From the NCBI RefSeq assembly GCF_001277175.1, contig NZ_CP012257.1, positions 3,720,001 to 3,784,000 on the forward strand: a stretch of 64,000 nt of DNA, read 5' to 3'. Positions 1 to 64,000 of this stretch are shown here, one piece after another. The notes beneath the pieces were generated by a model that saw only the letters and a program-made list of their open reading frames with translations, was not told the origin of the DNA and did not search any database. The DNA is from Cronobacter universalis NCTC 9529 (GTDB taxonomy: Bacteria > Pseudomonadota > Gammaproteobacteria > Enterobacterales > Enterobacteriaceae). A program made the translations under genes and the position numbers. Position 1 is the first letter of the stretch. Each line of letters begins with the position of its first letter.

Positions 1-393
1 CATCATCGGCACCCAGGTTTTCGCCACGCCGTCGTAATAGCAGTTATTGCCATACGCGGTGCTACAGGCGTCCCAGGTGAGCTTCGGCGGGATATCTTTT
101 TCAAACTCGGCTTTAGCGGTATTCCAGGCGTTGGTGCAGAGATCTGCCGGGTTCCCGTCCTCACGGCACTCCTCGGGCGTCGAGTAATAGACCCCGTCGC
201 CGTCATTGTCGTTATCGCCGGTATCCTGACAGGCTTTGAGGCCGAAAAACGCCGCGCCGCCCATGATGGCGAGGGTCAGTATTTTCGGCCCTTTGCGTTC
301 CGGCTCCGGGCGTGGAAGAAATTTCAGATCCGAGGTGTTAGCAACCGGATGACCGCCTTTTTTCTTTCCACGTCTTTTCCTTGCTGCCGACAT
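1..393 (-). CDS. yjfM: YjfM, DUF1190 family protein (3' end outside window)
   Basis: Reading from an ATG at 393 the frame stays open for 131 codons to the window edge, so the C-terminus is missing. The N-terminus is very basic (runs of Arg and Lys in the first 12 residues). It is followed by a hydrophobic stretch around residues 38-50 ending at a Cys, then an acidic Asp/Asn-rich patch and several Cys residues (EEC, DLC, DAC, NNC). This matches the DUF1190 family member YjfM as I remember it from E. coli. The function is unknown. It lies 21 bp downstream of yjfL on the same strand, as in E. coli, so the two are probably cotranscribed. The basic start with one hydrophobic segment suggests a membrane-anchored protein, which is an inference. 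Confidence 0.85.
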   Translation of the reverse strand, partial: MSAARKRRGKKKGGHPVANTSDLKFLPRPEPERKGPKILTLAIMGGAAFFGLKACQDTGDNDNDGDGVYYSTPEECREDGNPADLCTNAWNTAKAEFEKDIPPKLTWDACSTAYGNNCYYDGVAKTWVPMM

Positions 394-414
394 AGCCTTC
401 CTTGTTATTACGTT

Positions 415-813
415 TTACCAGGTCATGCAGGCCGCGTTCAGAATACCGCCCGCCAGCGACGCCACGCCCATAAATATTGCGGCCGCAACGTTGCGGTTAA
501 TAATTTTCTCGCTCAGTTTCGGCATGTACAAACGCACGCCGCCGTAGATTATAAGCTGGACGACGAGCGCGATCGCCCCCCAAATCAGATAGTCCGTGAT
601 GCTGACTGAGTTGATCGCCGCGCTGGCGAGCGGCACCACATAGCCTAAAATCGCGCCGCCGAAGGTAATCGCCGCCGCGCTGTTATTCTCTTTGATTAAT
701 GTCCACTCATCGTGAGCGGTAATGCGGGTGTAGATGAACATGAAACAGTTGATCATCGCCAGCCCGATAAAAAAGTAAGCGCAAAACGCCATCAGTCCGT
801 GGAATGTCTGCAC
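415..813 (-). CDS. yjfL: YjfL, DUF350 family inner-membrane protein
   Basis: This 132-residue protein has four hydrophobic segments (roughly residues 5-27, 47-69, 75-95 and 108-130), the usual layout of DUF350 proteins, which often occur as two-helix repeat pairs. The function is unknown. In E. coli it sits in yjfIJKLMC, next to a PspA-like protein and a glutathionylspermidine-synthetase-like protein, and a membrane-stress role has been suggested for that cluster. Here yjfI, yjfJ and yjfK are not between it and rlmB, and it follows the rlmB terminator after about 130 bp. It therefore probably has its own promoter in 814-941. The ATG at 813 gives the normal family length. Confidence 0.88.
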   Translation of the reverse strand: MQTFHGLMAFCAYFFIGLAMINCFMFIYTRITAHDEWTLIKENNSAAAITFGGAILGYVVPLASAAINSVSITDYLIWGAIALVVQLIIYGGVRLYMPKLSEKIINRNVAAAIFMGVASLAGGILNAACMTW

Positions 814-941
814 GGTTGCATCTCCTGAGTCCAGTTAGAGGTATTGATTAAACAGGCAAACAGCCTGTGGCGCTTATAGTAGCAGCGGAGTTTAGGGTTT
901 CTGGCGCTTTAATAAAACTTTACACAGGAACTGGACGCAAT

Positions 942-965
942 AAAAAACCCTCCGCAGAGGGTTTT
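942..965 (-). terminator. Rho-independent terminator of rlmB
   Basis: On the minus strand, five base pairs (CCCTC/GAGGG, 948-952 with 957-961), extended by A:T pairs, are followed by six T residues. It starts right after the rlmB stop codon and separates rlmB from yjfL. Confidence 0.85.
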
Positions 966-969
966 ACGA

Positions 970-1701
970 TTAGCTGCGCTGACGCACGGCTTCGAAGAGA
1001 CAGATACCGGTCGCCACCGAGACGTTCAGCGAGGAGACGCTGCCCGCCATCGGGATGCTGATAAGCTCATCGCAATGTTCACGGGTGAGACGGCGCATCC
1101 CTTCCCCTTCCGCGCCCATCACCAGCGCCAGAGGGCCGGTCATTTTGCTCTGGAAGAGGGTGTGATCCGCTTCGCCCGCCGTGCCGACGATCCAGACGTT
1201 CTCTTCCTGCAACAGACGCATGGTGCGCGCGAGGTTGGTCACGCGGATCAGCGGCACGCTTTCCGCCGCGCCGCAGGCGACTTTTTTAGCGGTCGCGTTA
1301 AGCTGCGCGGAGCGATCTTTTGGCACGATCACCGCATGTACGCCCGCCGCGTCAGCGCTGCGCAGGCAGGCGCCGAGGTTATGCGGATCGGTCACGCCGT
1401 CCAGGATCAACAGGAACGGCTGCGCGTGCGCCGCCAGCAGATCCGGCAGATCGTTTTCGCCATACTGACGCCCCGGCTTGACGCGGGCGACGATACCCTG
1501 GTGCACCGCGCCATCCGCTTTTTCATCCAGCCACTGGCGGTTTGCCACCTGCACCGGCACGCCCTGCGCTTCCAGCGCGTGGATCAGCGGCAGCAGACGT
1601 TTATCTTCACGCCCTTTCAGAATAAACACTTCCTGAAAACGCTCGGGAGCGCGCTCCAGCAGGGCCTGCACCGCGTGGATGCCGTAAATCATTTCACTCA
1701 T
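970..1701 (-). CDS. rlmB: 23S rRNA (guanosine-2251-2'-O)-methyltransferase RlmB
   Basis: This 243-residue SPOUT (TrmH) family enzyme transfers a methyl group from S-adenosylmethionine to the 2'-hydroxyl of G2251 in the P loop of 23S rRNA. The N-terminal substrate-binding domain (about residues 1-75, starting [11 protein letters not shown]) precedes the trefoil-knot catalytic domain. The knot motifs are visible: [12 protein letters not shown] near residue 107, [13 protein letters not shown] near 192 and the C-terminal [17 protein letters not shown] near 217. Length equals that of the E. coli protein. It lies 81 bp downstream of rnr on the same strand, the usual enterobacterial pairing of two RNA-metabolism genes, and is followed by a strong terminator. 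Confidence 0.97.
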
Positions 1702-1717
1702 GAATGGTACTCGTTAT

Positions 1718-1733
1718 GGGCGGCGAGCCGCCC
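1718..1733 (-). other. GC-rich hairpin between rnr and rlmB
   Basis: GGGCGGC and GCCGCCC (1718-1724 and 1727-1733) form a short perfect inverted repeat in the 81-bp gap. No T-run follows on the minus strand, so it is more likely an mRNA stability or processing element than a terminator. Confidence 0.4.
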
Positions 1734-1782
1734 GGTGTTAGGCAATACGTAATAAATCGGGCCTGGCTCGCAGGCCCCGCGA

Positions 1783-4251
1783 TTACTCGTCGCGCTTTTT
1801 CTTCGCCGCGCGCTTCGCTTTGGTGGCGGCCGCGATTTTCTGCGTTTTTGCCGACGGTTTTTTACTGCTTTTCGCCGGCTTGTCGCTCTTCTCAGCGCGT
1901 GCCGCGCTGTCTTTCTTCACCTTTCCACGGCCTTTTTCGCTGCGAAACGCCTCGTTGGGTTCGAAATTCTGGCGCTTGCCGACCTGACGACGGCTGCGGT
2001 TTTTACCACCACCGCCGCCTCGTTTCTCGCGCTCGCGTGCGGTTTTACCCACGTTACGCGGCCCGCGCTCGCTGGAGATGAGCGAGAAATCGATTTTGCG
2101 CTCGTCCATGTTAACCGCTTCGACTTTGACTTCGACGCGGTCGCCCAGACGATACGTCTGGCCGCCGGATTCGCCAATCAGACGCTGGCCGACCTGATCA
2201 AAGCGGTAGTAGTCGTTATCCAGCGACGAGACATGCACCAGACCGTCGATAAAGAGATCGGTCAGGCGCACGAAGAATCCAAAGCCGGTGACGCTTGAAA
2301 TCACGCCGGAGAAGGTCTGGCCGACCTGATCCTGCATGAAGTCGCACTTCAGCCAGTCCGCCACTTCACGGGTAGCTTCATCGGCGCGGCGTTCGGTCAT
2401 GGAGCAGTGCTGGCCCAGTTGCAGCATCTCTTCCATGGTGTAGTGCCAGCCGCCGCTCTCGGTGGTGTTGCCTTCGTGACCCTGCTCTTTGGCGATCAGG
2501 TATTTAATCGCGCGGTGCAGCGTAAGATCCGGGTAGCGGCGAATCGGCGAGGTAAAGTGCGCGTAGGATTGCAGCGCGAGGCCGAAGTGGCCGCGGTTTT
2601 CCGGATCGTAAATCGCCTGTTTCATCGAGCGCAGCAGCATGGTTTGCAGCATCTCGTGATCGGGACGATCGGCGATGGAATCGAGCAGCTCGGCGTAATC
2701 GCGCGGCTCCGGCTTGTTGCCGCCCGGCAGCTCAAGGCCCAGCTCCGCCAGTACAGAGCGGAACGAGGTGATCGCTTCATTGGTCGGACGGTCGTGAATA
2801 CGGAACAGCGCCGGCTCTTTGTGTTTCTCGACAAAGCGCGCCGCCGAGATGTTGGCGAGGATCATGCACTCTTCGATGAGCTTGTGCGCGTCGTTACGCT
2901 GGGTCTGCTCAATACGATCGATACGGCGCTCGGCGTTGAAGATAAACTTCGCTTCTTCGCTCTCAAACGAGATGCCGCCCCGCTCGGTGCGCGCCTCTTC
3001 CAGCGCTTTATACAGCGTGTGCAGCTCTTCGAGATGCTTCACCAGCGGCTGATACTGGCTGCGCAGATCTTCATCGCCCTGGAGAATATGCCACACCTTG
3101 GTGTAGGTCAGGCGGGCGTGCGAGCTCATCACCGCTTCATAGAATTTATAGCCAGTGAGACGGCCTTTGGCGGAGATGGTCATCTCGCAGACCATACAGA
3201 GGCGATCCACCTGCGGGTTCAGCGAGCACAGGCCGTTGGAGAGCACTTCCGGCAGCATCGGGACGACCTGTGACGGGAAGTAAACCGACGTGCCGCGGTT
3301 GCGCGCTTCGTTATCAAGCGGCGTCGGCGGGCGCACATAGTAGCTGACGTCGGCGATAGCCACCCACAGGCGCCAGCCGCCGCCGCGTTTTTTCTCACAG
3401 AATACGGCGTCGTCAAAGTCGCGGGCGTCTTCGCCGTCGATGGTGACGAGCGGCAGATTGCGCAAATCGACGCGCCCCACTTTGGCCTCTTCCGGCACTT
3501 CTTCTTTCAGGTGCGCAATCTGTTCTTCAACGGCTTTCGGCCAGACGTAAGGGATTTCATGGGTGCGCAGCGCCATATCCACGGCCATGCCGGTGCCCAT
3601 GTTGTCGCCGAGCACTTCAACAATTTTACCGATCGCTTTGGTGCGCCGCGTCGGGCGCTGGGTCAGCTCGACAACCACGACATAGCCCATGCGGGCGCCC
3701 ATCACCTCTTCCGGCGGGATCAGGATATCGAAGCTCAGACGGCTGTCGTCCGGCACCACGAAGCCGACGCCCGCGTCGGTGAAATAGCGCCCGACAATAT
3801 TGCTCTGCTTCGGCACCAGCACGCGTACGATGCGCGCTTCGCGGCGGCCTTTGCGGTCTGAACCGAGCGGCTGCGCCAGCACGATATCGCCGTGAATGCA
3901 GGTTTTCATCTGCTCAGAAGAGAGATAGAGATCGTCTTTGCGTCCTTCGACGCGTAAAAAACCGTAACCGTCGCGATGGCCGATGACGGTGCCTTTTTGC
4001 AGATCAAGACGTTCCGGCAGCGCATAGCACTGGCGGCGGGTAAAGACTAACTGGCCGTCGCGCTCCATGGCGCGCAGGCGGCGACGCAGCGCTTCCAGCT
4101 GCTCCTCGCCTTCAATGCCGAGTTCGGACGCCAGTTCATCGCGGTTAGCCGGTTTTTCACGTTTGGTTAAATGCTCAAGGATAAATTCCCGGCTCGGGAT
4201 AGGGTTGGCGTACTTCTCAGCTTCTCGTTCCTGAAAAGGATCGTGTGACAT
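1783..4251 (-). CDS. rnr: Ribonuclease R (3'-5' exoribonuclease)
   Basis: RNase R is a processive RNB-family exonuclease that degrades structured RNA and acts in rRNA quality control, trans-translation and cold or stationary-phase adaptation. The 822-residue product has an N-terminal winged-helix region (about 20-80) and two cold-shock domains (about 80-230). The RNB catalytic core carries the metal-binding motif [12 protein letters not shown] near residue 272. An S1 domain lies near 640-730, and a Lys/Arg-rich tail fills about 735-822. The basic tail ([14 protein letters not shown] and Lys-Ala repeats) is typical of enterobacterial RNase R and contacts ribosomes and SmpB-tmRNA. It is 36 bp downstream of nsrR and probably cotranscribed with it, as in E. 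coli. Confidence 0.98.
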
Positions 4252-4287
4252 AGCGGTTCCTCCGTTGTCATCAGTGGCGCGAATGCG

Positions 4288-4713
4288 TCATTCCACCAGC
4301 AATAATTTGTAGAGCGGCTGGTTTTCCTGCACTAAATCGGCCAGCGTGTAGTTATCCAGTTCCTGAAGAAAGCGCGCCACCGCGTCGCCCAGCACCTGTT
4401 TCAGGCGACACGCGGGGGTGATGTGACAGAACGCGCTACTACAGTTCACTATAGACAGGGGCTCCAGCTCACGCACGACATCCCCAATGCGGATGGTTGC
4501 GGCTGGTTTGCCAAGGCGGATCCCGCCGTTTTTGCCCCTCACGGCGGTGACATAGCCCGCACGACTAAGCTGGTTGATAATTTTGACCATATGATTGCGG
4601 GAGACGCCATACACCTCGGTGACTTCAGAAATGCTGGTCATGCGGCCTTCCGGCAAGGACGCCATATAGATCAAAGCCCGTAGCCCGAAATCGGTAAAAC
4701 TCGTTAACTGCAC
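4288..4713 (-). CDS. nsrR: Nitric-oxide-sensing Rrf2-family repressor NsrR
   Basis: NsrR is an iron-sulfur repressor that releases its DNA when nitric oxide attacks the cluster, derepressing NO-detoxifying genes such as hmp. The 141-residue product has an N-terminal winged helix-turn-helix (about 1-65, with [17 protein letters not shown] as the HTH region). The three cluster cysteines occur at C91, C96 and C102 in the pattern [13 protein letters not shown]. Length and cysteine spacing match the E. coli protein. It is first in an apparent nsrR-rnr-rlmB operon. The 155 bp upstream, to the purA stop, holds the purA terminator and presumably the nsrR promoter. Confidence 0.97.
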
Positions 4714-4831
4714 ATCAACCTCAGAATATGGGAGGGGAAAAACGCGGTTCGCCCAGAGGGCGATATATTGATGATAAACCAGCCATATGTCAGGCGGCTA
4801 ATTTATTTGAAAAAGGCGGGTAAAAACCGGG

Positions 4832-4859
4832 AAAAACAAAGGGCGCGTTTGCCGCGCCC
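4832..4859 (-). terminator. Rho-independent terminator of purA
   Basis: On the minus strand GGGCGCG and CGCGCCC (4841-4847 and 4853-4859) pair across a 5-nt loop, and a T-rich run (TTTGTTTTT) follows. It lies just beyond the purA stop codon. Confidence 0.8.
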
Positions 4860-4868
4860 CTGGTCACA

Positions 4869-6170
<1,302 letters not shown>

Positions 6171-6269
6171 TCAAAATCACCGTTTGCTTAAAAAAGGATT
6201 CTAACACCAGCTTTGCTGATGTTCAGCCCTTTTTGTATACAAATTTCGTCGATTTTGCCCGATTTTTAT

Positions 6270-6467
6270 TCAGTTAATCGTTTTCCTCAACATGTAGTAG
6301 ATCACAATCCCGGCAACCACAAGACCCCCGCCGAAACGGCGTAATAAAGTGTCCGGCATTTGCGCCACAGAGACGATCATCCGCCGCCATACGCGCGGAA
6401 AAAGCAGCGGGCCGAGCCCTTCAACCACCAGCACCAGCGCAAGCGCCAGCAAAACCGTTGTATTCAT
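6270..6467 (-). CDS. yjeT: YjeT, DUF2065 family small membrane protein
   Basis: This 65-residue protein has two hydrophobic segments (about 3-23 and 41-60) separated by a short basic loop, and ends in YYMLRKTIN. This is the DUF2065 signature seen in YjeT, usually encoded just after hflC. An in-frame ATG at 6506 would add 13 residues, but it lies inside the hflC terminator hairpin. The ATG at 6467 gives the family length and was chosen. The function is unknown. The preceding terminator suggests reduced read-through from the hfl operon or a separate promoter. Confidence 0.9.
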   Translation of the reverse strand: MNTTVLLALALVLVVEGLGPLLFPRVWRRMIVSVAQMPDTLLRRFGGGLVVAGIVIYYMLRKTIN

Positions 6468-6484
6468 TGTGCGTAAAACCTGCA

Positions 6485-6512
6485 TAAAAAAAGAGCCGGC
6501 AATCACCGGCTC
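6485..6512 (-). terminator. Terminator at the end of the hflK-hflC operon
   Basis: GAGCCGG and CCGGCTC (6493-6499 and 6506-6512) form a 7-bp stem with a 6-nt loop, followed by eight T residues on the minus strand. It sits between hflC and yjeT. Confidence 0.85.
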
Positions 6513-6529
6513 TTGTTAAGGGTCAGGGC

Positions 6530-7534
6530 TTAGCGTGCGCTATTGGCCGGCGTTTTCATATAGCGGAAGAAATCGCTGTCCGGGCTTAACACCATTACGT
6601 CCTGATTGGAGTTAAAGCTGCTCTCGTAGGCACGCAGGCTGCGGATAAAGGCGTAGAAATCCGGATCCTGGCTGAACGCGTCGGCGAACAGTTTCGCGGC
6701 TTCGGCATCGCCTTCACCCCGCAGGATACGCGCCTGACGCTCAGCTTCCGCAAGCGTACGGGTCACTTCGTAATCCGCCGCCGCGCGCAGTTTCTCGGCC
6801 TCTTCCTGGCCCTGCGAACGGTGACGACGGGCGACCGCTTCACGCTCGGCGCGCATACGGTTGAAGATAGCTTCCGAGACTTCCGCCGGCAGGTTGATCT
6901 GCTTGATACGCACGTCAACCACTTCAATACCGAGCGCCGCCATGCTGTTCGGGTTGATCACCGGCACTTTGCCGTTGGTCTCTTCGGTCACACGTTTCGC
7001 CGCAGAAGCGATAGCGTCATCCGCCGCCGGGGTTTCGACTTCATCTTCGGTGCCCGCAGAGCCGGAGTTCAGCGCTTCGCGCACTTCAGAAGTCAGACGA
7101 CCACGGGAATCGGTGACGATGTCTTTCACGTCGAGACGACCGATTTCAGAACGCAGACGGTCCGAGAACTTACGTTTCAGCAGGACTTCCGCCTGAGAGA
7201 GATCGCCGCCGCCTGTCGCCAGGTAGTAACGGCTGAAATCGCTGATACGCCACTTAATGTAAGAATCGACGATCAGGTCTTTCTTCTCTTTGGTGACGAA
7301 ACGATCCGCCTGGTTATCCATGGTCTGGATACGGGCGTCCAGCGTCTTCACCGACTCGATAAATGGCATTTTAAAGTGCAGGCCAGGCTCATACACTTTC
7401 GGCTTGTTATCGTTGTCGCGCACAACTTTACTGAATTGCAGGATGATGCCGCGCTCACCCTCTTTCACCACAAAAATCGAGGTGTAAAGCACCACCAACG
7501 CGATGATGATTACCGCAATGACTGACTTACGCAT
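6530..7534 (-). CDS. hflC: HflC, FtsH protease modulator (SPFH family)
   Basis: HflC and HflK form a large inner-membrane cage around the AAA protease FtsH and restrict its access to membrane-protein substrates. The 334-residue product has one N-terminal membrane anchor (about 4-22, VIAVIIIALVVLYTSIFVV). An SPFH/band-7 domain follows (GERGIILQFSKVV onward), then a helical Ala/Glu/Arg-rich region (about 225-290) that builds the cage wall. It starts 2 bp after the hflK stop, so the two are translationally coupled and made in equal amounts. Length is the family norm. Confidence 0.97.
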   Translation of the reverse strand: MRKSVIAVIIIALVVLYTSIFVVKEGERGIILQFSKVVRDNDNKPKVYEPGLHFKMPFIESVKTLDARIQTMDNQADRFVTKEKKDLIVDSYIKWRISDFSRYYLATGGGDLSQAEVLLKRKFSDRLRSEIGRLDVKDIVTDSRGRLTSEVREALNSGSAGTEDEVETPAADDAIASAAKRVTEETNGKVPVINPNSMAALGIEVVDVRIKQINLPAEVSEAIFNRMRAEREAVARRHRSQGQEEAEKLRAAADYEVTRTLAEAERQARILRGEGDAEAAKLFADAFSQDPDFYAFIRSLRAYESSFNSNQDVMVLSPDSDFFRYMKTPANSAR

Positions 7535-7536
7535 CG

Positions 7537-8781
7537 TTATTCACTCCCTTCGCGCTGGTAATCGTTACGCTGCGCGTTGGCACGGCGTTGATCCATAATA
7601 TCGCCACGGCCAGAAGACGCGCTGTTGCTCGCGCCGCTGTTGCCGCTGCCTGAGACCGGCGGCAGACGCAGCAGCGGGTTGCCGCTGTTGTTGTCGTCGC
7701 TCGCGGCAGGCGCGGAGCCGCCTTTCAGCATCTGATCCAGCGGCAGCACCATCAGGTTTCCGCCTTTATCGTTGACCAGCACTTTACGGGTGTGGCTCAG
7801 CACTTTTTCCATGGTTTCGATATACAGACGCTCGCGGGTGATTTCCGGCGCGGCTTTGTATTCCGGCAGGATCTTCGCAAAGCGCGCCACTTCACCCTGG
7901 GCTTCCAGGACAGTCTGCGTTTTATACGCGCGGGCCTCTTCCAGAATACGCTGCGCCTGACCGTTCGCACGCGGCTGCACTTCGTTGGTGTACGCTTCCG
8001 CTTCACGAATGTACTGCTGCTCGTTTTCACGGGCGGCAATCGCGTCGTCAAACGCGGCTTTCACCTCTTCCGGCGGGCGAGCAGCCTGGAAGTTAACGTC
8101 CAGCAGCGTGATGCCCATGTTGTACGGACGAATGGTCTCTTCCAGTTCGCGCTGAGTATCGCTACGGATAACGGTACGGCCTTCCGTCAGAATGCGGTCC
8201 ATGGTGTATTTGCCGATAACGCCGCGCAGGGCGCTGTCGGTGGCCTGACGCAGGCTGTCGTCCGCGTTGGCGACGCTAAAGAGATAGCGCTGCGGATCGG
8301 TGACGCGGTACTGCACGTTCATCTCAACGCGCACTACGTTTTCGTCAGACGTCAGCATGATGCCGGAGGCGGCCAGCTCGCGCACGGCTTCCACGTTCAC
8401 CGGCACCACTTCATCGATAAAGGTCGGTTTCCAGTTAAGACCAGGCTCAACCAGATGACTGAATTTGCCAAAACGCGTCACAACGCCGCGCTCAGCTTCT
8501 TTAATGGTATAGAACCCGGTGACGGCCCATAAGATGACCGCAGCCGCCGCGACGATACCCACAATGCGTCCGCCGACCGGGCTGCGCGGCTCCTGCGAAG
8601 AGCCGCCGCCTTTACCACCGCCAATGCCGCCCAGCTTTTTACTGAGCTTACGGAAGATATCATCCAGATCCGGCGGCCCCTGCTCGCGACCGCCTTTATT
8701 TCCCCCAGAGTTGCCGCCAGGCTTGCTGCTTCCCCACGGGTCGCGGTCCTGTCCGTTATTACCGGGCTGATTCCACGCCAT
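7537..8781 (-). CDS. hflK: HflK, FtsH protease modulator (SPFH family)
   Basis: HflK is the partner of HflC in the FtsH-HflKC complex. The 414-residue product begins with a cytoplasmic Gly/Asn-rich region (MAWNQPGNNGQDRDPWG, about 1-75). One transmembrane helix follows (about 78-98, GIVAAAAVILWAVTGFY), then the SPFH domain (RGVVTRFGKF) and a long helical region. It ends with a low-complexity Gly/Asn/Ser tail (about 355-414). The first residues match the conserved N-terminus of enterobacterial HflK, which supports the ATG at 8781. It lies 166 bp downstream of hflX. Confidence 0.97.
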   Translation of the reverse strand: MAWNQPGNNGQDRDPWGSSKPGGNSGGNKGGREQGPPDLDDIFRKLSKKLGGIGGGKGGGSSQEPRSPVGGRIVGIVAAAAVILWAVTGFYTIKEAERGVVTRFGKFSHLVEPGLNWKPTFIDEVVPVNVEAVRELAASGIMLTSDENVVRVEMNVQYRVTDPQRYLFSVANADDSLRQATDSALRGVIGKYTMDRILTEGRTVIRSDTQRELEETIRPYNMGITLLDVNFQAARPPEEVKAAFDDAIAARENEQQYIREAEAYTNEVQPRANGQAQRILEEARAYKTQTVLEAQGEVARFAKILPEYKAAPEITRERLYIETMEKVLSHTRKVLVNDKGGNLMVLPLDQMLKGGSAPAASDDNNSGNPLLRLPPVSGSGNSGASNSASSGRGDIMDQRRANAQRNDYQREGSE

Positions 8782-8947
8782 GTTTATGCTCCATATTTGT
8801 TATGCGGTGATATACCTTTCGTCCTTCAGGCGGCGTGATGTTGTGCGCTTTTACAATGCTAAAAAGAAAAGCGCGGCCGCCATCATGCCGCCTGAGTCCA
8901 TCCGGGTACCCCCCAAAGGGGAATATTTTCAGGCTTCGGCCAGCCGG

Positions 8948-10228
8948 TTAGACCACGTAGTCAACCAATGCCGGTTCCTGTTTACAGAGGCGACGCCAGT
9001 CAACGATAGGCATGCGAACCTGCAGCCCGACGCAACCGTCCTCCTCCATCCACTCTTTTTCGATCGCCTGAAGCTGGTAAAACCGGCTCCGCAGACGCCC
9101 CGCTTCCGGCGGAAGACGCAGCGCACGCTGGACTATTTCGCCGGAGAGACGTTCCGTCAGTGCCTGGAAAAGCAGTGGCACGCCCGCCCCCGTCTGCGCG
9201 GAAAGCCACACGCGGATGGGCAAATTCTCATCGTTCCTGTCGATACGCGGCTCGAAATCCTCCAGCATGTCGACTTTATTCATCACCAGCAGCGTCGGGA
9301 TCTCGTGGGCGTCTATCTCTTCGAGCACGGTATTAACCGCCTCGATGTTTTCCGCCATGCGCACATCCGCGGCGTCGATCACATGCAGCAGCAGCGTCGC
9401 CTGACGCGTCTCCTGCAGCGTGGCTTTAAACGCGGCGACGAGATCGTGCGGCAGATGGCGGATAAACCCGACCGTATCCGCCAGCACCGTTTCGCCGACA
9501 TCCGCGACATCTATGCGGCGCAACGTCGGGTCAAGCGTGGCGAACAGCTGATCCGCTGCATACACCTCAGCCGTGGTGATTTGGTTAAACAGGGTGGATT
9601 TGCCGGCGTTGGTGTAGCCCACCAGAGAGACGGTGGGAATATCGGCTTTGGTGCGCGACCGACGTCCCTGCTCTCGCTGCTTCTCGACGCGCTCCAGCCG
9701 CGAGAGGATCTGAGTAATACGGTTACGCAGTAAACGACGGTCGGTTTCCAGCTGGGTTTCACCCGGGCCGCGCAGGCCGATACCGCCTTTCTGGCGTTCA
9801 AGGTGGGTCCAGCCGCGCACCAGTCGCGTGGCTAAATGGCGCAGCTGCGCCAGCTCAACCTGCAGCTTACCTTCATGGGTACGCGCACGCTGGGCGAAAA
9901 TATCAAGAATCAGGCCGGTGCGGTCGAGAACGCGACACTCGCACAGACGCTCCAGGTTACGTTCCTGGGCCGGGGTCAACGCATGATCAAAAAGGACAAC
10001 TGACGCCCCAGTGGCTTTGACTGCATCGGCAATCTCAACGGCTTTACCTTCACCAACAAAATACTTTGGGTGCGGCGCTTTACGGCTACCGGTAATCACC
10101 TGTAATGCTTCGACACCGGCGGAAGAGACCAGGGATTCGAACTCCTGGAGGTCTTCCATATCTTTGTCTTGCGTAAAATAGATGTGTACCAGCACCGCCT
10201 GCTCACCGGCATCATAACGGTCAAACAA
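8948..10228 (-). CDS. hflX: Ribosome-splitting GTPase HflX
   Basis: HflX is an OBG-related GTPase that binds the 50S subunit and splits stalled or heat-damaged ribosomes. The 426-residue product has the N-terminal HflX domain (about 1-190, including the conserved [18 protein letters not shown]) and a G domain. The G-domain motifs are GYTNAGKST (G1), [10 protein letters not shown] (G3) and NKVD (G4), followed by a short C-terminal domain. Length is the family norm. It is 73 bp downstream of hfq in the conserved miaA-hfq-hflX-hflK-hflC order. An imperfect GC-rich hairpin (about 10253-10278) in the hfq-hflX gap could moderate read-through. Confidence 0.97.
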
Positions 10229-10301
10229 GCGTAAACCCTCTTAAAATACCAGCGGGGAACACAGACGAACTGGTCCCCCGACATGGAGCAACAGCCAGGC
10301 C

Positions 10302-10622
<321 letters not shown>

Positions 10623-10710
10623 TTATATGCTTGTTGTTTATACTCTTGAACCCTTGGGCTCTGAAAAACTGCGTAAAAATCCGCGCACGATACGGTTCAA
10701 TTGTACACAT

Positions 10711-11661
10711 TCATTGTTGCTTCGCACCAATAACCTGTAACACATCGCTGTACGCCTGTTCAGGCATTTCACTGTCGAGCCAGTGTACGCCTTCCCAACC
10801 GCGCAGCCAGGTCATTTGCCGCTTCGCTAACTGTCTCGTGGCGCAAATACCTCGATAAACCATTTCGTCGTATGAGATTTCGCCCGCCAGATAAGACCAC
10901 ATCTGCCGGTATCCCACGCAACGAACGGAAGGCATGTCCGTATGCAAATCTCCACGGGCAAATAACGCCCGGACTTCTGCCTCAAAACCTGAAGCTAACA
11001 TCTGGTGAAAACGCTGCTCAATGCGCTGATGGAGCAGTTCACGGCTCGCCGGGGCGATGGCGAACTGATGCACCTGATAGGGCAGAGCTTCTCCTGACGT
11101 CTGCGTCAGTTCCGTTAAAGTTTTACCCGAAATGAAAAAAACTTCCAGTGCCCGGGAAAGCCTTTGCGGATCGTTGGGATGGATTCGCTGCGCCGCGACA
11201 GGGTCGATATCCTGAAGCTTGCGGTGTAATGCGTCCCACCCCTGCTCTGCTGCCTGTCGTTCAATTTCCGCTCTGATGGCCGGATCCGCTGACGGAAGCG
11301 GCGAAAGCCCTTCCAGCAGCGCCTTAAAGTAGAGCATGGTGCCGCCTACCAGCAGCGGTATGCGCCCGGCGGCGACAATCTCCGCCATCGCTTTTAGCGC
11401 ATCGCGGCGGAAATCGGCCGCGGAGTAAGCCTGCGCGGGATCGATAATATCCAGCAAGCGGTGCGGCGCCTGCGACAATTCGTGCGCATCAGGCTTGGCG
11501 GTGCCGATATCCATGCCCTTATAAACCAGCGCGGAATCCACGCTAATCAACTCCACCGGCAGCGTCTGGCGCAGGCGAATGGCTAACGCCGTTTTGCCGG
11601 AAGCTGTCGGCCCCATCAGAAAAATCGCCTTCGGAAGGCCGGTATTACTTACATCATTCAT
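10711..11661 (-). CDS. miaA: tRNA dimethylallyltransferase MiaA
   Basis: MiaA transfers a dimethylallyl group to N6 of A37 in tRNAs that read codons starting with U, the first step toward ms2i6A37. The 316-residue product shows the P-loop GPTASGKT at residues 17-24 and [16 protein letters not shown] near 40. [14 protein letters not shown] follows near 105, and the [12 protein letters not shown] segment lies near 242. Its start overlaps the end of mutL by 8 bp, as is usual in enterobacteria, so translation is probably coupled. Length is the family norm. Confidence 0.98.
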
Positions 11662-13573
11662 GTGTCAGGGCATTCATCGCCGGTTGTAAATCAATAAGTT
11701 GCAATAAACCACCCGGCGGCGTTTTCACCATCTGCGGACACAGCCTTTCGAGCTCCGCCAGCGTCGCGATGGCTTGCGCGACGCTCCACGGTTGCGCGAT
11801 GACCAAATGGCGGGCAAGCCATCCGGCAACAGCGGCATCGTCAGCGTTTGGTTGCTGCGCCAGGTAGCCTATCAGTTCAGGAATCAAGATTTGTAAATTT
11901 TGTTGGCGTAAGGGTAAAGGCACTGCACGAATTGTCACATGATGCCCATCGAGCACGGTTTCAATCCCCAGACGCGCCAGTTGCGGCTGCGCGCGCGTCA
12001 TCACCTCGCGCTCATCGCCGGAAATTTTCAGACGAACCGGAATCAGCAGCGGCTGCGCGCAGGGCGCTTCATCACCTGGCAACAGCTGCGCCTGTTTGAG
12101 ACAACGCTCCGCCACGCTTAAGGCCAGCAGCATTAGCTTACCGTCGCGCTCCAGTAGCGCCACGTTTTCCGACACCAGCGTCAGTACGCGTCCAAAACTG
12201 TGCGAATGCCCGTCCAGCGCAGGCACAGGCGGCACTGCTTCACGCGTCGCGGCAGTCGCGGGCGCGGCAGGCGGCGGCGTCACCGCGGGCGTCTCCAGCA
12301 ATTGCTTATACAACGCGCCTTGCTGTTTCTGGTAGCCCGGCGTCGCATTCGGCCAGCCGCCGTTGCTGGCGCCGCTGCGCCCGGCGCCTGTACCGCCGCC
12401 CGCTGACGCACCGCCGGAAGCATAGCGCGGCGCGTCGCTTTCGCGAATGGTTGCGCGCTCACGCTCGCGCGGCGCCGGGTCGGCAAACTGGTTTTTGCCC
12501 GCCGCGACGCGGTTTTCCGGCTGCCAGCGCGGCGCGTCTTCGGCAGGTTCATCAAGCGAGAGCGGGTTTGCCGCCCGCTGCTGCAGCACGCTCACCACAC
12601 CCTGATAGATAAAATCGTGCACCAGCCGCGACTGGTGGAAACGCACCTCATGCTTGGCCGGATGCACATTCACATCCACCTGATGCGGATCGATTTCCAG
12701 ATACAGCACATAGGCAGGCTGCTGATCGATGCCGAGCTTATCTTCGCAGGCCTGGCGAATCGCGTGATTAATCAACCGGTCGCGCATCATACGGCCATTC
12801 ACATAGCAGTACTGGATTTCGGCCAGCGCCGCCGTGGTGGCTTTCGGCTCCGCCACCCAACCGCGCAGCGCCAGATCGCCGTGCTGCCACTCGATAGCCA
12901 GCGCCTGCTCAAGAAACGCCGGGCCGCAAATGCTGCCAAGACGGCGTTCGCGCGGCGCATTGCCCTGCACGGCCCGATACTGGCGCATCATTTTGCCGTT
13001 GTGGCTGAGATTAATCGTCACGTCAAAGCGCGCCAGCGCGATACGCCGCACCACTTCGTCAATGTGCGTGAATTCGGTTTTCTCGGTGCGCATAAATTTG
13101 CGCCGCGCGGGGGTGTTGTAGAACAGATCCAGCACTTCCAGCGTCGTGCCGACCGGGTGCGCCGCCGGTTTGACGGTCACCTCCATATCGCGGCCTTCGG
13201 CGTACGCCTGCCAGGCTTCCTGCTGGTCGGCGGTGCGTGAGGTCAGCGTGAGACGCGATACCGAGCTGATACTGGCCAGCGCTTCGCCGCGAAAGCCGAG
13301 GCTGATAATGGCTTCGAGATCGTCCAGCGAGGCGATTTTACTGGTGGCGTGACGCGCCAGCGCCAGCGCCAGCTCGTCTTTTTTAATGCCAGCGCCGTTA
13401 TCGCGAATGCGGATAAGCTTCGCGCCGCCACGCTCGATATCGATGTCAATACGCGTGGCGCCCGCGTCGAGGCTGTTTTCCACCAGCTCTTTCACGACCG
13501 ACGCAGGGCGCTCCACCACCTCGCCCGCGGCGATCTGGTTCGCAAGCTGCGGCGGCAGAACCTGAATCGGCAT
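11654..13573 (-). CDS. mutL: DNA mismatch repair protein MutL
   Basis: MutL links MutS recognition of mismatches to MutH nicking and UvrD unwinding. The 639-residue product has the N-terminal GHKL ATPase domain (about 1-330) with [11 protein letters not shown] (E29 as the ATP-hydrolysing residue), RDNGAGI and GFRGEAL. A linker (about 340-445) and the C-terminal dimerisation domain (about 450-639) follow. The linker is long and Gly/Ala-rich ([17 protein letters not shown] near 388-405), which makes the protein somewhat longer than the roughly 615 residues of E. coli MutL. The C-terminal domain lacks an endonuclease motif, as expected for species with MutH. It is 9 bp after amiB. Confidence 0.97.
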
Positions 13574-13582
13574 GAACTCTCC

Positions 13583-14929
13583 TTACTGAATCACGGTGAC
13601 CTGGCTTGTGGCGTTGTCAGCGGAGCGGGCGGTCTGCCCCGTTCCGCCGTCACCCTTTGGCGCGGCCTGGAGCGGATGCGCAATAAAGTAGTTACGCAGC
13701 CCCTGATAAATGGCTTCGGCGATTTGCTGCTGATAATCATCGCTTGCCAGCAAACGCTCTTCGCCGGTGTTGCTGATAAAACCGGTCTCCACCAGGAGCG
13801 ACGGGATATCCGGCGAGCGCAGCACGCCGAGGCTTGCGTGTTCCGGCCGCCGCTTATGTAACGCGCCCACCCGCTGAAGCTGACCCAGCACGCTGGTGGC
13901 GACATCATACCCGACGCGCTGCGAATGGCCGAACTGCAAATCCAGCACCGCCTGGCTCAGGTACGGGTCCGCCTGGCTGTTAGCCAGCACGTCGCCTGCG
14001 CCGCCGAGCAGCTCCGACTGCTTCTCGTGCTGCTCCAGCCAGCTCGCCATTTCGCTGTTGGCGCGACGGTTAGAGAGCACCCAGACAGAGGCGCCGGTAG
14101 CGTCGCGGTTAGGCGCGGCGTCGGCGTGAATCGACACTAACAGGTTCGCGTTTTGCTGACGCGCCACGTCGGAGCGGCCCATCACCGAGATAAAATAGTC
14201 GCCGTCGCGGGTCAGCACGCCTTTGAACATAGGATCGTCATTGAGCAGCGTCCGCAGCTTACGGGCGATAGCGATGGTGACGTTTTTCTCACGCACGCCG
14301 CCGGGGCCGATAGCGCCGGGGTCTTGTCCGCCATGCCCGGCGTCGATAGCCACCACCACGCGATCGGATGTTGTCGCCCGGCTGACGCTGCGCCCCGGCC
14401 GCGTGACGGTATTGCTGCCGACGACGCTGGTGATACGGTCGTTATCGGTGCGAAACGGGTTACGCGCAGGCCCGGACGATCGAACGGGCGCAGCGACGGG
14501 CTCGCGCTGCGCCACAACGGGCGGCGGCGGCGGAGGCGGCGGCTCGTCGGCGTCTATCGTAAAGACGACGTTATAGCCCGCGCCCTTTTGCTGCTTCGCC
14601 GCGCGGGCTTTGCCATCTTTGGTTAAATCGACCACCAGGCGCAGCGACTGATTATCTTTCGGCTGCCCGGCGCGAATGCTTTTGACCAGGTTTTCTCCGC
14701 TGAACACCAGCGGCAAACCCTGGATCACGCCGGTCTGTTTAATATCAAGGGCGACGCTGCGCTTACCCTGCTGCGAATAGGCGTATTCAGGATCGCCCAT
14801 AAAACTTAAGGTGATCCGCGCCTGGCCGTCGCCGTTGGACACCTGAATATCGGACAGCGTCGCCCCGAACGCGGGCGCGCATACCGCCAGCAGAAGCGCC
14901 ACTACCCAGTTTTTCATGCGTGTGATCAT
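13583..14929 (-). CDS. amiB: N-acetylmuramoyl-L-alanine amidase AmiB
   Basis: AmiB cleaves the amide bond between muramic acid and the stem peptide to split septal peptidoglycan during cell separation, and is activated by EnvC. The 448-residue product has a signal peptide (about 1-22, cleaved after CAPAFGA). An AMIN septal-targeting domain (about 25-125) follows, then a Pro-rich linker (eight prolines near 131-138) and the zinc Amidase_3 domain (about 193-415). The zinc motif is [16 protein letters not shown], with the second His in SIHADA and the catalytic Glu in LVETGFISN. No LysM domain is present. A second ATG four codons in (MKNW) is an alternative start. Confidence 0.96.
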
Positions 14930-14945
14930 CCTGTCGTCCTTGCGT

Positions 14946-15404
14946 TCAGGCGAGGCGGGCCAGCAGCGCGTCGCCGGCGGCGGAGACCGCTTTCACCCGC
15001 GCTTCACGCCCCTGATCCTGCCATGACAAGTGGATTTCGATATCGGGCGGCGGCAACACGCCCGCCCCCTGCTGCGGCCACTCGACAAGGCAAATGGCGT
15101 CGTCGGTGAAGTAATCGCGGATACCCATAAACTCCAGCTCTTCCGGATCGGCCAGACGATAGAGATCGAAGTGGTAGACCATTCTGTTTTCCAGCGTATA
15201 AGGCTCTACCAGCGTGTATGTCGGGCTTTTGACATTGCCCTGATGACCACACGCCTGCAGGAAGCCTCGGCTGAACGTGGTTTTGCCCGCGCCCAAATCG
15301 CCATACAGATGGATAACGGTCGCGCCGGTACAGGCACGCGCCACGCGCGCGCCAAGATCGAGGGTGGCCTGCTCTTCGGGTAAAGGTATAACGCGATTAA
15401 TCAT
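14946..15404 (-). CDS. tsaE: tRNA threonylcarbamoyladenosine biosynthesis ATPase TsaE
   Basis: TsaE is the small ATPase that works with TsaB, TsaC and TsaD to install t6A at position 37 of ANN-decoding tRNAs. The 152-residue product has a Walker A motif in [12 protein letters not shown] (about residues 36-47), SPTYTLV near 60 and a Walker-B-like HFDLYRL near 79. Length is the family norm. It overlaps the end of nnr by 8 bp and precedes amiB by 16 bp. This nnr-tsaE-amiB order is conserved in enterobacteria. Confidence 0.97.
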
Positions 15405-16926
15405 GATTCTGGTCTGTGTCTATATCCGGGTTAACAAAACGATAGAGCGTGGAAAACAGATCGGTCGCCAGCATGCCGCGCGTGCCAAAGCGCTGCGCGA
15501 GCGCATCCGCCGCCGCGCCGTGGGCCACGCCGCCTGCGCAGGCGGCGTCAAAAAGGTTAAGCCCCTGCGCCAGCAACGCGCCGATAATCCCTGAAAGCAC
15601 GTCGCCCATGCCGCCCGTGCCCATGCCGGGATTGCCGGCATCGATAATGCCGCATTCGTCCTGCGGCCCTGTTACCACCGTTCCCGCGCCTTTCAGCACC
15701 ACGCAACCCCCGTAGCGCTGCGCCAGCTCTCTGGCGCTAAGTAAGCGGTCACTCTCAATTTCTGCCACGCTACGGTTAAGCAGCCGCGCGGCCTCGCCGG
15801 GGTGCGGCGTCAGAATGCGATTGTGACTGGTATCGGGAGCGATTGCCAGAAGGTTAAGCGCGTCCGCATCCCACAGCATCGGTTTGTCGCACTGGCGCAC
15901 TTTCGCCAGCGCCGACTTGCCCCACTCCTGCTGTCCGAGCCCCGGCCCGATAACTATCACGTCGGCCCATTCCAGACTGGCGTCGAGCGCGTCGAGGGTC
16001 AACTCATGCACCATCAGTTCCGGGCGTGCAGTCACAAGCGGCGCGATGTTTTCCGCGCGAGTAAGTACTCGCACCAGACCTGCGCCCGCGCGCAGCGCCG
16101 CCTCGCCGGTCATGCGGATGGCGCCTGCGGTGCCATGATCGCCGCCGATAATCACCAGCTTGCCGTTATCGCCTTTGTGCGAGCCTGCGCGGCGCGGCCG
16201 GAGCCAGCGGGAAAGCTGCGTGGCGTCGAAGCGCGCGTAAGGCGCCTGTTGGCCAGCAAGCCACGCCTCCAGACCCAGCGCGTGATAATGCAGCTGCCCG
16301 ACGACGTCACGAGCGCGGCCGGTGAGCAGGCCCGGTTTAAGCGCGATAAACGTCACGGTGCGCGCGGCATGAATGACCGCGCCCGGCGCAGCGCCGGTTT
16401 GCGCCAGCAGGCCGGACGGAATATCCACCGCCACCACGGGCGCAGGGTGTTTATTCGCCTGTTCAATCAGCGTGGCGACGTTCTCACGCGGCGCCTGAGA
16501 AAGCCCGGTGCCGAGCAGCGCGTCGATGATCAGATCGCAGGTCTCCGGCAGCGGCGTGCGCGGCGCGTGGATTTCACCGCCTGCGTTAAGCCAGGCCTCA
16601 CGCGCGGCCTGCGCCTCTTCCGGTAAGGGTTTGTCGCTCTCCAGCGCCAGCAGCGTGACTTCAATGCCCGCCGCCTGCGCCAGGCGCGCCACCACATAGC
16701 CGTCACCGCCGTTATTGCCGTGGCCGCACAGCACCAGCCAGCGCTGGCTGTGCGGATACGCCGCGCGCGCCGCCTGAAACGCCGCATCGCCCGCGCGCTG
16801 CATCAGTTCGTATAACGTCAGCCCGAGGCTGTCCGCCGCCTCGCGTTCCGCCGTACGCAGCCAGTCTGCGGGCCAGACGGAGTGTGGTATACTGGCGTCG
16901 TTTTTGTTCATCCCGTGGTCCGTCAT
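15397..16926 (-). CDS. nnr: Bifunctional NAD(P)H-hydrate epimerase/ADP-dependent dehydratase
   Basis: Nnr repairs damaged NAD(P)H. The N-terminal domain epimerises the R and S hydrates (about 20-225, with [18 protein letters not shown]) and the C-terminal ribokinase-like domain dehydrates S-NAD(P)HX using ADP (about 235-500). Dehydratase motifs are [23 protein letters not shown] and [14 protein letters not shown] chose the ATG at 16926 (MTDHGMNKN, 509 residues) because it matches the E. coli N-terminus as I recall it and has GAGGGG about 6 bases upstream. An upstream ATG at 16947 would add seven residues. The start shares the palindrome CATG (16924-16927) with the divergent queG start. Confidence 0.96.
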
Positions 16927-18064
16927 GTCTGAACCCCTCGATCTCAATCAGTTAGCGCAAAAAATTAAACAATGGGGTGCCGAGCTCGGTTTCCAGCAAG
17001 TCGGTATTACCGATACCGATCTCAGCGCCAGCGAAGGCGCGTTACAGGCGTGGCTGGATAAACAGTATCACGGCGAGATGGAGTGGATGGCGCGTCACGG
17101 TATGTTGCGCGCCCGCCCGCACGAACTTCTGCCCGGCACGCTGCGCGTTATCAGCGTGCGCATGAATTATCTGCCCGCCAATGCAGCGTTTGCCAGCACG
17201 CTGAAAGATCCCTCGCTCGGCTACGTAAGCCGTTACGCCCTGGGGCGCGATTACCATAAGCTTTTGAGAAACCGGCTGAAAAAACTCGGCGAAACGCTGC
17301 AACAGCATTGCGCGTCGCTGAATTTTAGACCTTTTGTCGACTCCGCGCCCATCCTTGAGCGCCCGCTCGCCGAAAAAGCGGGCCTCGGCTGGACCGGCAA
17401 ACATTCGCTGATCTTAAGCCGCGACGCCGGGTCGTTTTTCTTTCTTGGCGAACTGCTGGTGGATTTGCCGTTGCCCGTGGATAAGCCTGTAGAAGAAGGC
17501 TGCGGGCGCTGCGTGGCCTGCATGACCATCTGCCCTACCGGCGCGATTGTCGAGCCGTACACGGTCGATGCGCGCCGCTGCATCTCCTATCTCACCATTG
17601 AGCTTGAAGGCGCCATTCCTGAAGAGTTTCGCCCGCTGATGGGCAACCGCATTTATGGCTGCGACGACTGCCAGTTGATTTGCCCGTGGAACCGTTTTTC
17701 ACAGCTCACCGACGAAGCAGATTTCAGCCCGCGCAAGGCGCTGCACGCGCCGAAGCTAATTGAACTGTTTAGCTGGAGCGAAGCGCACTTTCTGAAAGTC
17801 ACGGAAGGATCGGCGATTCGCCGCATTGGCCACTTACGCTGGCTGCGTAATATCGCGGTCGCACTCGGCAACGCGCCCTGGGACGACGCGAATATCACGG
17901 CACTGCAACAACGCAAAGGTGAGCACCCACTTCTTGATGAGCATATTGACTGGGCGATTGCGCAACAAACAGACAAACGCAATGCCTGCGTGGTGCAAGT
18001 TCAGTTGCCGCAGAAACAGCGGCTGGTCAGGGTGATTGAGAAAGGCTTACCGCGCGACGCATAG
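16925..18064 (+). CDS. queG: Epoxyqueuosine reductase QueG
   Basis: QueG is a cobalamin-dependent iron-sulfur enzyme that reduces epoxyqueuosine to queuosine in the wobble position of tRNAs with GUN anticodons. The 379-residue product has the N-terminal cobalamin-binding region with DSAPILERPLAEKAGLGW near 141. Two 4Fe-4S motifs follow, CGRCVACMTICPTGAI near 192 and CDDCQLICPW near 242, then a C-terminal HEAT-like part. Start [12 protein letters not shown] matches the family. An ATG at 16904 would add seven residues but lies inside nnr. The ribosome-binding site before 16925 looks weak. Each gene's promoter and leader must lie inside the coding region of the other. Confidence 0.96.
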   Translation: MSEPLDLNQLAQKIKQWGAELGFQQVGITDTDLSASEGALQAWLDKQYHGEMEWMARHGMLRARPHELLPGTLRVISVRMNYLPANAAFASTLKDPSLGYVSRYALGRDYHKLLRNRLKKLGETLQQHCASLNFRPFVDSAPILERPLAEKAGLGWTGKHSLILSRDAGSFFFLGELLVDLPLPVDKPVEEGCGRCVACMTICPTGAIVEPYTVDARRCISYLTIELEGAIPEEFRPLMGNRIYGCDDCQLICPWNRFSQLTDEADFSPRKALHAPKLIELFSWSEAHFLKVTEGSAIRRIGHLRWLRNIAVALGNAPWDDANITALQQRKGEHPLLDEHIDWAIAQQTDKRNACVVQVQLPQKQRLVRVIEKGLPRDA

Positions 18065-18333
18065 ACGCGTTTCGCTGTGAATAAAATTAAAAAAGTCTTG
18101 TCATTCAAAGGCCATGATTATCAAAAAGCCTCAAAGATAACATTTGGTAATAAATTATTTTTTATTAATATCAGTAAGATACAGAAAAGATGTGAACAAA
18201 ATTATCATTTCTGCTTGCAGGATAACTTTATGCGTTCTGTGGATAAGTCTGTTCAGAACTGTTTAGGATAAACGTCGAAAACCCGCCGTAGCGCGCGTTA
18301 TCGCTGTGGATAATTTGTACAATCGAGGAGATT
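18065..18333 (+). other. datA: AT-rich segment with DnaA boxes, at the position of the datA titration locus
   Basis: No convincing gene lies between queG and the tRNA-Gly cluster. The segment is AT-rich and holds two perfect DnaA boxes on the minus strand (TTATCCACA at 18238-18246 and 18305-18313). A TTATTCACA box lies at 18076-18084 and a one-mismatch box (TTGTTCACA) at 18191-18199. All four have the same orientation. In E. coli the datA locus, which promotes hydrolysis of DnaA-ATP with help from IHF, lies beside glyVXY at the same place. A clear IHF site was not resolved, although the A/T tract at 18151-18172 could adjoin one. Identity as datA rests on box sequence plus synteny. Confidence 0.6.
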
Positions 18334-18409
<76 letters not shown>

Positions 18410-18442
18410 TTGGGTGGTGTTGCCTTTCGGCATTTCAAATTT

Positions 18443-18518
<76 letters not shown>

Positions 18519-18601
18519 TTAATCTTTGTCTTTCTGGCTGCTGTTGTCGCAACCCGAAATACGTTGATTGGGTGGTGCTGCCTTTCGGCGATTTCAAATT
18601 T

Positions 18602-18677
<76 letters not shown>

Positions 18678-18716
18678 TCTGCGTAATTCACATTTCTGTG
18701 TCGTTACGGGAGGCGC

Positions 18717-18744
18717 ATTATACGAGAAATGATTTCTACCGCAA
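18717..18744 (-). promoter_or_regulatory. Promoter of the tRNA-Gly cluster
   Basis: On the minus strand TTGCGG (18739-18744) and a perfect TATAAT (18717-18722) are 16 bp apart. They are followed by a GC-rich discriminator (GCGCCTCCCG) typical of stringently controlled stable-RNA promoters. Confidence 0.8.
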
Positions 18745-18818
18745 CCCCTTAAACGCTTTTTTTCGTGATTTTTATCTGACTGCTTTTTTATTCGCCAAAG
18801 CGATCACTTTATCAACAA

Positions 18819-18840
18819 AAGAGGGGCTTAGCCCCTCGTT
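18819..18840 (-). terminator. Terminator of orn
   Basis: GAGGGGC and GCCCCTC (18821-18827 and 18831-18837) form a compact hairpin 8 bp after the orn stop. TTTTG follows on the minus strand. Confidence 0.75.
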
Positions 18841-18844
18841 TCCG

Positions 18845-19390
18845 TCACAGTTTTATAAAATGTTCGCGGTAATAAGCAAGTTCCGCCACCGATTCGCGGA
18901 TGTCGTCCAGCGCCTGATGCGTGTTCTGTTTCTTAAGGCCGTCAAGCACTTCCGGCTTCCAGCGGCGCGCCAGCTCTTTCAGGGTGCTGACATCCAGGTA
19001 GCGGTAGTGGAAATACGCTTCCAGCTCCGGCATGTATTTAAACAGGAAACGGCGATCCTGGCCGATGCTGTTGCCGCAGATCGGTGATTTCCCGGCGGGC
19101 ACCCACTGTTTGAGAAATTCGATGGTCGCCAGTTCCGCTTCGCGATCGCCCATTGTGCTCGCCTTCACGCGATCCACCAGCCCGCTGGCGGTATGGGTGC
19201 GCACGTTCCAGTCATCCATTAGCGCCAGCTGCTCGTCAGACTGATGCACGGCGATAACCGGCCCTTCCGCCAGAATGTTGAGGTTGGCGTCGGTCACCAG
19301 GGTGGCGATCTCGATGATGCGATCCTGTCGCGGGTCGAGCCCGGTCATTTCCAGATCGATCCAAATGAGGTTGTTTTCATTGGCACTCAT
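18845..19390 (-). CDS. orn: Oligoribonuclease Orn
   Basis: Orn is an essential DEDDh exonuclease that degrades di- and short oligoribonucleotides, including pGpG from c-di-GMP turnover, to mononucleotides. The 181-residue product shows the acidic motifs [10 protein letters not shown] near residue 10 and [10 protein letters not shown] near 109, and the C-terminal [14 protein letters not shown] with the His and Asp of motif III. The ATG at 19390 (MSANENNL) gives the family length; an upstream ATG at 19402 would add four residues. It diverges from rsgA across about 110 bp, as in E. coli. Confidence 0.97.
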
Positions 19391-19501
19391 GCTATTTTCC
19401 ATCCGTATCGCGTCACGCTGGGGTGACAGGCAGTTAATTCATTTACAATAGCTGGTATCATAGAGGTTTTGCCCACCAGGGGCGACCAGGAGCCATTAAG
19501 A

Positions 19502-20548
19502 TTGAGCAAAAATAAACTCTCCAAAGGTCAGCAACGCCGCGTGTCAGCGAACCATCAGCGCCGGCTCAAACAGACTCCGGAGAAAGCCGATCCCGACGAC
19601 TCGCAATTAGGTGAGCCGCGCGACGGCCGCGTTATCAGTCGTTTTGGTCAGCATGCCGACGTCGAATCGTCCGACGGCGAAGTGCACCGCTGCAACATCC
19701 GCCGCACCATCCGCTCGCTGGTGACCGGCGATCGCGTCGTCTGGCGTCCGGCGAAAGAAAATGTTCAGGGCAAAGGCATTGTCGATGCGGTGCACGAGCG
19801 CACCTCGGTCCTGACGCGCCCGGACTTTTACGACGGCGTGAAGCCTATCGCCGCGAATATCGACCAAATCATTATCGTCTCGGCCATCCTGCCGGAGCTG
19901 TCGCTGAATATTATCGACCGCTATCTGGTGGCCTGCGAAACGCTGGACGTTGAACCTTTACTGGTCCTGAATAAGACTGACCTGCTTGATGAAAACGGCC
20001 TCGCCTTCGTCAACGAGCAGATGAATATCTATCGCCGTATCGGCTATCGCGTCCTGCTGGTTTCCAGCTACAAAGACGAAGGGCTGAAAGAACTGGAAGA
20101 GGCGCTGATTGGCCGCACCAGTATCTTCGCCGGGCAGTCGGGCGTCGGTAAATCGAGCCTGCTGAATAACCTGCTGGGCCTCAAGGATAATCAGATTCTG
20201 GTTAACGACGTGTCCGATAACTCCGGACTCGGCCAGCACACCACGACCGCCTCGCGCCTCTATCACTTCCCCGGCGGCGGCGAGGTCATCGATTCCCCCG
20301 GCGTGCGCGAGTTCGGCCTGTGGCATCTGGAGCCTGAGCAGATTACCCGCGGCTTTATCGAATTCCACGATTATCTCGGCCTGTGCAAATTCCGCGACTG
20401 CAAGCATGGCAACGATCCGGGTTGCGCCATCCGCGAGGCCGTCGAGCACGGCAAGATCGCCGAAACCCGTTTCGACAACTATCACCGGATTCTGGAAAGC
20501 ATGGCGCAGGTAAAAACGCGTAAAAACTTTTCCGAAAGCGACGACTGA
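19502..20548 (+). CDS. rsgA: Ribosome small subunit-dependent GTPase RsgA
   Basis: RsgA is a circularly permuted GTPase that checks late 30S assembly. The 348-residue product has an N-terminal OB fold (about 35-110) and a G domain with permuted motif order: NKTD (G4) near 164 precedes [12 protein letters not shown] (G1) near 214, and DSPGVREFG (G3) lies near 264. A C-terminal zinc finger ([14 protein letters not shown]) follows. I chose the TTG at 19502 ([12 protein letters not shown]) because AGGAG lies about 10 bases upstream and the E. coli gene also appears to begin there with TTG. No ATG fits: the in-frame extension upstream has no family match. Confidence 0.95.
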
Positions 20549-20644
20549 CAATTACGCTTGGCGTCGTTAGAATCAGCCCCTTTTTCTGACAGGCCCGGCA
20601 TGTAACCGGGCCAGGAATGACGAAACACTGGCCTGGAGGCTACC

Positions 20645-21607
20645 TTGTTAAACGAAATCAAACTTTCGCTGCAATATATTCTGCCCAAACAGTGGCTCAC
20701 CCGCCTTGCCGGCTGGGGCGCGAGCAAACGCGCAGGCTGGCTGACCAAACTGGTCATCGATCTGTTTGTGAAATACTACAAGGTCAACATGAGCGAGGCG
20801 CAGAAGCCCGATACCGCCAGCTACCGCACCTTTAACGACTTTTTCGTGCGTCCGCTGCGTGATGAAGTGCGCCCGCTGAACACCGATCCGAACGTGCTGT
20901 CTATGCCGGCGGACGGCGTCATCAGCCAGCTGGGACGCATCGAAGGCGATAAGATCCTGCAGGCCAAAGGCCACAACTACACGCTGGAAGCGCTGCTGGC
21001 GGGCAACTATCTGATGGCCGATCTGTTCCGTAACGGCACCTTCGCGACCACCTATCTGTCGCCGCGCGACTATCACCGCGTCCATATGCCGTGCAACGGT
21101 ATCCTGCGCGAAATGATCTATGTGCCGGGCGATCTCTTCTCGGTAAACCACCTGACCGCGCAGAATGTGCCGAACCTGTTCGCCCGTAACGAACGCGTCA
21201 TCTGCCTGTTCGACACTGAATTCGGGCCGATGGCGCAAATTCTGGTGGGCGCGACGATTGTGGGGAGCATCGAAACCGTCTGGGCTGGCACCATCACCCC
21301 GCCGCGCGAAGGCATCATCAAGCGCTGGACGTATCCGGCGGGCGAAAGCGACGGCGCCGTCGCGCTGCTGAAAGGCCAGGAGATGGGCCGCTTTAAGCTG
21401 GGCTCAACGGTGATTAACCTGTTCGCGCCGGGCAAAGTGGAGCTGGTTGAGCACCTGCAAAGTCTCTCCGTCACGCGTCTCGGCGAGCCGCTGGCGGTCT
21501 CTGTTGACGCCGTTGTCGCAGACGTCGCCCCGGCGGTGATTTCAGCCGAAGAAGCTGAAGCCGAACGCGATGCCAACCCGCTGGTAGATAACGACCAAGA
21601 CCGTTAA
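20645..21607 (+). CDS. psd: Phosphatidylserine decarboxylase proenzyme
   Basis: Psd makes phosphatidylethanolamine, the main phospholipid, by decarboxylating phosphatidylserine at the inner membrane. It cleaves itself at a Gly-Ser bond to create an N-terminal pyruvoyl group on the alpha chain. The cleavage motif LGST is visible with G253-S254. HRVHMPCNG near 143 carries a His of the protease-like triad. The 320-residue frame begins with TTG at 20645 after GGAGGCTACC, and a TTG start is also what I recall for E. coli psd. The C-terminal tail is acidic and variable. It is 17 bp before mscM, so the two form an operon. Confidence 0.97.
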
Positions 21608-21624
21608 GACAAAGGTAAAATGAC

Positions 21625-24600
21625 GTGCGCCTGATCCTTTACGTGCTGCTGGCCTGGAGCCTGAGCTTTTGGGCGAACGCCGCGACAGCGCCTGATGAAA
21701 AACAGATAGCGCAGGAGCTGGAGCAGGCCAAAGCGGCCAAAAACCAGCCCGATCAGGCGCAAGTGGTTGAGGCCTTACAGGCCGCGCAAAACGCGCTTGA
21801 GGAGCGAAAAGCGTCCCTTGAGCGCGCGAAGCAATACCAGCAGGTTATCGATAACTTCCCGAAGCTTTCGCAGTCGCTGCGCCAGCAACTCAACAACCTG
21901 CGCGATGAGCCGCGCCGCGTGCCGACCGGCCTTACCACCGACGCGCTCAATCAGGAGATCCTCCAGGTCAGCAGTCAGCTGCTGGAGAAGAGCCGTGAAG
22001 CGCAGCAGGAACAGGATCGCGCGCGCGAAATCGCCGACTCCTTAAGCCAGCTTCCCCAGCAGCAAACCGACGCGCGTCGTCAGCTTAACGAGATGGAACG
22101 CCGCGCGGGCGCGCCGACCGGCTCCAATGCCCTTGGCGCGGCGCAGCTTCTCAGCCAGCAGGCCGAGTCGGCCCAGCTCAAAGCCCGCGTTGACGAACTC
22201 GAACTCGCCCAGCTCTCCGCCAGCAACCGCCAGGAGCTGGCGCGGCTGCGCGCGGAGCTCGCGCAAAAGCAGAGCGAACAGCTTGATGCTTACCTTCAGG
22301 CGCTGCGCAATCAGCTTAACAGCCAGCGCCAGCAGGAGGCCGAGCGCGCGCTGGAGAGCACCGAACTACTGGCCGAAAACAGCGCCAACCTGCCTCCTGA
22401 CATCGTCGAACAGTTCAACGTAAACCGCGAGCTGTCGCGCGCGCTAAATCAGCAGGCGCAGCGCATGGATCTGGTCGCCTCCCAGCAGCGTCAGGCCACC
22501 AGCCAGACCATGCAGGTGCGCCAGGCGTTAACCACGCTGCGTGAACAGTCGCAGTGGCTCGGTGTGTCGAACGTGCTCGGCGAGGCGCTGCGCGCGCAGG
22601 TATCGCGTCTGCCGGAGATGCCAAAGCTTCAGCAGCTCGATACCGAAATGGCCCAGCTGCGCGTCCATCGCCTGCGCTATGAGGATCAGCTCAACAAACA
22701 GCCGCAGCTGCGCCAGTTGCGTCAGACAGACGGCAAGCCGCTGACCGCGGAGCAGAACCGCATTCTCGACGCGCAGTTGCGCACCCAGCGGGAGCTGCTT
22801 AACTCCCTGTTGCAGGGCGGCGATACGTTAATTCTTGAGCTTACCAAGCTGAAGGTGGCGAACAGCCAGCTTGAGGACGCGCTGAAAGAAGTGAACGAGG
22901 CGACGCACCGTTACCTCTTCTGGACCTCTGACGTCAGCCCGCTCACCATCAGCTGGCCGGTGGATATCGTTCAGGATTTGCGCCGTCTGATCTCGCTCGA
23001 CTCTTTCGGTCAGCTCGGCAAAGCCGCCGTGATGATGGTCACCAGCAAAGAGACGCTGCTGCCGCTCTTCGGCGCGCTGCTGCTGGTCGGCTTTAGCATC
23101 AGCTCCCGCCGTCACTTTACGGCGTTTCTGGAGCGCTCCAGCGCGCGGGTCGGGAAGGTAACGCAGGACCATTTCTGGCTGACGCTGCGCACGGTCTTCT
23201 GGTCGATTCTGGTGGCGTCGCCGCTGCCGGTGCTCTGGGCGACGCTCGGCTATGGCCTTCGCGAAGCCTGGCCTTACCCTATCGCCGTGGCGGTCGGCGA
23301 CGGCGTCACCGCCACGGTGCCGCTGCTGTGGGTCGTGATGATTTCAGCCGCTTTTGCGCGTCCCAATGGGCTGTTCACCACGCACTTCGGCTGGCCGCGC
23401 AACCGCGTCGCCCGCGCGATGCGCTACTACCTGATGAGCATCGGTTTTATCGTGCCGCTCATCATGGCGCTGATTACCTTCGATAACCTCAACGACCGCG
23501 AATTTTCGGGCTCGCTGGGGCGGCTCTGCTTTGTGCTTATCTGCGGCGCGCTGGCGATCGTCACGCTCAGCCTCAAGCGCGCGGGCATCCCGCTCTATCT
23601 CGATAACGAAGGCAACGGCGATAACTGGGTCAACCGGCTGCTGTGGAACCTGCTGCTGTGCGCGCCGTTAACGGCAATCCTCGCCGCGGCCGTCGGTTAT
23701 CTCGCCACCGCGCAGGCGCTGCTGGCGCGTCTGGAAACGTCTGTGGCCATCTGGTTCCTGCTGCTGGTGATTTACCACATCATTCGCCGCTGGATGCTCA
23801 TTCAGCGCCGTCGCCTGGCCTTTGATCGCGCCCGCTCGCGTCGCGCGGAAATTCTGGCCCAGCGCGCCCGAGGCGAAGAAGAGCCGCACCACGGGCACAG
23901 CACCGAAGGCAGTGTGGAAGTGGAAGTCGCAGAGCTTGATCTGGACGCGATCAGCGCCCAGTCGCTGCGCCTGGTGCGTTCGATCCTGACGCTTATCGCG
24001 CTGCTGTCTGTGATTGTGCTGTGGTCGGAAATCCACTCGGCTTTCGGCTTCCTTGAGAATATTTCGCTGTGGGATGTGACCTCAACCGTACAGGGCGTTG
24101 AGAGCATTGAGCCGATTACGCTTGGCGCGGTGCTGATCGCCATTCTGGTGTTTATCGTCACCACGCAGCTGGTGCGTAACCTGCCCGCGCTGCTGGAGCT
24201 GGTGGTGCTGCAACACCTGGAGCTGACGCCTGGCACCGGCTACGCCATTACCACCATCACCAAATATCTGCTGATGCTGATTGGCGGGCTGGTCGGCTTC
24301 TCCATGATTGGCATTGAGTGGTCGAAGCTGCAATGGCTGGTGGCGGCGCTCGGCGTGGGGCTCGGTTTCGGCTTGCAGGAGATTTTCGCCAACTTTATTT
24401 CGGGCCTGATTATTCTCTTTGAGAAACCAATCCGCATCGGCGATACGGTGACGATTCGCGATTTAACCGGCAGCGTGACGCGCATTAATACCCGCGCCAC
24501 TACTATCAGCGACTGGGACCGCAAAGAGATTATCGTGCCGAATAAGGCGTTTATCACCGAGCAGTTTATCAACTGGTCGCTCTCGGATTCAGTCACGCGC

Positions 24601-24957
24601 GTGGTACTGACGGTGCCTGCGCCGTCGGACGCCAACAGCGAAGAGGTGACGCAGATACTCTATCGCGCCGCCGAGAAGTGCTCGTATGTGATCGATAACC
24701 CGCCGCCGGAGGTGTTCCTGGTCGACTTGCAGCAGGGGATTCAGCTCTTTGAGCTGCGTATTCACGCCGCCGAGATGGGGCACCGTATGCCGCTGCGCCA
24801 CGAAATTCATCAGCTGATTTTGCAGGGCTTCCGCGAGCACGGCATCGAATTGCCGTTCCCGCCGTTCCAGATGCGTCTGGAGACCCTCGACGGCAAGCGG
24901 ATGGCGCGAACGTTAAGTTCAGCCGGGCGCACCACCCGCACGCCGGGAAGCATGTAA
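21625..24957 (+). CDS. mscM: Miniconductance mechanosensitive channel MscM (YjeP)
   Basis: MscM is a large MscS-superfamily channel that releases solutes on hypo-osmotic shock. The 1110-residue product has a signal peptide (about 1-20). A long Gln/Glu/Arg-rich coiled-coil periplasmic region (about 25-470) and around ten hydrophobic helices (about 480-900) follow. The C-terminal MscS pore and beta domain contains the Gly/Ala-rich pore helix LVAALGVGLGFGLQEIFAN near 910, followed by GLIILFEKPIRIGD. The start is GTG at 21625 with GGTAAA upstream; the ATG at 21620 is out of frame. It follows psd by 17 bp, linking membrane lipid synthesis and membrane-tension control. Confidence 0.96.
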   Translation: MRLILYVLLAWSLSFWANAATAPDEKQIAQELEQAKAAKNQPDQAQVVEALQAAQNALEERKASLERAKQYQQVIDNFPKLSQSLRQQLNNLRDEPRRVPTGLTTDALNQEILQVSSQLLEKSREAQQEQDRAREIADSLSQLPQQQTDARRQLNEMERRAGAPTGSNALGAAQLLSQQAESAQLKARVDELELAQLSASNRQELARLRAELAQKQSEQLDAYLQALRNQLNSQRQQEAERALESTELLAENSANLPPDIVEQFNVNRELSRALNQQAQRMDLVASQQRQATSQTMQVRQALTTLREQSQWLGVSNVLGEALRAQVSRLPEMPKLQQLDTEMAQLRVHRLRYEDQLNKQPQLRQLRQTDGKPLTAEQNRILDAQLRTQRELLNSLLQGGDTLILELTKLKVANSQLEDALKEVNEATHRYLFWTSDVSPLTISWPVDIVQDLRRLISLDSFGQLGKAAVMMVTSKETLLPLFGALLLVGFSISSRRHFTAFLERSSARVGKVTQDHFWLTLRTVFWSILVASPLPVLWATLGYGLREAWPYPIAVAVGDGVTATVPLLWVVMISAAFARPNGLFTTHFGWPRNRVARAMRYYLMSIGFIVPLIMALITFDNLNDREFSGSLGRLCFVLICGALAIVTLSLKRAGIPLYLDNEGNGDNWVNRLLWNLLLCAPLTAILAAAVGYLATAQALLARLETSVAIWFLLLVIYHIIRRWMLIQRRRLAFDRARSRRAEILAQRARGEEEPHHGHSTEGSVEVEVAELDLDAISAQSLRLVRSILTLIALLSVIVLWSEIHSAFGFLENISLWDVTSTVQGVESIEPITLGAVLIAILVFIVTTQLVRNLPALLELVVLQHLELTPGTGYAITTITKYLLMLIGGLVGFSMIGIEWSKLQWLVAALGVGLGFGLQEIFANFISGLIILFEKPIRIGDTVTIRDLTGSVTRINTRATTISDWDRKEIIVPNKAFITEQFINWSLSDSVTRVVLTVPAPSDANSEEVTQILYRAAEKCSYVIDNPPPEVFLVDLQQGIQLFELRIHAAEMGHRMPLRHEIHQLILQGFREHGIELPFPPFQMRLETLDGKRMARTLSSAGRTTRTPGSM

Positions 24958-24959
24958 CG

Positions 24960-24986
24960 AAAAAGGAGCCCCAAGGCTCCTTTTTT
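24960..24986 (+). terminator. Terminator of psd-mscM
   Basis: GGAGCC and GGCTCC (24965-24970 and 24975-24980) form a hairpin with a CCAA loop, flanked by A5 and T6. It can work in both directions. Confidence 0.85.
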
Positions 24987-25010
24987 ATGGCGGTAAACGC
25001 GTGGTGTAAA

Positions 25011-25088
25011 GGTGGGTGCGCTTCGCTTACCCACCCTACAATGGCTGATATCGATTTTCGTAGGGCGGGTAAGCGAAGCGCACCCGCC
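25011..25088. repeat. Inverted pair of REP-like elements, copy 1
   Basis: Two 29-bp arms (25011-25039 and 25060-25088) face each other around a 20-bp centre. The core TGCGCTTCGCTTACCC and its complement recur at 33673-33757. The element lies between the convergent ends of mscM and epmA, the usual location of REP/BIME elements, and could form a long stable hairpin in either mRNA. Confidence 0.8.
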
Positions 25089-25107
25089 ACAGGTCAGGAT
25101 TGAGCCG

Positions 25108-26085
25108 TTACGCCCGGTCGACCGTAAAAGCGATGACTTCAGCGAGGCTCTCTGCGCCCAGCGCCAGCATAATCAAACGATCCACGCCCAGCGCCACGCC
25201 GGAACAATCCGGCAAGCCCACTTTCAGCGCTTCCAGCAGATTGTAATCCACTGGCTGCTGCGGCAAACCCCGCTGCAGGCGTTTACGGTTATCCTGCTCG
25301 AAACGCTGCTGCTGTTCGCGCGCGTCGGTCAGCTCGTGGAAACCATTCGCCAGCTCAATGCCTTTGTAGTAGACCTCGAAGCGCTCCGCCACGCGGTGAT
25401 CTTCGGTGCTGATTTGCGCGAGCGCCGCCTGGCTTGCCGGGAAGTGATACACAAACACCGGACGATCTTTGCCGATATGCGGCTCAACGCCCATAGAGAA
25501 CAAGAGTTGCAGGAGCGTATCGCGATCCTCTTCGGTATCCGCGATATTGCTCAGATCCAGTTTCGCCGCCACCTCGCGCAACTGGGTTTTATCCGCCGAC
25601 AGCGGATCGATCTCCAGATGGCGCTGGAACGCCTGCTGATAGGAAATGGTCTCGGCGGGCTGGCACTCCAGCACCTGCTGCAGAAGATCGTCCACTTCAT
25701 TCATCAGGCGGTACATGTCGTAATGCGGGCGATACCACTCCAGCATCGTGAATTCCGGGTTGTGATGACGCCCCATCTCTTCATTGCGAAAGCTGCGGCA
25801 CAGCTGATACACCGGCCCGCAGCCCGCCGCCAGCAGGCGTTTCATATGGTATTCCGGGCTGGTCATCAGATAGAGATTGATCCCCTGGGAATGGCCGGGG
25901 CCAACGAAACGCGTTTCGAACGGGAACAGGTGAATATCGGTTACCGTCGCCTGGCTCATGCAGGGGGTTTCCACCTCCAGTACGCCGCGGTCCGCGAAAA
26001 AACGGCGGATCTCCGCCATGATGGCGGCGCGTTTCAACAGGTTGGGGATGGATGCGCTCGGCTGCCAGGTGGCCGTCTCGCTCAT
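25108..26085 (-). CDS. epmA: Elongation factor P (R)-beta-lysine ligase EpmA
   Basis: EpmA resembles the catalytic core of class II lysyl-tRNA synthetase but has no anticodon-binding domain. It attaches (R)-beta-lysine to Lys34 of EF-P. The 325-residue product shows class II motifs: [15 protein letters not shown] (motif 2, about 94-108) and [12 protein letters not shown] (motif 3, near 300). The ATG at 26085 ([12 protein letters not shown]) matches the family N-terminus; an upstream ATG at 26166 would add 27 unrelated residues. Its partners epmB and efp lie 6 kb away in this window. It diverges from frdA. Confidence 0.97.
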
Positions 26086-26242
26086 GGTACTTTCTCCGTC
26101 GTCAAACAAGGGCACGAAGTCTACTCGTATCCTGTTCGCCAGACAAATTTTGCGCATATTTTCCATCCGGCACCCCGACGTTGCGTTTTGTGAGCCACTT
26201 CAATTAACCCGACGTGTAAAACGCGTCGTACAGCCCCAAAAA

Positions 26243-26284
26243 ATCGAACACATCAAATTTCCCCTTCGGGGGCAAGGTTATACT
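26243..26284 (+). promoter_or_regulatory. frd promoter with FNR site
   Basis: ATCGAACACATCAA (26243-26256) resembles the asymmetric FNR site of E. coli frdA, with a good right half ATCAA. A TATACT -10 box lies at 26279-26284. A start near 26291 would place the site centre at about -41.5, the class II position for FNR activation under anaerobiosis. A small CCCC-TTC-GGGG hairpin sits between the two elements. Confidence 0.65.
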
Positions 26285-26387
26285 CACCTACCCAAAAAGG
26301 AGCAGGGGAACGCTTTACCCCCGCGCAGCCCCGAGTTTTCGCCTTTGTTACCGCGCGGTGGGAATAACTAAAACCCGGAGGAATGTC

Positions 26388-28178
26388 GTGCATACTTTTC
26401 AAGCCGATCTCGCCATTATCGGTGCCGGCGGCGCGGGACTGCGGGCAGCCATTGCGGCGGCCGAGCGCAATCCCAACGCTAAAATCGCACTGATTTCAAA
26501 AGTCTATCCGATGCGTAGTCATACCGTCGCCGCCGAAGGCGGTTCGGCGGCCGTTGCCCAGGATCATGACAGTTTTGAGTATCATTTCCACGACACGGTC
26601 GCCGGCGGCGACTGGCTGTGCGAGCAGGACGTGGTGGACTATTTCGTTAAACATTGCCCGCGCGAAATGACTCAGCTTGAGCAGTGGGGCTGCCCGTGGA
26701 GCCGCCGACCGGACGGCTCGGTCAACGTCAGACGCTTTGGCGGCATGAAAATCGAGCGCACCTGGTTTGCCGCCGACAAAACCGGCTTTCATATGCTCCA
26801 CACCCTGTTCCAGACCTCTCTGCAATTCCCGCAAATTCAGCGCTTCGATGAGCATTTCGTCCTCGATATTCTGGTGGACGACGGCCAGGCGCGCGGTCTG
26901 GTGGCGATGAACATGATGGAAGGCACGCTCGTGCAGATCCGGGCGAACGCGGTGGTGATGGCGACCGGCGGCGCGGGGCGCGTCTATCGCTATAACACCA
27001 ACGGCGGCATCGTCACCGGCGACGGCATGGGCATGGCGCTCTCACACGGCGTGCCGCTGCGCGATATGGAGTTCGTGCAGTATCACCCGACCGGCCTGCC
27101 GGGCTCCGGCATTCTGATGACGGAAGGCTGCCGCGGCGAAGGCGGCATCCTGGTGAATAAAAACGGCTATCGCTATTTACAGGATTACGGCATGGGGCCC
27201 GAAACGCCGCTCGGCGAGCCGAAGAACAAATATATGGAGCTGGGGCCGCGCGATAAAGTGTCGCAGGCCTTCTGGCACGAGTGGCGCAAAGGCAACACCA
27301 TCTCCACGCCGCGCGGCGATGTGGTGTATCTCGATCTGCGCCACCTGGGGGAGAAAAAACTGCTGGAACGGTTGCCGTTCATTTGCGAGCTGGCGAAAGC
27401 CTACGTGGGCGTCGATCCGGTCAAAGAGCCGATCCCGGTGCGCCCGACGGCGCATTACACCATGGGCGGCATCGAAACCAATCAGCAGTGCGAAACCCGT
27501 ATTAAAGGGCTGTTTGCCGTGGGCGAATGTTCGTCCGTGGGGCTGCATGGCGCCAACCGTCTTGGCTCAAACTCGCTGGCTGAGCTGGTGGTGTTTGGTC
27601 AGCTGGCGGGGACGCAGGCGATGGATCGCGCAATGGAAACGACATCCGCCCGCGACGACGCGCTGAACGCGCAGGCCGCGGATGTCGAAGCGCGCCTGCA
27701 TGCGCTGGTACACCAGGACGGCAACGAAAGCTGGGCGAAAATCCGCGACGAAATGGGCCTCTCAATGGAAGAAGGCTGCGGCATTTACCGCACGCCGGAA
27801 CTGATGCAAAAAACCATCGATAAACTTGCTGAATTGCAGGAGCGCTTTAAGCGCGTGCGCATCAGCGACACTTCCAGCGTCTTCAACACCGATTTGCTCT
27901 ATACCATTGAGCTTGGCCACGGCCTGAACGTCGCCGAATGTATGGCGCACTCCGCAATGGCGCGTAAAGAGTCGCGCGGCGCGCATCAGCGTCTTGACGA
28001 AGGCTGCACCGAGCGCGACGACGTTAACTTTTTGCGTCACACCCTCGCCTTCCGCGACGCTGACGGTACGACCCGCCTCGATTACAGCGATGTGAAGATT
28101 ACCACCCTGCCTCCGGCGAAACGCGTGTATGGCGCGGAATCGGAAGCGGCCGATAAAAAGGAGACGGCGAATGGCTGA
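26388..28178 (+). CDS. frdA: Fumarate reductase flavoprotein subunit FrdA
   Basis: FrdA reduces fumarate to succinate as the terminal step of anaerobic fumarate respiration. The 596-residue product has the dinucleotide-binding motif [10 protein letters not shown] at residues 11-20 and the covalent FAD-attachment region [10 protein letters not shown] with His45. QYHPTG and TEGCRGEGG contribute active-site residues, and [18 protein letters not shown] lies near 374. The start is GTG at 26388 after GGAGG; a GTG start also fits E. coli. The last codons overlap frdB. Fumarate can come from AspA and succinate exchange from DcuA, both encoded 10 kb away. Confidence 0.98.
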
Positions 28179-28917
28179 GATGAACACGCTACGCATTGAA
28201 GTCGTGCGTTATAACCCGGAAACCGATAACGCGCCGCACAGCGCGTTTTACGACGTGCCCTGGGATGAGCAAACGTCGCTGCTGGACGCGCTCGGCTATA
28301 TCAAAGACAACCTGGCGCCGGATTTAAGCTATCGCTGGTCATGCCGCATGGCTATCTGCGGCTCCTGCGGGATGATGGTCAACCGCGTGCCGAAACTCGC
28401 TTGTAAAACGTTCCTGCGCGATTACACCTCCGGCATGAAAGTCGAGGCGTTGGCGAATTTCCCGATCGAGCGCGATTTAGTGGTCGATATGACCCACTTT
28501 ATCGAGAGCCTTGAGGCCATTAAGCCCTATATCATCGGCAACCCGCGCACGCCGGACCAGGGGCCGAACACCCAGACGCCAGCGCAGATGGCGAAATACC
28601 ATCAGTTCTCCGGCTGCATCAATTGCGGTCTGTGCTATGCCGCCTGCCCGCAGTTTGGCCTGAACCCGGAGTTTATCGGCCCGGCGGCGATTACGCTCGC
28701 GCACCGTTATAACCTCGACAGCCGCGATAAGGGCCAGAAGGCGCGCATGCCGCAGCTCAATAGTCAGAATGGCGTCTGGACCTGTACGTTCGTCGGCTTC
28801 TGCTCGGAAGTCTGCCCGAAACATGTCGATCCGGCCGCGGCTATCCAGCAGAGCAAAGTGGAGAGCTCGAAGGATTTCTTAATCGCCATGCTGAAACCCG
28901 GCGCAAGGAGTGAATAA
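28171..28917 (+). CDS. frdB: Fumarate reductase iron-sulfur subunit FrdB
   Basis: FrdB passes electrons from menaquinol to the FrdA flavin. The 248-residue product shows the 2Fe-2S ligands in [10 protein letters not shown] near 59 and a later Cys (LACKTF). Two C-terminal Cys clusters, [12 protein letters not shown] near 150 and [12 protein letters not shown] near 206, hold the 4Fe-4S and 3Fe-4S centres. The ATG at 28171 overlaps the end of frdA by 8 bp and has AAGGAGA upstream, so translation is coupled. It ends at 28917, sharing one base with the frdC start. Confidence 0.98.
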
Positions 28918-29312
28918 TGACCTCGAAACGTAAGCCTTATGTACGGACGATGGATTCAGGCTGGTGGAAACAGCTGCCCTTCTACCGCTTTTACATGCTG
29001 CGCGAAGGCACCTCGGTGCCCGCCGTCTGGTTCAGCATCGTGCTGATTTATGGCCTGTTCGCGCTTAAGCATGGCCCGGAGAGCTGGGCCGGTTTCGTCG
29101 GTTTCCTGCAAAACCCTGTCGTCGTGTTACTGAACATCATCACCTTGCTGGCGGCGCTGCTGCATACCAAAACCTGGTTTGAACTGGCACCGAAAGCCGC
29201 CATCGTGGTGGTGAAAGACGAAAAAATGGGGCCTGAGCCGGTGATCCGCGGGCTGTGGGGCGTGACGGCCATCGTCACGATTGTCGTGCTGTTTATCGCC
29301 CTGGTCTGGTAA
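28917..29312 (+). CDS. frdC: Fumarate reductase membrane anchor subunit FrdC
   Basis: FrdC and FrdD anchor the enzyme in the inner membrane and bind menaquinol. The 131-residue product starts [17 protein letters not shown], with the conserved Glu-bearing [11 protein letters not shown] segment near 25-35. Three hydrophobic helices follow (about 37-55, 64-88 and 108-130). The start overlaps the frdB stop in TAATG, a translational coupling arrangement. Confidence 0.97.
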
Positions 29313-29322
29313 GGAGGATATC

Positions 29323-29682
29323 GTGATTAATCAACACCCGAAACGTTCAGACGAGCCGGTATTCTGGGGGCTGTTTGGCGCAGGCGGCATGTGGTGCGCG
29401 ATTATCGCGCCGGTCATCATCCTGCTGGTGGGCATTCTGCTGCCGCTCGGCATGGGGCCGGAAGGCGCGTTCAGCTATGAACGTGTGCTGACGTTCGCCC
29501 AGAGCTGGGTGGGCCGTCTGTTTCTGTTCCTGATGATTGTGCTGCCGCTGTGGTGCGGGTTGCACCGTATTCACCACGGCATGCACGACCTGAAAGTCCA
29601 TGTCCCGGCCGGGAAATGGGTTTTCTACGGTCTGGCGGCTATCCTGACCGTCGTGACGCTGATCGGCGTGATAACCATCTGA
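29323..29682 (+). CDS. frdD: Fumarate reductase membrane anchor subunit FrdD
   Basis: The second membrane anchor of fumarate reductase has 119 residues and three transmembrane helices. The first is near the conserved [17 protein letters not shown], and later motifs are [18 protein letters not shown] and GKWVFYGLA. The start is GTG at 29323 with AAGGAGGA about 6 bases upstream; a TTG at 29281 is inside frdC and is not supported. In E. coli the ampC promoter overlaps the end of frdD. Here no ampC follows. Confidence 0.96.
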
Positions 29683-29688
29683 ACCCTG

Positions 29689-29716
29689 TCGCCGCTTCTT
29701 CGGGAGCGGCGATTTT
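29689..29716 (+). terminator. Terminator of frdABCD
   Basis: TCGCCGCT and AGCGGCGA (29689-29696 and 29705-29712) pair around a C(TTCG)G tetraloop, followed by TTTT. In E. coli this place is shared with the ampC attenuator. Confidence 0.8.
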
Positions 29717-29764
29717 CTTACCGACTATTTACCTTCTCTGATGTTACAAAACCGCAGCGGCCAT

Positions 29765-29771
29765 CTACACT
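29765..29771 (+). promoter_or_regulatory. Possible sigma-S type -10 element of blc
   Basis: CTACACT resembles the extended sigma-S -10 consensus (CTATACT) and lies 28 bp before the blc start. E. coli blc is known to be RpoS-dependent. The assignment rests on one short motif. Confidence 0.4.
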
Positions 29772-29798
29772 TAGCAGTAAAAACAGAAGGATCCCGCC

Positions 29799-30338
29799 AT
29801 GCGTATTCGACTACTCCCTGTTGTAGCTACCGTCGCGACCGCGGCATTGCTGGTCGCCTGCAGCACCCCTACTCCGCCGAGCGGTGTGAGGGTCGTGGAA
29901 GATTTTAACGTTAACCGCTATCTCGGTACGTGGTATGAAATCGCGCGCTTCGATCACCGCTTTGAGCGCGGTCTGGAGCAGGTCACCGCGACTTACAGCC
30001 TGCGTGGCGACGGCGGCCTGAATGTCATCAACCGCGGCTTTAACCCGGATCGCAATAAATGGCAGCAGAGCGAAGGTAAAGCTTACTTCACCGGCAATAC
30101 CCGCCGCGCCGCGCTGAAAGTCTCGTTCTTCGGCCCGTTCTACGGCGGATATAACATCATTGCGCTGGATAAAGATTACCAGCACGCGCTGATCTGCGGC
30201 CCGGATCGCAGCTATTTGTGGATCCTCTCCCGCACGCCGACGATCAGTAAGCAAGTGAAAGAGGATCTGCTGGATTCCGCCACCCGTCAGGGCTTCCCGG
30301 TGGAAAAACTGATTTGGGTAAATCAACGCGCCCGCTAG
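29799..30338 (+). CDS. blc: Outer-membrane lipoprotein Blc (bacterial lipocalin)
   Basis: Blc is an outer-membrane lipocalin that binds lysophospholipids and fatty acids, expressed in stationary phase and envelope stress. The 179-residue product has a lipoprotein signal peptide with lipobox LVAC (acylated Cys at 21). The lipocalin signature [15 protein letters not shown] lies near 40-54. [16 protein letters not shown] and the C-terminal YLWILSRTP are also typical. Its TAG stop overlaps the stop of the convergent gdx within CTAG (30335-30338). Confidence 0.97.
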
Positions 30339-30652
30339 TGGGTGCTGAGCTTGAGGCCAATAATCCCCGCGACGATAAGCCCCAGGCTTATCAGCCTCGC
30401 GGGGCTTGCCGACTCGCCTAACAGCAGAATGCCGGTGATGGCAGCGCCCACCGCGCCGATCCCTGTCCAGACGGCATAAGCCGTGCCGGTTGGCAGGCTT
30501 TTCATCGCCCATGAGAGCAGCACAATGCTGACGATCATCGCCGAAACGGTGATGAGGCTCGGAACAACACGCGTAAAACCGTGGGTGTATTTCAGGCCGA
30601 CGGCCCAGACCACTTCCAGAAGACCTGCGATAAACAGAACGAACCAGGACAT
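30335..30652 (-). CDS. gdx: Guanidinium exporter Gdx (SugE), SMR family
   Basis: Gdx is a small multidrug resistance family antiporter that exports guanidinium in exchange for protons as an antiparallel dimer. The 105-residue product has four transmembrane helices and the essential Glu13 in AGLLEVVWA. The conserved [13 protein letters not shown] loop-helix lies near 59-71. The ATG at 30652 has GGAG upstream and gives the family length. The leader contains a guanidine-II riboswitch, which directly supports guanidinium as substrate. Confidence 0.97.
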
Positions 30653-30670
30653 ATTCAGCTCCAGGTTTTT

Positions 30671-30716
30671 GGGGCCGTCCCCGTTCAACATGACGCGCTT
30701 GCAGGTCGTCCCGCAA
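30671..30716 (-). promoter_or_regulatory. Guanidine-II (mini-ykkC) riboswitch
   Basis: On the minus strand two small hairpins stand in tandem. TTGCGGG-ACGA-CCTGCAA occupies 30699-30716 and GGGG-ACGG-CCCC occupies 30671-30682. Both loops fit the diagnostic ACGR, and the second hairpin ends 7 bp before the GGAG of gdx. Guanidine binding joins the two loops and frees the ribosome-binding site, turning gdx on. Confidence 0.92.
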
Positions 30717-30917
30717 GGCCAGGTGATTAAACAGGACAATCATCCCTTCTCAATGCGCGTTTTGCAACCGCGTTTTGGCTAAACCAACGGATTCTCGCGG
30801 GTTAAGCCAGGAAATAGCCGCGATTGTGCGCGTACATCATGGGTTCAATTAGCGATAAATCTTCCTATGATGAGACACTTTCCTGCTGGCTTCAGCAGGT
30901 GCGTCTTTCTCTCCATA

Positions 30918-31535
30918 ATGAATCCGAGCATGTATAAAATTTTACTGGTTGACCGCTGTCATTTCAGCCGTACCGGGCTCGAAAGCTGGCTCAATCACGC
31001 TGAAGATTTCGCTGCGCCGTTCCATGTGACGGCAACCGATCACTTGCTGCGCGCGCGTGAGCTTCTTATTCAATGGCAACCCAATATGGTGATTGCCGAT
31101 CTTCACGGATTTATGGGAGATGTTCACCACGTAAATCAGTTCTCCTCGATTTTTGCCGCCTGCGGCAATACGACGCGTCTTATTCTGTTACAAAGCGGCG
31201 CCTCAGAGGCGCTGGACGACTATTGCTCGCAGCAAATTACCTGGCGCATTGTGAATAAAAACATTCCGCTGCGCGAGCTGGGCCAGATGATTGGCAAAGC
31301 GCTGATGTCTCGTCCGCCCTTCGGCGAGCCTAAAACCATCACGCCGCTACTGACCCTACGTGAAGAGCGTATCCTGGAGTGGTGGAGTGCGGGGATGAGT
31401 AATGAGGAGATTGCGCGCAAAATGGGGATCGCCGTAAAAACGGTTTACACCTATAAACGCAATATTCGCATGAAGCTCGGCGCCGATAACCGCTTTTCGC
31501 TGTTCGTGCCGCTGCCGGAGATGTGCGCGAGATAA
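30918..31535 (+). CDS. LuxR-type transcriptional regulator with degenerate receiver-like domain
   Basis: I recognise the family but not a named gene. The 205-residue product has an N-terminal receiver-like fold (about 1-125) beginning MYKILLVD. It keeps a hydrophobic strand ending in ADLHG where a phospho-acceptor Asp would sit, but the usual acidic pair and Lys are not clear. A C-terminal LuxR helix-turn-helix (about 143-200) contains LTLREERILEWWSAGMSNEEIARKMG and KTVYTYKRNIRMKLG. This layout resembles RcsA- and BglJ-like auxiliary regulators. Start codons at 30867, 30918 and 30930 are all possible, and none has a strong ribosome-binding site. It converges on ecnB and diverges from gdx, a place where I recall no gene in E. 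coli. Confidence 0.75.
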   Translation: MNPSMYKILLVDRCHFSRTGLESWLNHAEDFAAPFHVTATDHLLRARELLIQWQPNMVIADLHGFMGDVHHVNQFSSIFAACGNTTRLILLQSGASEALDDYCSQQITWRIVNKNIPLRELGQMIGKALMSRPPFGEPKTITPLLTLREERILEWWSAGMSNEEIARKMGIAVKTVYTYKRNIRMKLGADNRFSLFVPLPEMCAR

Positions 31536-31575
31536 CGGTACGACACCAGTTGGCGCCGTACCGTCGTCTTAAAGA

Positions 31576-31722
31576 TTACTGCGAAGCGCGAGTCGCCGCG
31601 CCAGAAATCGCGTTGCCGCCGTCCTGAATGTCTTCGCCCACGCCACGAGTGGTGTTACAGGCCGTCAACAGTGAAGAAAGGACCAGTGCTGAAAAGAGCG
31701 CCGCAATTGTTTTCTTAACCAT
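31576..31722 (-). CDS. ecnB: Entericidin B, bacteriolytic lipoprotein toxin
   Basis: EcnB is a small lipoprotein whose stationary-phase expression promotes programmed lysis; EcnA is described as its antidote. The 48-residue product starts [10 protein letters not shown], has lipobox LLTAC (Cys22) and continues [19 protein letters not shown]. It is nearly identical to E. coli EcnB as I recall it. It lies about 100 bp downstream of ecnA on the same strand. Confidence 0.95.
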
Positions 31723-31753
31723 AATCTCTTCCTTTTATAGCCTAAGTTATTTG

Positions 31754-31760
31754 TGTATAG
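31754..31760 (-). promoter_or_regulatory. Possible sigma-S type -10 element of ecnB
   Basis: CTATACA on the minus strand, 31 bp upstream of ecnB, fits the sigma-S -10 consensus closely. E. coli ecnB is reported to be RpoS-dependent. It lies in the gap between ecnA and ecnB, consistent with separate control of toxin and antidote. Confidence 0.45.
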
Positions 31761-31824
31761 CTTTTTAAGCATAGACAAAAACTGACAAGCTGGCGGAAGG
31801 AAACGATTTTTAGGAACAGAAGAA

Positions 31825-31956
31825 CTATTTTGCCGCGCGCTCAATCGCGCCGCCGAGATGCTGAATATCTTCGCCAAAGCCGCGTGCCGTATTACAGGCG
31901 CTGACAAGCGAACAGAGCAGGAGAATCAAAAGGGGACGTAACAGCGGGGTTTTCAT
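31825..31956 (-). CDS. ecnA: Entericidin A, antidote lipoprotein
   Basis: The 43-residue product starts MKTPLLRPLL, has lipobox LVSAC (Cys21) and continues NTARGFGEDIQHLGGAIERAAK, the EcnA pattern. It is paired with ecnB as in E. coli and lies 58 bp downstream of efp. Mature EcnA and EcnB are both small amphipathic helices tethered by lipid. Confidence 0.93.
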   Translation of the reverse strand: MKTPLLRPLLILLLCSLVSACNTARGFGEDIQHLGGAIERAAK

Positions 31957-32014
31957 GGAGCGGTCTCTGCAAATATGCGGCGTGGCGACACCACGCCGCA
32001 GATAACAGTCGAAA

Positions 32015-32581
32015 TTATTTTACGCGGGAAACGTATTCACCAGAGCGGGTATCCACTTTGATGACTTCGCCGATCTGTACGAACAGCGGTACTTTTACCA
32101 CAGCGCCGGTAGACAGGGTCGCCGGTTTGCCGCCAGTGCCCGCGGTATCGCCTTTCAGGCCCGGATCGGTGTCCACGATTTCCAGCTCTACGAAGTTCGG
32201 CGGGGTCACGGAGATCGGCTGACCGTTCCACAGGGTCACGATGCACTCAGCCTGGTCCAGCAGCCATTTGGCATTGTCGCCCACCGCTTTCGCGTCCGCA
32301 GCCAGCTGTTCGAAGGTTTCGTTGTTCATGAAATGCCAGAACTCACCGTCGTTGTAGAGGTAAGTCAGGTTCATATCCACAACGTCTGCGCCTTCGGCTG
32401 AGTCGGTGGATTTAAAGGTTTTCTCAACGCGAGAACCGGTCAGCAGACGGCGCAGCTTAACGCGCGCGAACGCCTGACCTTTACCCGGTTTAACGAATTC
32501 GCTGGATTCAACGGCGTACGGTTCGCCGTCCATCATGATTTTAAGACCGGCACGAAAATCGTTGCTAGAATAAGTCGCCAT
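32015..32581 (-). CDS. efp: Elongation factor P
   Basis: EF-P relieves ribosome stalling at consecutive prolines by entering the E site and positioning P-site peptidyl-tRNA. The 188-residue product has a KOW-like N-terminal domain and two OB folds. The modified residue Lys34 is present in [10 protein letters not shown]. All three modification partners' loci are close: epmB starts 41 bp away on the other strand and epmA lies 6 kb away. efp and epmB probably share a divergent regulatory region. Confidence 0.98.
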
Positions 32582-32622
32582 AAGGCCCTCTGAAAATTGT
32601 TAACTGGTAGCTAAGCCACAAA

Positions 32623-33651
32623 ATGGCGCATATTGTAACCCTAAATACCCCATCCCGAGAAGATTGGTTATCGCAACTTGCCGATGTTATCACCGATCCC
32701 GATGAGCTCCTGCACCTTCTCAATATAGACGCCAGTGAAGAATTGCTGGCGGGCCGCGACGCGCGCCGGTTATTTGCGCTGCGCGTACCGCGGGCCTTTG
32801 CCGCACGGATGGAGAAAGGCAACCCGCAGGATCCGCTGCTGCGCCAGGTATTGACCGCGCGTGAGGAGTTTGTCGCGGCGCCCGGTTTTACCACCGATCC
32901 GCTGGAAGAGCAAAACAGTGTGGTGCCAGGCCTTTTGCATAAATACCACAACCGCGCGCTGCTACTGGTCAAAGGCGGCTGCGCGGTGAACTGCCGCTAC
33001 TGCTTCCGCCGTCATTTCCCCTATGCGGATAACCAGGGCAATAAGCGTAACTGGCAGGCCGCGCTGGATTACATCGCCGCGCACCCGGAGCTGGATGAAA
33101 TTATTTTCTCCGGCGGCGATCCGCTGATGGCGAAAGATCATGAGCTGGAATGGCTGGTAGCGAATATTGAGGCGATCCCTCACATTAAGCGCCTGCGTAT
33201 CCATAGCCGTCTGCCGATCGTGATCCCGGCGCGTATTACCGATGCGCTGGTGCGGCTGCTCGGCGAGACGCGTTTGCAGGTGCTTCTGGTGAACCATATC
33301 AACCATGCGCAGGAAATTGACGACGCGTTTCGCGCGGGAATGGCGAAGCTGCGCGCGGCGGGCGTTACGCTGCTCAACCAGAGCGTACTGCTGAAAGGCG
33401 TGAATGATAATGCCGCGACGCTGGCGGCGCTCAGTAATGCGCTGTTTGACGCAGGCGTGATGCCCTATTACCTGCATGTGCTGGATAAGGTGCAGGGCGC
33501 GGCGCATTTTATGGTGAGCGACGACGAGGCGCGGGCGATTATGCGCGAGCTGCTGTCGCAGGTATCGGGTTATCTGGTGCCAAAGCTGGCGCGTGAAATT
33601 GGCGGCGAGCCGAGCAAAACGCCGCTGGATTTGCAGCTGCGGCAGAATTAA
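32623..33651 (+). CDS. epmB: EF-P-lysine 2,3-aminomutase EpmB
   Basis: EpmB is a radical-SAM, PLP-dependent enzyme that converts (S)-lysine into (R)-beta-lysine for EpmA to attach to EF-P. The 342-residue product has the 4Fe-4S triad C120, C124 and C127 in GGCAVNCRYCFRRHF. The SAM-binding segment IIFSGGDPLMAKD follows near 164-176, and a PLP-Lys region lies near the C-terminus (GVMPYYLHVLDKVQGAAHF). It diverges from efp and is followed by a REP-like pair. Confidence 0.97.
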   Translation: MAHIVTLNTPSREDWLSQLADVITDPDELLHLLNIDASEELLAGRDARRLFALRVPRAFAARMEKGNPQDPLLRQVLTAREEFVAAPGFTTDPLEEQNSVVPGLLHKYHNRALLLVKGGCAVNCRYCFRRHFPYADNQGNKRNWQAALDYIAAHPELDEIIFSGGDPLMAKDHELEWLVANIEAIPHIKRLRIHSRLPIVIPARITDALVRLLGETRLQVLLVNHINHAQEIDDAFRAGMAKLRAAGVTLLNQSVLLKGVNDNAATLAALSNALFDAGVMPYYLHVLDKVQGAAHFMVSDDEARAIMRELLSQVSGYLVPKLAREIGGEPSKTPLDLQLRQN

Positions 33652-33672
33652 TTTTATCGGGAATGACGAGAC

Positions 33673-33757
33673 GGCGGGTGCGCTTCGCTTACCCGCCCTA
33701 CGCAGTAAAAGCGGCAGCGATAAAATCCCCAGGGCGGGTAAGCGAAGCGCACCCGCC
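33673..33757. repeat. Inverted pair of REP-like elements, copy 2
   Basis: The left arm (33673-33701) and right arm (33731-33757) are near-perfect inverted copies around a 29-bp centre, and match the pair at 25011-25088. It lies between the convergent genes epmB and yjeI. The right arm is followed by TTTTTT, so the structure may also terminate epmB. Confidence 0.8.
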
Positions 33758-33797
33758 TTTTTTATCTTTAAAAACGATTAACGCGTCGATATCACTT

Positions 33798-34151
33798 TTA
33801 GTTCGGGCACTTATACACCTGGCCGACCATTTTGCTGGATGTCGGAACAAAGCTTGAAAGCAGGTTCTGGGTCGGGCTGCTTACGCCATAAAGCACGTTG
33901 CCGCCCATGGCTGCGGCCTGGTTACGCAGATCGTTCGCCGCGCCGCGCATAGAGCCGCCCTCTTCGCCGTGCTGACCAGAAAGCCAGTTGCTCTGCTCGC
34001 CGGTCGCGGTGCCCAGTAAGCGGCACTCTTTACCTGGCTGCTCCTCAACAAAACGCACGCTCTGACCTGCGGTCGAGAGTGAGTTACCGTTGCTGCATCC
34101 CGCCAGCAGCAGCGCTGCGACAACCATTCCTGTAGTGACTTTCAAGCGCAT
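33798..34151 (-). CDS. yjeI: YjeI, DUF4156 family lipoprotein
   Basis: This 117-residue lipoprotein has a signal peptide with lipobox LLAGC (Cys at about 19). The DUF4156 body contains KECRLLGTATGEQSNWLSGQHG and DLRNQAAAMGGNV, and ends in GQVYKCPN. The ATG at 34151 has GGGG seven bases upstream and gives the family length; an ATG at 34163 would add four residues. The function is unknown, probably envelope-related. It is downstream of groL on the same strand but behind a strong terminator. Confidence 0.93.
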   Translation of the reverse strand: MRLKVTTGMVVAALLLAGCSNGNSLSTAGQSVRFVEEQPGKECRLLGTATGEQSNWLSGQHGEEGGSMRGAANDLRNQAAAMGGNVLYGVSSPTQNLLSSFVPTSSKMVGQVYKCPN

Positions 34152-34233
34152 GTTGTTCCCCATTATGAATAGCTGGTGATAGCCTGGGCTGCGTAAGCCC
34201 GGTAAGACCTTATACTAAAAAGATGACTAAAAG

Positions 34234-34264
34234 AAAAACCCCGGCCATTTCTGACCGGGGTTTT
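34234..34264 (-). terminator. Terminator of groS-groL
   Basis: CCCCGGTC pairs with GGCCGGGG (one G-T pair) on the minus strand, flanked by A4 and T5, so it could act in both directions. It lies 130 bp after groL. Confidence 0.85.
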
Positions 34265-34394
34265 CTGTTTTTAATCGAATAATTCAGGTTGCAGGCAGGC
34301 GGCAAGTTCATGGATCCCAGGAGCTTACCTCAGCAAGTGACTGGGATGAATGAATGCGGCCAATGCCCCTGCGGCCTGAAGTATGAAGATTAAA

Positions 34395-36065
<1,671 letters not shown>

Positions 36066-36087
36066 TCAGTTTTGTTCGCGCGTGAGA

Positions 36088-36488
<401 letters not shown>

Positions 36489-36516
36489 GGGGGAAAAGAA
36501 AAAATTTTTGGATTTT

Positions 36517-36993
36517 TTATCGCGAATCGCGATCCTGGTCTTCGAGGCGTTTGGGGCCGTCGTCTTTACGCTGGTACTCGCCGTCGAAAGTGTTTCCGCC
36601 CTGCGAAGAGGCGCCAAAACCGCCGCCCGGCATCCGGCCAAAGCGCAAGTGCGGCATCAGGCGCAGGGTAATGAGTTTTTGTACCGGCGGCAGTAACAGC
36701 AGCAGGCCCAGGAAATCGGTAAAGAAGCCCGGCAGCAGCAGCAACAGACCGGCAATGATCAGCGACACGCTCTTCAGCATTTCCGAAGCCGGGCTCTCGC
36801 CCGCTTCCATTTTCTGCTGCATCAGCATCAGGTTTTTAAAGCCCTGGTTGCGCACCAGCGACATCCCGATGACCGAGGTGAAAATCACCAGCACTAAGGT
36901 CAGAAAAACGCCAAAAACATGCGCCACCTGAATAAAAATGGAAATTTCAATGTAGATGTAAAGAAAGAAGGCGATAAAGGGTATCCAGCGCAC
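36517..36993 (-). CDS. fxsA: FxsA, phage T7 exclusion suppressor membrane protein
   Basis: FxsA is a small inner-membrane protein; overproduction in E. coli relieves F-plasmid exclusion of phage T7, apparently by binding PifA. The 158-residue product has helices near 4-22, 26-46 and a long hydrophobic stretch near 75-103, then a cytoplasmic Gly- and Asp/Arg-rich tail with NTFDGEYQRKDD. The start is GTG at 36993 with AGGAGA upstream, giving the family length; an ATG at 37083 would add 30 unrelated residues. It runs toward groS on the same strand. yjeH, found here in E. coli, is absent. Confidence 0.93.
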   Translation of the reverse strand: MRWIPFIAFFLYIYIEISIFIQVAHVFGVFLTLVLVIFTSVIGMSLVRNQGFKNLMLMQQKMEAGESPASEMLKSVSLIIAGLLLLLPGFFTDFLGLLLLLPPVQKLITLRLMPHLRFGRMPGGGFGASSQGGNTFDGEYQRKDDGPKRLEDQDRDSR

Positions 36994-37128
36994 CGGGTTC
37001 TCCTGTAAAAAGCAGGCGCCTTCTGGCGCCTTAGAAATAGATGTGCGAACGCATATACACTGAGATGGAGGCGCCTTAGTCAAAGTTCAATCACTTTGCA
37101 CGGACATTTTTTCTGGAAATTTTTAAGC

Positions 37129-37144
37129 GGTGACCCATTTCACA
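37129..37144 (+). promoter_or_regulatory. Probable CRP site upstream of aspA
   Basis: GGTGA-CCCATT-TCACA differs from the CRP consensus TGTGA-N6-TCACA at one position. It lies 187 bp before aspA in a 337-bp gap that otherwise holds no gene. CRP control of aspA is known in E. coli. Confidence 0.6.
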
Positions 37145-37330
37145 GTTTAATAATTGTCATCAGACGCGGCCGGGAATAAGTGATCCAGGTTACTGCTTTT
37201 CGCTATCATCAGCATATGATCGTGGGCACCAGACCGATTAAGGACATAAATGTCGGTCATTTTACCTCCATAACCACATATATCCTGTGCGTTTGGTGCA
37301 ATCTTAGTCAGCTTAAGTAAGAAGGTTCAC

Positions 37331-38767
37331 ATGTTAAACAACATTCGTATCGAAGAAGATTTGTTGGGTACCAGGGAAGTTCCAGCGGATGCCTACTACG
37401 GTGTTCATACTCTGCGAGCGATTGAAAACTTTTATATCAGCAACAGCAAAATCAGCGATATCCCTGAATTTGTTCGCGGCATGGTGATGGTGAAAAAGGC
37501 GGCGGCGCTGACCAACAAAGAGTTGCAGACCATTCCGCGCAAAGTCGCCGACACGATTATCGCCGCCTGCGATGAAGTGCTGAATAACGGAAAATGCATG
37601 GATCAGTTCCCGGTAGATGTCTACCAGGGCGGCGCGGGCACTTCCGTTAACATGAACACCAACGAAGTGCTGGCGAACATCGGCCTTGAGCTGATGGGCC
37701 ACCAGAAAGGGGAATACCAGTTCCTCAACCCCAACGATCATGTGAACAAGTGCCAGTCCACGAACGACGCCTACCCGACCGGTTTCCGCATCGCGGTTTA
37801 CGCCTCTATCGTGAAACTGATCGACGCTATCAAAGAGCTGGGCGAAGGCTTCCAGCGTAAAGCCGTGGAATTTGAAAACATCCTGAAAATGGGCCGCACC
37901 CAGCTTCAGGACGCCGTACCGATGACCCTCGGCCAGGAGTTCCACGCGTTCAACGTATTGCTGAACGAAGAGACCAAAAACCTGCTGCGTACCGCGGAGC
38001 TGCTGCTGGAAGTGAACCTCGGCGCGACCGCTATCGGCACCCGTCTTAACACGCCTGACGGCTACCAACAGCTGGCGGTGCAGAAACTCGCGGAAGTGAG
38101 CAACCTGCCGGTCGTTCCGGCGGAAGACCTGATCGAAGCGACCTCTGACTGCGGCGCTTACGTTATGGTGCACAGCTCGCTTAAACGCCTGGCGGTGAAA
38201 CTCTCCAAGATCTGTAACGACCTGCGTCTGCTCTCCTCCGGTCCGCGCGCGGGCTTAAACGAAATCAACCTGCCGGAGCTGCAGGCGGGTTCGTCTATCA
38301 TGCCAGCCAAAGTGAACCCGGTAGTGCCGGAAGTCGTTAACCAGGTCTGCTTTAAAGTCATCGGCAACGACACCACCGTGACCATGGCGTCCGAAGCCGG
38401 CCAGCTGCAGCTGAACGTGATGGAGCCGGTCATCGGCCAGGCGATGTTTGAGTCGATTCATATCCTGACCAACGCCTGCTACAACCTGCTGGAAAAATGC
38501 GTCAACGGCATTACGGCGAATAAAGAAGTGTGCGAAGGCTACGTCTACAACTCTATCGGTATCGTCACCTATCTCAACCCGTTTATCGGCCACCACAATG
38601 GCGATATCGTCGGGAAGATTTGCGCCGAAACCGGCAAGAGCGTGCGTGAAGTCGTCCTGGAGCGCGGTCTGCTGACCGAAGCGGAGCTAGACGATATCTT
38701 CTCCGTCCAGAACCTGATGCATCCGGCTTACAAAGCAAAACGCTATACCGATGAAAGCGAACAGTAA
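37331..38767 (+). CDS. aspA: Aspartate ammonia-lyase (aspartase) AspA
   Basis: AspA deaminates aspartate to fumarate and ammonia, feeding fumarate respiration. The 478-residue product of the fumarase/aspartase superfamily has [10 protein letters not shown] and [11 protein letters not shown] in the N-terminal half. The flexible catalytic loop [11 protein letters not shown] lies near residues 319-329, with the general-base Ser. One residue stands out: in the stretch ATAIGT-x-LN, x is Arg238 (codon CGT), where I recall Gly in E. coli and much of the superfamily. A terminator and dcuA follow; aspA-dcuA read-through is known in E. coli. Confidence 0.97.
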
Positions 38768-38786
38768 TCCCCTTTCGCGGTACACT

Positions 38787-38816
38787 AAAAAGGCACGTCT
38801 TCGGACGTGCCTTTTT
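38787..38816 (+). terminator. Terminator between aspA and dcuA
   Basis: GGCACGTC and GACGTGCC pair around a TTCG tetraloop, with A5 before and T5 after. Confidence 0.88.
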
Positions 38817-38879
38817 CGTTTAATGGATACCAAATTATAACTTTTAATTATCCAATAATTAACCATCAAGGAAGCCATC

Positions 38880-40181
38880 ATGATAGTTGTCGAGCTTATC
38901 ATCGTTTTACTGGCGATTTTTCTTGGCGCCAGGCTTGGGGGAATCGGCATCGGGTACGCAGGCGGGCTGGGAGTGCTGGTCCTCGCCGCCATCGGGGTGA
39001 AACCCGGTAATATCCCTTTCGACGTTATCTCCATCATCATGGCGGTGATCGCCGCCATCTCCGCCATGCAGGTCGCAGGCGGGCTCGATTTCCTGGTCAA
39101 TCAGACGGAAAAGCTGCTGCGCAAAAATCCGAAATACATCACGATACTGGCGCCGATCGTCACCTACTTTCTGACGATTTTCGCCGGTACCGGGAATATC
39201 TCGCTCGCCACGCTGCCGGTTATCGCCGAAGTGGCCAAGGAACAGGGCGTGAAGCCCTGCCGTCCGCTCTCCACCGCGGTGGTCGCCGCACAGATAGCCA
39301 TTACCGCATCGCCTATCTCCGCCGCCGTGGTGTATATGTCCTCCGTGATGGAAGGCCACGGCGTCAGCTACATTCATCTGTTGATGGTAGTGATGCCATC
39401 CACGCTCGCAGCGGTGCTGGTCATGTCGTTTCTGGTCTCCGTGCTGTTTAACTCGAAGCTTTCCGACGATCCGGTTTATCTCAAACGTCTGGAGGAAGGG
39501 TTAATCGAATTGCGCGGCGATAAGCAAATCGACATCAAACCGCGCGCCAAAACCTCCGTGTGGCTGTTCCTGCTGGGCGTTATCTGCGTTGTGGCCTACG
39601 CGATTATCAACAGCCCGAGTCTCGGTCTGGTCGCGAAACCGCTGATGAACACCACCAGCGCGATCCTTATCATTATGCTGAGCGTCGCGACGCTGATTAC
39701 GCTTATCTGCCGCGTGGAAACCGACACCATTCTGAACTCCAGCACCTTTAAAGCCGGAATGAGCGCTTGTATCTGTATCCTCGGCGTGGCGTGGCTTGGC
39801 GATACCTTCGTTTCCGCCAATATCGACTGGATCAAAGCGACGGCGGGCAGCGTGATTCAGGGCCATCCGTGGCTGCTGGCGCTGATTTTCTTTATCGCCT
39901 CCGCGCTGCTTTACTCCCAGGCGGCGACCGCCAAAGCGCTGATGCCGATGGCGCTGGCGCTGAACGTCTCTCCGCTGACGGCGGTCGCCTCTTTTGCCGC
40001 CGTTTCCGGCCTGTTTATTCTGCCGACCTACCCGACGCTGGTCGCCGCCGTGCAGATGGACGATACCGGCACCACGCGCATTGGCCGCTTCGTCTTTAAT
40101 CACCCATTCTTTATTCCAGGCACACTCGGCGTCGTGCTCTCCGTCTTTTTTGGTTTCCTGCTGGGCAGCGTGATGCTCTGA
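38880..40181 (+). CDS. dcuA: Anaerobic C4-dicarboxylate antiporter DcuA
   Basis: DcuA exchanges aspartate or fumarate for succinate in the inner membrane, and in aerobic cells takes up aspartate as a nitrogen source. The 433-residue product has about ten hydrophobic helices and begins MIVVELIIVLLAIFLGARLGG, the Dcu family N-terminus; PISAAVVYMSS near 142 is conserved. AGGA lies 7 bases before the ATG at 38880. With AspA and FrdABCD in the same window it completes aspartate-to-succinate fumarate respiration. Confidence 0.97.
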   Translation: MIVVELIIVLLAIFLGARLGGIGIGYAGGLGVLVLAAIGVKPGNIPFDVISIIMAVIAAISAMQVAGGLDFLVNQTEKLLRKNPKYITILAPIVTYFLTIFAGTGNISLATLPVIAEVAKEQGVKPCRPLSTAVVAAQIAITASPISAAVVYMSSVMEGHGVSYIHLLMVVMPSTLAAVLVMSFLVSVLFNSKLSDDPVYLKRLEEGLIELRGDKQIDIKPRAKTSVWLFLLGVICVVAYAIINSPSLGLVAKPLMNTTSAILIIMLSVATLITLICRVETDTILNSSTFKAGMSACICILGVAWLGDTFVSANIDWIKATAGSVIQGHPWLLALIFFIASALLYSQAATAKALMPMALALNVSPLTAVASFAAVSGLFILPTYPTLVAAVQMDDTGTTRIGRFVFNHPFFIPGTLGVVLSVFFGFLLGSVML

Positions 40182-40190
40182 TCCTTCCGG

Positions 40191-40212
40191 GGCGCTACGG
40201 CGCCCTTTTTTA
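40191..40212 (+). terminator. Terminator of dcuA
   Basis: GGGCGC and GCGCCC pair around TACG and are followed by six T residues, 10 bp after the dcuA stop. Confidence 0.82.
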
Positions 40213-40304
40213 CTCCGCCGATCCCGCACCTGCCCTGCATCGCTAACGCGCGCTCCTCTGCCGTTGTATAGTAGTCGTTCTCACTTTTCAGACAGGAGGG
40301 CTTT

Positions 40305-40652
40305 ATGCTGGATGACAACACCGTTACTCACGCCGCGCCAGACGCGGTCGTTGTGCTCTGTACCGCACCGGACGAAGCCACCGCGCAGGATCTGGCGGCC
40401 AAAGCGCTGGCGGAAAATCTCGCCGCCTGCGTGACGCTGCTGCCTGGCGCCACGTCGCTCTACTACTGGGAAGGGAAACTGGAGCAAGAGTACGAAGTGC
40501 AGATGGTGCTAAAAAGCGATACCGCGCGCCAGCAGGCGCTGCTGACGTGTCTTAAAACGCATCACCCTTATCAGACGCCCGAACTGCTTGTGATCCCTGT
40601 CATTCATGGAGATAAAGACTACCTCTCATGGCTCAACGCATCCTTACGCTGA
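40305..40652 (+). CDS. cutA: Divalent cation tolerance protein CutA
   Basis: CutA is a very stable trimeric PII-like protein linked genetically to copper tolerance; its exact biochemical role is unsettled. The 115-residue product has [17 protein letters not shown] near the start, [17 protein letters not shown] in the middle and the C-terminal [14 protein letters not shown]. The start has GGAGG upstream. Its last 25 bp overlap the start of dsbD in another frame, an arrangement also found in E. coli, so the two are cotranscribed and probably translationally coupled. Confidence 0.96.
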
Positions 40653-42352
40653 TCCTGCTGTTTTTCAGCGCGCAGGCCACGGCCTCACTGTTCGGCCAGC
40701 AGAACGCCTCGTCGTTCGTGCCGGCAGACCAGGCTTTCGCCTTTGATTTTCAGCAGCAGCAACATCAGCTGACGCTGAACTGGCAGATTAAGCCCGGCTA
40801 CTATCTTTACCGCCAGCAAATTCACGTCACGCCCGCCAACGCGAGCGTGTCGCCCCCTGCGCTTCCCGCCGGCGAGCCGCATGAAGATGAGTTCTTCGGC
40901 AAAAGCGAAATCTACCGCGACGCGCTCAGCGTACCGGTCACAGTGGAGCAGGCGTCGCCCGGCGCGACGTTAACGGTGACGTATCAGGGCTGCGCCGCCG
41001 CCGGTTTCTGTTATCCGCCGGAAACCCGCACGGTGCCGCTGAGCGCCGTCGAACCGACAGAGAGTGTTAAAGCCGACGCCGCTACGCCTTCGGCCGCCAC
41101 TGGCGAGCAAACCCGCGTTAACAGCGATGCGCCTTCCGCCACGCTGCCGTTCTCCGCGCTCTGGGCGTTACTTATCGGCATCGGCGTCGCTTTCACACCC
41201 TGCGTGCTCCCCATGTACCCGCTTATCTCCGGCATCGTGCTGGGCGGCGAAAAACGCCTTTCCACCCGGCGCGCGCTGTTGCTGGCGTTTATCTACGTAC
41301 AGGGGATGGCGCTCACATACACCGCGCTGGGGCTGGTGGTCGCCGCCGCGGGCCTGCAATTCCAGGCGGCGCTGCAAAGCCCGTGGGTGCTGGTGACGCT
41401 CTCCATGGTCTTTGTTCTGCTGGCGCTCTCGATGTTCGGGCTCTTTACGCTACAACTGCCCGCGTCGCTGCAAACGCGCCTCACGCTGATGAGCAACCGC
41501 CAGCGCGGCGGCTCGCCGGGCGGCGTGTTTGCGATGGGCGCGATTGCGGGGCTTATCTGCTCGCCCTGCACCACCGCGCCGCTCAGCGCCATTTTGCTGT
41601 ACATCGCCCAGAGCGGGAATCTGTGGCTCGGCGGCGGCACGCTGTATCTCTACGCGCTGGGCATGGGCCTGCCCTTGATTCTGGTTACCGTTTTCGGCAA
41701 CCGGCTGCTGCCGAAAAGCGGCCCGTGGATGGAGCAGGTCAAAACCGCGTTCGGCTTTGTGATCCTGGCGTTGCCGGTATTTCTGCTGGAGCGCGTGCTG
41801 GGCGAGCCGTGGGGAGTGCGGCTCTGGAGCGCGCTTGGCGTCGCGTTTTTCGGCTGGGCGTTTGTCACGAGCCTTAACGCCACCCGCTCCTGGATGCGCG
41901 CGGTGCAAATTGTGCTGTTAGGGGCCGCATTCATTTGCGCCCGCCCGTTGCAGGACTGGGCTTTCGGCGCGCCTGTCGCAGAATCGCAGGCGCATCTGGC
42001 CTTCACCCGTATCGCCACGGTGGACGATCTCGATCGCGCGCTGGCGCGGGCCAAAGGCAAGCCGGTGATGCTCGATCTCTACGCCGACTGGTGCGTCGCC
42101 TGTAAAGAGTTCGAGAAATACACGTTCAGCGCGCCAGACGTGCAGCGCGCGCTTGATGGCGCGGTGCTGTTGCAGGCCGACGTCACCGCCAACAGCGCCG
42201 CCGATGTGACATTGCTGAAGCGGCTTAACGTGCTCGGGCTGCCCACGATTGTTTTCTTCGATGCGCAGGGCAACGAGATCCCGAGCGGCCGCGTCACCGG
42301 TTTTATGGACGCCCCCGCATTCGCAACGCATTTGCACAATCGCCTGCGGTAA
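40628..42352 (+). CDS. dsbD: Thiol:disulfide interchange protein DsbD
   Basis: DsbD carries electrons from cytoplasmic thioredoxin across the inner membrane to DsbC, DsbG and CcmG. The 574-residue product has a signal peptide (about 1-19) and a periplasmic alpha domain with C122 and C128 (QGCAAAGFC). An eight-helix beta domain contains [11 protein letters not shown] and ICSPCTTAP. The periplasmic thioredoxin-like gamma domain has C489 and C492 in DWCVACKEF. Length and motif order are as in E. coli. The start lies inside cutA. Redox supply to the periplasm fits the metal-tolerance association of cutA. Confidence 0.97.
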
Positions 42353-42402
42353 ACAACACTTGGGTGGGAGAAACCGTTGGGCTAAACGGAGAGGAGTAGA
42401 CC

Positions 42403-42978
42403 GTGCAACGTGAAGAAGTGCTTGAGCAGGCCCTGCATGTCCTTGAACGGGAAGGGATTGCAAATACCACGCCGGAAATGGTGGCTGCCGCAGTCCAGTG
42501 TCCGACGGAAGAGATCCAGCGTTACTGGCCAGATCGCGACGCGCTGCTGTATGACGCGCTGCGCTATTTAAGCCAGCGTGTGGACGCCTGGCGGCGCCAG
42601 CTGATTTACAACGAAGAGCTAAGCGCGGAACAAAAACTGATGGCGCGCTATCAGGCGCTGACGGATTGCGTCCGCCAGGATCGTTACCCCGGCTGTCTGT
42701 TTATCGCCGCCTGCACGTTTTATCCGGAGGCGTCGCACCCGATTCATCAGTTAGCGGATCAGCAAAAACGCGCGGCCTACCACTATACGCATGAGCTGTT
42801 GACGCAACTCGAAGTGGACGATCCGGCGATGGTCGCCGAGCAGATGGAGCTGGTGCTGGAAGGCTGCCTGAGCCGGCTGCTGGTAAAACGCAGCCAGGCG
42901 GACGTGGATACCGCGCGTCGTCTCGCCGAAGATATCCTGCGTTTCGCCCAGTGTCGCCAGGGCGGCGCGCTGACCTGA
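42403..42978 (+). CDS. yjdC: TetR-family regulator YjdC
   Basis: This 191-residue protein has an N-terminal helix-turn-helix region (about 1-45, with [27 protein letters not shown]) and a TetR-like ligand domain (about 60-185). It matches YjdC of E. coli, which follows dsbD in the same order. The regulated genes are unknown to me. GGAGAGGAG lies upstream of the ATG at 42403. It starts 50 bp after dsbD and may be transcribed with cutA-dsbD; a terminator follows. Confidence 0.9.
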
Positions 42979-43016
42979 TACGCCACTAACGGGCGCATTT
43001 TTGACTGAAAATCAGC

Positions 43017-43043
43017 CAGTCAGCACAGATTGACTGATTTTTT
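43017..43043 (+). terminator. Terminator after yjdC
   Basis: CAGTCA and TGACTG (43017-43022 and 43031-43036) pair across an 8-nt loop and are followed by a T-rich run. Confidence 0.65.
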
Positions 43044-43055
43044 ATGACAAAGCCG

Positions 43056-43091
43056 TTGACGCCTTCGGGCCTTTACGGTTTAATGCGCCCC
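43056..43091 (+). promoter_or_regulatory. Promoter of tRNA-Phe
   Basis: TTGACG (43056-43061) and TTTAAT (43079-43084) are separated by 17 bp. The GC-rich discriminator GCGCCCC (43085-43091) follows, as expected for a stringently controlled stable-RNA promoter. Confidence 0.8.
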
Positions 43092-43094
43092 GTT

Positions 43095-43170
43095 GCCCGG
43101 ATAGCTCAGTCGGTAGAGCAGGGGATTGAAAATCCCCGTGTCCTTGGTTCGATTCCGAGTCCGGGCACCA
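43095..43170 (+). tRNA. tRNA-Phe(GAA)
   Basis: This 76-nt tRNA starts GCCCGGATAGCTCAG, has anticodon GAA in ATTGAAAAT and TTCGATTC in the T arm, and ends GGGCACCA with encoded CCA. It corresponds in position to pheU near yjdC. The 3' end is repeated twice downstream as part of a tandem repeat. Confidence 0.98.
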
Positions 43171-43575
43171 CTTATTTAAAGAAACCAGCCTACGGGCTGG
43201 TTTTTTGCTTTTGGAGAGCCGGACTCTCCATCGAACTGCGTTCGATTCACTCGTCGCATCCCTGCGACTCGCCCTGCGGGCAGCGCGGTGCGCTGTGCAA
43301 AAACGCTCCAGGCGTTTTTGTCCGGTCCGGGCACCACTTATTTAGAGAACCCGCCCACAAGGCGGGTTTTTGCTTTTGGCGAGCCGGACTCTCCATCGAA
43401 CGGCGTTCGATTCACTCGTCGCATCCCTGCGACTCGCCCTGCGGGCAGCGCGATGCGCTGTGCAAAAACGCTCCCGGCGTTTTGTCCGGCCCGGGCACCA
43501 CTTATTTAAAGAACCCGCCCACAAGGCGGGTTTTTGCTTTTGGCGAGCCGGACTCTCCATCGAAAAACGTTCGGT
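43161..43575 (+). repeat. Tandem 164-166 bp repeat that includes the 3' end of tRNA-Phe (about 2.5 copies)
   Basis: Units start at 43161, 43327 and 43491 with CCGGGCACCACTTATTTA, that is, the last 10 nt of the tRNA plus 8 nt of flank. Each unit then carries a terminator-like hairpin (43181-43207, 43347-43373 and 43511-43537). The full units continue with several short inverted repeats (GTCGCATCCCTGCGAC; AAACGCTCC.GGCGTTTT). The third unit decays after about 80 bp. Open frames that cross the repeats look spurious. The layout resembles the tyrT (rtT) repeat of E. coli, where each unit also ends in tRNA sequence. Confidence 0.9.
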
Positions 43576-43668
43576 GATTCGTACCCCTGGCCGCCCCCTT
43601 CCCTTTCCCGCTGCTCTCAACCACTTTCATCGTTATACTTGCCGGATGCTCATTCACGGGATAACTGC

Positions 43669-44631
43669 ATGTCGACTGCCATCCTGAACCGCCGCTGGCA
43701 ACGCCCTGGCGCGCTGCTGTTAACGCTCTGCGCGCTGGGCGTGGCGTTTTTTTTCTACAGCCACTGGGGCGCGTTTTTACAGTGGGCGTTCAGCCTGCAA
43801 ATCTCGCTGCACCGTTATCTGGTGCTGTATCTATTACAGCTCAATAACCATCAGTACACCGGCGGCGTCTGGCTTATCAGCGGCGCGTTTATTTACGGCG
43901 TGCTGCACGCCATCGGGCCGGGGCACGGCAAATTTATCGTCAGCGCGTATCTCGCCACCCATCGCGAAAACCTCTTCGCGGCAAGGCTGGTGCCGCTCGC
44001 GGGCAGCCTGATGCAGGGCGTCAGCGCCATTGCGTTTGTCTTTATCCTGGCGGTGGGCTTTAACCTGGCCTCAGGCGATCTGAGCCAGAGTCGCTGGTAT
44101 CTCGAAAAGGTGAGCGCGCTGCTTATCGGCGCGTTTGGGCTGTTTCTTATTCTGCGCGCCGCAAAAAGCCTGCGCGCGCCGCGCCTGAAAATCCCTTCGC
44201 TGACGCCCGCGCAATCGCGCCCGGAACACTGCGGCTGCGGCCATCACGGCGTCGGCAGGGAAAACCATGAGGGCGACTGGCGCGCCCGGCTTGGCGTTAT
44301 CGCCGCTATCGGCGCGCGGCCCTGTAGCGGCGCGATAATGATTATGCTGTTCGCCAACGCGCTGGGCATGGCGAGCTGGGGAATGGCGGCGGTGATGTCG
44401 ATGGCGCTCGGTACGGCGCTCTCGATTATGGCGCTGTCGCTCGGCGTACAGTATGCCCGCCACGTCACCACACGGCTCTTCGGCGCGCAAACCACGGCAG
44501 CGCAGGCGCAGCGGATCGCCGCGCTGCTGCGTATCGCAGGCGGGCTGGCGCTGCTGCTGTTCGCCGCCGTTCTCTTCCTCACCGTTATTCCTGTCAGCCC
44601 GAACGGCGACTACATCGCCGCAGGCTGTTGA
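43669..44631 (+). CDS. NicO-type nickel/cobalt exporter
   Basis: This 320-residue inner-membrane protein has six to seven hydrophobic helices. It carries the NicO motifs HAIGPGHGKF near residue 84 and IGARPCSGAIMIM near 214. Between them is a cytoplasmic loop rich in Cys and His (HCGCGHHGVGRENHEGD), a likely metal-binding segment. The ATG at 43669 was chosen because an upstream in-frame start at 43534 would read through the repeat region. Members of this family export Ni and Co or import Ni; here the direction is inferred. No DUF1007 partner or RcnR-type regulator is adjacent. It opens a block, up to kdgT, that I do not recall at this place in E. coli. Confidence 0.85.
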   Translation: MSTAILNRRWQRPGALLLTLCALGVAFFFYSHWGAFLQWAFSLQISLHRYLVLYLLQLNNHQYTGGVWLISGAFIYGVLHAIGPGHGKFIVSAYLATHRENLFAARLVPLAGSLMQGVSAIAFVFILAVGFNLASGDLSQSRWYLEKVSALLIGAFGLFLILRAAKSLRAPRLKIPSLTPAQSRPEHCGCGHHGVGRENHEGDWRARLGVIAAIGARPCSGAIMIMLFANALGMASWGMAAVMSMALGTALSIMALSLGVQYARHVTTRLFGAQTTAAQAQRIAALLRIAGGLALLLFAAVLFLTVIPVSPNGDYIAAGC

Positions 44632-44742
44632 GTGGGGTAATGCCACAACCGGATAACAGGCGAGTACGCCCTCGCCTGCTACACTCGAAAACGCGAACCG
44701 GACGGCCGGTTTACTTCCTTACTCATCGCGCGGGATAACATT

Positions 44743-45609
44743 ATGTCTCAAAACGAATATCAGCCACCTGAAGTCTGGACCTGGGAACCGCAAGCTGGCG
44801 GCGCCTTTGCAAACATTAACCGTCCCATCGCGGGGCCGACGCATGAAAAAACCCTGCCGGTCGGCAAACACCCGTTACAGCTCTATTCGCTCGGCACGCC
44901 GAACGGCCAGAAAGTCACTATTCTTCTGGAAGAGCTGCTGGCGCTTGGCATCAGCGGCGCGGAATATGACGCGCACCTGATCCGCATTAACGAAGGCGAT
45001 CAGTTCTCCAGCGGCTTCGTTGAGGTGAACCCTAATTCCAAGATCCCGGCGCTGCTGGACCGCTCGGTCACGCCCGCGGTGCGCGTGTTTGAATCCGGCG
45101 CGATCCTGCTCTATCTCGCCGATAAATTTGGTCAATTCCTGCCGGAAGATTACGCCGGACGCGCCGAAGCGCTGAACTGGCTGTTCTGGCTGCAGGGGTC
45201 AGCGCCCTATCTCGGCGGCGGTTTCGGCCACTTCTACCACTACGCGCCGCAGAAAATCGAGTACGCGATTAACCGCTTCACCATGGAAGCGAAACGCCAG
45301 CTCGATGTGCTGGACAGACAGCTCGCGCAGCATCGCTTTATCGCGGGCGAGTCCTATTCGATTGCCGATATCGCCATCTGGCCGTGGTACGGCAACCTGG
45401 TTATCGGCGGGCTGTATGAGGCGAGTAAATTCCTGCAGGTTGATGAATATAAAAATGTGAAGCGCTGGGCCGAAGAGGTCGCGCAGCGTCCGGCCGTCCA
45501 GCGCGGGAGCATCGTTAACCGCACCTGGGGCCCGCTCAACGAGCAGCTTCACGAGCGTCACGACGCCTCCGATTTCGAGTTGCGTACCGAAGACAAACGC
45601 GGCGCGTAA
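44743..45609 (+). CDS. yghU: Glutathione transferase-like disulfide reductase YghU
   Basis: YghU is a nu-class glutathione transferase homolog that binds two glutathiones and reduces organic disulfides and peroxides. The 288-residue product starts with the YghU-specific extension (PPEVWTWEPQAGGAFANINRP). The thioredoxin-like domain (about 45-130, SLGTPNGQKVTILLEELLALG; NPNSKIPAL) and the helical domain (YLGGGFGHFYHY; ADIAIWPW) follow. It ends ERHDASDFELRTEDKR. In E. coli yghU is elsewhere on the chromosome, so this location is a rearrangement or insertion. A strong terminator follows. Confidence 0.95.
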   Translation: MSQNEYQPPEVWTWEPQAGGAFANINRPIAGPTHEKTLPVGKHPLQLYSLGTPNGQKVTILLEELLALGISGAEYDAHLIRINEGDQFSSGFVEVNPNSKIPALLDRSVTPAVRVFESGAILLYLADKFGQFLPEDYAGRAEALNWLFWLQGSAPYLGGGFGHFYHYAPQKIEYAINRFTMEAKRQLDVLDRQLAQHRFIAGESYSIADIAIWPWYGNLVIGGLYEASKFLQVDEYKNVKRWAEEVAQRPAVQRGSIVNRTWGPLNEQLHERHDASDFELRTEDKRGA

Positions 45610-45614
45610 GCCAC

Positions 45615-45647
45615 AAAAAAGCCTCGTCACTGACGAGGCTTTTTTTA
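45615..45647. terminator. Bidirectional terminator between yghU and kduI
   Basis: AGCCTCGTCA and TGACGAGGCT form a 10-bp inverted repeat with a 1-nt spacer, flanked by A6 and T7. It serves both convergent genes. Confidence 0.88.
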
Positions 45648-45659
45648 TGCGCGTGACCG

Positions 45660-46496
45660 TTAGCGCAGATCCTTCACCGCGACGTGATCCATATCGTCGA
45701 ACACCTGGTTTTCGCCCACCATCCCCCAGATAAACGTATACGCGCGCGTCCCGACGCCTGAGTGAATCGACCAGCTCGGCGAAATGACCGCCTGCTCGTT
45801 TTGCACCACAATGTGCCGCGTCTCCTGCGGCTGGCCCATCATGTGAAAGACGCAGCTGTTCTCTTCCAGACCAAAATAGAAGTAAACCTCCATGCGCCGC
45901 TCGTGCGTGTGGCACGGCATCGTATTCCACAGATTGCCCGGCGCCAGTTCCGTCAGGCCCATGCTGAGCTGGCAGGTCTCCAGCACGTCAGGAATAAAGT
46001 ATTTATTGATGGTGCGGCGGTTGCTGGTTACATCCTCGCCGAGATGCACCGGCGAGACATCCGCGGGCGTCACGCGTTTGGTTGGGAATGTCGTGTGCGC
46101 CGGCGCGCAGTTATAGTAAAAACGCGCCGGGTTCCCCGCCTCCACGCTCTCAAACACCACTTCTTTCGCGCCCTTGCCGACATACAACCCGTCGCGGCTG
46201 TTCATTTCATAGCGCGTGCCGTCCACGGTGATAAGCCCCGGCCCGCCGATATTGATCACCCCCAGCTCGCGACGCTCCAGAAAATAGCTCACGCCCAGTT
46301 GTTTACCCACTTCGCTGCCCACGCTTACCGTGCGGTTCACCGGCATGACGCCGCCCACGATGATGCGGTCGATATGGCTGTACGTCATGGTGTACTCGTC
46401 AGCCACAAAAATCTTCTCGATTAAAAATTCGTTGCGAAGCCCGGCGGTATCCAGTGTTTTCGCGTGATCGCTATGAATGCTTTGACGAACGTCCAT
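45660..46496 (-). CDS. kduI: 5-dehydro-4-deoxy-D-glucuronate isomerase KduI
   Basis: KduI converts 5-keto-4-deoxyuronate, released from pectin or glycosaminoglycan oligosaccharides, to 2,5-diketo-3-deoxygluconate. The 278-residue zinc cupin has [19 protein letters not shown] near 190-208 with metal ligands. It starts [17 protein letters not shown] and ends [12 protein letters not shown]. The ATG at 46496 gives the family length; an in-frame ATG at 46610 lies in the regulatory region. It diverges from kdgT, and both belong to the KdgR regulon in related species. Confidence 0.97.
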
Positions 46497-46892
46497 TCTG
46501 ACTCCTCGTGACGTTGCGGGGAACGGCGCCCCCACTATCAGGTAAACGTAAAAAACCCAACTCAATAACAGTGGATTTACATAAATTTTCGCTGTTTTTG
46601 ATGCTATCAAACGTGTGAATCAATAATGTGATCAAGATAACCAAAACAGCGTTTCATTTCTATTGAATCATTATTCCACAAGAGAGATAGTAGCACCAGT
46701 TACTTCAATAGCGGGATAAGTCGCCACCAGACCAGTCTCCATTCTTATAAAGATGACGCCAGCCGCCGCTGCCTCGCCACGGCTGCCCTACGCGAAAATG
46801 CAAAAATAAGTCGATGAAAATAAATGATTTTTATCGAGGGATACTTTTGACCTTAATTCAGCCAGGGCTGAATAAAACCTCTGAGGTTTATG
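46497..46892. promoter_or_regulatory. Divergent kduI-kdgT control region with a KdgR-type box
   Basis: The 396-bp gap contains no gene. AAAACAGCGTTTCATT (46643-46658) has the AAAC-N3-GTTT symmetry and flank of a KdgR operator. AATGTGATC at 46625-46633 could be half of a CRP site. Close to kdgT are two further inverted repeats: TTCAGCC/GGCTGAA (46857-46872) and AAACCTC-T-GAGGTTT (46875-46889). The second contains the GAGG ribosome-binding site of kdgT. Confidence 0.5.
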
Positions 46893-47894
46893 ATGAAGAT
46901 TAAAACTACGATGGAACGCATTCCGGGAGGGATGATGCTTATCCCGCTGTTACTGGGAGCGATTTTAAATACGCTGGCGCCACAAACCGGCAATTATTTC
47001 GGTTCGTTTACCAAAGGAATGATAAGCGGAACGGTGCCTATTCTCGCCGTCTGGTTTTTCTGTATTGGCGCCTCTATTGATTTACGCGCAACCGGAACGG
47101 TATTGCGTAAATCCGGCACGCTGGTACTGACCAAAATCGCCGTGGCCTGGCTGGTGGCGATGATTGCGGCGTCTTTTATTCCGGATACCGGCATCCAGAC
47201 CGGCTTTTTCGCCGGGCTGTCGGTACTGGCTATCGTTTCCGCGATGGACATGACCAACGGCGGGCTATACGCCAGCCTGATGAACCAGTACGGCACGAAG
47301 GAAGAGTCCGGCGCGTTTGTGCTGATGTCGCTGGAATCGGGCCCGCTGATGACGATGGTGATTCTGGGCTCCGCCGGTCTCGCCTCTTTCGAGCCGCATC
47401 ACTTCATCGGCGCGGTGCTGCCGTTTCTGATTGGCTTCGCGCTCGGCAATCTGGATCACGATCTGCGCGCATTCTTCAGTAAAGCCACGCCGGTGCTGAT
47501 CCCGTTCTTCGGCTTCGCGCTGGGCAATACCATTAATCTGCGCGTAATTATGGAAACGGGCCTGCTGGGGATTGTGCTGGGTGTCGCCGTTATCATTATT
47601 ACCGGCATTCCGTTGATCATGGCCGATAAATTCCTGGGCGGCGGCAACGGTACGGCAGGCGTGGCGGCCTCATCGGCGGCGGGCGCGGCGGTCGCGAACC
47701 CGGTCATTATCGCGCAAATCAACCCGGCGTTTGAACCGGTCGCAGCCTCAGCCACGGCGCTGGTGGCCGCGAGCGTCATCGTAACGGCGATTCTGGTGCC
47801 CATCATCACCGCGCTGTATGCCCGACATGTGGCGAAACAGCCGCCTGTAACGCAAGGTGCCGAAAGCATCACTACGAGCACGCTTCGCCGATAA
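46893..47894 (+). CDS. kdgT: 2-keto-3-deoxygluconate permease KdgT
   Basis: KdgT imports 2-keto-3-deoxygluconate with protons for entry into the KDG pathway. The 333-residue product has about ten hydrophobic helices. Family motifs are [52 protein letters not shown] and [13 protein letters not shown] prefer the second of two adjacent ATGs (46893) because it lies 6 bases after GAGG, whereas 46890 leaves only 3. It shares the divergent region with kduI. The combination suggests use of unsaturated uronates, although the other pathway genes (kduD, kdgK, eda) are not in the window. Confidence 0.95.
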
Positions 47895-47910
47895 AGGCTG
47901 CGCCAGTCGT

Positions 47911-47940
47911 AAAACACCCCGCATCGGCGGGGTGTTTTTT
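47911..47940. terminator. Bidirectional terminator between kdgT and yjcZ
   Basis: ACACCCCGC and GCGGGGTGT pair around ATCG, with AAAA before and T6 after. It lies between convergent genes. Confidence 0.88.
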
Positions 47941-47945
47941 GGCGT

Positions 47946-48797
47946 TCAGAGCAGAAAAATCTCTTCCACCAGCGCATTGACCAGCCGCCTTGCGGAGCAG
48001 ATCCGCGGCATTCCCAGCGACACGCTCTGCCAGGTTTGCGTCACCGACCAGCTGACCGGCTGGCGCTCCCCGTCATGCACCGCCCCCAGCCAGCAGAGCA
48101 TATCTTTATGCTCCAGCAGGCCCGGCTGCGGCGGCGTATGCAGCCATTGCTGATAGAAATGCCGCGTATGGGGCGAGGCATTAACGCTGTGCGCCAGTCG
48201 GAGGGTCGTCTCGTCATACACGGGTTGCAACAGCGCGGTTTTGTCGCCCGGCTCGCCTAAACGCAGGGCGTCGCCGAACGCGCCCCAGCGCAGCTCTTCC
48301 AGCGCCACGTAACAGCGCCCGGCGGGCGACCAGCCGTTAAACTCGCCGTTTTTCCAGCGCGCCATAACCTCGCTGACGTGGCGCTGCGCCGCTATCGCCA
48401 AATCGCTCTGGCGTAACTGCGCTTCCAGCCGCGCGGCGCTGTGCTGATAGTGTCCTGCCGTCACCTCAAGCGCCTGTGCGAAAGGCGCGGCGGCCCCCTT
48501 CTCGCCGAGACGCTGGCTGCGGCGCGCCAGCGCCTGCGCCGTCAGGCTTAACGCCAGATGCCCGGGCGAACTCTGGCGCGAAAGCGACTCCAGCATATGC
48601 AGCGCCGCCATCTCCGGCGGCGCCACCGCAGGCCCGGCGGCGATCAACGACTTCTGCAGCCGTTCGCGCACCTTTTGATGCTGCGGATGCGAACGGCCAT
48701 CGCGGGCTTCTTCTTCGCCCTTCGCCAGATCCACCATCAGTCGCCCGCGCAGCGCGCGTAAATGTCGGCCCGGCCCTTCAACCAGTGACCCGTTCAT
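47946..48797 (-). CDS. yjcZ: YjcZ family protein, partner of crfC
   Basis: This 283-residue protein of unknown function begins MNGSLVEGPGRHLRALRGRL and is rich in Ala, Leu, Glu and Arg, so it is probably mostly helical. A conserved-looking segment, GEFNGWSPAGRCYVALEELRWGAFGDALR, lies near 149-177. It has no signal peptide or membrane segment and matches YjcZ of E. coli as I remember it. It starts 5 bp after the crfC stop, with GGAG inside the end of crfC, so the two are almost certainly translationally coupled. A shared role in chromosome or colonisation functions has been proposed for CrfC; for YjcZ only the linkage is known to me. Confidence 0.85.
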   Translation of the reverse strand: MNGSLVEGPGRHLRALRGRLMVDLAKGEEEARDGRSHPQHQKVRERLQKSLIAAGPAVAPPEMAALHMLESLSRQSSPGHLALSLTAQALARRSQRLGEKGAAAPFAQALEVTAGHYQHSAARLEAQLRQSDLAIAAQRHVSEVMARWKNGEFNGWSPAGRCYVALEELRWGAFGDALRLGEPGDKTALLQPVYDETTLRLAHSVNASPHTRHFYQQWLHTPPQPGLLEHKDMLCWLGAVHDGERQPVSWSVTQTWQSVSLGMPRICSARRLVNALVEEIFLL

Positions 48798-48802
48798 GGC
48801 GG

Positions 48803-51163
48803 TCAGTGCTCCACGGAAAACAGCGTCTGTATATCATCACGCAGCGCACGGGCGTCTTCTTTAATGTCACGCGCGGTACGGGCGCACTGTTGCAGCTTCT
48901 CACGCAGGGCGTTGCGCGACGTCTCGCTCTGCTGACGCGCCGCGAGGCTCTGCTGAAGATTCGCTTCAATCGCCGCCATCGCCATCTGAAATTCGGCGAA
49001 AAATGTCGCCATACCCGCCGTCACGGAGATATCCACCTGGGCGTTCATCGCCTGGCGGATCTGCGCGCAAAAACGGCTGACGTAACGGCTCAACGTCTGC
49101 TTAAGCTGCGGCAGGTTAATCACGTAACGCGAGCGCATGGCCGTACAGTCATCCCAGCCCAGATCCTTGCTGGTGATCCAGCGCGCTACGGTACCGCGCA
49201 CGCCGTTATTACGCGGCGCGCTGGCGACCGGCACGCTCTCTTCTTCAATGACATCGTTAAAGAGCTGATGCGCGTTGAAATTAAGCTGGCTGCGCTGAAA
49301 CACCGGCAGCGTGATATGCGCGCGAAAGCCGGTGCGGCGCAGCCCTTCCGTGACGCGCAACTCCAGCGGCGCCAGGGCGGCGCGCAGGATATCCCCCAGC
49401 GCCGTCTCCAGATCGCTGAAATGGACGGCCAGATCGCGGGTCAGATTCTCCTGAACCGACAGCAGGATCAGCTCGCAGGAGGCGCGAATTTTATGCAGCA
49501 GCATCCGCGCGTCGCTCTCCTGATCCAGGATCAGCTGTTCGCTGCCTGCGTCGAAATCGCTCCCCCAGGTCACCGCGCGGCGAACCGGACTGCTGAGCGA
49601 CAGCGGCGGCACTTTGCCCGTCTCAAAATAGCTGGCGATATCCGCCAGTACCTTCTGTTCATGACCCGCAATTGTCTCCGACGCGCGCCCCAGCGCCTGA
49701 ACAACCTGCTCCTGAATGGCTTTGCTGGCGTCTGCCTGGCAACGTTTTAGCTGTGCGATGTCATTATTCATTTGAGAGATACTCTCCACCAGTTGGTCAT
49801 TTGCGATATCGAGCCCCTGACAGCGAAAGTCCAGGTAGTCTCGGGTGCATTGCGCAGAGTGAATTAATTTTGCGCAGGCCGAACGCAGCGCGTAGAGCGA
49901 AGCGTGCGCGTGCGCCGTGTGCAGAATCGCCCGAATGGGCGCTTCGAAAAGGGAGTCCTCCCACAGCAGATCGGCGGCGTGGCGCAGGTGCGCGATGTCG
50001 GCGAAATCGGCGTTTCGCCAGCGGCGGCCCAGTGCCGCTTCGGCGAAATCCTGCACCCAGCGCTGCTCGTCATACGGCGGCAGCGCGCCGTGCTCTGCAA
50101 GCTCCTGGCGCGCGCGGTTGGCCAGGTAGCCCCACATGGAAGAGACCGGAAAAATATGGGCCGGATCGATGGCGCCTTTCATCAGCGTGCCGGCGATCAG
50201 CGCCCGAACCTGATCTTCATCGTCGCTGTTGCGATCCAGTTGATCGAACTTATTCACCAGCGCGTAGAGCGGCACCGATTCGCCCACCGCCGCGAGCGCC
50301 ATACGCACCTCTTCGTCGGAGGTGGATTTCAGCTGGGTATAATCCATCACCGCCAGTACGGCGGACGCGCGGGCAATCTGCTCCTGGAGCATCTTTTGCA
50401 GGTGCGGCTGTCCGGCTTCGTTCGGGCCGGGGGTATCCAGCAGGGTCAACTGCCCGAGCCCGCGATCCATATCGGCAAGGTGAGTGAACTCCACCTCTAT
50501 CACCGGAATATGTTCAATGGCGGCGTACGCGCGAAACGGGAACGGCACGTCGAGCACGGCCGAGAGCCGCACCAGATCGTTTAAGCTTTTCAGACAGTGG
50601 AAAATTGGCTGGGCGCCGAGATAGTTTTTTTCAAACGAAGTGCCGTTAAGGATGCGCGCCAGCAGGGCGTCCATATCGCGGTCGATTTCTAGGCGCAGCG
50701 CCAGGCTGTCGCGCGAAGCGTTCTGTAACCGGACGCGTAGCGCCTGCATCAGGGTTTCTATCGGCCCGGCGTGTGTGAAATGCAGTACCGGCTCTTTCTG
50801 GCCTGGCGTGTGACGAATCAGCGTCGGCAGCGCCGTCATGGGGCGGTTGCGGTTCGGCAGGACCTCCTTGCCGACGATAGCGTTGATGGTGGTCGATTTC
50901 CCCGCCTTCATCGTGCCGACAATCGCCAGCACCATCTCTTGTTGGGTGGTTTTTCGCAGCTCGGCCTGCAGCACCTCCTGCTGCGCCTCCAGCCCGCGTA
51001 AGGAAAAATGAAGCGGATGCACGGCAGCCTGTCGACAGGTAACGTTCCCACCGTCACCCTGCACCGCCAGCGGCATTTGTTTCAGGGCGCTGAGATTATA
51101 CAGCGCCAGCTGAAGTAGCCGTTCCGCTTCCTGATTCATTTCAAATACAGTCTGTGTGTGCAT
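48803..51163 (-). CDS. crfC: Dynamin-like GTPase CrfC (clathrin-coat-like replication fork protein)
   Basis: CrfC of E. coli is reported to bind DNA polymerase clamps and hold sister replication forks together. The 786-residue product is a large dynamin-family GTPase. Its motifs are G1 GTMKAGKS (residues 83-90), G2 RPMTALPT, G3 LLDTPGPNEAG and G4 LVNKFDQLDRNSDDEDQ. A long helical stalk region (about 430-786) contains coiled-coil stretches. It is longer than the roughly 742 residues I recall for E. coli, mainly in the stalk. yjcZ follows directly. The upstream 563 bp contain its promoter and strong inverted repeats. Confidence 0.93.
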   Translation of the reverse strand: MHTQTVFEMNQEAERLLQLALYNLSALKQMPLAVQGDGGNVTCRQAAVHPLHFSLRGLEAQQEVLQAELRKTTQQEMVLAIVGTMKAGKSTTINAIVGKEVLPNRNRPMTALPTLIRHTPGQKEPVLHFTHAGPIETLMQALRVRLQNASRDSLALRLEIDRDMDALLARILNGTSFEKNYLGAQPIFHCLKSLNDLVRLSAVLDVPFPFRAYAAIEHIPVIEVEFTHLADMDRGLGQLTLLDTPGPNEAGQPHLQKMLQEQIARASAVLAVMDYTQLKSTSDEEVRMALAAVGESVPLYALVNKFDQLDRNSDDEDQVRALIAGTLMKGAIDPAHIFPVSSMWGYLANRARQELAEHGALPPYDEQRWVQDFAEAALGRRWRNADFADIAHLRHAADLLWEDSLFEAPIRAILHTAHAHASLYALRSACAKLIHSAQCTRDYLDFRCQGLDIANDQLVESISQMNNDIAQLKRCQADASKAIQEQVVQALGRASETIAGHEQKVLADIASYFETGKVPPLSLSSPVRRAVTWGSDFDAGSEQLILDQESDARMLLHKIRASCELILLSVQENLTRDLAVHFSDLETALGDILRAALAPLELRVTEGLRRTGFRAHITLPVFQRSQLNFNAHQLFNDVIEEESVPVASAPRNNGVRGTVARWITSKDLGWDDCTAMRSRYVINLPQLKQTLSRYVSRFCAQIRQAMNAQVDISVTAGMATFFAEFQMAMAAIEANLQQSLAARQQSETSRNALREKLQQCARTARDIKEDARALRDDIQTLFSVEH

Positions 51164-51726
51164 GAAAAATCTTCCCTTAACACAAATTAAATGACCTTTT
51201 GCCTTATCTTTTTATTAGCTCAATGCGGCTTTTATAATTACGTGTGGAAAATATCCTGCGCGTCACAACGCGACCTGACGGAAAAGTGGCGTAAAAAATG
51301 CCATACCATCGTTGTGGTAAAATATGCATGAGACGATGAGAAAGGTTTCAAACCTTCATCTACGTCAGGAAACCAAATAATCACTCTGTAAGACCAGAGG
51401 GCTGATCGATTTTTCAGAGCGAAAGAATATATCCTCACATCGGCCATTTGACAAAAATGTTCCGACTTCAGGGGATGGATTTAATAATTCAAACCAACAT
51501 TAACCGCTCCAGAATAACACCGCCTGGCAATAAATCACGATATATGTTTTATGCCCGCCAGTAAAAATGTGCGGCCGCTTCTGACGCCTGCGCGTTTGCG
51601 CCGCAGACAGGCCCGTAAAACGTAAGGGTTTAGGGTATAATCCCGCCTTTGACGCGCGCCGCGTAAGCGGCCGCTTCTTGCGCAGCCCTCTTTTGCTGCC
51701 CTGTCGGTTCATTCTAAGGAGAAACC
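51164..51726. other. Intergenic region between crfC and yjdM with strong inverted repeats
   Basis: No convincing gene is seen in these 563 bp. AAGGTTT-C-AAACCTT (51342-51356) is a perfect 7-1-7 inverted repeat that extends, with a bulge, into GATGA and CATC on either side. CATCGT (51307-51312) can pair with ACGATG (51333-51338). These could form an RNA structure in the crfC leader or be protein sites. A TATAAT box for yjdM is at 51636-51641. Short frames at 51238-51447 and 51500-51733 on the minus strand show no family features. Confidence 0.5.
51636..51641 (+). promoter_or_regulatory. -10 element of the probable yjdM promoter
   Basis: A perfect TATAAT lies 86 bp before the yjdM start. No good -35 box is seen 17 bp upstream. 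Confidence 0.5.
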
Positions 51727-52062
51727 ATGTCACTGCCAGCCTGCCCGCAATGCGGTTCTGAATATACTTATCTGGATAATAATCTTTACGTCTGCCCGGA
51801 GTGCGCCCACGAATGGCGCGAAGGCGAGACCCCCGCCGACAGCGACGCGCTGGTGGTCAAAGACGCCAACGGCAATCTGCTGGCTGATGGCGACAGCGTC
51901 ACAATTGTTAAGGATCTCAAGGTCAAAGGCAGCTCGTCGATGCTGAAGATTGGCACCAAAGTGAAGAACATCCGTCTGGTGGAAGGCGATCACAACATCG
52001 ACTGTAAAATCGACGGCTTCGGCCCGATGAAGCTGAAATCGGAGTTCGTCAAAAAAAGCTGA
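51727..52062 (+). CDS. yjdM: YjdM (PhnA) zinc-ribbon protein
   Basis: YjdM was once named PhnA, but it is not the phosphonoacetate hydrolase and its function is unclear. The 111-residue product has an N-terminal zinc ribbon with CPQC (residues 7-10) and CPEC. A compact SH3-like C-terminal domain follows ([25 protein letters not shown]). AAGGAGAA lies before the ATG at 51727. In E. coli it sits next to crfC and near the phn C-P lyase operon. Here only phnH follows, after a 0.7-kb AT-rich gap. Confidence 0.96.
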
Positions 52063-52774
52063 CGGCGCCTCAGACCGCGTTTTGCCTGGGCTGGCAGCCT
52101 GCGTTGCCAGTTCCGGGCACATCAGCCGCAGTTCAACTGGACGGAGCTCTGCTCAGAATAAAATAGCGTGCTTACCCGATTTCCCCCTGTGTTTTTTATA
52201 GCCAGCCCCCTTGCCCTCCCGCCTGGTTAACGTGATTGCGCGCTTATTTTCGCGTGCATTTTAAAAAAAGAATAAGACAAAACAGAAAAGCAGCGTAAAA
52301 TAGAAATCAGCAAGATTCTTTCTGTAAATACCCTTTAAAATCAATAAAATAAATAACAACTACACTTCAATGAAGTGTCGCTTAACTTTTCATCAATTTC
52401 TTTTAGGAATATTATTAAGAAATGCCCGAAAAAATATAATTTCTCGTTGCGAAATATAATTATAAAAATAACTCAGGAAAATAGAAGCCGGTCGATATCG
52501 GATTAGCGGAATATCCTTAAAGGCGAAATTAATATATTTACGAGAAAATAATCTTCTTTTTTCTTACCTGACTTAAGCCCAATATTAACATCTCTCATCG
52601 ATGATTCCGTTAAAGGCAGCGCGATCGTCCCTCCCCTTTTATTGCGTCACAATTCATCTGGCTGTCATGTTTGTTTAACAGTAGGGTCATATTAGGCCGT
52701 CAGGATGTGCCGCAACCTGCATCCGGCGGCGTCTGCGACGTACCGCTGCGTTGCGCAGCAGTATGGAGATCCTG
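52063..52774. other. AT-rich gap between yjdM and phnH
   Basis: No gene is supported. From about 52140 to 52640 the sequence is much richer in A and T than its neighbours and has many stops in all frames. A perfect inverted repeat, ACACTTCA-A-TGAAGTGT, lies at 52362-52378. In E. coli this interval would hold yjdN, yjdP and the first phn genes. I see no recognisable remnant of phnG just before phnH. The region could be foreign DNA, a decayed operon or a control region for phnH. Confidence 0.6.
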
Positions 52775-53371
52775 ATGACATTAAATACCGCCTTTGATTC
52801 ACCGGTGCACGATGCACAGCAGTGCTTTCGCCGCCTGCTAAAGGCCATGAGCGAGCCTGGCGTCATCGTGTCGCTACAGTTGCTCCGCCACGGCTGGCAG
52901 CCGCTTGGCGTTGCCACCACCAGCGTGCTGCTCACGCTTGTCGATAGCGATACCCCTGTCTGGCTTTCGCCCGCGCTGGCAAATGATATTGTGCGCTCTA
53001 ACCTGCGCTTTCACACCGGTACGCGGATTGCCGATACGCCGGACGAGGCGGTTTTCGCCATCGCTGATGAAAACCTCAACCCACTCCTGCCCGATCGCCT
53101 GGCCCACGGCAGCGTGATAGCGCCGGAACACAGCGCCACGCTGGTGTTGCAGGTCAATAGCCTGAGCGGCGGGCGAATGCTGCGTCTGACCGGCGCCGGC
53201 ATTGCGGAAGAGCGTATGATCGCGCCGCAGCTGCCGGAGTGTCTGATTGAACAACTGGCCGATCGCCTGCACGCCGGATCGCTCGGCATCGATCTGTTGC
53301 TGACCTGCGGCGATCGTCTGCTGGCCATCCCTCGCACCACGCATGTCGAGATCGCCGACAGCGGCCGTTAG
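52775..53371 (+). CDS. phnH: PhnH, C-P lyase complex subunit, present without the rest of the operon
   Basis: In the phn pathway PhnG, PhnH and PhnI with PhnL form the triphosphate ester of the phosphonate, which PhnJ then cleaves. PhnH is the central dimer of the PhnG2H2I2J2 core and resembles PLP-enzyme folds without PLP. This 198-residue frame is full length (E. coli about 194). It is colinear: [21 protein letters not shown] at the start, [24 protein letters not shown], and the C-terminal [20 protein letters not shown] and [16 protein letters not shown] lies upstream of the ATG at 52775. No other phn gene is in the window. The end overlaps the convergent yjdP by 4 bp. Confidence 0.93.
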
Positions 53372-53688
53372 CGATAATCGTCGTCATCCAGCCGTTGCTC
53401 TTCTTCCTCCAGGCGACGGCGCTCTTCATCCAGACGACGCTGGCGCTCATCAAGCTGCCGGTGGCGCTCTTCCAGACGTCTGCGCCGCTCGTCGTAACGC
53501 GTGCGGCTCTCATCGTTATAGCGACGATCGTCCGACGAATCGCGATCGTCAGGATGGTAAGCCTCGTTGATCGCCTCCGTTACCGAGTTAATGGTGTCGT
53601 TAAAGACGGAATCCAGGCCATCCGCCAGCGCGTGGCTGCTGGAAAGAGAGAGTGTGGCGAAAAGCAAAGCGCGAAGATGTGATTTCAT
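53368..53688 (-). CDS. yjdP: YjdP-like exported protein with Arg/Glu coiled coil
   Basis: The 106-residue product has a signal peptide (about 1-22, ending SHALA) and a short domain with [18 protein letters not shown]. The C-terminal half (about 53-106) consists almost only of Arg, Glu, Asp, Gln and Leu in heptad-like repeats ([21 protein letters not shown]), so it is a charged single helix or coiled coil. This is the YjdP pattern of E. coli, where the gene is near phn. The function is unknown. It lies 107 bp downstream of the TPR gene on the same strand, separated by a GC-rich hairpin (about 53763-53784). Confidence 0.88.
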
Positions 53689-53795
53689 AATGCCAGCCCT
53701 GTGTTTGACTGGTCTTAAAGTAAAGAGGGCGGAGAGAGGCAGACAGCGGAGGATTCTCAAATCGGGCGGCGAAGGCCGCCGCCCGTGGTGCAAGA

Positions 53796-56111
53796 CTAGA
53801 GCTGATAGCGCGCCATCACCTGGCGGTGACGCGTTTCATCCAGTCCGCCTGACATCGCGACATCCAGCCAGTGGATTGGGTGCTTCCAGCCCTGGGTGAA
53901 TTCACGCAGCATCGCGTCCACTTCCAGCGGCGAGACCGACTGCGGCATCGCCAGCATAAAGTAAATGCCAGGCAGCGTTTCGCCGCTTTCGCTGTCAGTC
54001 ACCTGATAATCGGACTCGCAATGCACCCAGATGGCGCCGCCGCGCTGGCGCACGCCGTTCACAAAGGCGTTGAACGTCTCTTCGCCCGGATCGACGCCGT
54101 CGATAAACCAGCTCGGCGCATACTCGCTCTGCTCAAGGGTTTTCACCACGTTATGCACGGGGATGAAATTCTCGCGCTCTTTTTCATCTTCCGGCGGTGT
54201 GTTCAGCAGATTGGCGTCAAACACCACCGACTCGCCCATATGCTGCGGCGCTTTACGCCAGGACGGCTGGAAGACGCGCGCGGTCACCGGGCCCGTGCGC
54301 TGGGCAAAATAGTAATGCTCGTCGTGATTTTCAAAGAAACGCAGACGAACGGTGCCCCACTGCTCCTCAACCGGGCCTTCATCGGTGCTGAACTGCATAT
54401 TAAGACGCGCGCCGGCTTCGCGCACGGTTGTCCAGTCTTCGCTGGCGCTGGCCGCCGTCAGCAGATCCCACAGAATGTTGCTGGCGTCCTCTTCGCGCGC
54501 GTCCATCATCGCCACCGCGTCTTTCAGGTACGCCGTGGCGCGATCGTAGGCTTTCTGGCGCATCGCCGCCTGGCCCGCCAGCATCAGCGGCGCAATCTTA
54601 TGCTGGCCCTGCGGCGTGGCGCGCAGCGCCTGGCTTACGGACTCCAGTTTTTCCCAGTCTTCCTGCGCCTGCGCCACCTGAGCTTCAAACCACAGCGCCA
54701 CATGCGGGAGCGCATCGCGATAGCTTTCGGCCAGCGCTAAGATGTCGTCGTAACGACGCGCATTCAGGAGTGCGGAGAGCAGATGGAACAGCGGCGCGGC
54801 CTCTTCCTGCGGGTGGCGTTTCTGCCAGCCAAGCAGGAGATCCGTCGCTTCGCCCTGCGCCTGGCACGCTTCGAGCGCGGCGCCCGCCAGCATCAGCAGT
54901 TCTTCATCGTCAGGGCGCTGCGCGGAAGCGAGCAGCAGCCACTGGGCTTCCTGCTCCGGATCGCGCGTCACGCCTTCCTGCTGGCCGCGCTCTTCCAGCC
55001 ACGCCATCAGCGATTCGGCAGGCACAGGCAGCTCAACCTGCGTTTCCATGCCCGCTAACTGGCTTGCGAACTCCGCCAGCGCGGCGTCTTCATCGTGCGG
55101 GTTACGCAGTTTCGCGGCGCACTGTTTCGCCTGCATCAGGGCACGACGGGCGACCCAGGTAGCACCACGCGCCAGCGCCAGGCGGATATGGGTTTTCGCG
55201 ACGATAACCGCTTCGCGCCACGCCTGCGCTTCCACGCGCTGTTCAAGGATCAGTTGCAGCGCGCTGCCGGTCTGCCAGTTGTTGTAAGCCGGATTGAGGC
55301 GAACCAGTTGCTCCACCACGCGCACCCAGCGCATGCGGTTATAGGCGGTAAGTCGATCCCACGGCAGCAGCCATTCGCGAGCGTCCTCTTCACGCCCCAT
55401 CAGCGCCAGCACTTCCGCTTTCATCATCATCATGACCTGGCGGACCTGCTCGCTGCTGTTTTCCAGCTCGTCTTCATGAAGCTTATTGATGATCGCCAGC
55501 GCTTCGTCATAACGGCCGAGCAGCATCAACGCCTGCGCTTCGTTCTCTTTCAGGCCATTGACATCCTCTTCGCCTGCGGCGCGGCGCTTTTCCATCTGCT
55601 GATGCACAAAGGCCAGCGCCTCTTCAACCTGGCCTTTGTCGACCATCGCGAAGAACTGCTCTTCAGAAAGGCACAGAAAGCAGCTGCGCAGCGGGGTGAT
55701 TTTCGAGAGCGTCTCCTGGCAAACGGCGATACGCTCATCCGCCCAGCCTGGGCCATCCACATTGCTGTAACAGGCGCTGAGATCCTGGGTCACGCAAATC
55801 GACTGCGGGCACTCTGCGGCGTCGGCCTGGTGAGCGCGCTCAAACAGCGCCACGACATCGCCCAGCGCCTTTTCGCCTTCGCCAAGGTTGCCGATGCGAT
55901 GACGCATCTCCCAGTGGCCAACCATCACGTCAATCCACGGGTTGCCTGAGGTTTTTTTCAGCGCGCGCGCTTCCGGCAGCAGCGCTTCGGTTTTACCGGT
56001 CTGCACTTCAACAACAGACTCGATAAGCTTATTGACATGCTGCGTGATCCAGGGTTTACCGGCTTCCGCGAGATCCCGCTCATATTGCTCATACCATGCC
56101 CAGATATCCAT
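53796..56111 (-). CDS. Large TPR-repeat protein encoded with the Hsp90-like ATPase
   Basis: I do not recognise a named gene. The 771-residue product starts MDIWAWYEQYERDL and has no signal peptide or membrane segment. Most of it (about 1-630) is helical with TPR/SEL-like pairs, for example EALAFVHQQMEKRR with NEAQALMLLGRYDEALAIINKL near 177-225. Others are LLSALLNARRYDDILALAESY near 460 and QAAMRQKAYDRATAYLKDAV near 540. The C-terminal 140 residues look like a globular alpha/beta domain (FFENHDEHYYFAQRTGPV; GAIWVHCESDYQV; PGIYFMLAMP). Its ATG overlaps the Hsp90-like stop in TAATG, with AAGGAAG upstream, so the two are translationally coupled. By analogy with TPR cochaperones of eukaryotic Hsp90 it may be a partner or client adaptor; this is inference. 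Confidence 0.9.
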   Translation of the reverse strand: MDIWAWYEQYERDLAEAGKPWITQHVNKLIESVVEVQTGKTEALLPEARALKKTSGNPWIDVMVGHWEMRHRIGNLGEGEKALGDVVALFERAHQADAAECPQSICVTQDLSACYSNVDGPGWADERIAVCQETLSKITPLRSCFLCLSEEQFFAMVDKGQVEEALAFVHQQMEKRRAAGEEDVNGLKENEAQALMLLGRYDEALAIINKLHEDELENSSEQVRQVMMMMKAEVLALMGREEDAREWLLPWDRLTAYNRMRWVRVVEQLVRLNPAYNNWQTGSALQLILEQRVEAQAWREAVIVAKTHIRLALARGATWVARRALMQAKQCAAKLRNPHDEDAALAEFASQLAGMETQVELPVPAESLMAWLEERGQQEGVTRDPEQEAQWLLLASAQRPDDEELLMLAGAALEACQAQGEATDLLLGWQKRHPQEEAAPLFHLLSALLNARRYDDILALAESYRDALPHVALWFEAQVAQAQEDWEKLESVSQALRATPQGQHKIAPLMLAGQAAMRQKAYDRATAYLKDAVAMMDAREEDASNILWDLLTAASASEDWTTVREAGARLNMQFSTDEGPVEEQWGTVRLRFFENHDEHYYFAQRTGPVTARVFQPSWRKAPQHMGESVVFDANLLNTPPEDEKERENFIPVHNVVKTLEQSEYAPSWFIDGVDPGEETFNAFVNGVRQRGGAIWVHCESDYQVTDSESGETLPGIYFMLAMPQSVSPLEVDAMLREFTQGWKHPIHWLDVAMSGGLDETRHRQVMARYQL

Positions 56112-57967
56112 TAGTTGCTTCCTTCTGTTGTCGGTGTAATAAGTTGCGCCGTGATGCAACTGAATGTGTCCAGCGCCTGGCGAAAGTCATACTCACGGGA
56201 ATCTCCCGTAGCCAGAGCAAGAATAATTTTGAGGCTTTTCAGTAATTGCGTGGCGCCGGGCGCGATGGGTTGCCCGGCACGCCAGGCCTGTGATAAGGCC
56301 TTTACCGCAGGATTGTTAAAGTTGATGTAGAGGCGCACCGGCGCCTGTTGCTCGATTTTGCTGGCAAACTGGCGCGCCAGCATCAGCGCGGCGGTGCTCA
56401 TGCGGCGATCGGCGTCGTCCTGCTCAAGACGCGCTTTAAGCTCGGCGTCACGGTTGACCACCATCACCAGCGGCAGCGTCGCCGGTTCGAAAGAGGACAT
56501 TACGCACTCTTCGTCGTCGCGCAGCTGTTCGCTCCACCACGCTTCTTCTTCGGCGCTGACGTCATGCAGCGCAAAGAGCTGTTCGTTACCCGCCGAGGTG
56601 CCCACTTCCACCAGACGCGCGCCGTAGAGCGTCGCCCAGCGGCGCAGGAACGGCACGACCGCGTAGCGATAACCCAGTGCGACAGGACGGCCCGAAAGCC
56701 GGAACAACATCTCTTCAAAACCGCCCTCTTCGCTGAGCATCACGTTCAGCGTGTTGTTCTGGCGCAGCGCTTTAACCGGCAGATCGCCCTGAGAGGTCGG
56801 GATCAGCAACTCATCTTTCAGCAGATCGAAGAGACGATCGTCGCAGATGGCCGCGCCGAGCAGCGCTTCGTTATGGCGCACCAGCACGCGCCGCCAGACG
56901 GCGGGTTGCTGCTTCGCGAGATCGGCCAGGCCGTTAATCAGCGCCTCGGTGAGCGCCGCCTGCGTGGCGTACCAGGTAACATCGCGCTGTAAATCTTCGC
57001 GGCTCGCCGTCGGCGTAAGGCGATTAGATTCGATAACGCCGCCGACAAAACCCGCCCACGGCGGCAGTAGCTCGCGCGCCTGATCGTCGAGCAGCATACC
57101 GCGCAGAAACAGCGACAGATTACGGTTATCGCTGGTGCCATACGTCGCGCCATCCTGAAGCCAGAGCATGCCTACCGCGTCGCTGTCACCCGAGGGCTCT
57201 ACCAGCAAAGTACAGAGCGGTGTAAACGCGCGTTCGAAGCGGCTGGCGAATTCGATATTCTGCTTCTGACGCAGCGCCGGATGCAGCGCCACGCCATCCT
57301 GCGACGCGACACGCCAGGGCGGCGTAAGGTGGTTCACCGCGGTCTGTTCTTCACCGACAAACAGCGGCTCTTTCATTAATATGCAGTAGCGGCCCAGCAC
57401 ATCGCCCAGCAGCTTGTTGTTGGCGAGATATAAAAACTCGTCTTTGAGATGCAGCGTGACAGTCGCTCCTGGCTCGCGCGGGCTCGCAGGGGTAACGCTA
57501 TACGTTTCGCCGCTGGCGGAGGCGTAAAGCCAGCCTTCCCCCGGCGTTTTCCAGGAGGTGGTGTGTACCGTCACCCGCTCCGCCAACACAAAGGCGGAAA
57601 GAAAGCCCAGACCAAACATGCCGATAAGCCCTGTTTCGTCGTCCTGCTGGCGCAGATGGCGGGTGTAGCCGACGCCGACGGTCGCCAGGAAATCGTGGAT
57701 CTCCTGCTCCGTGAGGCCGGAGCCGGTATCGTGAATAACGATAGTCCGGTTTTGCGCATCGCCCGTGACGCGGATTTCCGCAAGCCGGTCCCCGGTGCCC
57801 TCTTCCAGTCGACGTCTGACAATCGCGTCGTGCGCGTTTTGCACCAGTTCACGGATGGCGACCATCGGCGTGGAGTAAAGGTGTTTGCTGAGCACTTGCA
57901 TCAACCCCGGCAGGTTCACCGGCGTTTCGTGTTGTCCTGTTAATGGCGCGCTAATGAGGTTATCCAC
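56111..57967 (-). CDS. Divergent Hsp90-family (HtpG-like) ATPase
   Basis: The 618-residue product is an Hsp90-type GHKL ATPase clearly distinct from housekeeping HtpG. The N-terminal ATP site has IRELVQNAHDA with Glu40 and Asn44, DTGSGL at 80-85, and GMFGLGFLSAF at 116-126 (HtpG has GQFGVGFYSAF). The middle domain is visible as NLSLFLRGMLLDD (HtpG: LYVQRVFIMDD) and GVIESNRLTPTASREDLQRD. The latter contains the conserved catalytic Arg (R323), matching HtpG DLPLNVSREILQ. The last 200 residues are divergent, and I cannot confirm a dimerisation domain. The start is GTG at 57967 (MDNLISAPL). It is the first gene of a two-gene operon with the TPR protein. Confidence 0.9.
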   Translation of the reverse strand: MDNLISAPLTGQHETPVNLPGLMQVLSKHLYSTPMVAIRELVQNAHDAIVRRRLEEGTGDRLAEIRVTGDAQNRTIVIHDTGSGLTEQEIHDFLATVGVGYTRHLRQQDDETGLIGMFGLGFLSAFVLAERVTVHTTSWKTPGEGWLYASASGETYSVTPASPREPGATVTLHLKDEFLYLANNKLLGDVLGRYCILMKEPLFVGEEQTAVNHLTPPWRVASQDGVALHPALRQKQNIEFASRFERAFTPLCTLLVEPSGDSDAVGMLWLQDGATYGTSDNRNLSLFLRGMLLDDQARELLPPWAGFVGGVIESNRLTPTASREDLQRDVTWYATQAALTEALINGLADLAKQQPAVWRRVLVRHNEALLGAAICDDRLFDLLKDELLIPTSQGDLPVKALRQNNTLNVMLSEEGGFEEMLFRLSGRPVALGYRYAVVPFLRRWATLYGARLVEVGTSAGNEQLFALHDVSAEEEAWWSEQLRDDEECVMSSFEPATLPLVMVVNRDAELKARLEQDDADRRMSTAALMLARQFASKIEQQAPVRLYINFNNPAVKALSQAWRAGQPIAPGATQLLKSLKIILALATGDSREYDFRQALDTFSCITAQLITPTTEGSN

Positions 57968-58086
57968 TGTGACTCTCTTTATATTCCGGCTGTGGTTGTC
58001 GGTAGCCTGCCCGGATGGCGCATGTAGGCGCTCACTATCGCGCAGGCATAAGGGAGAGATGATAAGGGTGTACGGCGGCCGGGTAT

Positions 58087-58104
58087 ACTATCATTCCCGA
58101 TAGT
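58087..58104. promoter_or_regulatory. Inverted repeat upstream of the Hsp90-like gene
   Basis: ACTATC-ATTCCC-GATAGT is a perfect 6-6-6 inverted repeat overlapping a TATACT sequence (58084-58089), about 120 bp upstream of the Hsp90-like start. It may be an operator. The rest of 57968-58360 holds no gene. Confidence 0.35.
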
Positions 58105-58363
58105 TTTCAGGCGTAGCCGGCGCGGCGTCACGCTTTCTCTCTGTATCAGGATACACAACGTGGGCGTTGCTGCGCGCGCAGAAAGAAAAAAGCGGCCTTT
58201 AATAACACATTAATGAAAAGCGTTATATTTCCCTGTTACAGCTTTCGTTATTCAAACGCGGAGATTTGCGAGAAAGGCTCCATAATTAATGTAAAAGCCA
58301 CAAATGAATTACATCAGGCTTTTTATTTAATTTTTTAGCGAAAGGATTATTATAAGCGCGGGT

Positions 58364-58507
58364 GCTTAAGGCTTTCTGTCTTAAGCAAACGTGAGGGACA
58401 GAAAGAAGAAAGCCCCGGCCAATATTTCTATTAACCCGAGGCTATCCCTCAACTCCAAGCAAGTTGAGATTAGCCTCTTACTCTTCAGAATGCAAGGAGT
58501 AAAAGGC
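58364..58507 (+). ncRNA. Structured leader of hok-type locus 1, with probable antisense Sok-type RNA target
   Basis: GCTTAAG/CTTAAGC (58364-58386), CTTTCTGTC with GACAGAAAG downstream, and CTCAACT/AGTTGAG form the nested stems typical of hok mRNA leaders. A GTG at 58391 opens a 39-codon frame that runs in frame into the toxin, a possible mok-like leader. A Sok-type antisense RNA would be transcribed from the minus strand here; its ends cannot be fixed by eye. Confidence 0.55.
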
Positions 58508-58660
58508 ATGAAGCCACTGCATTATTTACTGGCCTGTTTATTCATGGTCTGCGTAACTATCTTGATTTTTGCATTAATGAATCAGGGTACGTTATGCGAG
58601 CTTACCATCAGAAGCGGCAGTCAGGAGGTGGCGGCTAAGCTTGCCTGTACGGGCAAGTAA
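58508..58660 (+). CDS. Hok/Gef-family type I toxin, copy 1
   Basis: The 50-residue product has one transmembrane helix (about 6-25) followed by the Hok signature GTLCELTIRSGSQEVAAKLAC. This matches Hok family toxins (pattern SLCEIRYRDGHREVAA in plasmid R1 Hok). Such toxins depolarise the inner membrane when the unstable antisense RNA is lost. AGGAG lies 8 bases before the ATG. A second copy with the same leader follows 525 bp downstream. Confidence 0.9.
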   Translation: MKPLHYLLACLFMVCVTILIFALMNQGTLCELTIRSGSQEVAAKLACTGK

Positions 58661-58886
58661 GGCTCTCCCGGGCGGGGTTTCCTCGCCCGGCTTGCCAGGA
58701 GCGGAGGTCTTAACGCACCCAATCCTTTTACCCTTTCTGGTATTTATTCTTTCTGGTTTTTTAAATATTCATATTGCCGAATAACGTTACTTAATTTATA
58801 AACCAACCCAATGCAACAAACCCGGCATAAATTACATTTGAATTTTTATTCTCATTTCGAGAAGAGATCATTATGATAAGCGCCGG

Positions 58887-59032
58887 GTGCTTAAGACTTT
58901 CTGTCTTAAGCCGACGCGAGGGACAGAAAGAAGAAAGCCCCGGGCAATATTCCTATTAACCCGAGGCTATCCCTCAACTCCACACAAGTTGAGATTAGCC
59001 GCTTACTCGCCGAAAGGCAAGGAGTAAAAGGC
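58887..59032 (+). ncRNA. Structured leader of hok-type locus 2
   Basis: This leader is nearly identical to that of locus 1 over more than 100 bases, including GCTTAAG/CTTAAGC and the GACAGAAAG pairing partner. The GTG that could open a leader frame in copy 1 is GCG here, with a TAA just upstream, so no ordinary start codon serves a mok-like frame. An antisense Sok-type RNA is likely but unmapped. Confidence 0.5.
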
Positions 59033-59185
59033 ATGAAGCCACTGAAATATCTTTTCGCATGTTTTGTTGTATTTTGCGTCACGATATTAATTTTCGCTTT
59101 AATTAACCACGGCACGTTATGTGAGTTAACCATAAAGCAAGGAAATAAGGAGGTGGCGGCACGGCTTTCCTGCTCTGACCGGTAA
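59033..59185 (+). CDS. Hok/Gef-family type I toxin, copy 2
   Basis: The 50-residue product is colinear with copy 1: MKPLKYLFAC, a transmembrane helix ending ILIFALINH, then GTLCELTIKQGNKEVAARLSC. About two thirds of the residues agree with copy 1, and the AGGAG-TAAAAGGC-ATG start region is identical. Toxin function would require the mRNA to be activated by 3' processing as in hok. Confidence 0.9.
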   Translation: MKPLKYLFACFVVFCVTILIFALINHGTLCELTIKQGNKEVAARLSCSDR

Positions 59186-59284
59186 CACTCTCCGGGCGGG
59201 GTTCGCTCCGCCCGACTTGCTGGCGTTGAGTGCTTAACGCACCCGTTTTTTTACCGCTTCCAGCGCATGGCTTACATCGTCGCA

Positions 59285-59310
59285 ATAAAAAACCCCGCCA
59301 GAAGCGGGGC
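59285..59310 (-). terminator. Terminator of gltP
   Basis: On the minus strand CCCCGC and GCGGGG (59293-59298 and 59304-59309) form a hairpin followed by eight T residues. Confidence 0.85.
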
Positions 59311-59336
59311 TTGCAAACACGCAGAGGCGCGAAGGA

Positions 59337-60650
59337 TCAATTATTGGCGGTACTGTCGAACCGGCCCAGCACTTCCCGCTCGTAAGCCTGCGCTTTTTTG
59401 CGGTCAAACTTGTGTTCCCACTTGGCGATAACCAGAACCGCCAGCGCGTTGCCGACCACGTTCAGCGCGGTGCGCGCCATGTCGAGGATACGGTCTACGC
59501 CCGCGATAAACGCCAGGCCTTCCAGCGGAATGCCGACGCTGCCAAGCGTCGCGAGCAATACCACGAACGACACGCCAGGCACGCCCGCGATCCCTTTCGA
59601 GGTCACCATCAGCGTCAGCACCAGGATAATCTCCTGACCCAGCGACAGCTCAATACCGTAAAGCTGGGCGATAAAAATCGCCGCGATGCTCTGGTAAAGC
59701 GTCGAACCATCAAGGTTAAAGGAGTAACCGGTCGGCACCACGAAACTCGTGATAGACGCAGGCGCCCCGTAGGCTTCCATCTTCTCGATAATCCGCGGCA
59801 GCACGCTCTCAGAACTCGCGGTGGAGTACGCCAGAATCAGCTCGTCTTTAAGGATGCGGATCAGCGTCCAGACGCGCAGCCCGCACATCCGCGCCACCGC
59901 GCCCAGCACGATCAGCGCGAAGAACAGAATCGCCACGTAAACCAGAATCACCAGCTTCGCGAGCGGCCACAGCGACGCGAAACCAAAGTTCGCCACCGTC
60001 ACGGAGATCAGCGCAAACACCCCCACCGGTGCATAGCGCATCACCATATGGGTGACTTTAAACATGGTTTCAGAAACAGAACGGAAGACCGTCACCAGCG
60101 GTTCACGGTGCGCGGCGGGCAGTGAAGAGAGCCCTAAACCGAACAGCACCGAGAAGAAGATAATCGGCAGCATCTCGCCTTTTGCCATCGAGGCGAAAAT
60201 ATTGGTCGGCACCAGCGACAGAATCGTGCCCATCAGACCGTGAGCATGGCTCTGCACCTCTTCGGTCGTGTGCTGATATTTTGAAATATCCACCGCCGCG
60301 AGCTGGGACATATCAATGCCGCTGCCTGGCTGGAACACGTTCGCAAGCGTAATGCCGATGACGATTGCAACGGTCGTGATCACTTCAAAATAGAGGATGG
60401 TTTTCGCGCCGATGCGTCCGAGCTGTTTGGCGTCGCCGACACCGGCGATGCCCACCACCAGCGTGGAGATAACAATCGGCACCACGATCATTTTAATCAG
60501 ATGAATAAAAATGTCGCCAGCCGGTGAAAGGAGATTGGTCACCAGCCATTCGCGGCTATCCGTCTGATAATGGAGAAAACTACCCAGAAGAATACCCAGC
60601 ACCAGGGCCAGCAGGATCTGCCAGGCCAGGCTGATTTTACTGTTTTTCAT
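59337..60650 (-). CDS. gltP: Glutamate/aspartate:proton symporter GltP
   Basis: GltP takes up glutamate and aspartate with protons. The 437-residue DAACS-family product has eight transmembrane helices and two re-entrant loops. The Ser-rich loop motif STASSESVLP lies near 272, followed by GYSFNLDGSTLYQ and a second loop, MVTSKGIAGVPG. The ATG at 60650 (MKNSKISLAWQ) matches the family; a frame open to 60785 would add 45 residues without family support. In E. coli gltP is separated from acs by nrfABCDEFG; here it is directly divergent from acs. Confidence 0.97.
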   Translation of the reverse strand: MKNSKISLAWQILLALVLGILLGSFLHYQTDSREWLVTNLLSPAGDIFIHLIKMIVVPIVISTLVVGIAGVGDAKQLGRIGAKTILYFEVITTVAIVIGITLANVFQPGSGIDMSQLAAVDISKYQHTTEEVQSHAHGLMGTILSLVPTNIFASMAKGEMLPIIFFSVLFGLGLSSLPAAHREPLVTVFRSVSETMFKVTHMVMRYAPVGVFALISVTVANFGFASLWPLAKLVILVYVAILFFALIVLGAVARMCGLRVWTLIRILKDELILAYSTASSESVLPRIIEKMEAYGAPASITSFVVPTGYSFNLDGSTLYQSIAAIFIAQLYGIELSLGQEIILVLTLMVTSKGIAGVPGVSFVVLLATLGSVGIPLEGLAFIAGVDRILDMARTALNVVGNALAVLVIAKWEHKFDRKKAQAYEREVLGRFDSTANN

Positions 60651-61074
60651 AACGACTTTACTTCCTAAATTACAGCGCCATTCCCACGCGTGCTCGAATG
60701 AGAACGACGCAAGCTGAAAGGGGTATGACAAACGTTGGGTGATATTGTGGGGTTTTTTAACGCGTTTAATCAGTACCATTTGCACGGCATCCTGCGCAAC
60801 CCTTTAAGAACAGGCATATTCACTGAAAATTGCCTTAATAACCCTAATTTATCGCGTTAATCATTCATAAGTTTATGTTATTTAAGATGTTATAAAATCG
60901 AGTCAGCAAATAATACTTAATGGCAATTATTTTCCTTAAAAGATTCGTTTGATGAATTTTCATGCAGTTTCGGCAATGCGTGATCTGCCGCCCAAAAAGT
61001 AAACAAAGCTATTCGCAAGTCTGTTCTTAACTTTTGCGTGACATATCATTAACATCTAAAAGGAGAAAAAAGCC
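60651..61074. promoter_or_regulatory. Divergent gltP-acs control region
   Basis: The 424-bp gap contains no gene and must hold both promoters. The part near acs (60820-60960) is AT-rich. CGGCA-N10-TGCCG (60971-60990) is an inverted repeat about 90 bp before acs. CRP, Fis and IHF control acs in E. coli, but I could not resolve a convincing CRP site by eye. AAAAGGAG lies before the acs ATG. Confidence 0.5.
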
Positions 61075-63033
61075 ATGAGCCAAATCCATAAACACCCTAT
61101 TCCCGCGGCTATCGCGGAACGCTGCCTGATTACGCCGGAACAATATGATGCGAAATATCAGCAATCCGTGCATGACCCTGACGCGTTCTGGGGCGAACAG
61201 GGCAAAATCCTTGACTGGATAACGCCCTACCAGAAGGTGAAAAACACCTCTTTCGCACCCGGCAATGTCTCGATTAAATGGTATGAAGACGGCACGCTGA
61301 ACCTCGCGGCGAACTGTCTTGACCGGCATCTCAACGAGCGCGGCGATCAGACCGCCATCATCTGGGAAGGCGACGACGCCACCCAGAGCAAACACATCAG
61401 CTATCGCGAACTCCACCGCGATGTCTGCCGCTTCGCAAACACGCTGACCGATCTCGGCATTAAGAAAGGCGATGTGGTCGCCATCTATATGCCGATGGTG
61501 CCGGAAGCCGCCGTGGCGATGCTCGCCTGCGCCCGTATCGGCGCGGTGCACTCGGTTATTTTCGGCGGCTTTTCGCCGGAAGCCGTCGCCGGGCGCATTA
61601 TCGACTCCAGCGCGCGTCTCGTTATCACGGCCGATGAAGGCGTGCGCGCCGGCCGTACCATTCCGCTTAAGAAAAACGTCGATGACGCGCTGAAAAATCC
61701 GGGCGTCACCAGCGTGGAACATGTGGTGGTGTTTAAACGCACCGGCGGGAATACCGAATGGCATGAAGGACGCGATCTCTGGTGGAACGAGCTGGTGGAG
61801 AAAGCCAGCGCGCATCATCAGCCGGTGGAGATGAACGCCGAAGATCCGCTGTTTATCCTCTACACCTCCGGCTCGACCGGTAAACCGAAAGGCGTACTGC
61901 ATACCACCGGCGGCTATCTGGTCTACGCGGCCACCACGTTCCTGTACGCCTTTGACTACCATCCGGGCGATATCTACTGGTGCACCGCGGATGTGGGCTG
62001 GGTGACCGGGCACAGTTATCTGCTCTACGGGCCGCTCGCCTGCGGCGCCACCACGCTGATGTTTGAAGGCGTGCCGAACTGGCCCTCCGCCAACCGTATG
62101 GCGCAGGTGGTGGATAAGCACAAGGTGAATATTCTCTATACCGCGCCGACGGCCATTCGCGCGCTGATGGCGGAAGGCGACAAGGCTATCGACGGGACTG
62201 ACCGTTCGTCGCTGCGCATTCTCGGTTCCGTCGGCGAGCCGATTAACCCGGAAGCGTGGGAGTGGTACTGGAAGAAAATCGGCAATGAAAAATGCCCGGT
62301 CATCGACACCTGGTGGCAGACCGAAACCGGCGGCTTCATGATTACGCCGCTGCCCGGCGCGACCGAACTCAAAGCCGGTTCCGCCACGCGTCCGTTCTTC
62401 GGCGTGCAGCCAGCGCTGGTGGATAACGAAGGCAATCCGCAACAGGGTGCCACCGAAGGCAACCTGGTCATTACCGACTCCTGGCCGGGCCAGGCGCGCA
62501 CGCTGTTTGGCGATCACGAACGTTTCGAGCAGACCTATTTCTCGACGTTTAAAAACATGTACTTCAGCGGCGACGGCGCGCGCCGTGACGAAGACGGTTA
62601 CTACTGGATTACCGGGCGCGTGGATGACGTACTGAACGTCTCCGGGCACCGTCTCGGCACCGCTGAAATTGAATCCGCGCTGGTCTCGCACCCTAAAATC
62701 GCCGAAGCCGCGGTGGTGGGCATTCCGCACAGCATTAAAGGCCAGGCGATCTACGCTTACGTGACGCTGAACCACGGCGAGGAGCCGTCAGCGGAGCTGT
62801 ACAGCGAAGTGCGTAACTGGGTGCGTAAAGAGATTGGCCCGCTGGCGACGCCGGACGTGCTGCACTGGACCGATTCGCTGCCGAAAACCCGCTCCGGCAA
62901 AATTATGCGTCGTATTTTGCGCAAAATCGCGGCGGGCGATACCAGCAACCTCGGCGATACCTCAACGCTCGCCGATCCGGGCGTGGTGGAAAAACTGCTC
63001 GAAGAGAAGCAGTCCATCGCGATGCCATCATAA
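61075..63033 (+). CDS. acs: Acetyl-CoA synthetase Acs
   Basis: Acs activates acetate to acetyl-CoA via acetyl-AMP, the high-affinity route for acetate scavenging. The 652-residue ANL-family product has the P-loop-like [11 protein letters not shown] at residues 263-273. [10 protein letters not shown] follows near 412, [21 protein letters not shown] lies near 507, and [11 protein letters not shown] contains Lys609. Lys609 is the residue acetylated by Pat and deacetylated by CobB. It heads acs-yjcH-actP. A long frame on the opposite strand is a codon-bias shadow. Confidence 0.98.
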
Positions 63034-63063
63034 CCACGCTTGCATACTGACCTTTCGACCTAA

Positions 63064-63086
63064 CCCTCTCCCCACAAGGGAGAGGG
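63064..63086. repeat. CCCTCTCCC hairpin in the acs-yjcH gap
   Basis: CCCTCTCCC-CACAA-GGGAGAGGG is a perfect 9-bp inverted repeat. Such elements occur between genes in many enterobacteria. No T-run follows, so it may stabilise the acs transcript end rather than terminate it. Confidence 0.6.
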
Positions 63087-63126
63087 AACAATAACAACCC
63101 CTACTTTACTTCTGGAGACTGCGATG

Positions 63127-63441
63127 ATGAATAACGATATTTGTCAGCAGATAGAGAACAGTGCGCCTTACAGGGAGTTAATTCATAAGCGGCAACGGTT
63201 TGCCTTCACCCTTTCCCTCATCATGTTGATTATCTATGTCGGTTTTATCCTGCTTATCGCGTTCGCGCCGGGCTGGCTTGGCACGCCGCTCTCGCCCGGC
63301 AGCAGCGTGACGCGCGGCATTCCTATCGGCATCGGCGTGATCCTTATTTCGTTTATTCTCACCGGCGTGTATGTCTGGCGCGCCAACACGGAATTTGACC
63401 GGCTGAATAACGCCGTGCTGAAAGAGGTGCAGTCATCATGA
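63127..63441 (+). CDS. yjcH: YjcH, DUF485 membrane protein
   Basis: YjcH is a small inner-membrane protein conserved between acs and actP and probably an accessory of the acetate transporter. The 104-residue product has two transmembrane helices (about 27-50 and 65-87), the conserved [21 protein letters not shown] between them, and ends [15 protein letters not shown]. Two adjacent ATGs (63124 and 63127) follow GGAG; the second gives the length I recall in E. coli. The stop overlaps the actP start by 4 bp (ATGA). Confidence 0.95.
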
Positions 63442-64000
63442 AAAAGGTCCTTTTCCCGCTGCTGACTCTGCTGTCGCCCGCCGCCCTGGCCGATGCGCTG
63501 ACCGGTGATGTCCAGCGCCAGCCGACCAACTGGCAGGCCATCATCATGTTCCTGATCTTCGTGGCGCTGACGCTTGGCATCACGTACTGGGCCTCCAAAC
63601 GCACCCGTTCGCGCAGCGATTACTACACCGCGGGCGGCAACATTACCGGTTTCCAGAACGGACTGGCCATCGCGGGCGATTTTATGTCCGCCGCATCGTT
63701 CCTCGGCATCTCCGCGCTGGTTTATACCTCCGGCTACGATGGGCTTATCTACTCGCTGGGCTTCCTGGTGGGCTGGCCGATTATCCTGTTTTTAATCGCC
63801 GAGCGGCTGCGTAATCTCGGGCGTTATACCTTCGCGGATGTCGCCTCTTACCGCCTGAAGCAGCGTCCCATTCGCCTGCTCTCCGCCTGTGGTTCGCTGG
63901 TGGTGGTGGCGCTCTATCTGATTGCGCAGATGGTCGGCGCAGGCAAGCTTATCCAGCTGCTGTTCGGCCTGAACTATCACATCGCCGTGGTGCTGGTGGG
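63438..64000 (+). CDS. actP: Cation/acetate symporter ActP (3' end outside window)
   Basis: ActP is a sodium:solute symporter family transporter for acetate, glyoxylate and, in E. coli, tellurite entry. The 187 codons visible include a signal-like first segment ([20 protein letters not shown]). The next helices carry [21 protein letters not shown] and [19 protein letters not shown], typical of the SSS family N-terminus. The frame runs off the window. Its start overlaps yjcH, so translation is coupled, and acs makes the imported acetate usable. Confidence 0.97.

Follow-up and report, generated by a model that had tools for sequence, protein, structure and literature searches.

Bacterial Hsp90 has been studied almost only as HtpG, a protein with few known dedicated helpers. 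Eukaryotic Hsp90 is partnered by TPR cochaperones (Hop, FKBP51, CHIP). Bacterial paralogues outside HtpG were described earlier as groups B and C (Chen 2006, PMC1525184), and hsp90B and hsp90C were set aside in the analysis of Press 2013 (PMC3708813). In the sections of PMC3708813 covered by our search, neither ‘TPR’ nor ‘tetratricopeptide’ was found.

The window, a 64,000-nucleotide stretch of the Cronobacter universalis NCTC 9529 genome (NZ_CP012257.1, positions 3,720,001 to 3,784,000), carries a two-gene operon on its reverse strand. The upstream gene (56111..57967) has a GTG start codon and encodes a 618-residue Hsp90-like ATPase, referred to hereafter as Hsp90X. The downstream gene (53796..56111) encodes a TPR-repeat protein of 771 residues. 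The sequence confirmed both ORFs at the positions originally read, with a one-base overlap at a TAATG junction (56109..56113) in which the Hsp90X stop codon overlaps the TPR ATG. The longest ORF for the TPR gene starts at a TTG and would give 787 residues; the ATG start was preferred because it matches the homologues. From comparative sequence analysis we think it rather probable that the two genes specify a dedicated chaperone pair, in which an ATP-driven Hsp90X would work with an obligate TPR cochaperone or client adaptor.

A second Hsp90 lineage and its relation to HtpG

In Hsp90X, two domains scored above their Pfam cut-offs, the ATP domain (HATPase_c_3, 37 bits against 25) and the middle domain (HSP90, 30.5 bits against 24.4). 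The ATP site in the N domain, a block spanning residues 40–121 (57605..57850, reverse strand), contains Glu40, Asn44, D80-T-G-S-G84 and GMFGLG, and Arg323 opens the catalytic loop of the middle domain, which runs to Gln327 (56987..57001, reverse strand); all were confirmed as first read. Glu40, Asn44, Asp80, Gly84, Arg323 and Gln327 were invariant in the 78 Hsp90X proteins from paired loci. Apart from Gln327, the same residues were present in 15/15 HtpG, 5/5 Gram-positive and 2/2 other relatives; Gln327 was retained in all 15 HtpG proteins, as compared with one of five Gram-positive and one of two other relatives. Loss of the ATPase residues across the family, which would have argued against the original prediction, was thus looked for and not found. 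We infer that Hsp90X hydrolyses ATP and, because its catalytic residues are intact, that an Hsp90X dimer would run the usual ATP-driven clamp cycle.

Compared with PDB sequences as a single sequence, Hsp90X matched TRAP1 and HtpG, best over residues ∼10–355. The claim that it is otherwise unlike HtpG proved too strong. In one profile–profile comparison, the Hsp90X family profile (43 rows) aligned with that of 15 HtpG proteins over residues 18–584 on 12–604 (E 3e-39, 22% identity). The C-terminal motif LYINFNNPAVKAL (56294..56332, reverse strand) falls inside this alignment, opposite a C-terminal stretch of HtpG in the region of the dimerization domain, and the alignment extends to HtpG residue 604, its last part being weak. 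Because HtpG residues 12–604 are covered, the N, middle and C regions of Hsp90X all have HtpG counterparts, the one for the dimerization domain being putative.

A maximum-likelihood tree of 37 proteins separated 15 HtpG proteins, labelled as such beforehand, from 22 others with a support of 100/100. Among the 22, 15 Proteobacterial-type Hsp90X rows formed a clade of their own (100/100) and five Gram-positive rows formed another. The join between these two clades was weaker (84/72), and the tree program flagged long branches. The Cronobacter genome holds a separate HtpG-type Hsp90 gene, the product of which is 29% identical to Hsp90X over residues 21–355 and clusters with HtpG in the tree. Hsp90X is not HtpG by the NF003555 equivalog (188.1 bits against a cut-off of 371). 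Its best NCBIfam model was PRK14083/NF010683, ‘HSP90 family protein’, at 270.3 bits, yet this is below the cut-off of 455. Proteins of Streptomyces and Listeria annotated ‘HSP90 family protein’ lie on the Hsp90X side of the tree and have TPR-like operon partners; the Proteobacterial-type clade differs from them in its fully supported separation.

Judged by these comparisons, Hsp90X belongs to a second bacterial Hsp90 lineage distinct from HtpG. With HtpG (group A) it shares the N–M–C layout and the catalytic Glu, Asn, Asp, middle-domain Arg and Gln. It differs from HtpG in its low profile identity, its separate lineage, its pairing with a TPR protein and the lack of a sigma-32-like promoter at the window gene. 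Like hsp90B and hsp90C, it is an ancient bacterial paralogue outside group A; set beside the published group descriptions alone, it may be a member of group B or C.

The TPR protein and its pairing with Hsp90X

The partner had been read as a 771-residue helical-repeat protein. The length stood, and the protein is TPR-like, as recognized through its family profile alone: the single sequence passed no Pfam cut-off and barely matched the TPR models. The family profile (82 rows) matched designed TPR proteins with a best E of 3.7e-32, the best stretch being residues 471–541, and it also matched SRP72 (residues 395–585) and a designed PPR protein (residues 154–255). The last 194 residues form a conserved C-terminal region (53799..54380, reverse strand) outside known families, in which a Pfam search to E 10 found nothing. 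Four cysteines near the N-terminus, C101-x4-C106 ... C144-x2-C147 (55671..55811, reverse strand), were invariant in 82/82 aligned homologues, and C114 was present in 81 of them.

Scanning genome contigs with the TPR family yielded 113 relatives, of which the scan tool dropped 33 and kept 80 loci. At all 80, Hsp90X lay directly upstream on the same strand. The Hsp90X frame was measurable at 78 loci, one of the others being cut by a contig end (L034) and one in pieces (L082); the sequence of one measured locus (L063) includes unknown bases. The two genes were separated by 51 nt or less in 71 of the 78, with an overlap in five of these, and the largest gap was 640 nt. The loci carry 25 genus-level labels, assigned from the record titles, and 46 of the 80 come from Xanthomonas (22) or Stenotrophomonas (24), a weight that we count against the pair reading.

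Whole genomes gave the same picture. Among 398 Pseudomonadota genomes, 45 matched the TPR profile at E 0.001, five of them over its full length; the other listed matches were short and reached 53 bits at most. The same five genomes carried Hsp90X (E 1e-90). In one of them (G302) a stop codon interrupts the Hsp90X match, which also counts against the pair. In the order to which the window belongs, Hsp90X was present in three of 394 genomes: the window's own, G616 and G414. The G616 protein was 40% identical to Hsp90X and had a TPR gene directly downstream, with 28.7% identity across the first 335 residues of its product. The G414 protein was 50% identical, and the TPR gene was on another contig (715 bits), out of tandem; because this is a draft assembly of ∼70 contigs, the two genes may be neighbours on the chromosome. 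Starting from the Hsp90X-bearing genomes of both samples, a TPR gene was thus present in 7/7, in tandem in six. Distances between Hsp90X proteins and between TPR proteins were strongly correlated (r 0.94, 29 representatives, 0/2000 permutations as high), a correlation that shared ancestry also predicts.

Two further cases count against strict pairing. In pXVH14, a 14-kb record from Xanthomonas vasicola, Hsp90X lies close to the end and TPR was not matched. Genes of pXVH29, a 29-kb record from the same strain in which both Hsp90X and TPR are present, recur on pXVH14, so the shorter record may have arisen by truncation or during assembly. Nonomuraea gerenzanensis encodes a full-length TPR relative (28.5% identity) with no Hsp90X found within 10 kb, and the only Hsp90 place listed in this 11.85-Mb record clusters with HtpG. 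Conserved pairing across genomes, a check proposed at the outset, was near-absolute at the 80 kept TPR loci and in the seven Hsp90X genomes, and homologues found apart were rare, as in G414 and the solo TPR proteins of Streptosporangiales.

The solo proteins bear on the cysteines. In the best 120 of 207 Nonomuraea-type relatives, an actinobacterial set of mostly closely related members termed solo-type from the genome context of the Nonomuraea member, C101 was kept in 120/120, and C106, C114, C144 and C147 were lost in 120/120. The G414 and G616 proteins, the latter being the most divergent partner, retain all five cysteines. The solo-type loss and this retention indicate, from few independent events, that the quartet tracks with Hsp90X in the Proteobacterial-type TPR family. 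A metal-binding or redox function is probable for the quartet, and its loss in relatives without Hsp90X suggests that it is needed for the joint function.

TPR partners of related Hsp90s and the nature of the partnership

Among plasmid-collection records, a CxxC helical-repeat protein was encoded directly downstream of second-lineage Hsp90s in Streptomyces (three records), Paenibacillus (one) and Listeria (two). In a separate genome, G052, a TPR protein follows a distant Hsp90. The Gram-positive partner occurred in seven plasmid-collection records, with Hsp90 adjacent in six. On an Actinomyces oris plasmid the partner keeps its cysteines and Hsp90 is annotated nowhere within 6 kb on either side; this case counts against the pair reading and against a strict link between cysteines and Hsp90 among Gram-positive partners. 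Pfam TPR cut-offs were passed by the partners in S. globosus and G052 and by one Listeria paralogue; the Paenibacillus partner and two Streptomyces partners gave weak TPR matches only. In Listeria, the Hsp90 gene beside fri should be lmo0942, since its neighbour and approximate gap match those in the part of PMC3534079 covered. By gene number alone, lmo0941 is taken as the first Listeria partner. A selection signal has been reported for lmo0941, a gene of unknown function in that account (PMC6901971, seen in part).

Aligned with hhalign, residues 1–330 of the Proteobacterial TPR family matched the Gram-positive partner over 173 columns, CxxC on CxxC, with a probability of 47% (P 1.9e-4), as compared with 25% for the full-length TPR family and 1% for a control segment. 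This is suggestive of common descent of the two partner families. It is possible, although we advance it tentatively, that there exists a phylum-spanning second bacterial Hsp90 system with a TPR partner, a cysteine metal or redox centre and no EEVD clamp, perhaps for maturing or sensing metal or thiol state, which would be older than the split of Proteobacteria, Actinobacteria and Firmicutes.

The TPR-type partners in these phyla range from ∼320 to 1140 residues. This spread bears on the main rival to the cochaperone reading, in which the TPR protein is a dedicated client: Hsp90X would serve to fold it, or else to charge or shield the metal site formed by its cysteines, and the TPR protein, once matured, would carry out the cellular task. 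Such a client would be paired one-to-one, as was found, and loss of the quartet in TPR relatives without Hsp90X is expected if Hsp90X matures the site. Partners of such varied size across phyla fit a partner role better, and we consider it unlikely that the TPR protein is simply the client.

Another reading is that the two proteins serve one pathway from a shared promoter and never touch, Hsp90X acting alone like HtpG. Co-transcription would suffice to explain the linkage, and HtpG of E. coli is not known to require a TPR cochaperone. Against this, G414 keeps both genes out of tandem, and TPR-type genes adjoin second-lineage Hsp90s in several phyla, not HtpG. Of ten genes downstream of canonical HtpG, none matched TPR, eight matched other families and two matched none; these ten come from 15 loci; at the rest, ORFs were missing, short or of the shadow kind, and some ORFs ran into the end of the stretch. 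A partnership of this kind, with no contact, seems quite improbable.

We therefore return to the dedicated chaperone pair. The original suggestion of a self-contained Hsp90–cochaperone unit draws support from the near-absolute pairing, the two-gene unit, the intact ATPase residues and the coupled divergence. That the TPR protein is a dedicated partner, acting in client choice or cycle control, is suggested by co-occurrence, including out of tandem, and by the repeated TPR partnering in other phyla. It would bind Hsp90X, steer its ATP cycle, and bring or hold a restricted set of clients; both the physical complex and the adaptor role are what we infer from sequence patterns. The CX4C...CX2C quartet would matter only with Hsp90X present. 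The parallel with eukaryotic Hsp90 lies in having TPR-protein partners, and the partner here differs from eukaryotic cochaperones in being operon-encoded, larger and equipped with the cysteine quartet. A eukaryote-like clamp on an EEVD tail was rejected, the tail being present in 0/78 Hsp90X C-termini, and binding would be by another route.

If a second Hsp90 lineage does have a near-obligate TPR partner, then Hsp90–TPR cooperation exists in bacteria too, possibly having arisen independently of the eukaryotic kind. The pair offers a compact two-protein test system, available in P. aeruginosa as well as E. coli (245 of 5426 complete genomes), and the quartet supplies a direct chemical hypothesis.

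Genomic context, stress and defence

The location of the operon in a variable part of the chromosome, as originally suggested, was borne out for E. coli, in which all 245 copies are chromosomal. In two E. coli records the pair is flanked by fdhD on one side and by yiiG or frvR on the other; one of the two has a frameshifted TPR gene. In K-12, fdhD and yiiG are adjacent at this place and the operon is absent. On a Salmonella Infantis contig the pair lies a few genes past fdhD, and in P. aeruginosa it adjoins a branched-chain amino-acid transport operon. Housekeeping genes made up most of the flanks inspected, which came from E. coli, Salmonella, Pseudomonas and Xanthomonas. Among 170 clusters of flanking ORFs, at least three of the 25 genus labels were spanned only by TPR, Hsp90X and an antisense shadow ORF. 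A conserved third gene was rejected, as no further cluster was common to at least three labels. The ORF caller was crude, placing 64 members in the TPR cluster and 54 in the Hsp90 cluster for 80 loci and leaving ORFs below 90 residues uncalled, which means that a short third gene may have escaped notice.

The operon had also been proposed as a defence module. Its patchy presence (245/5426 E. coli and 5/398 Pseudomonadota genomes) would suit such a role, as would weak similarity of Hsp90X to PADLOC TmtA models, MzaB and RIIA-type phage proteins. This similarity does not extend beyond the shared ATP domain, bar one uncharacterized PHROG that matches residues 284–511. At 18 loci, 120 flanking ORFs were listed; PADLOC, applied to 91 of them at E 1e-10, gave at most nine member matches, to mad3, mad8, LeoA and LeoBC only, and these seem to reflect generic resemblance among ATPases or GTPases. 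Among 25 of 95 Pfam families listed on the flanks, transport and metabolic families predominated, with one HSP70 and one peroxide-stress YaaA. Among 72,556 plasmid records three held the TPR gene, as did one of 50,697 phage records, and the Nonomuraea and phage-collection records look chromosomal. Enrichment in defence islands was thus not borne out in the flanks examined and, given these housekeeping surroundings and the rarity on plasmids and phages, a stress or anti-phage defence module is very improbable.

The sigma-32 promoter consensus is CTTGAA-n-CCCCAT. A sigma-32-like site was absent at the window gene, one of 11 enterobacterial upstream regions scanned. The best of these, from Budvicia (L036), reached 10/12 matches, with 8/200 shuffles as good; for each of the remaining ten, at least 58/200 shuffles equalled the score. 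Three of four HtpG controls reached 11–12 matches.

An orthologous pair was assigned in P. aeruginosa through synteny with the branched-chain amino-acid transport operon; we take PA1068/PA1069 to be its Hsp90X and TPR genes. A study dedicated to the Hsp90X–TPR pair was not found among the literature matches listed, a search to which subscription literature was largely external, and PA1068/PA1069 are known through mentions in omics tables. In PMC9995270 and PMC8315991, PA1068 is a strain name, and both were set aside as irrelevant. The operon link of PA1069 with an Hsp90 gene has already been remarked on: in the part of PMC4053335 seen, PA1069 is apparently operonic with the Hsp90 gene.

On heat shock, the tabulated PA1069 value falls ∼4-fold (log2 −1.98) and htpG is up 2.83 (PMC4957987, seen in part). 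This drop, together with the lack of a sigma-32-like promoter at the window gene, led us to reject a heat-shock chaperone. Of the proposed stress role, the heat-stress part is thus not supported, and another stress is a possible setting because calcium and/or growth as a biofilm induces the PA1069 protein, which efhP mutants contain at low levels or not at all when calcium is high (PMC4053335, same part). PA1069 is also a co-IP hit of BatR (PMC13411936) and appears in tables of PMC7044273 and PMC5541441, as far as these sources were covered.

Genes flanking the pair in enterobacteria

Downstream of the Hsp90X–TPR gene pair, Cronobacter carries a dynamin-like gene of the yjdA/crfC-like kind together with yjcZ (47946–51163, reverse strand). 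The same two genes were found downstream of the pair in Kosakonia and Phytobacter (L005:13697–16923 and L003:9154–12377). In E. coli, they do not adjoin the pair in the two records viewed.

The window also contains an orphan phnH (52754–53371, forward strand; Pfam PhnH, 190 bits). PhnI is among the core genes of the C-P lyase system, and a search of the window's own genome gave zero matches to it.

Related Hsp90s and their neighbours in other phyla

A related Hsp90 of 877 aa, with an additional C-terminal region, is encoded on a Pseudanabaena plasmid (L141:4222–9804), where a TPR gene is located two genes downstream and genes for a TIR-domain protein and a helicase lie close by. In one Listeria record, the CxxC TPR-like partner found in Gram-positives is present as two paralogous genes, arranged in tandem after the Hsp90 gene (L142:6803–8771).

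A contig from a Chloroflexi metagenome-assembled genome (L080) holds the pair itself, and for both proteins the nearest relatives are those of Lysobacter and Luteibacter. This may reflect either a mis-binned contig or joint transfer of both genes.

Divergent TPR relatives, and an Hsp90X record without the TPR gene

Streptosporangiales-type actinobacteria retain a relative of the TPR protein; of the five conserved cysteines, the best 120 of 207 such relatives (P0241–P0360) have kept C101 but no longer carry C106, C114, C144 and C147. Hsp90X was found without the TPR gene on Xanthomonas vasicola pXVH14 (L161), close to the end of this 14-kb record, which duplicates genes of pXVH29, a 29-kb record from the same strain.
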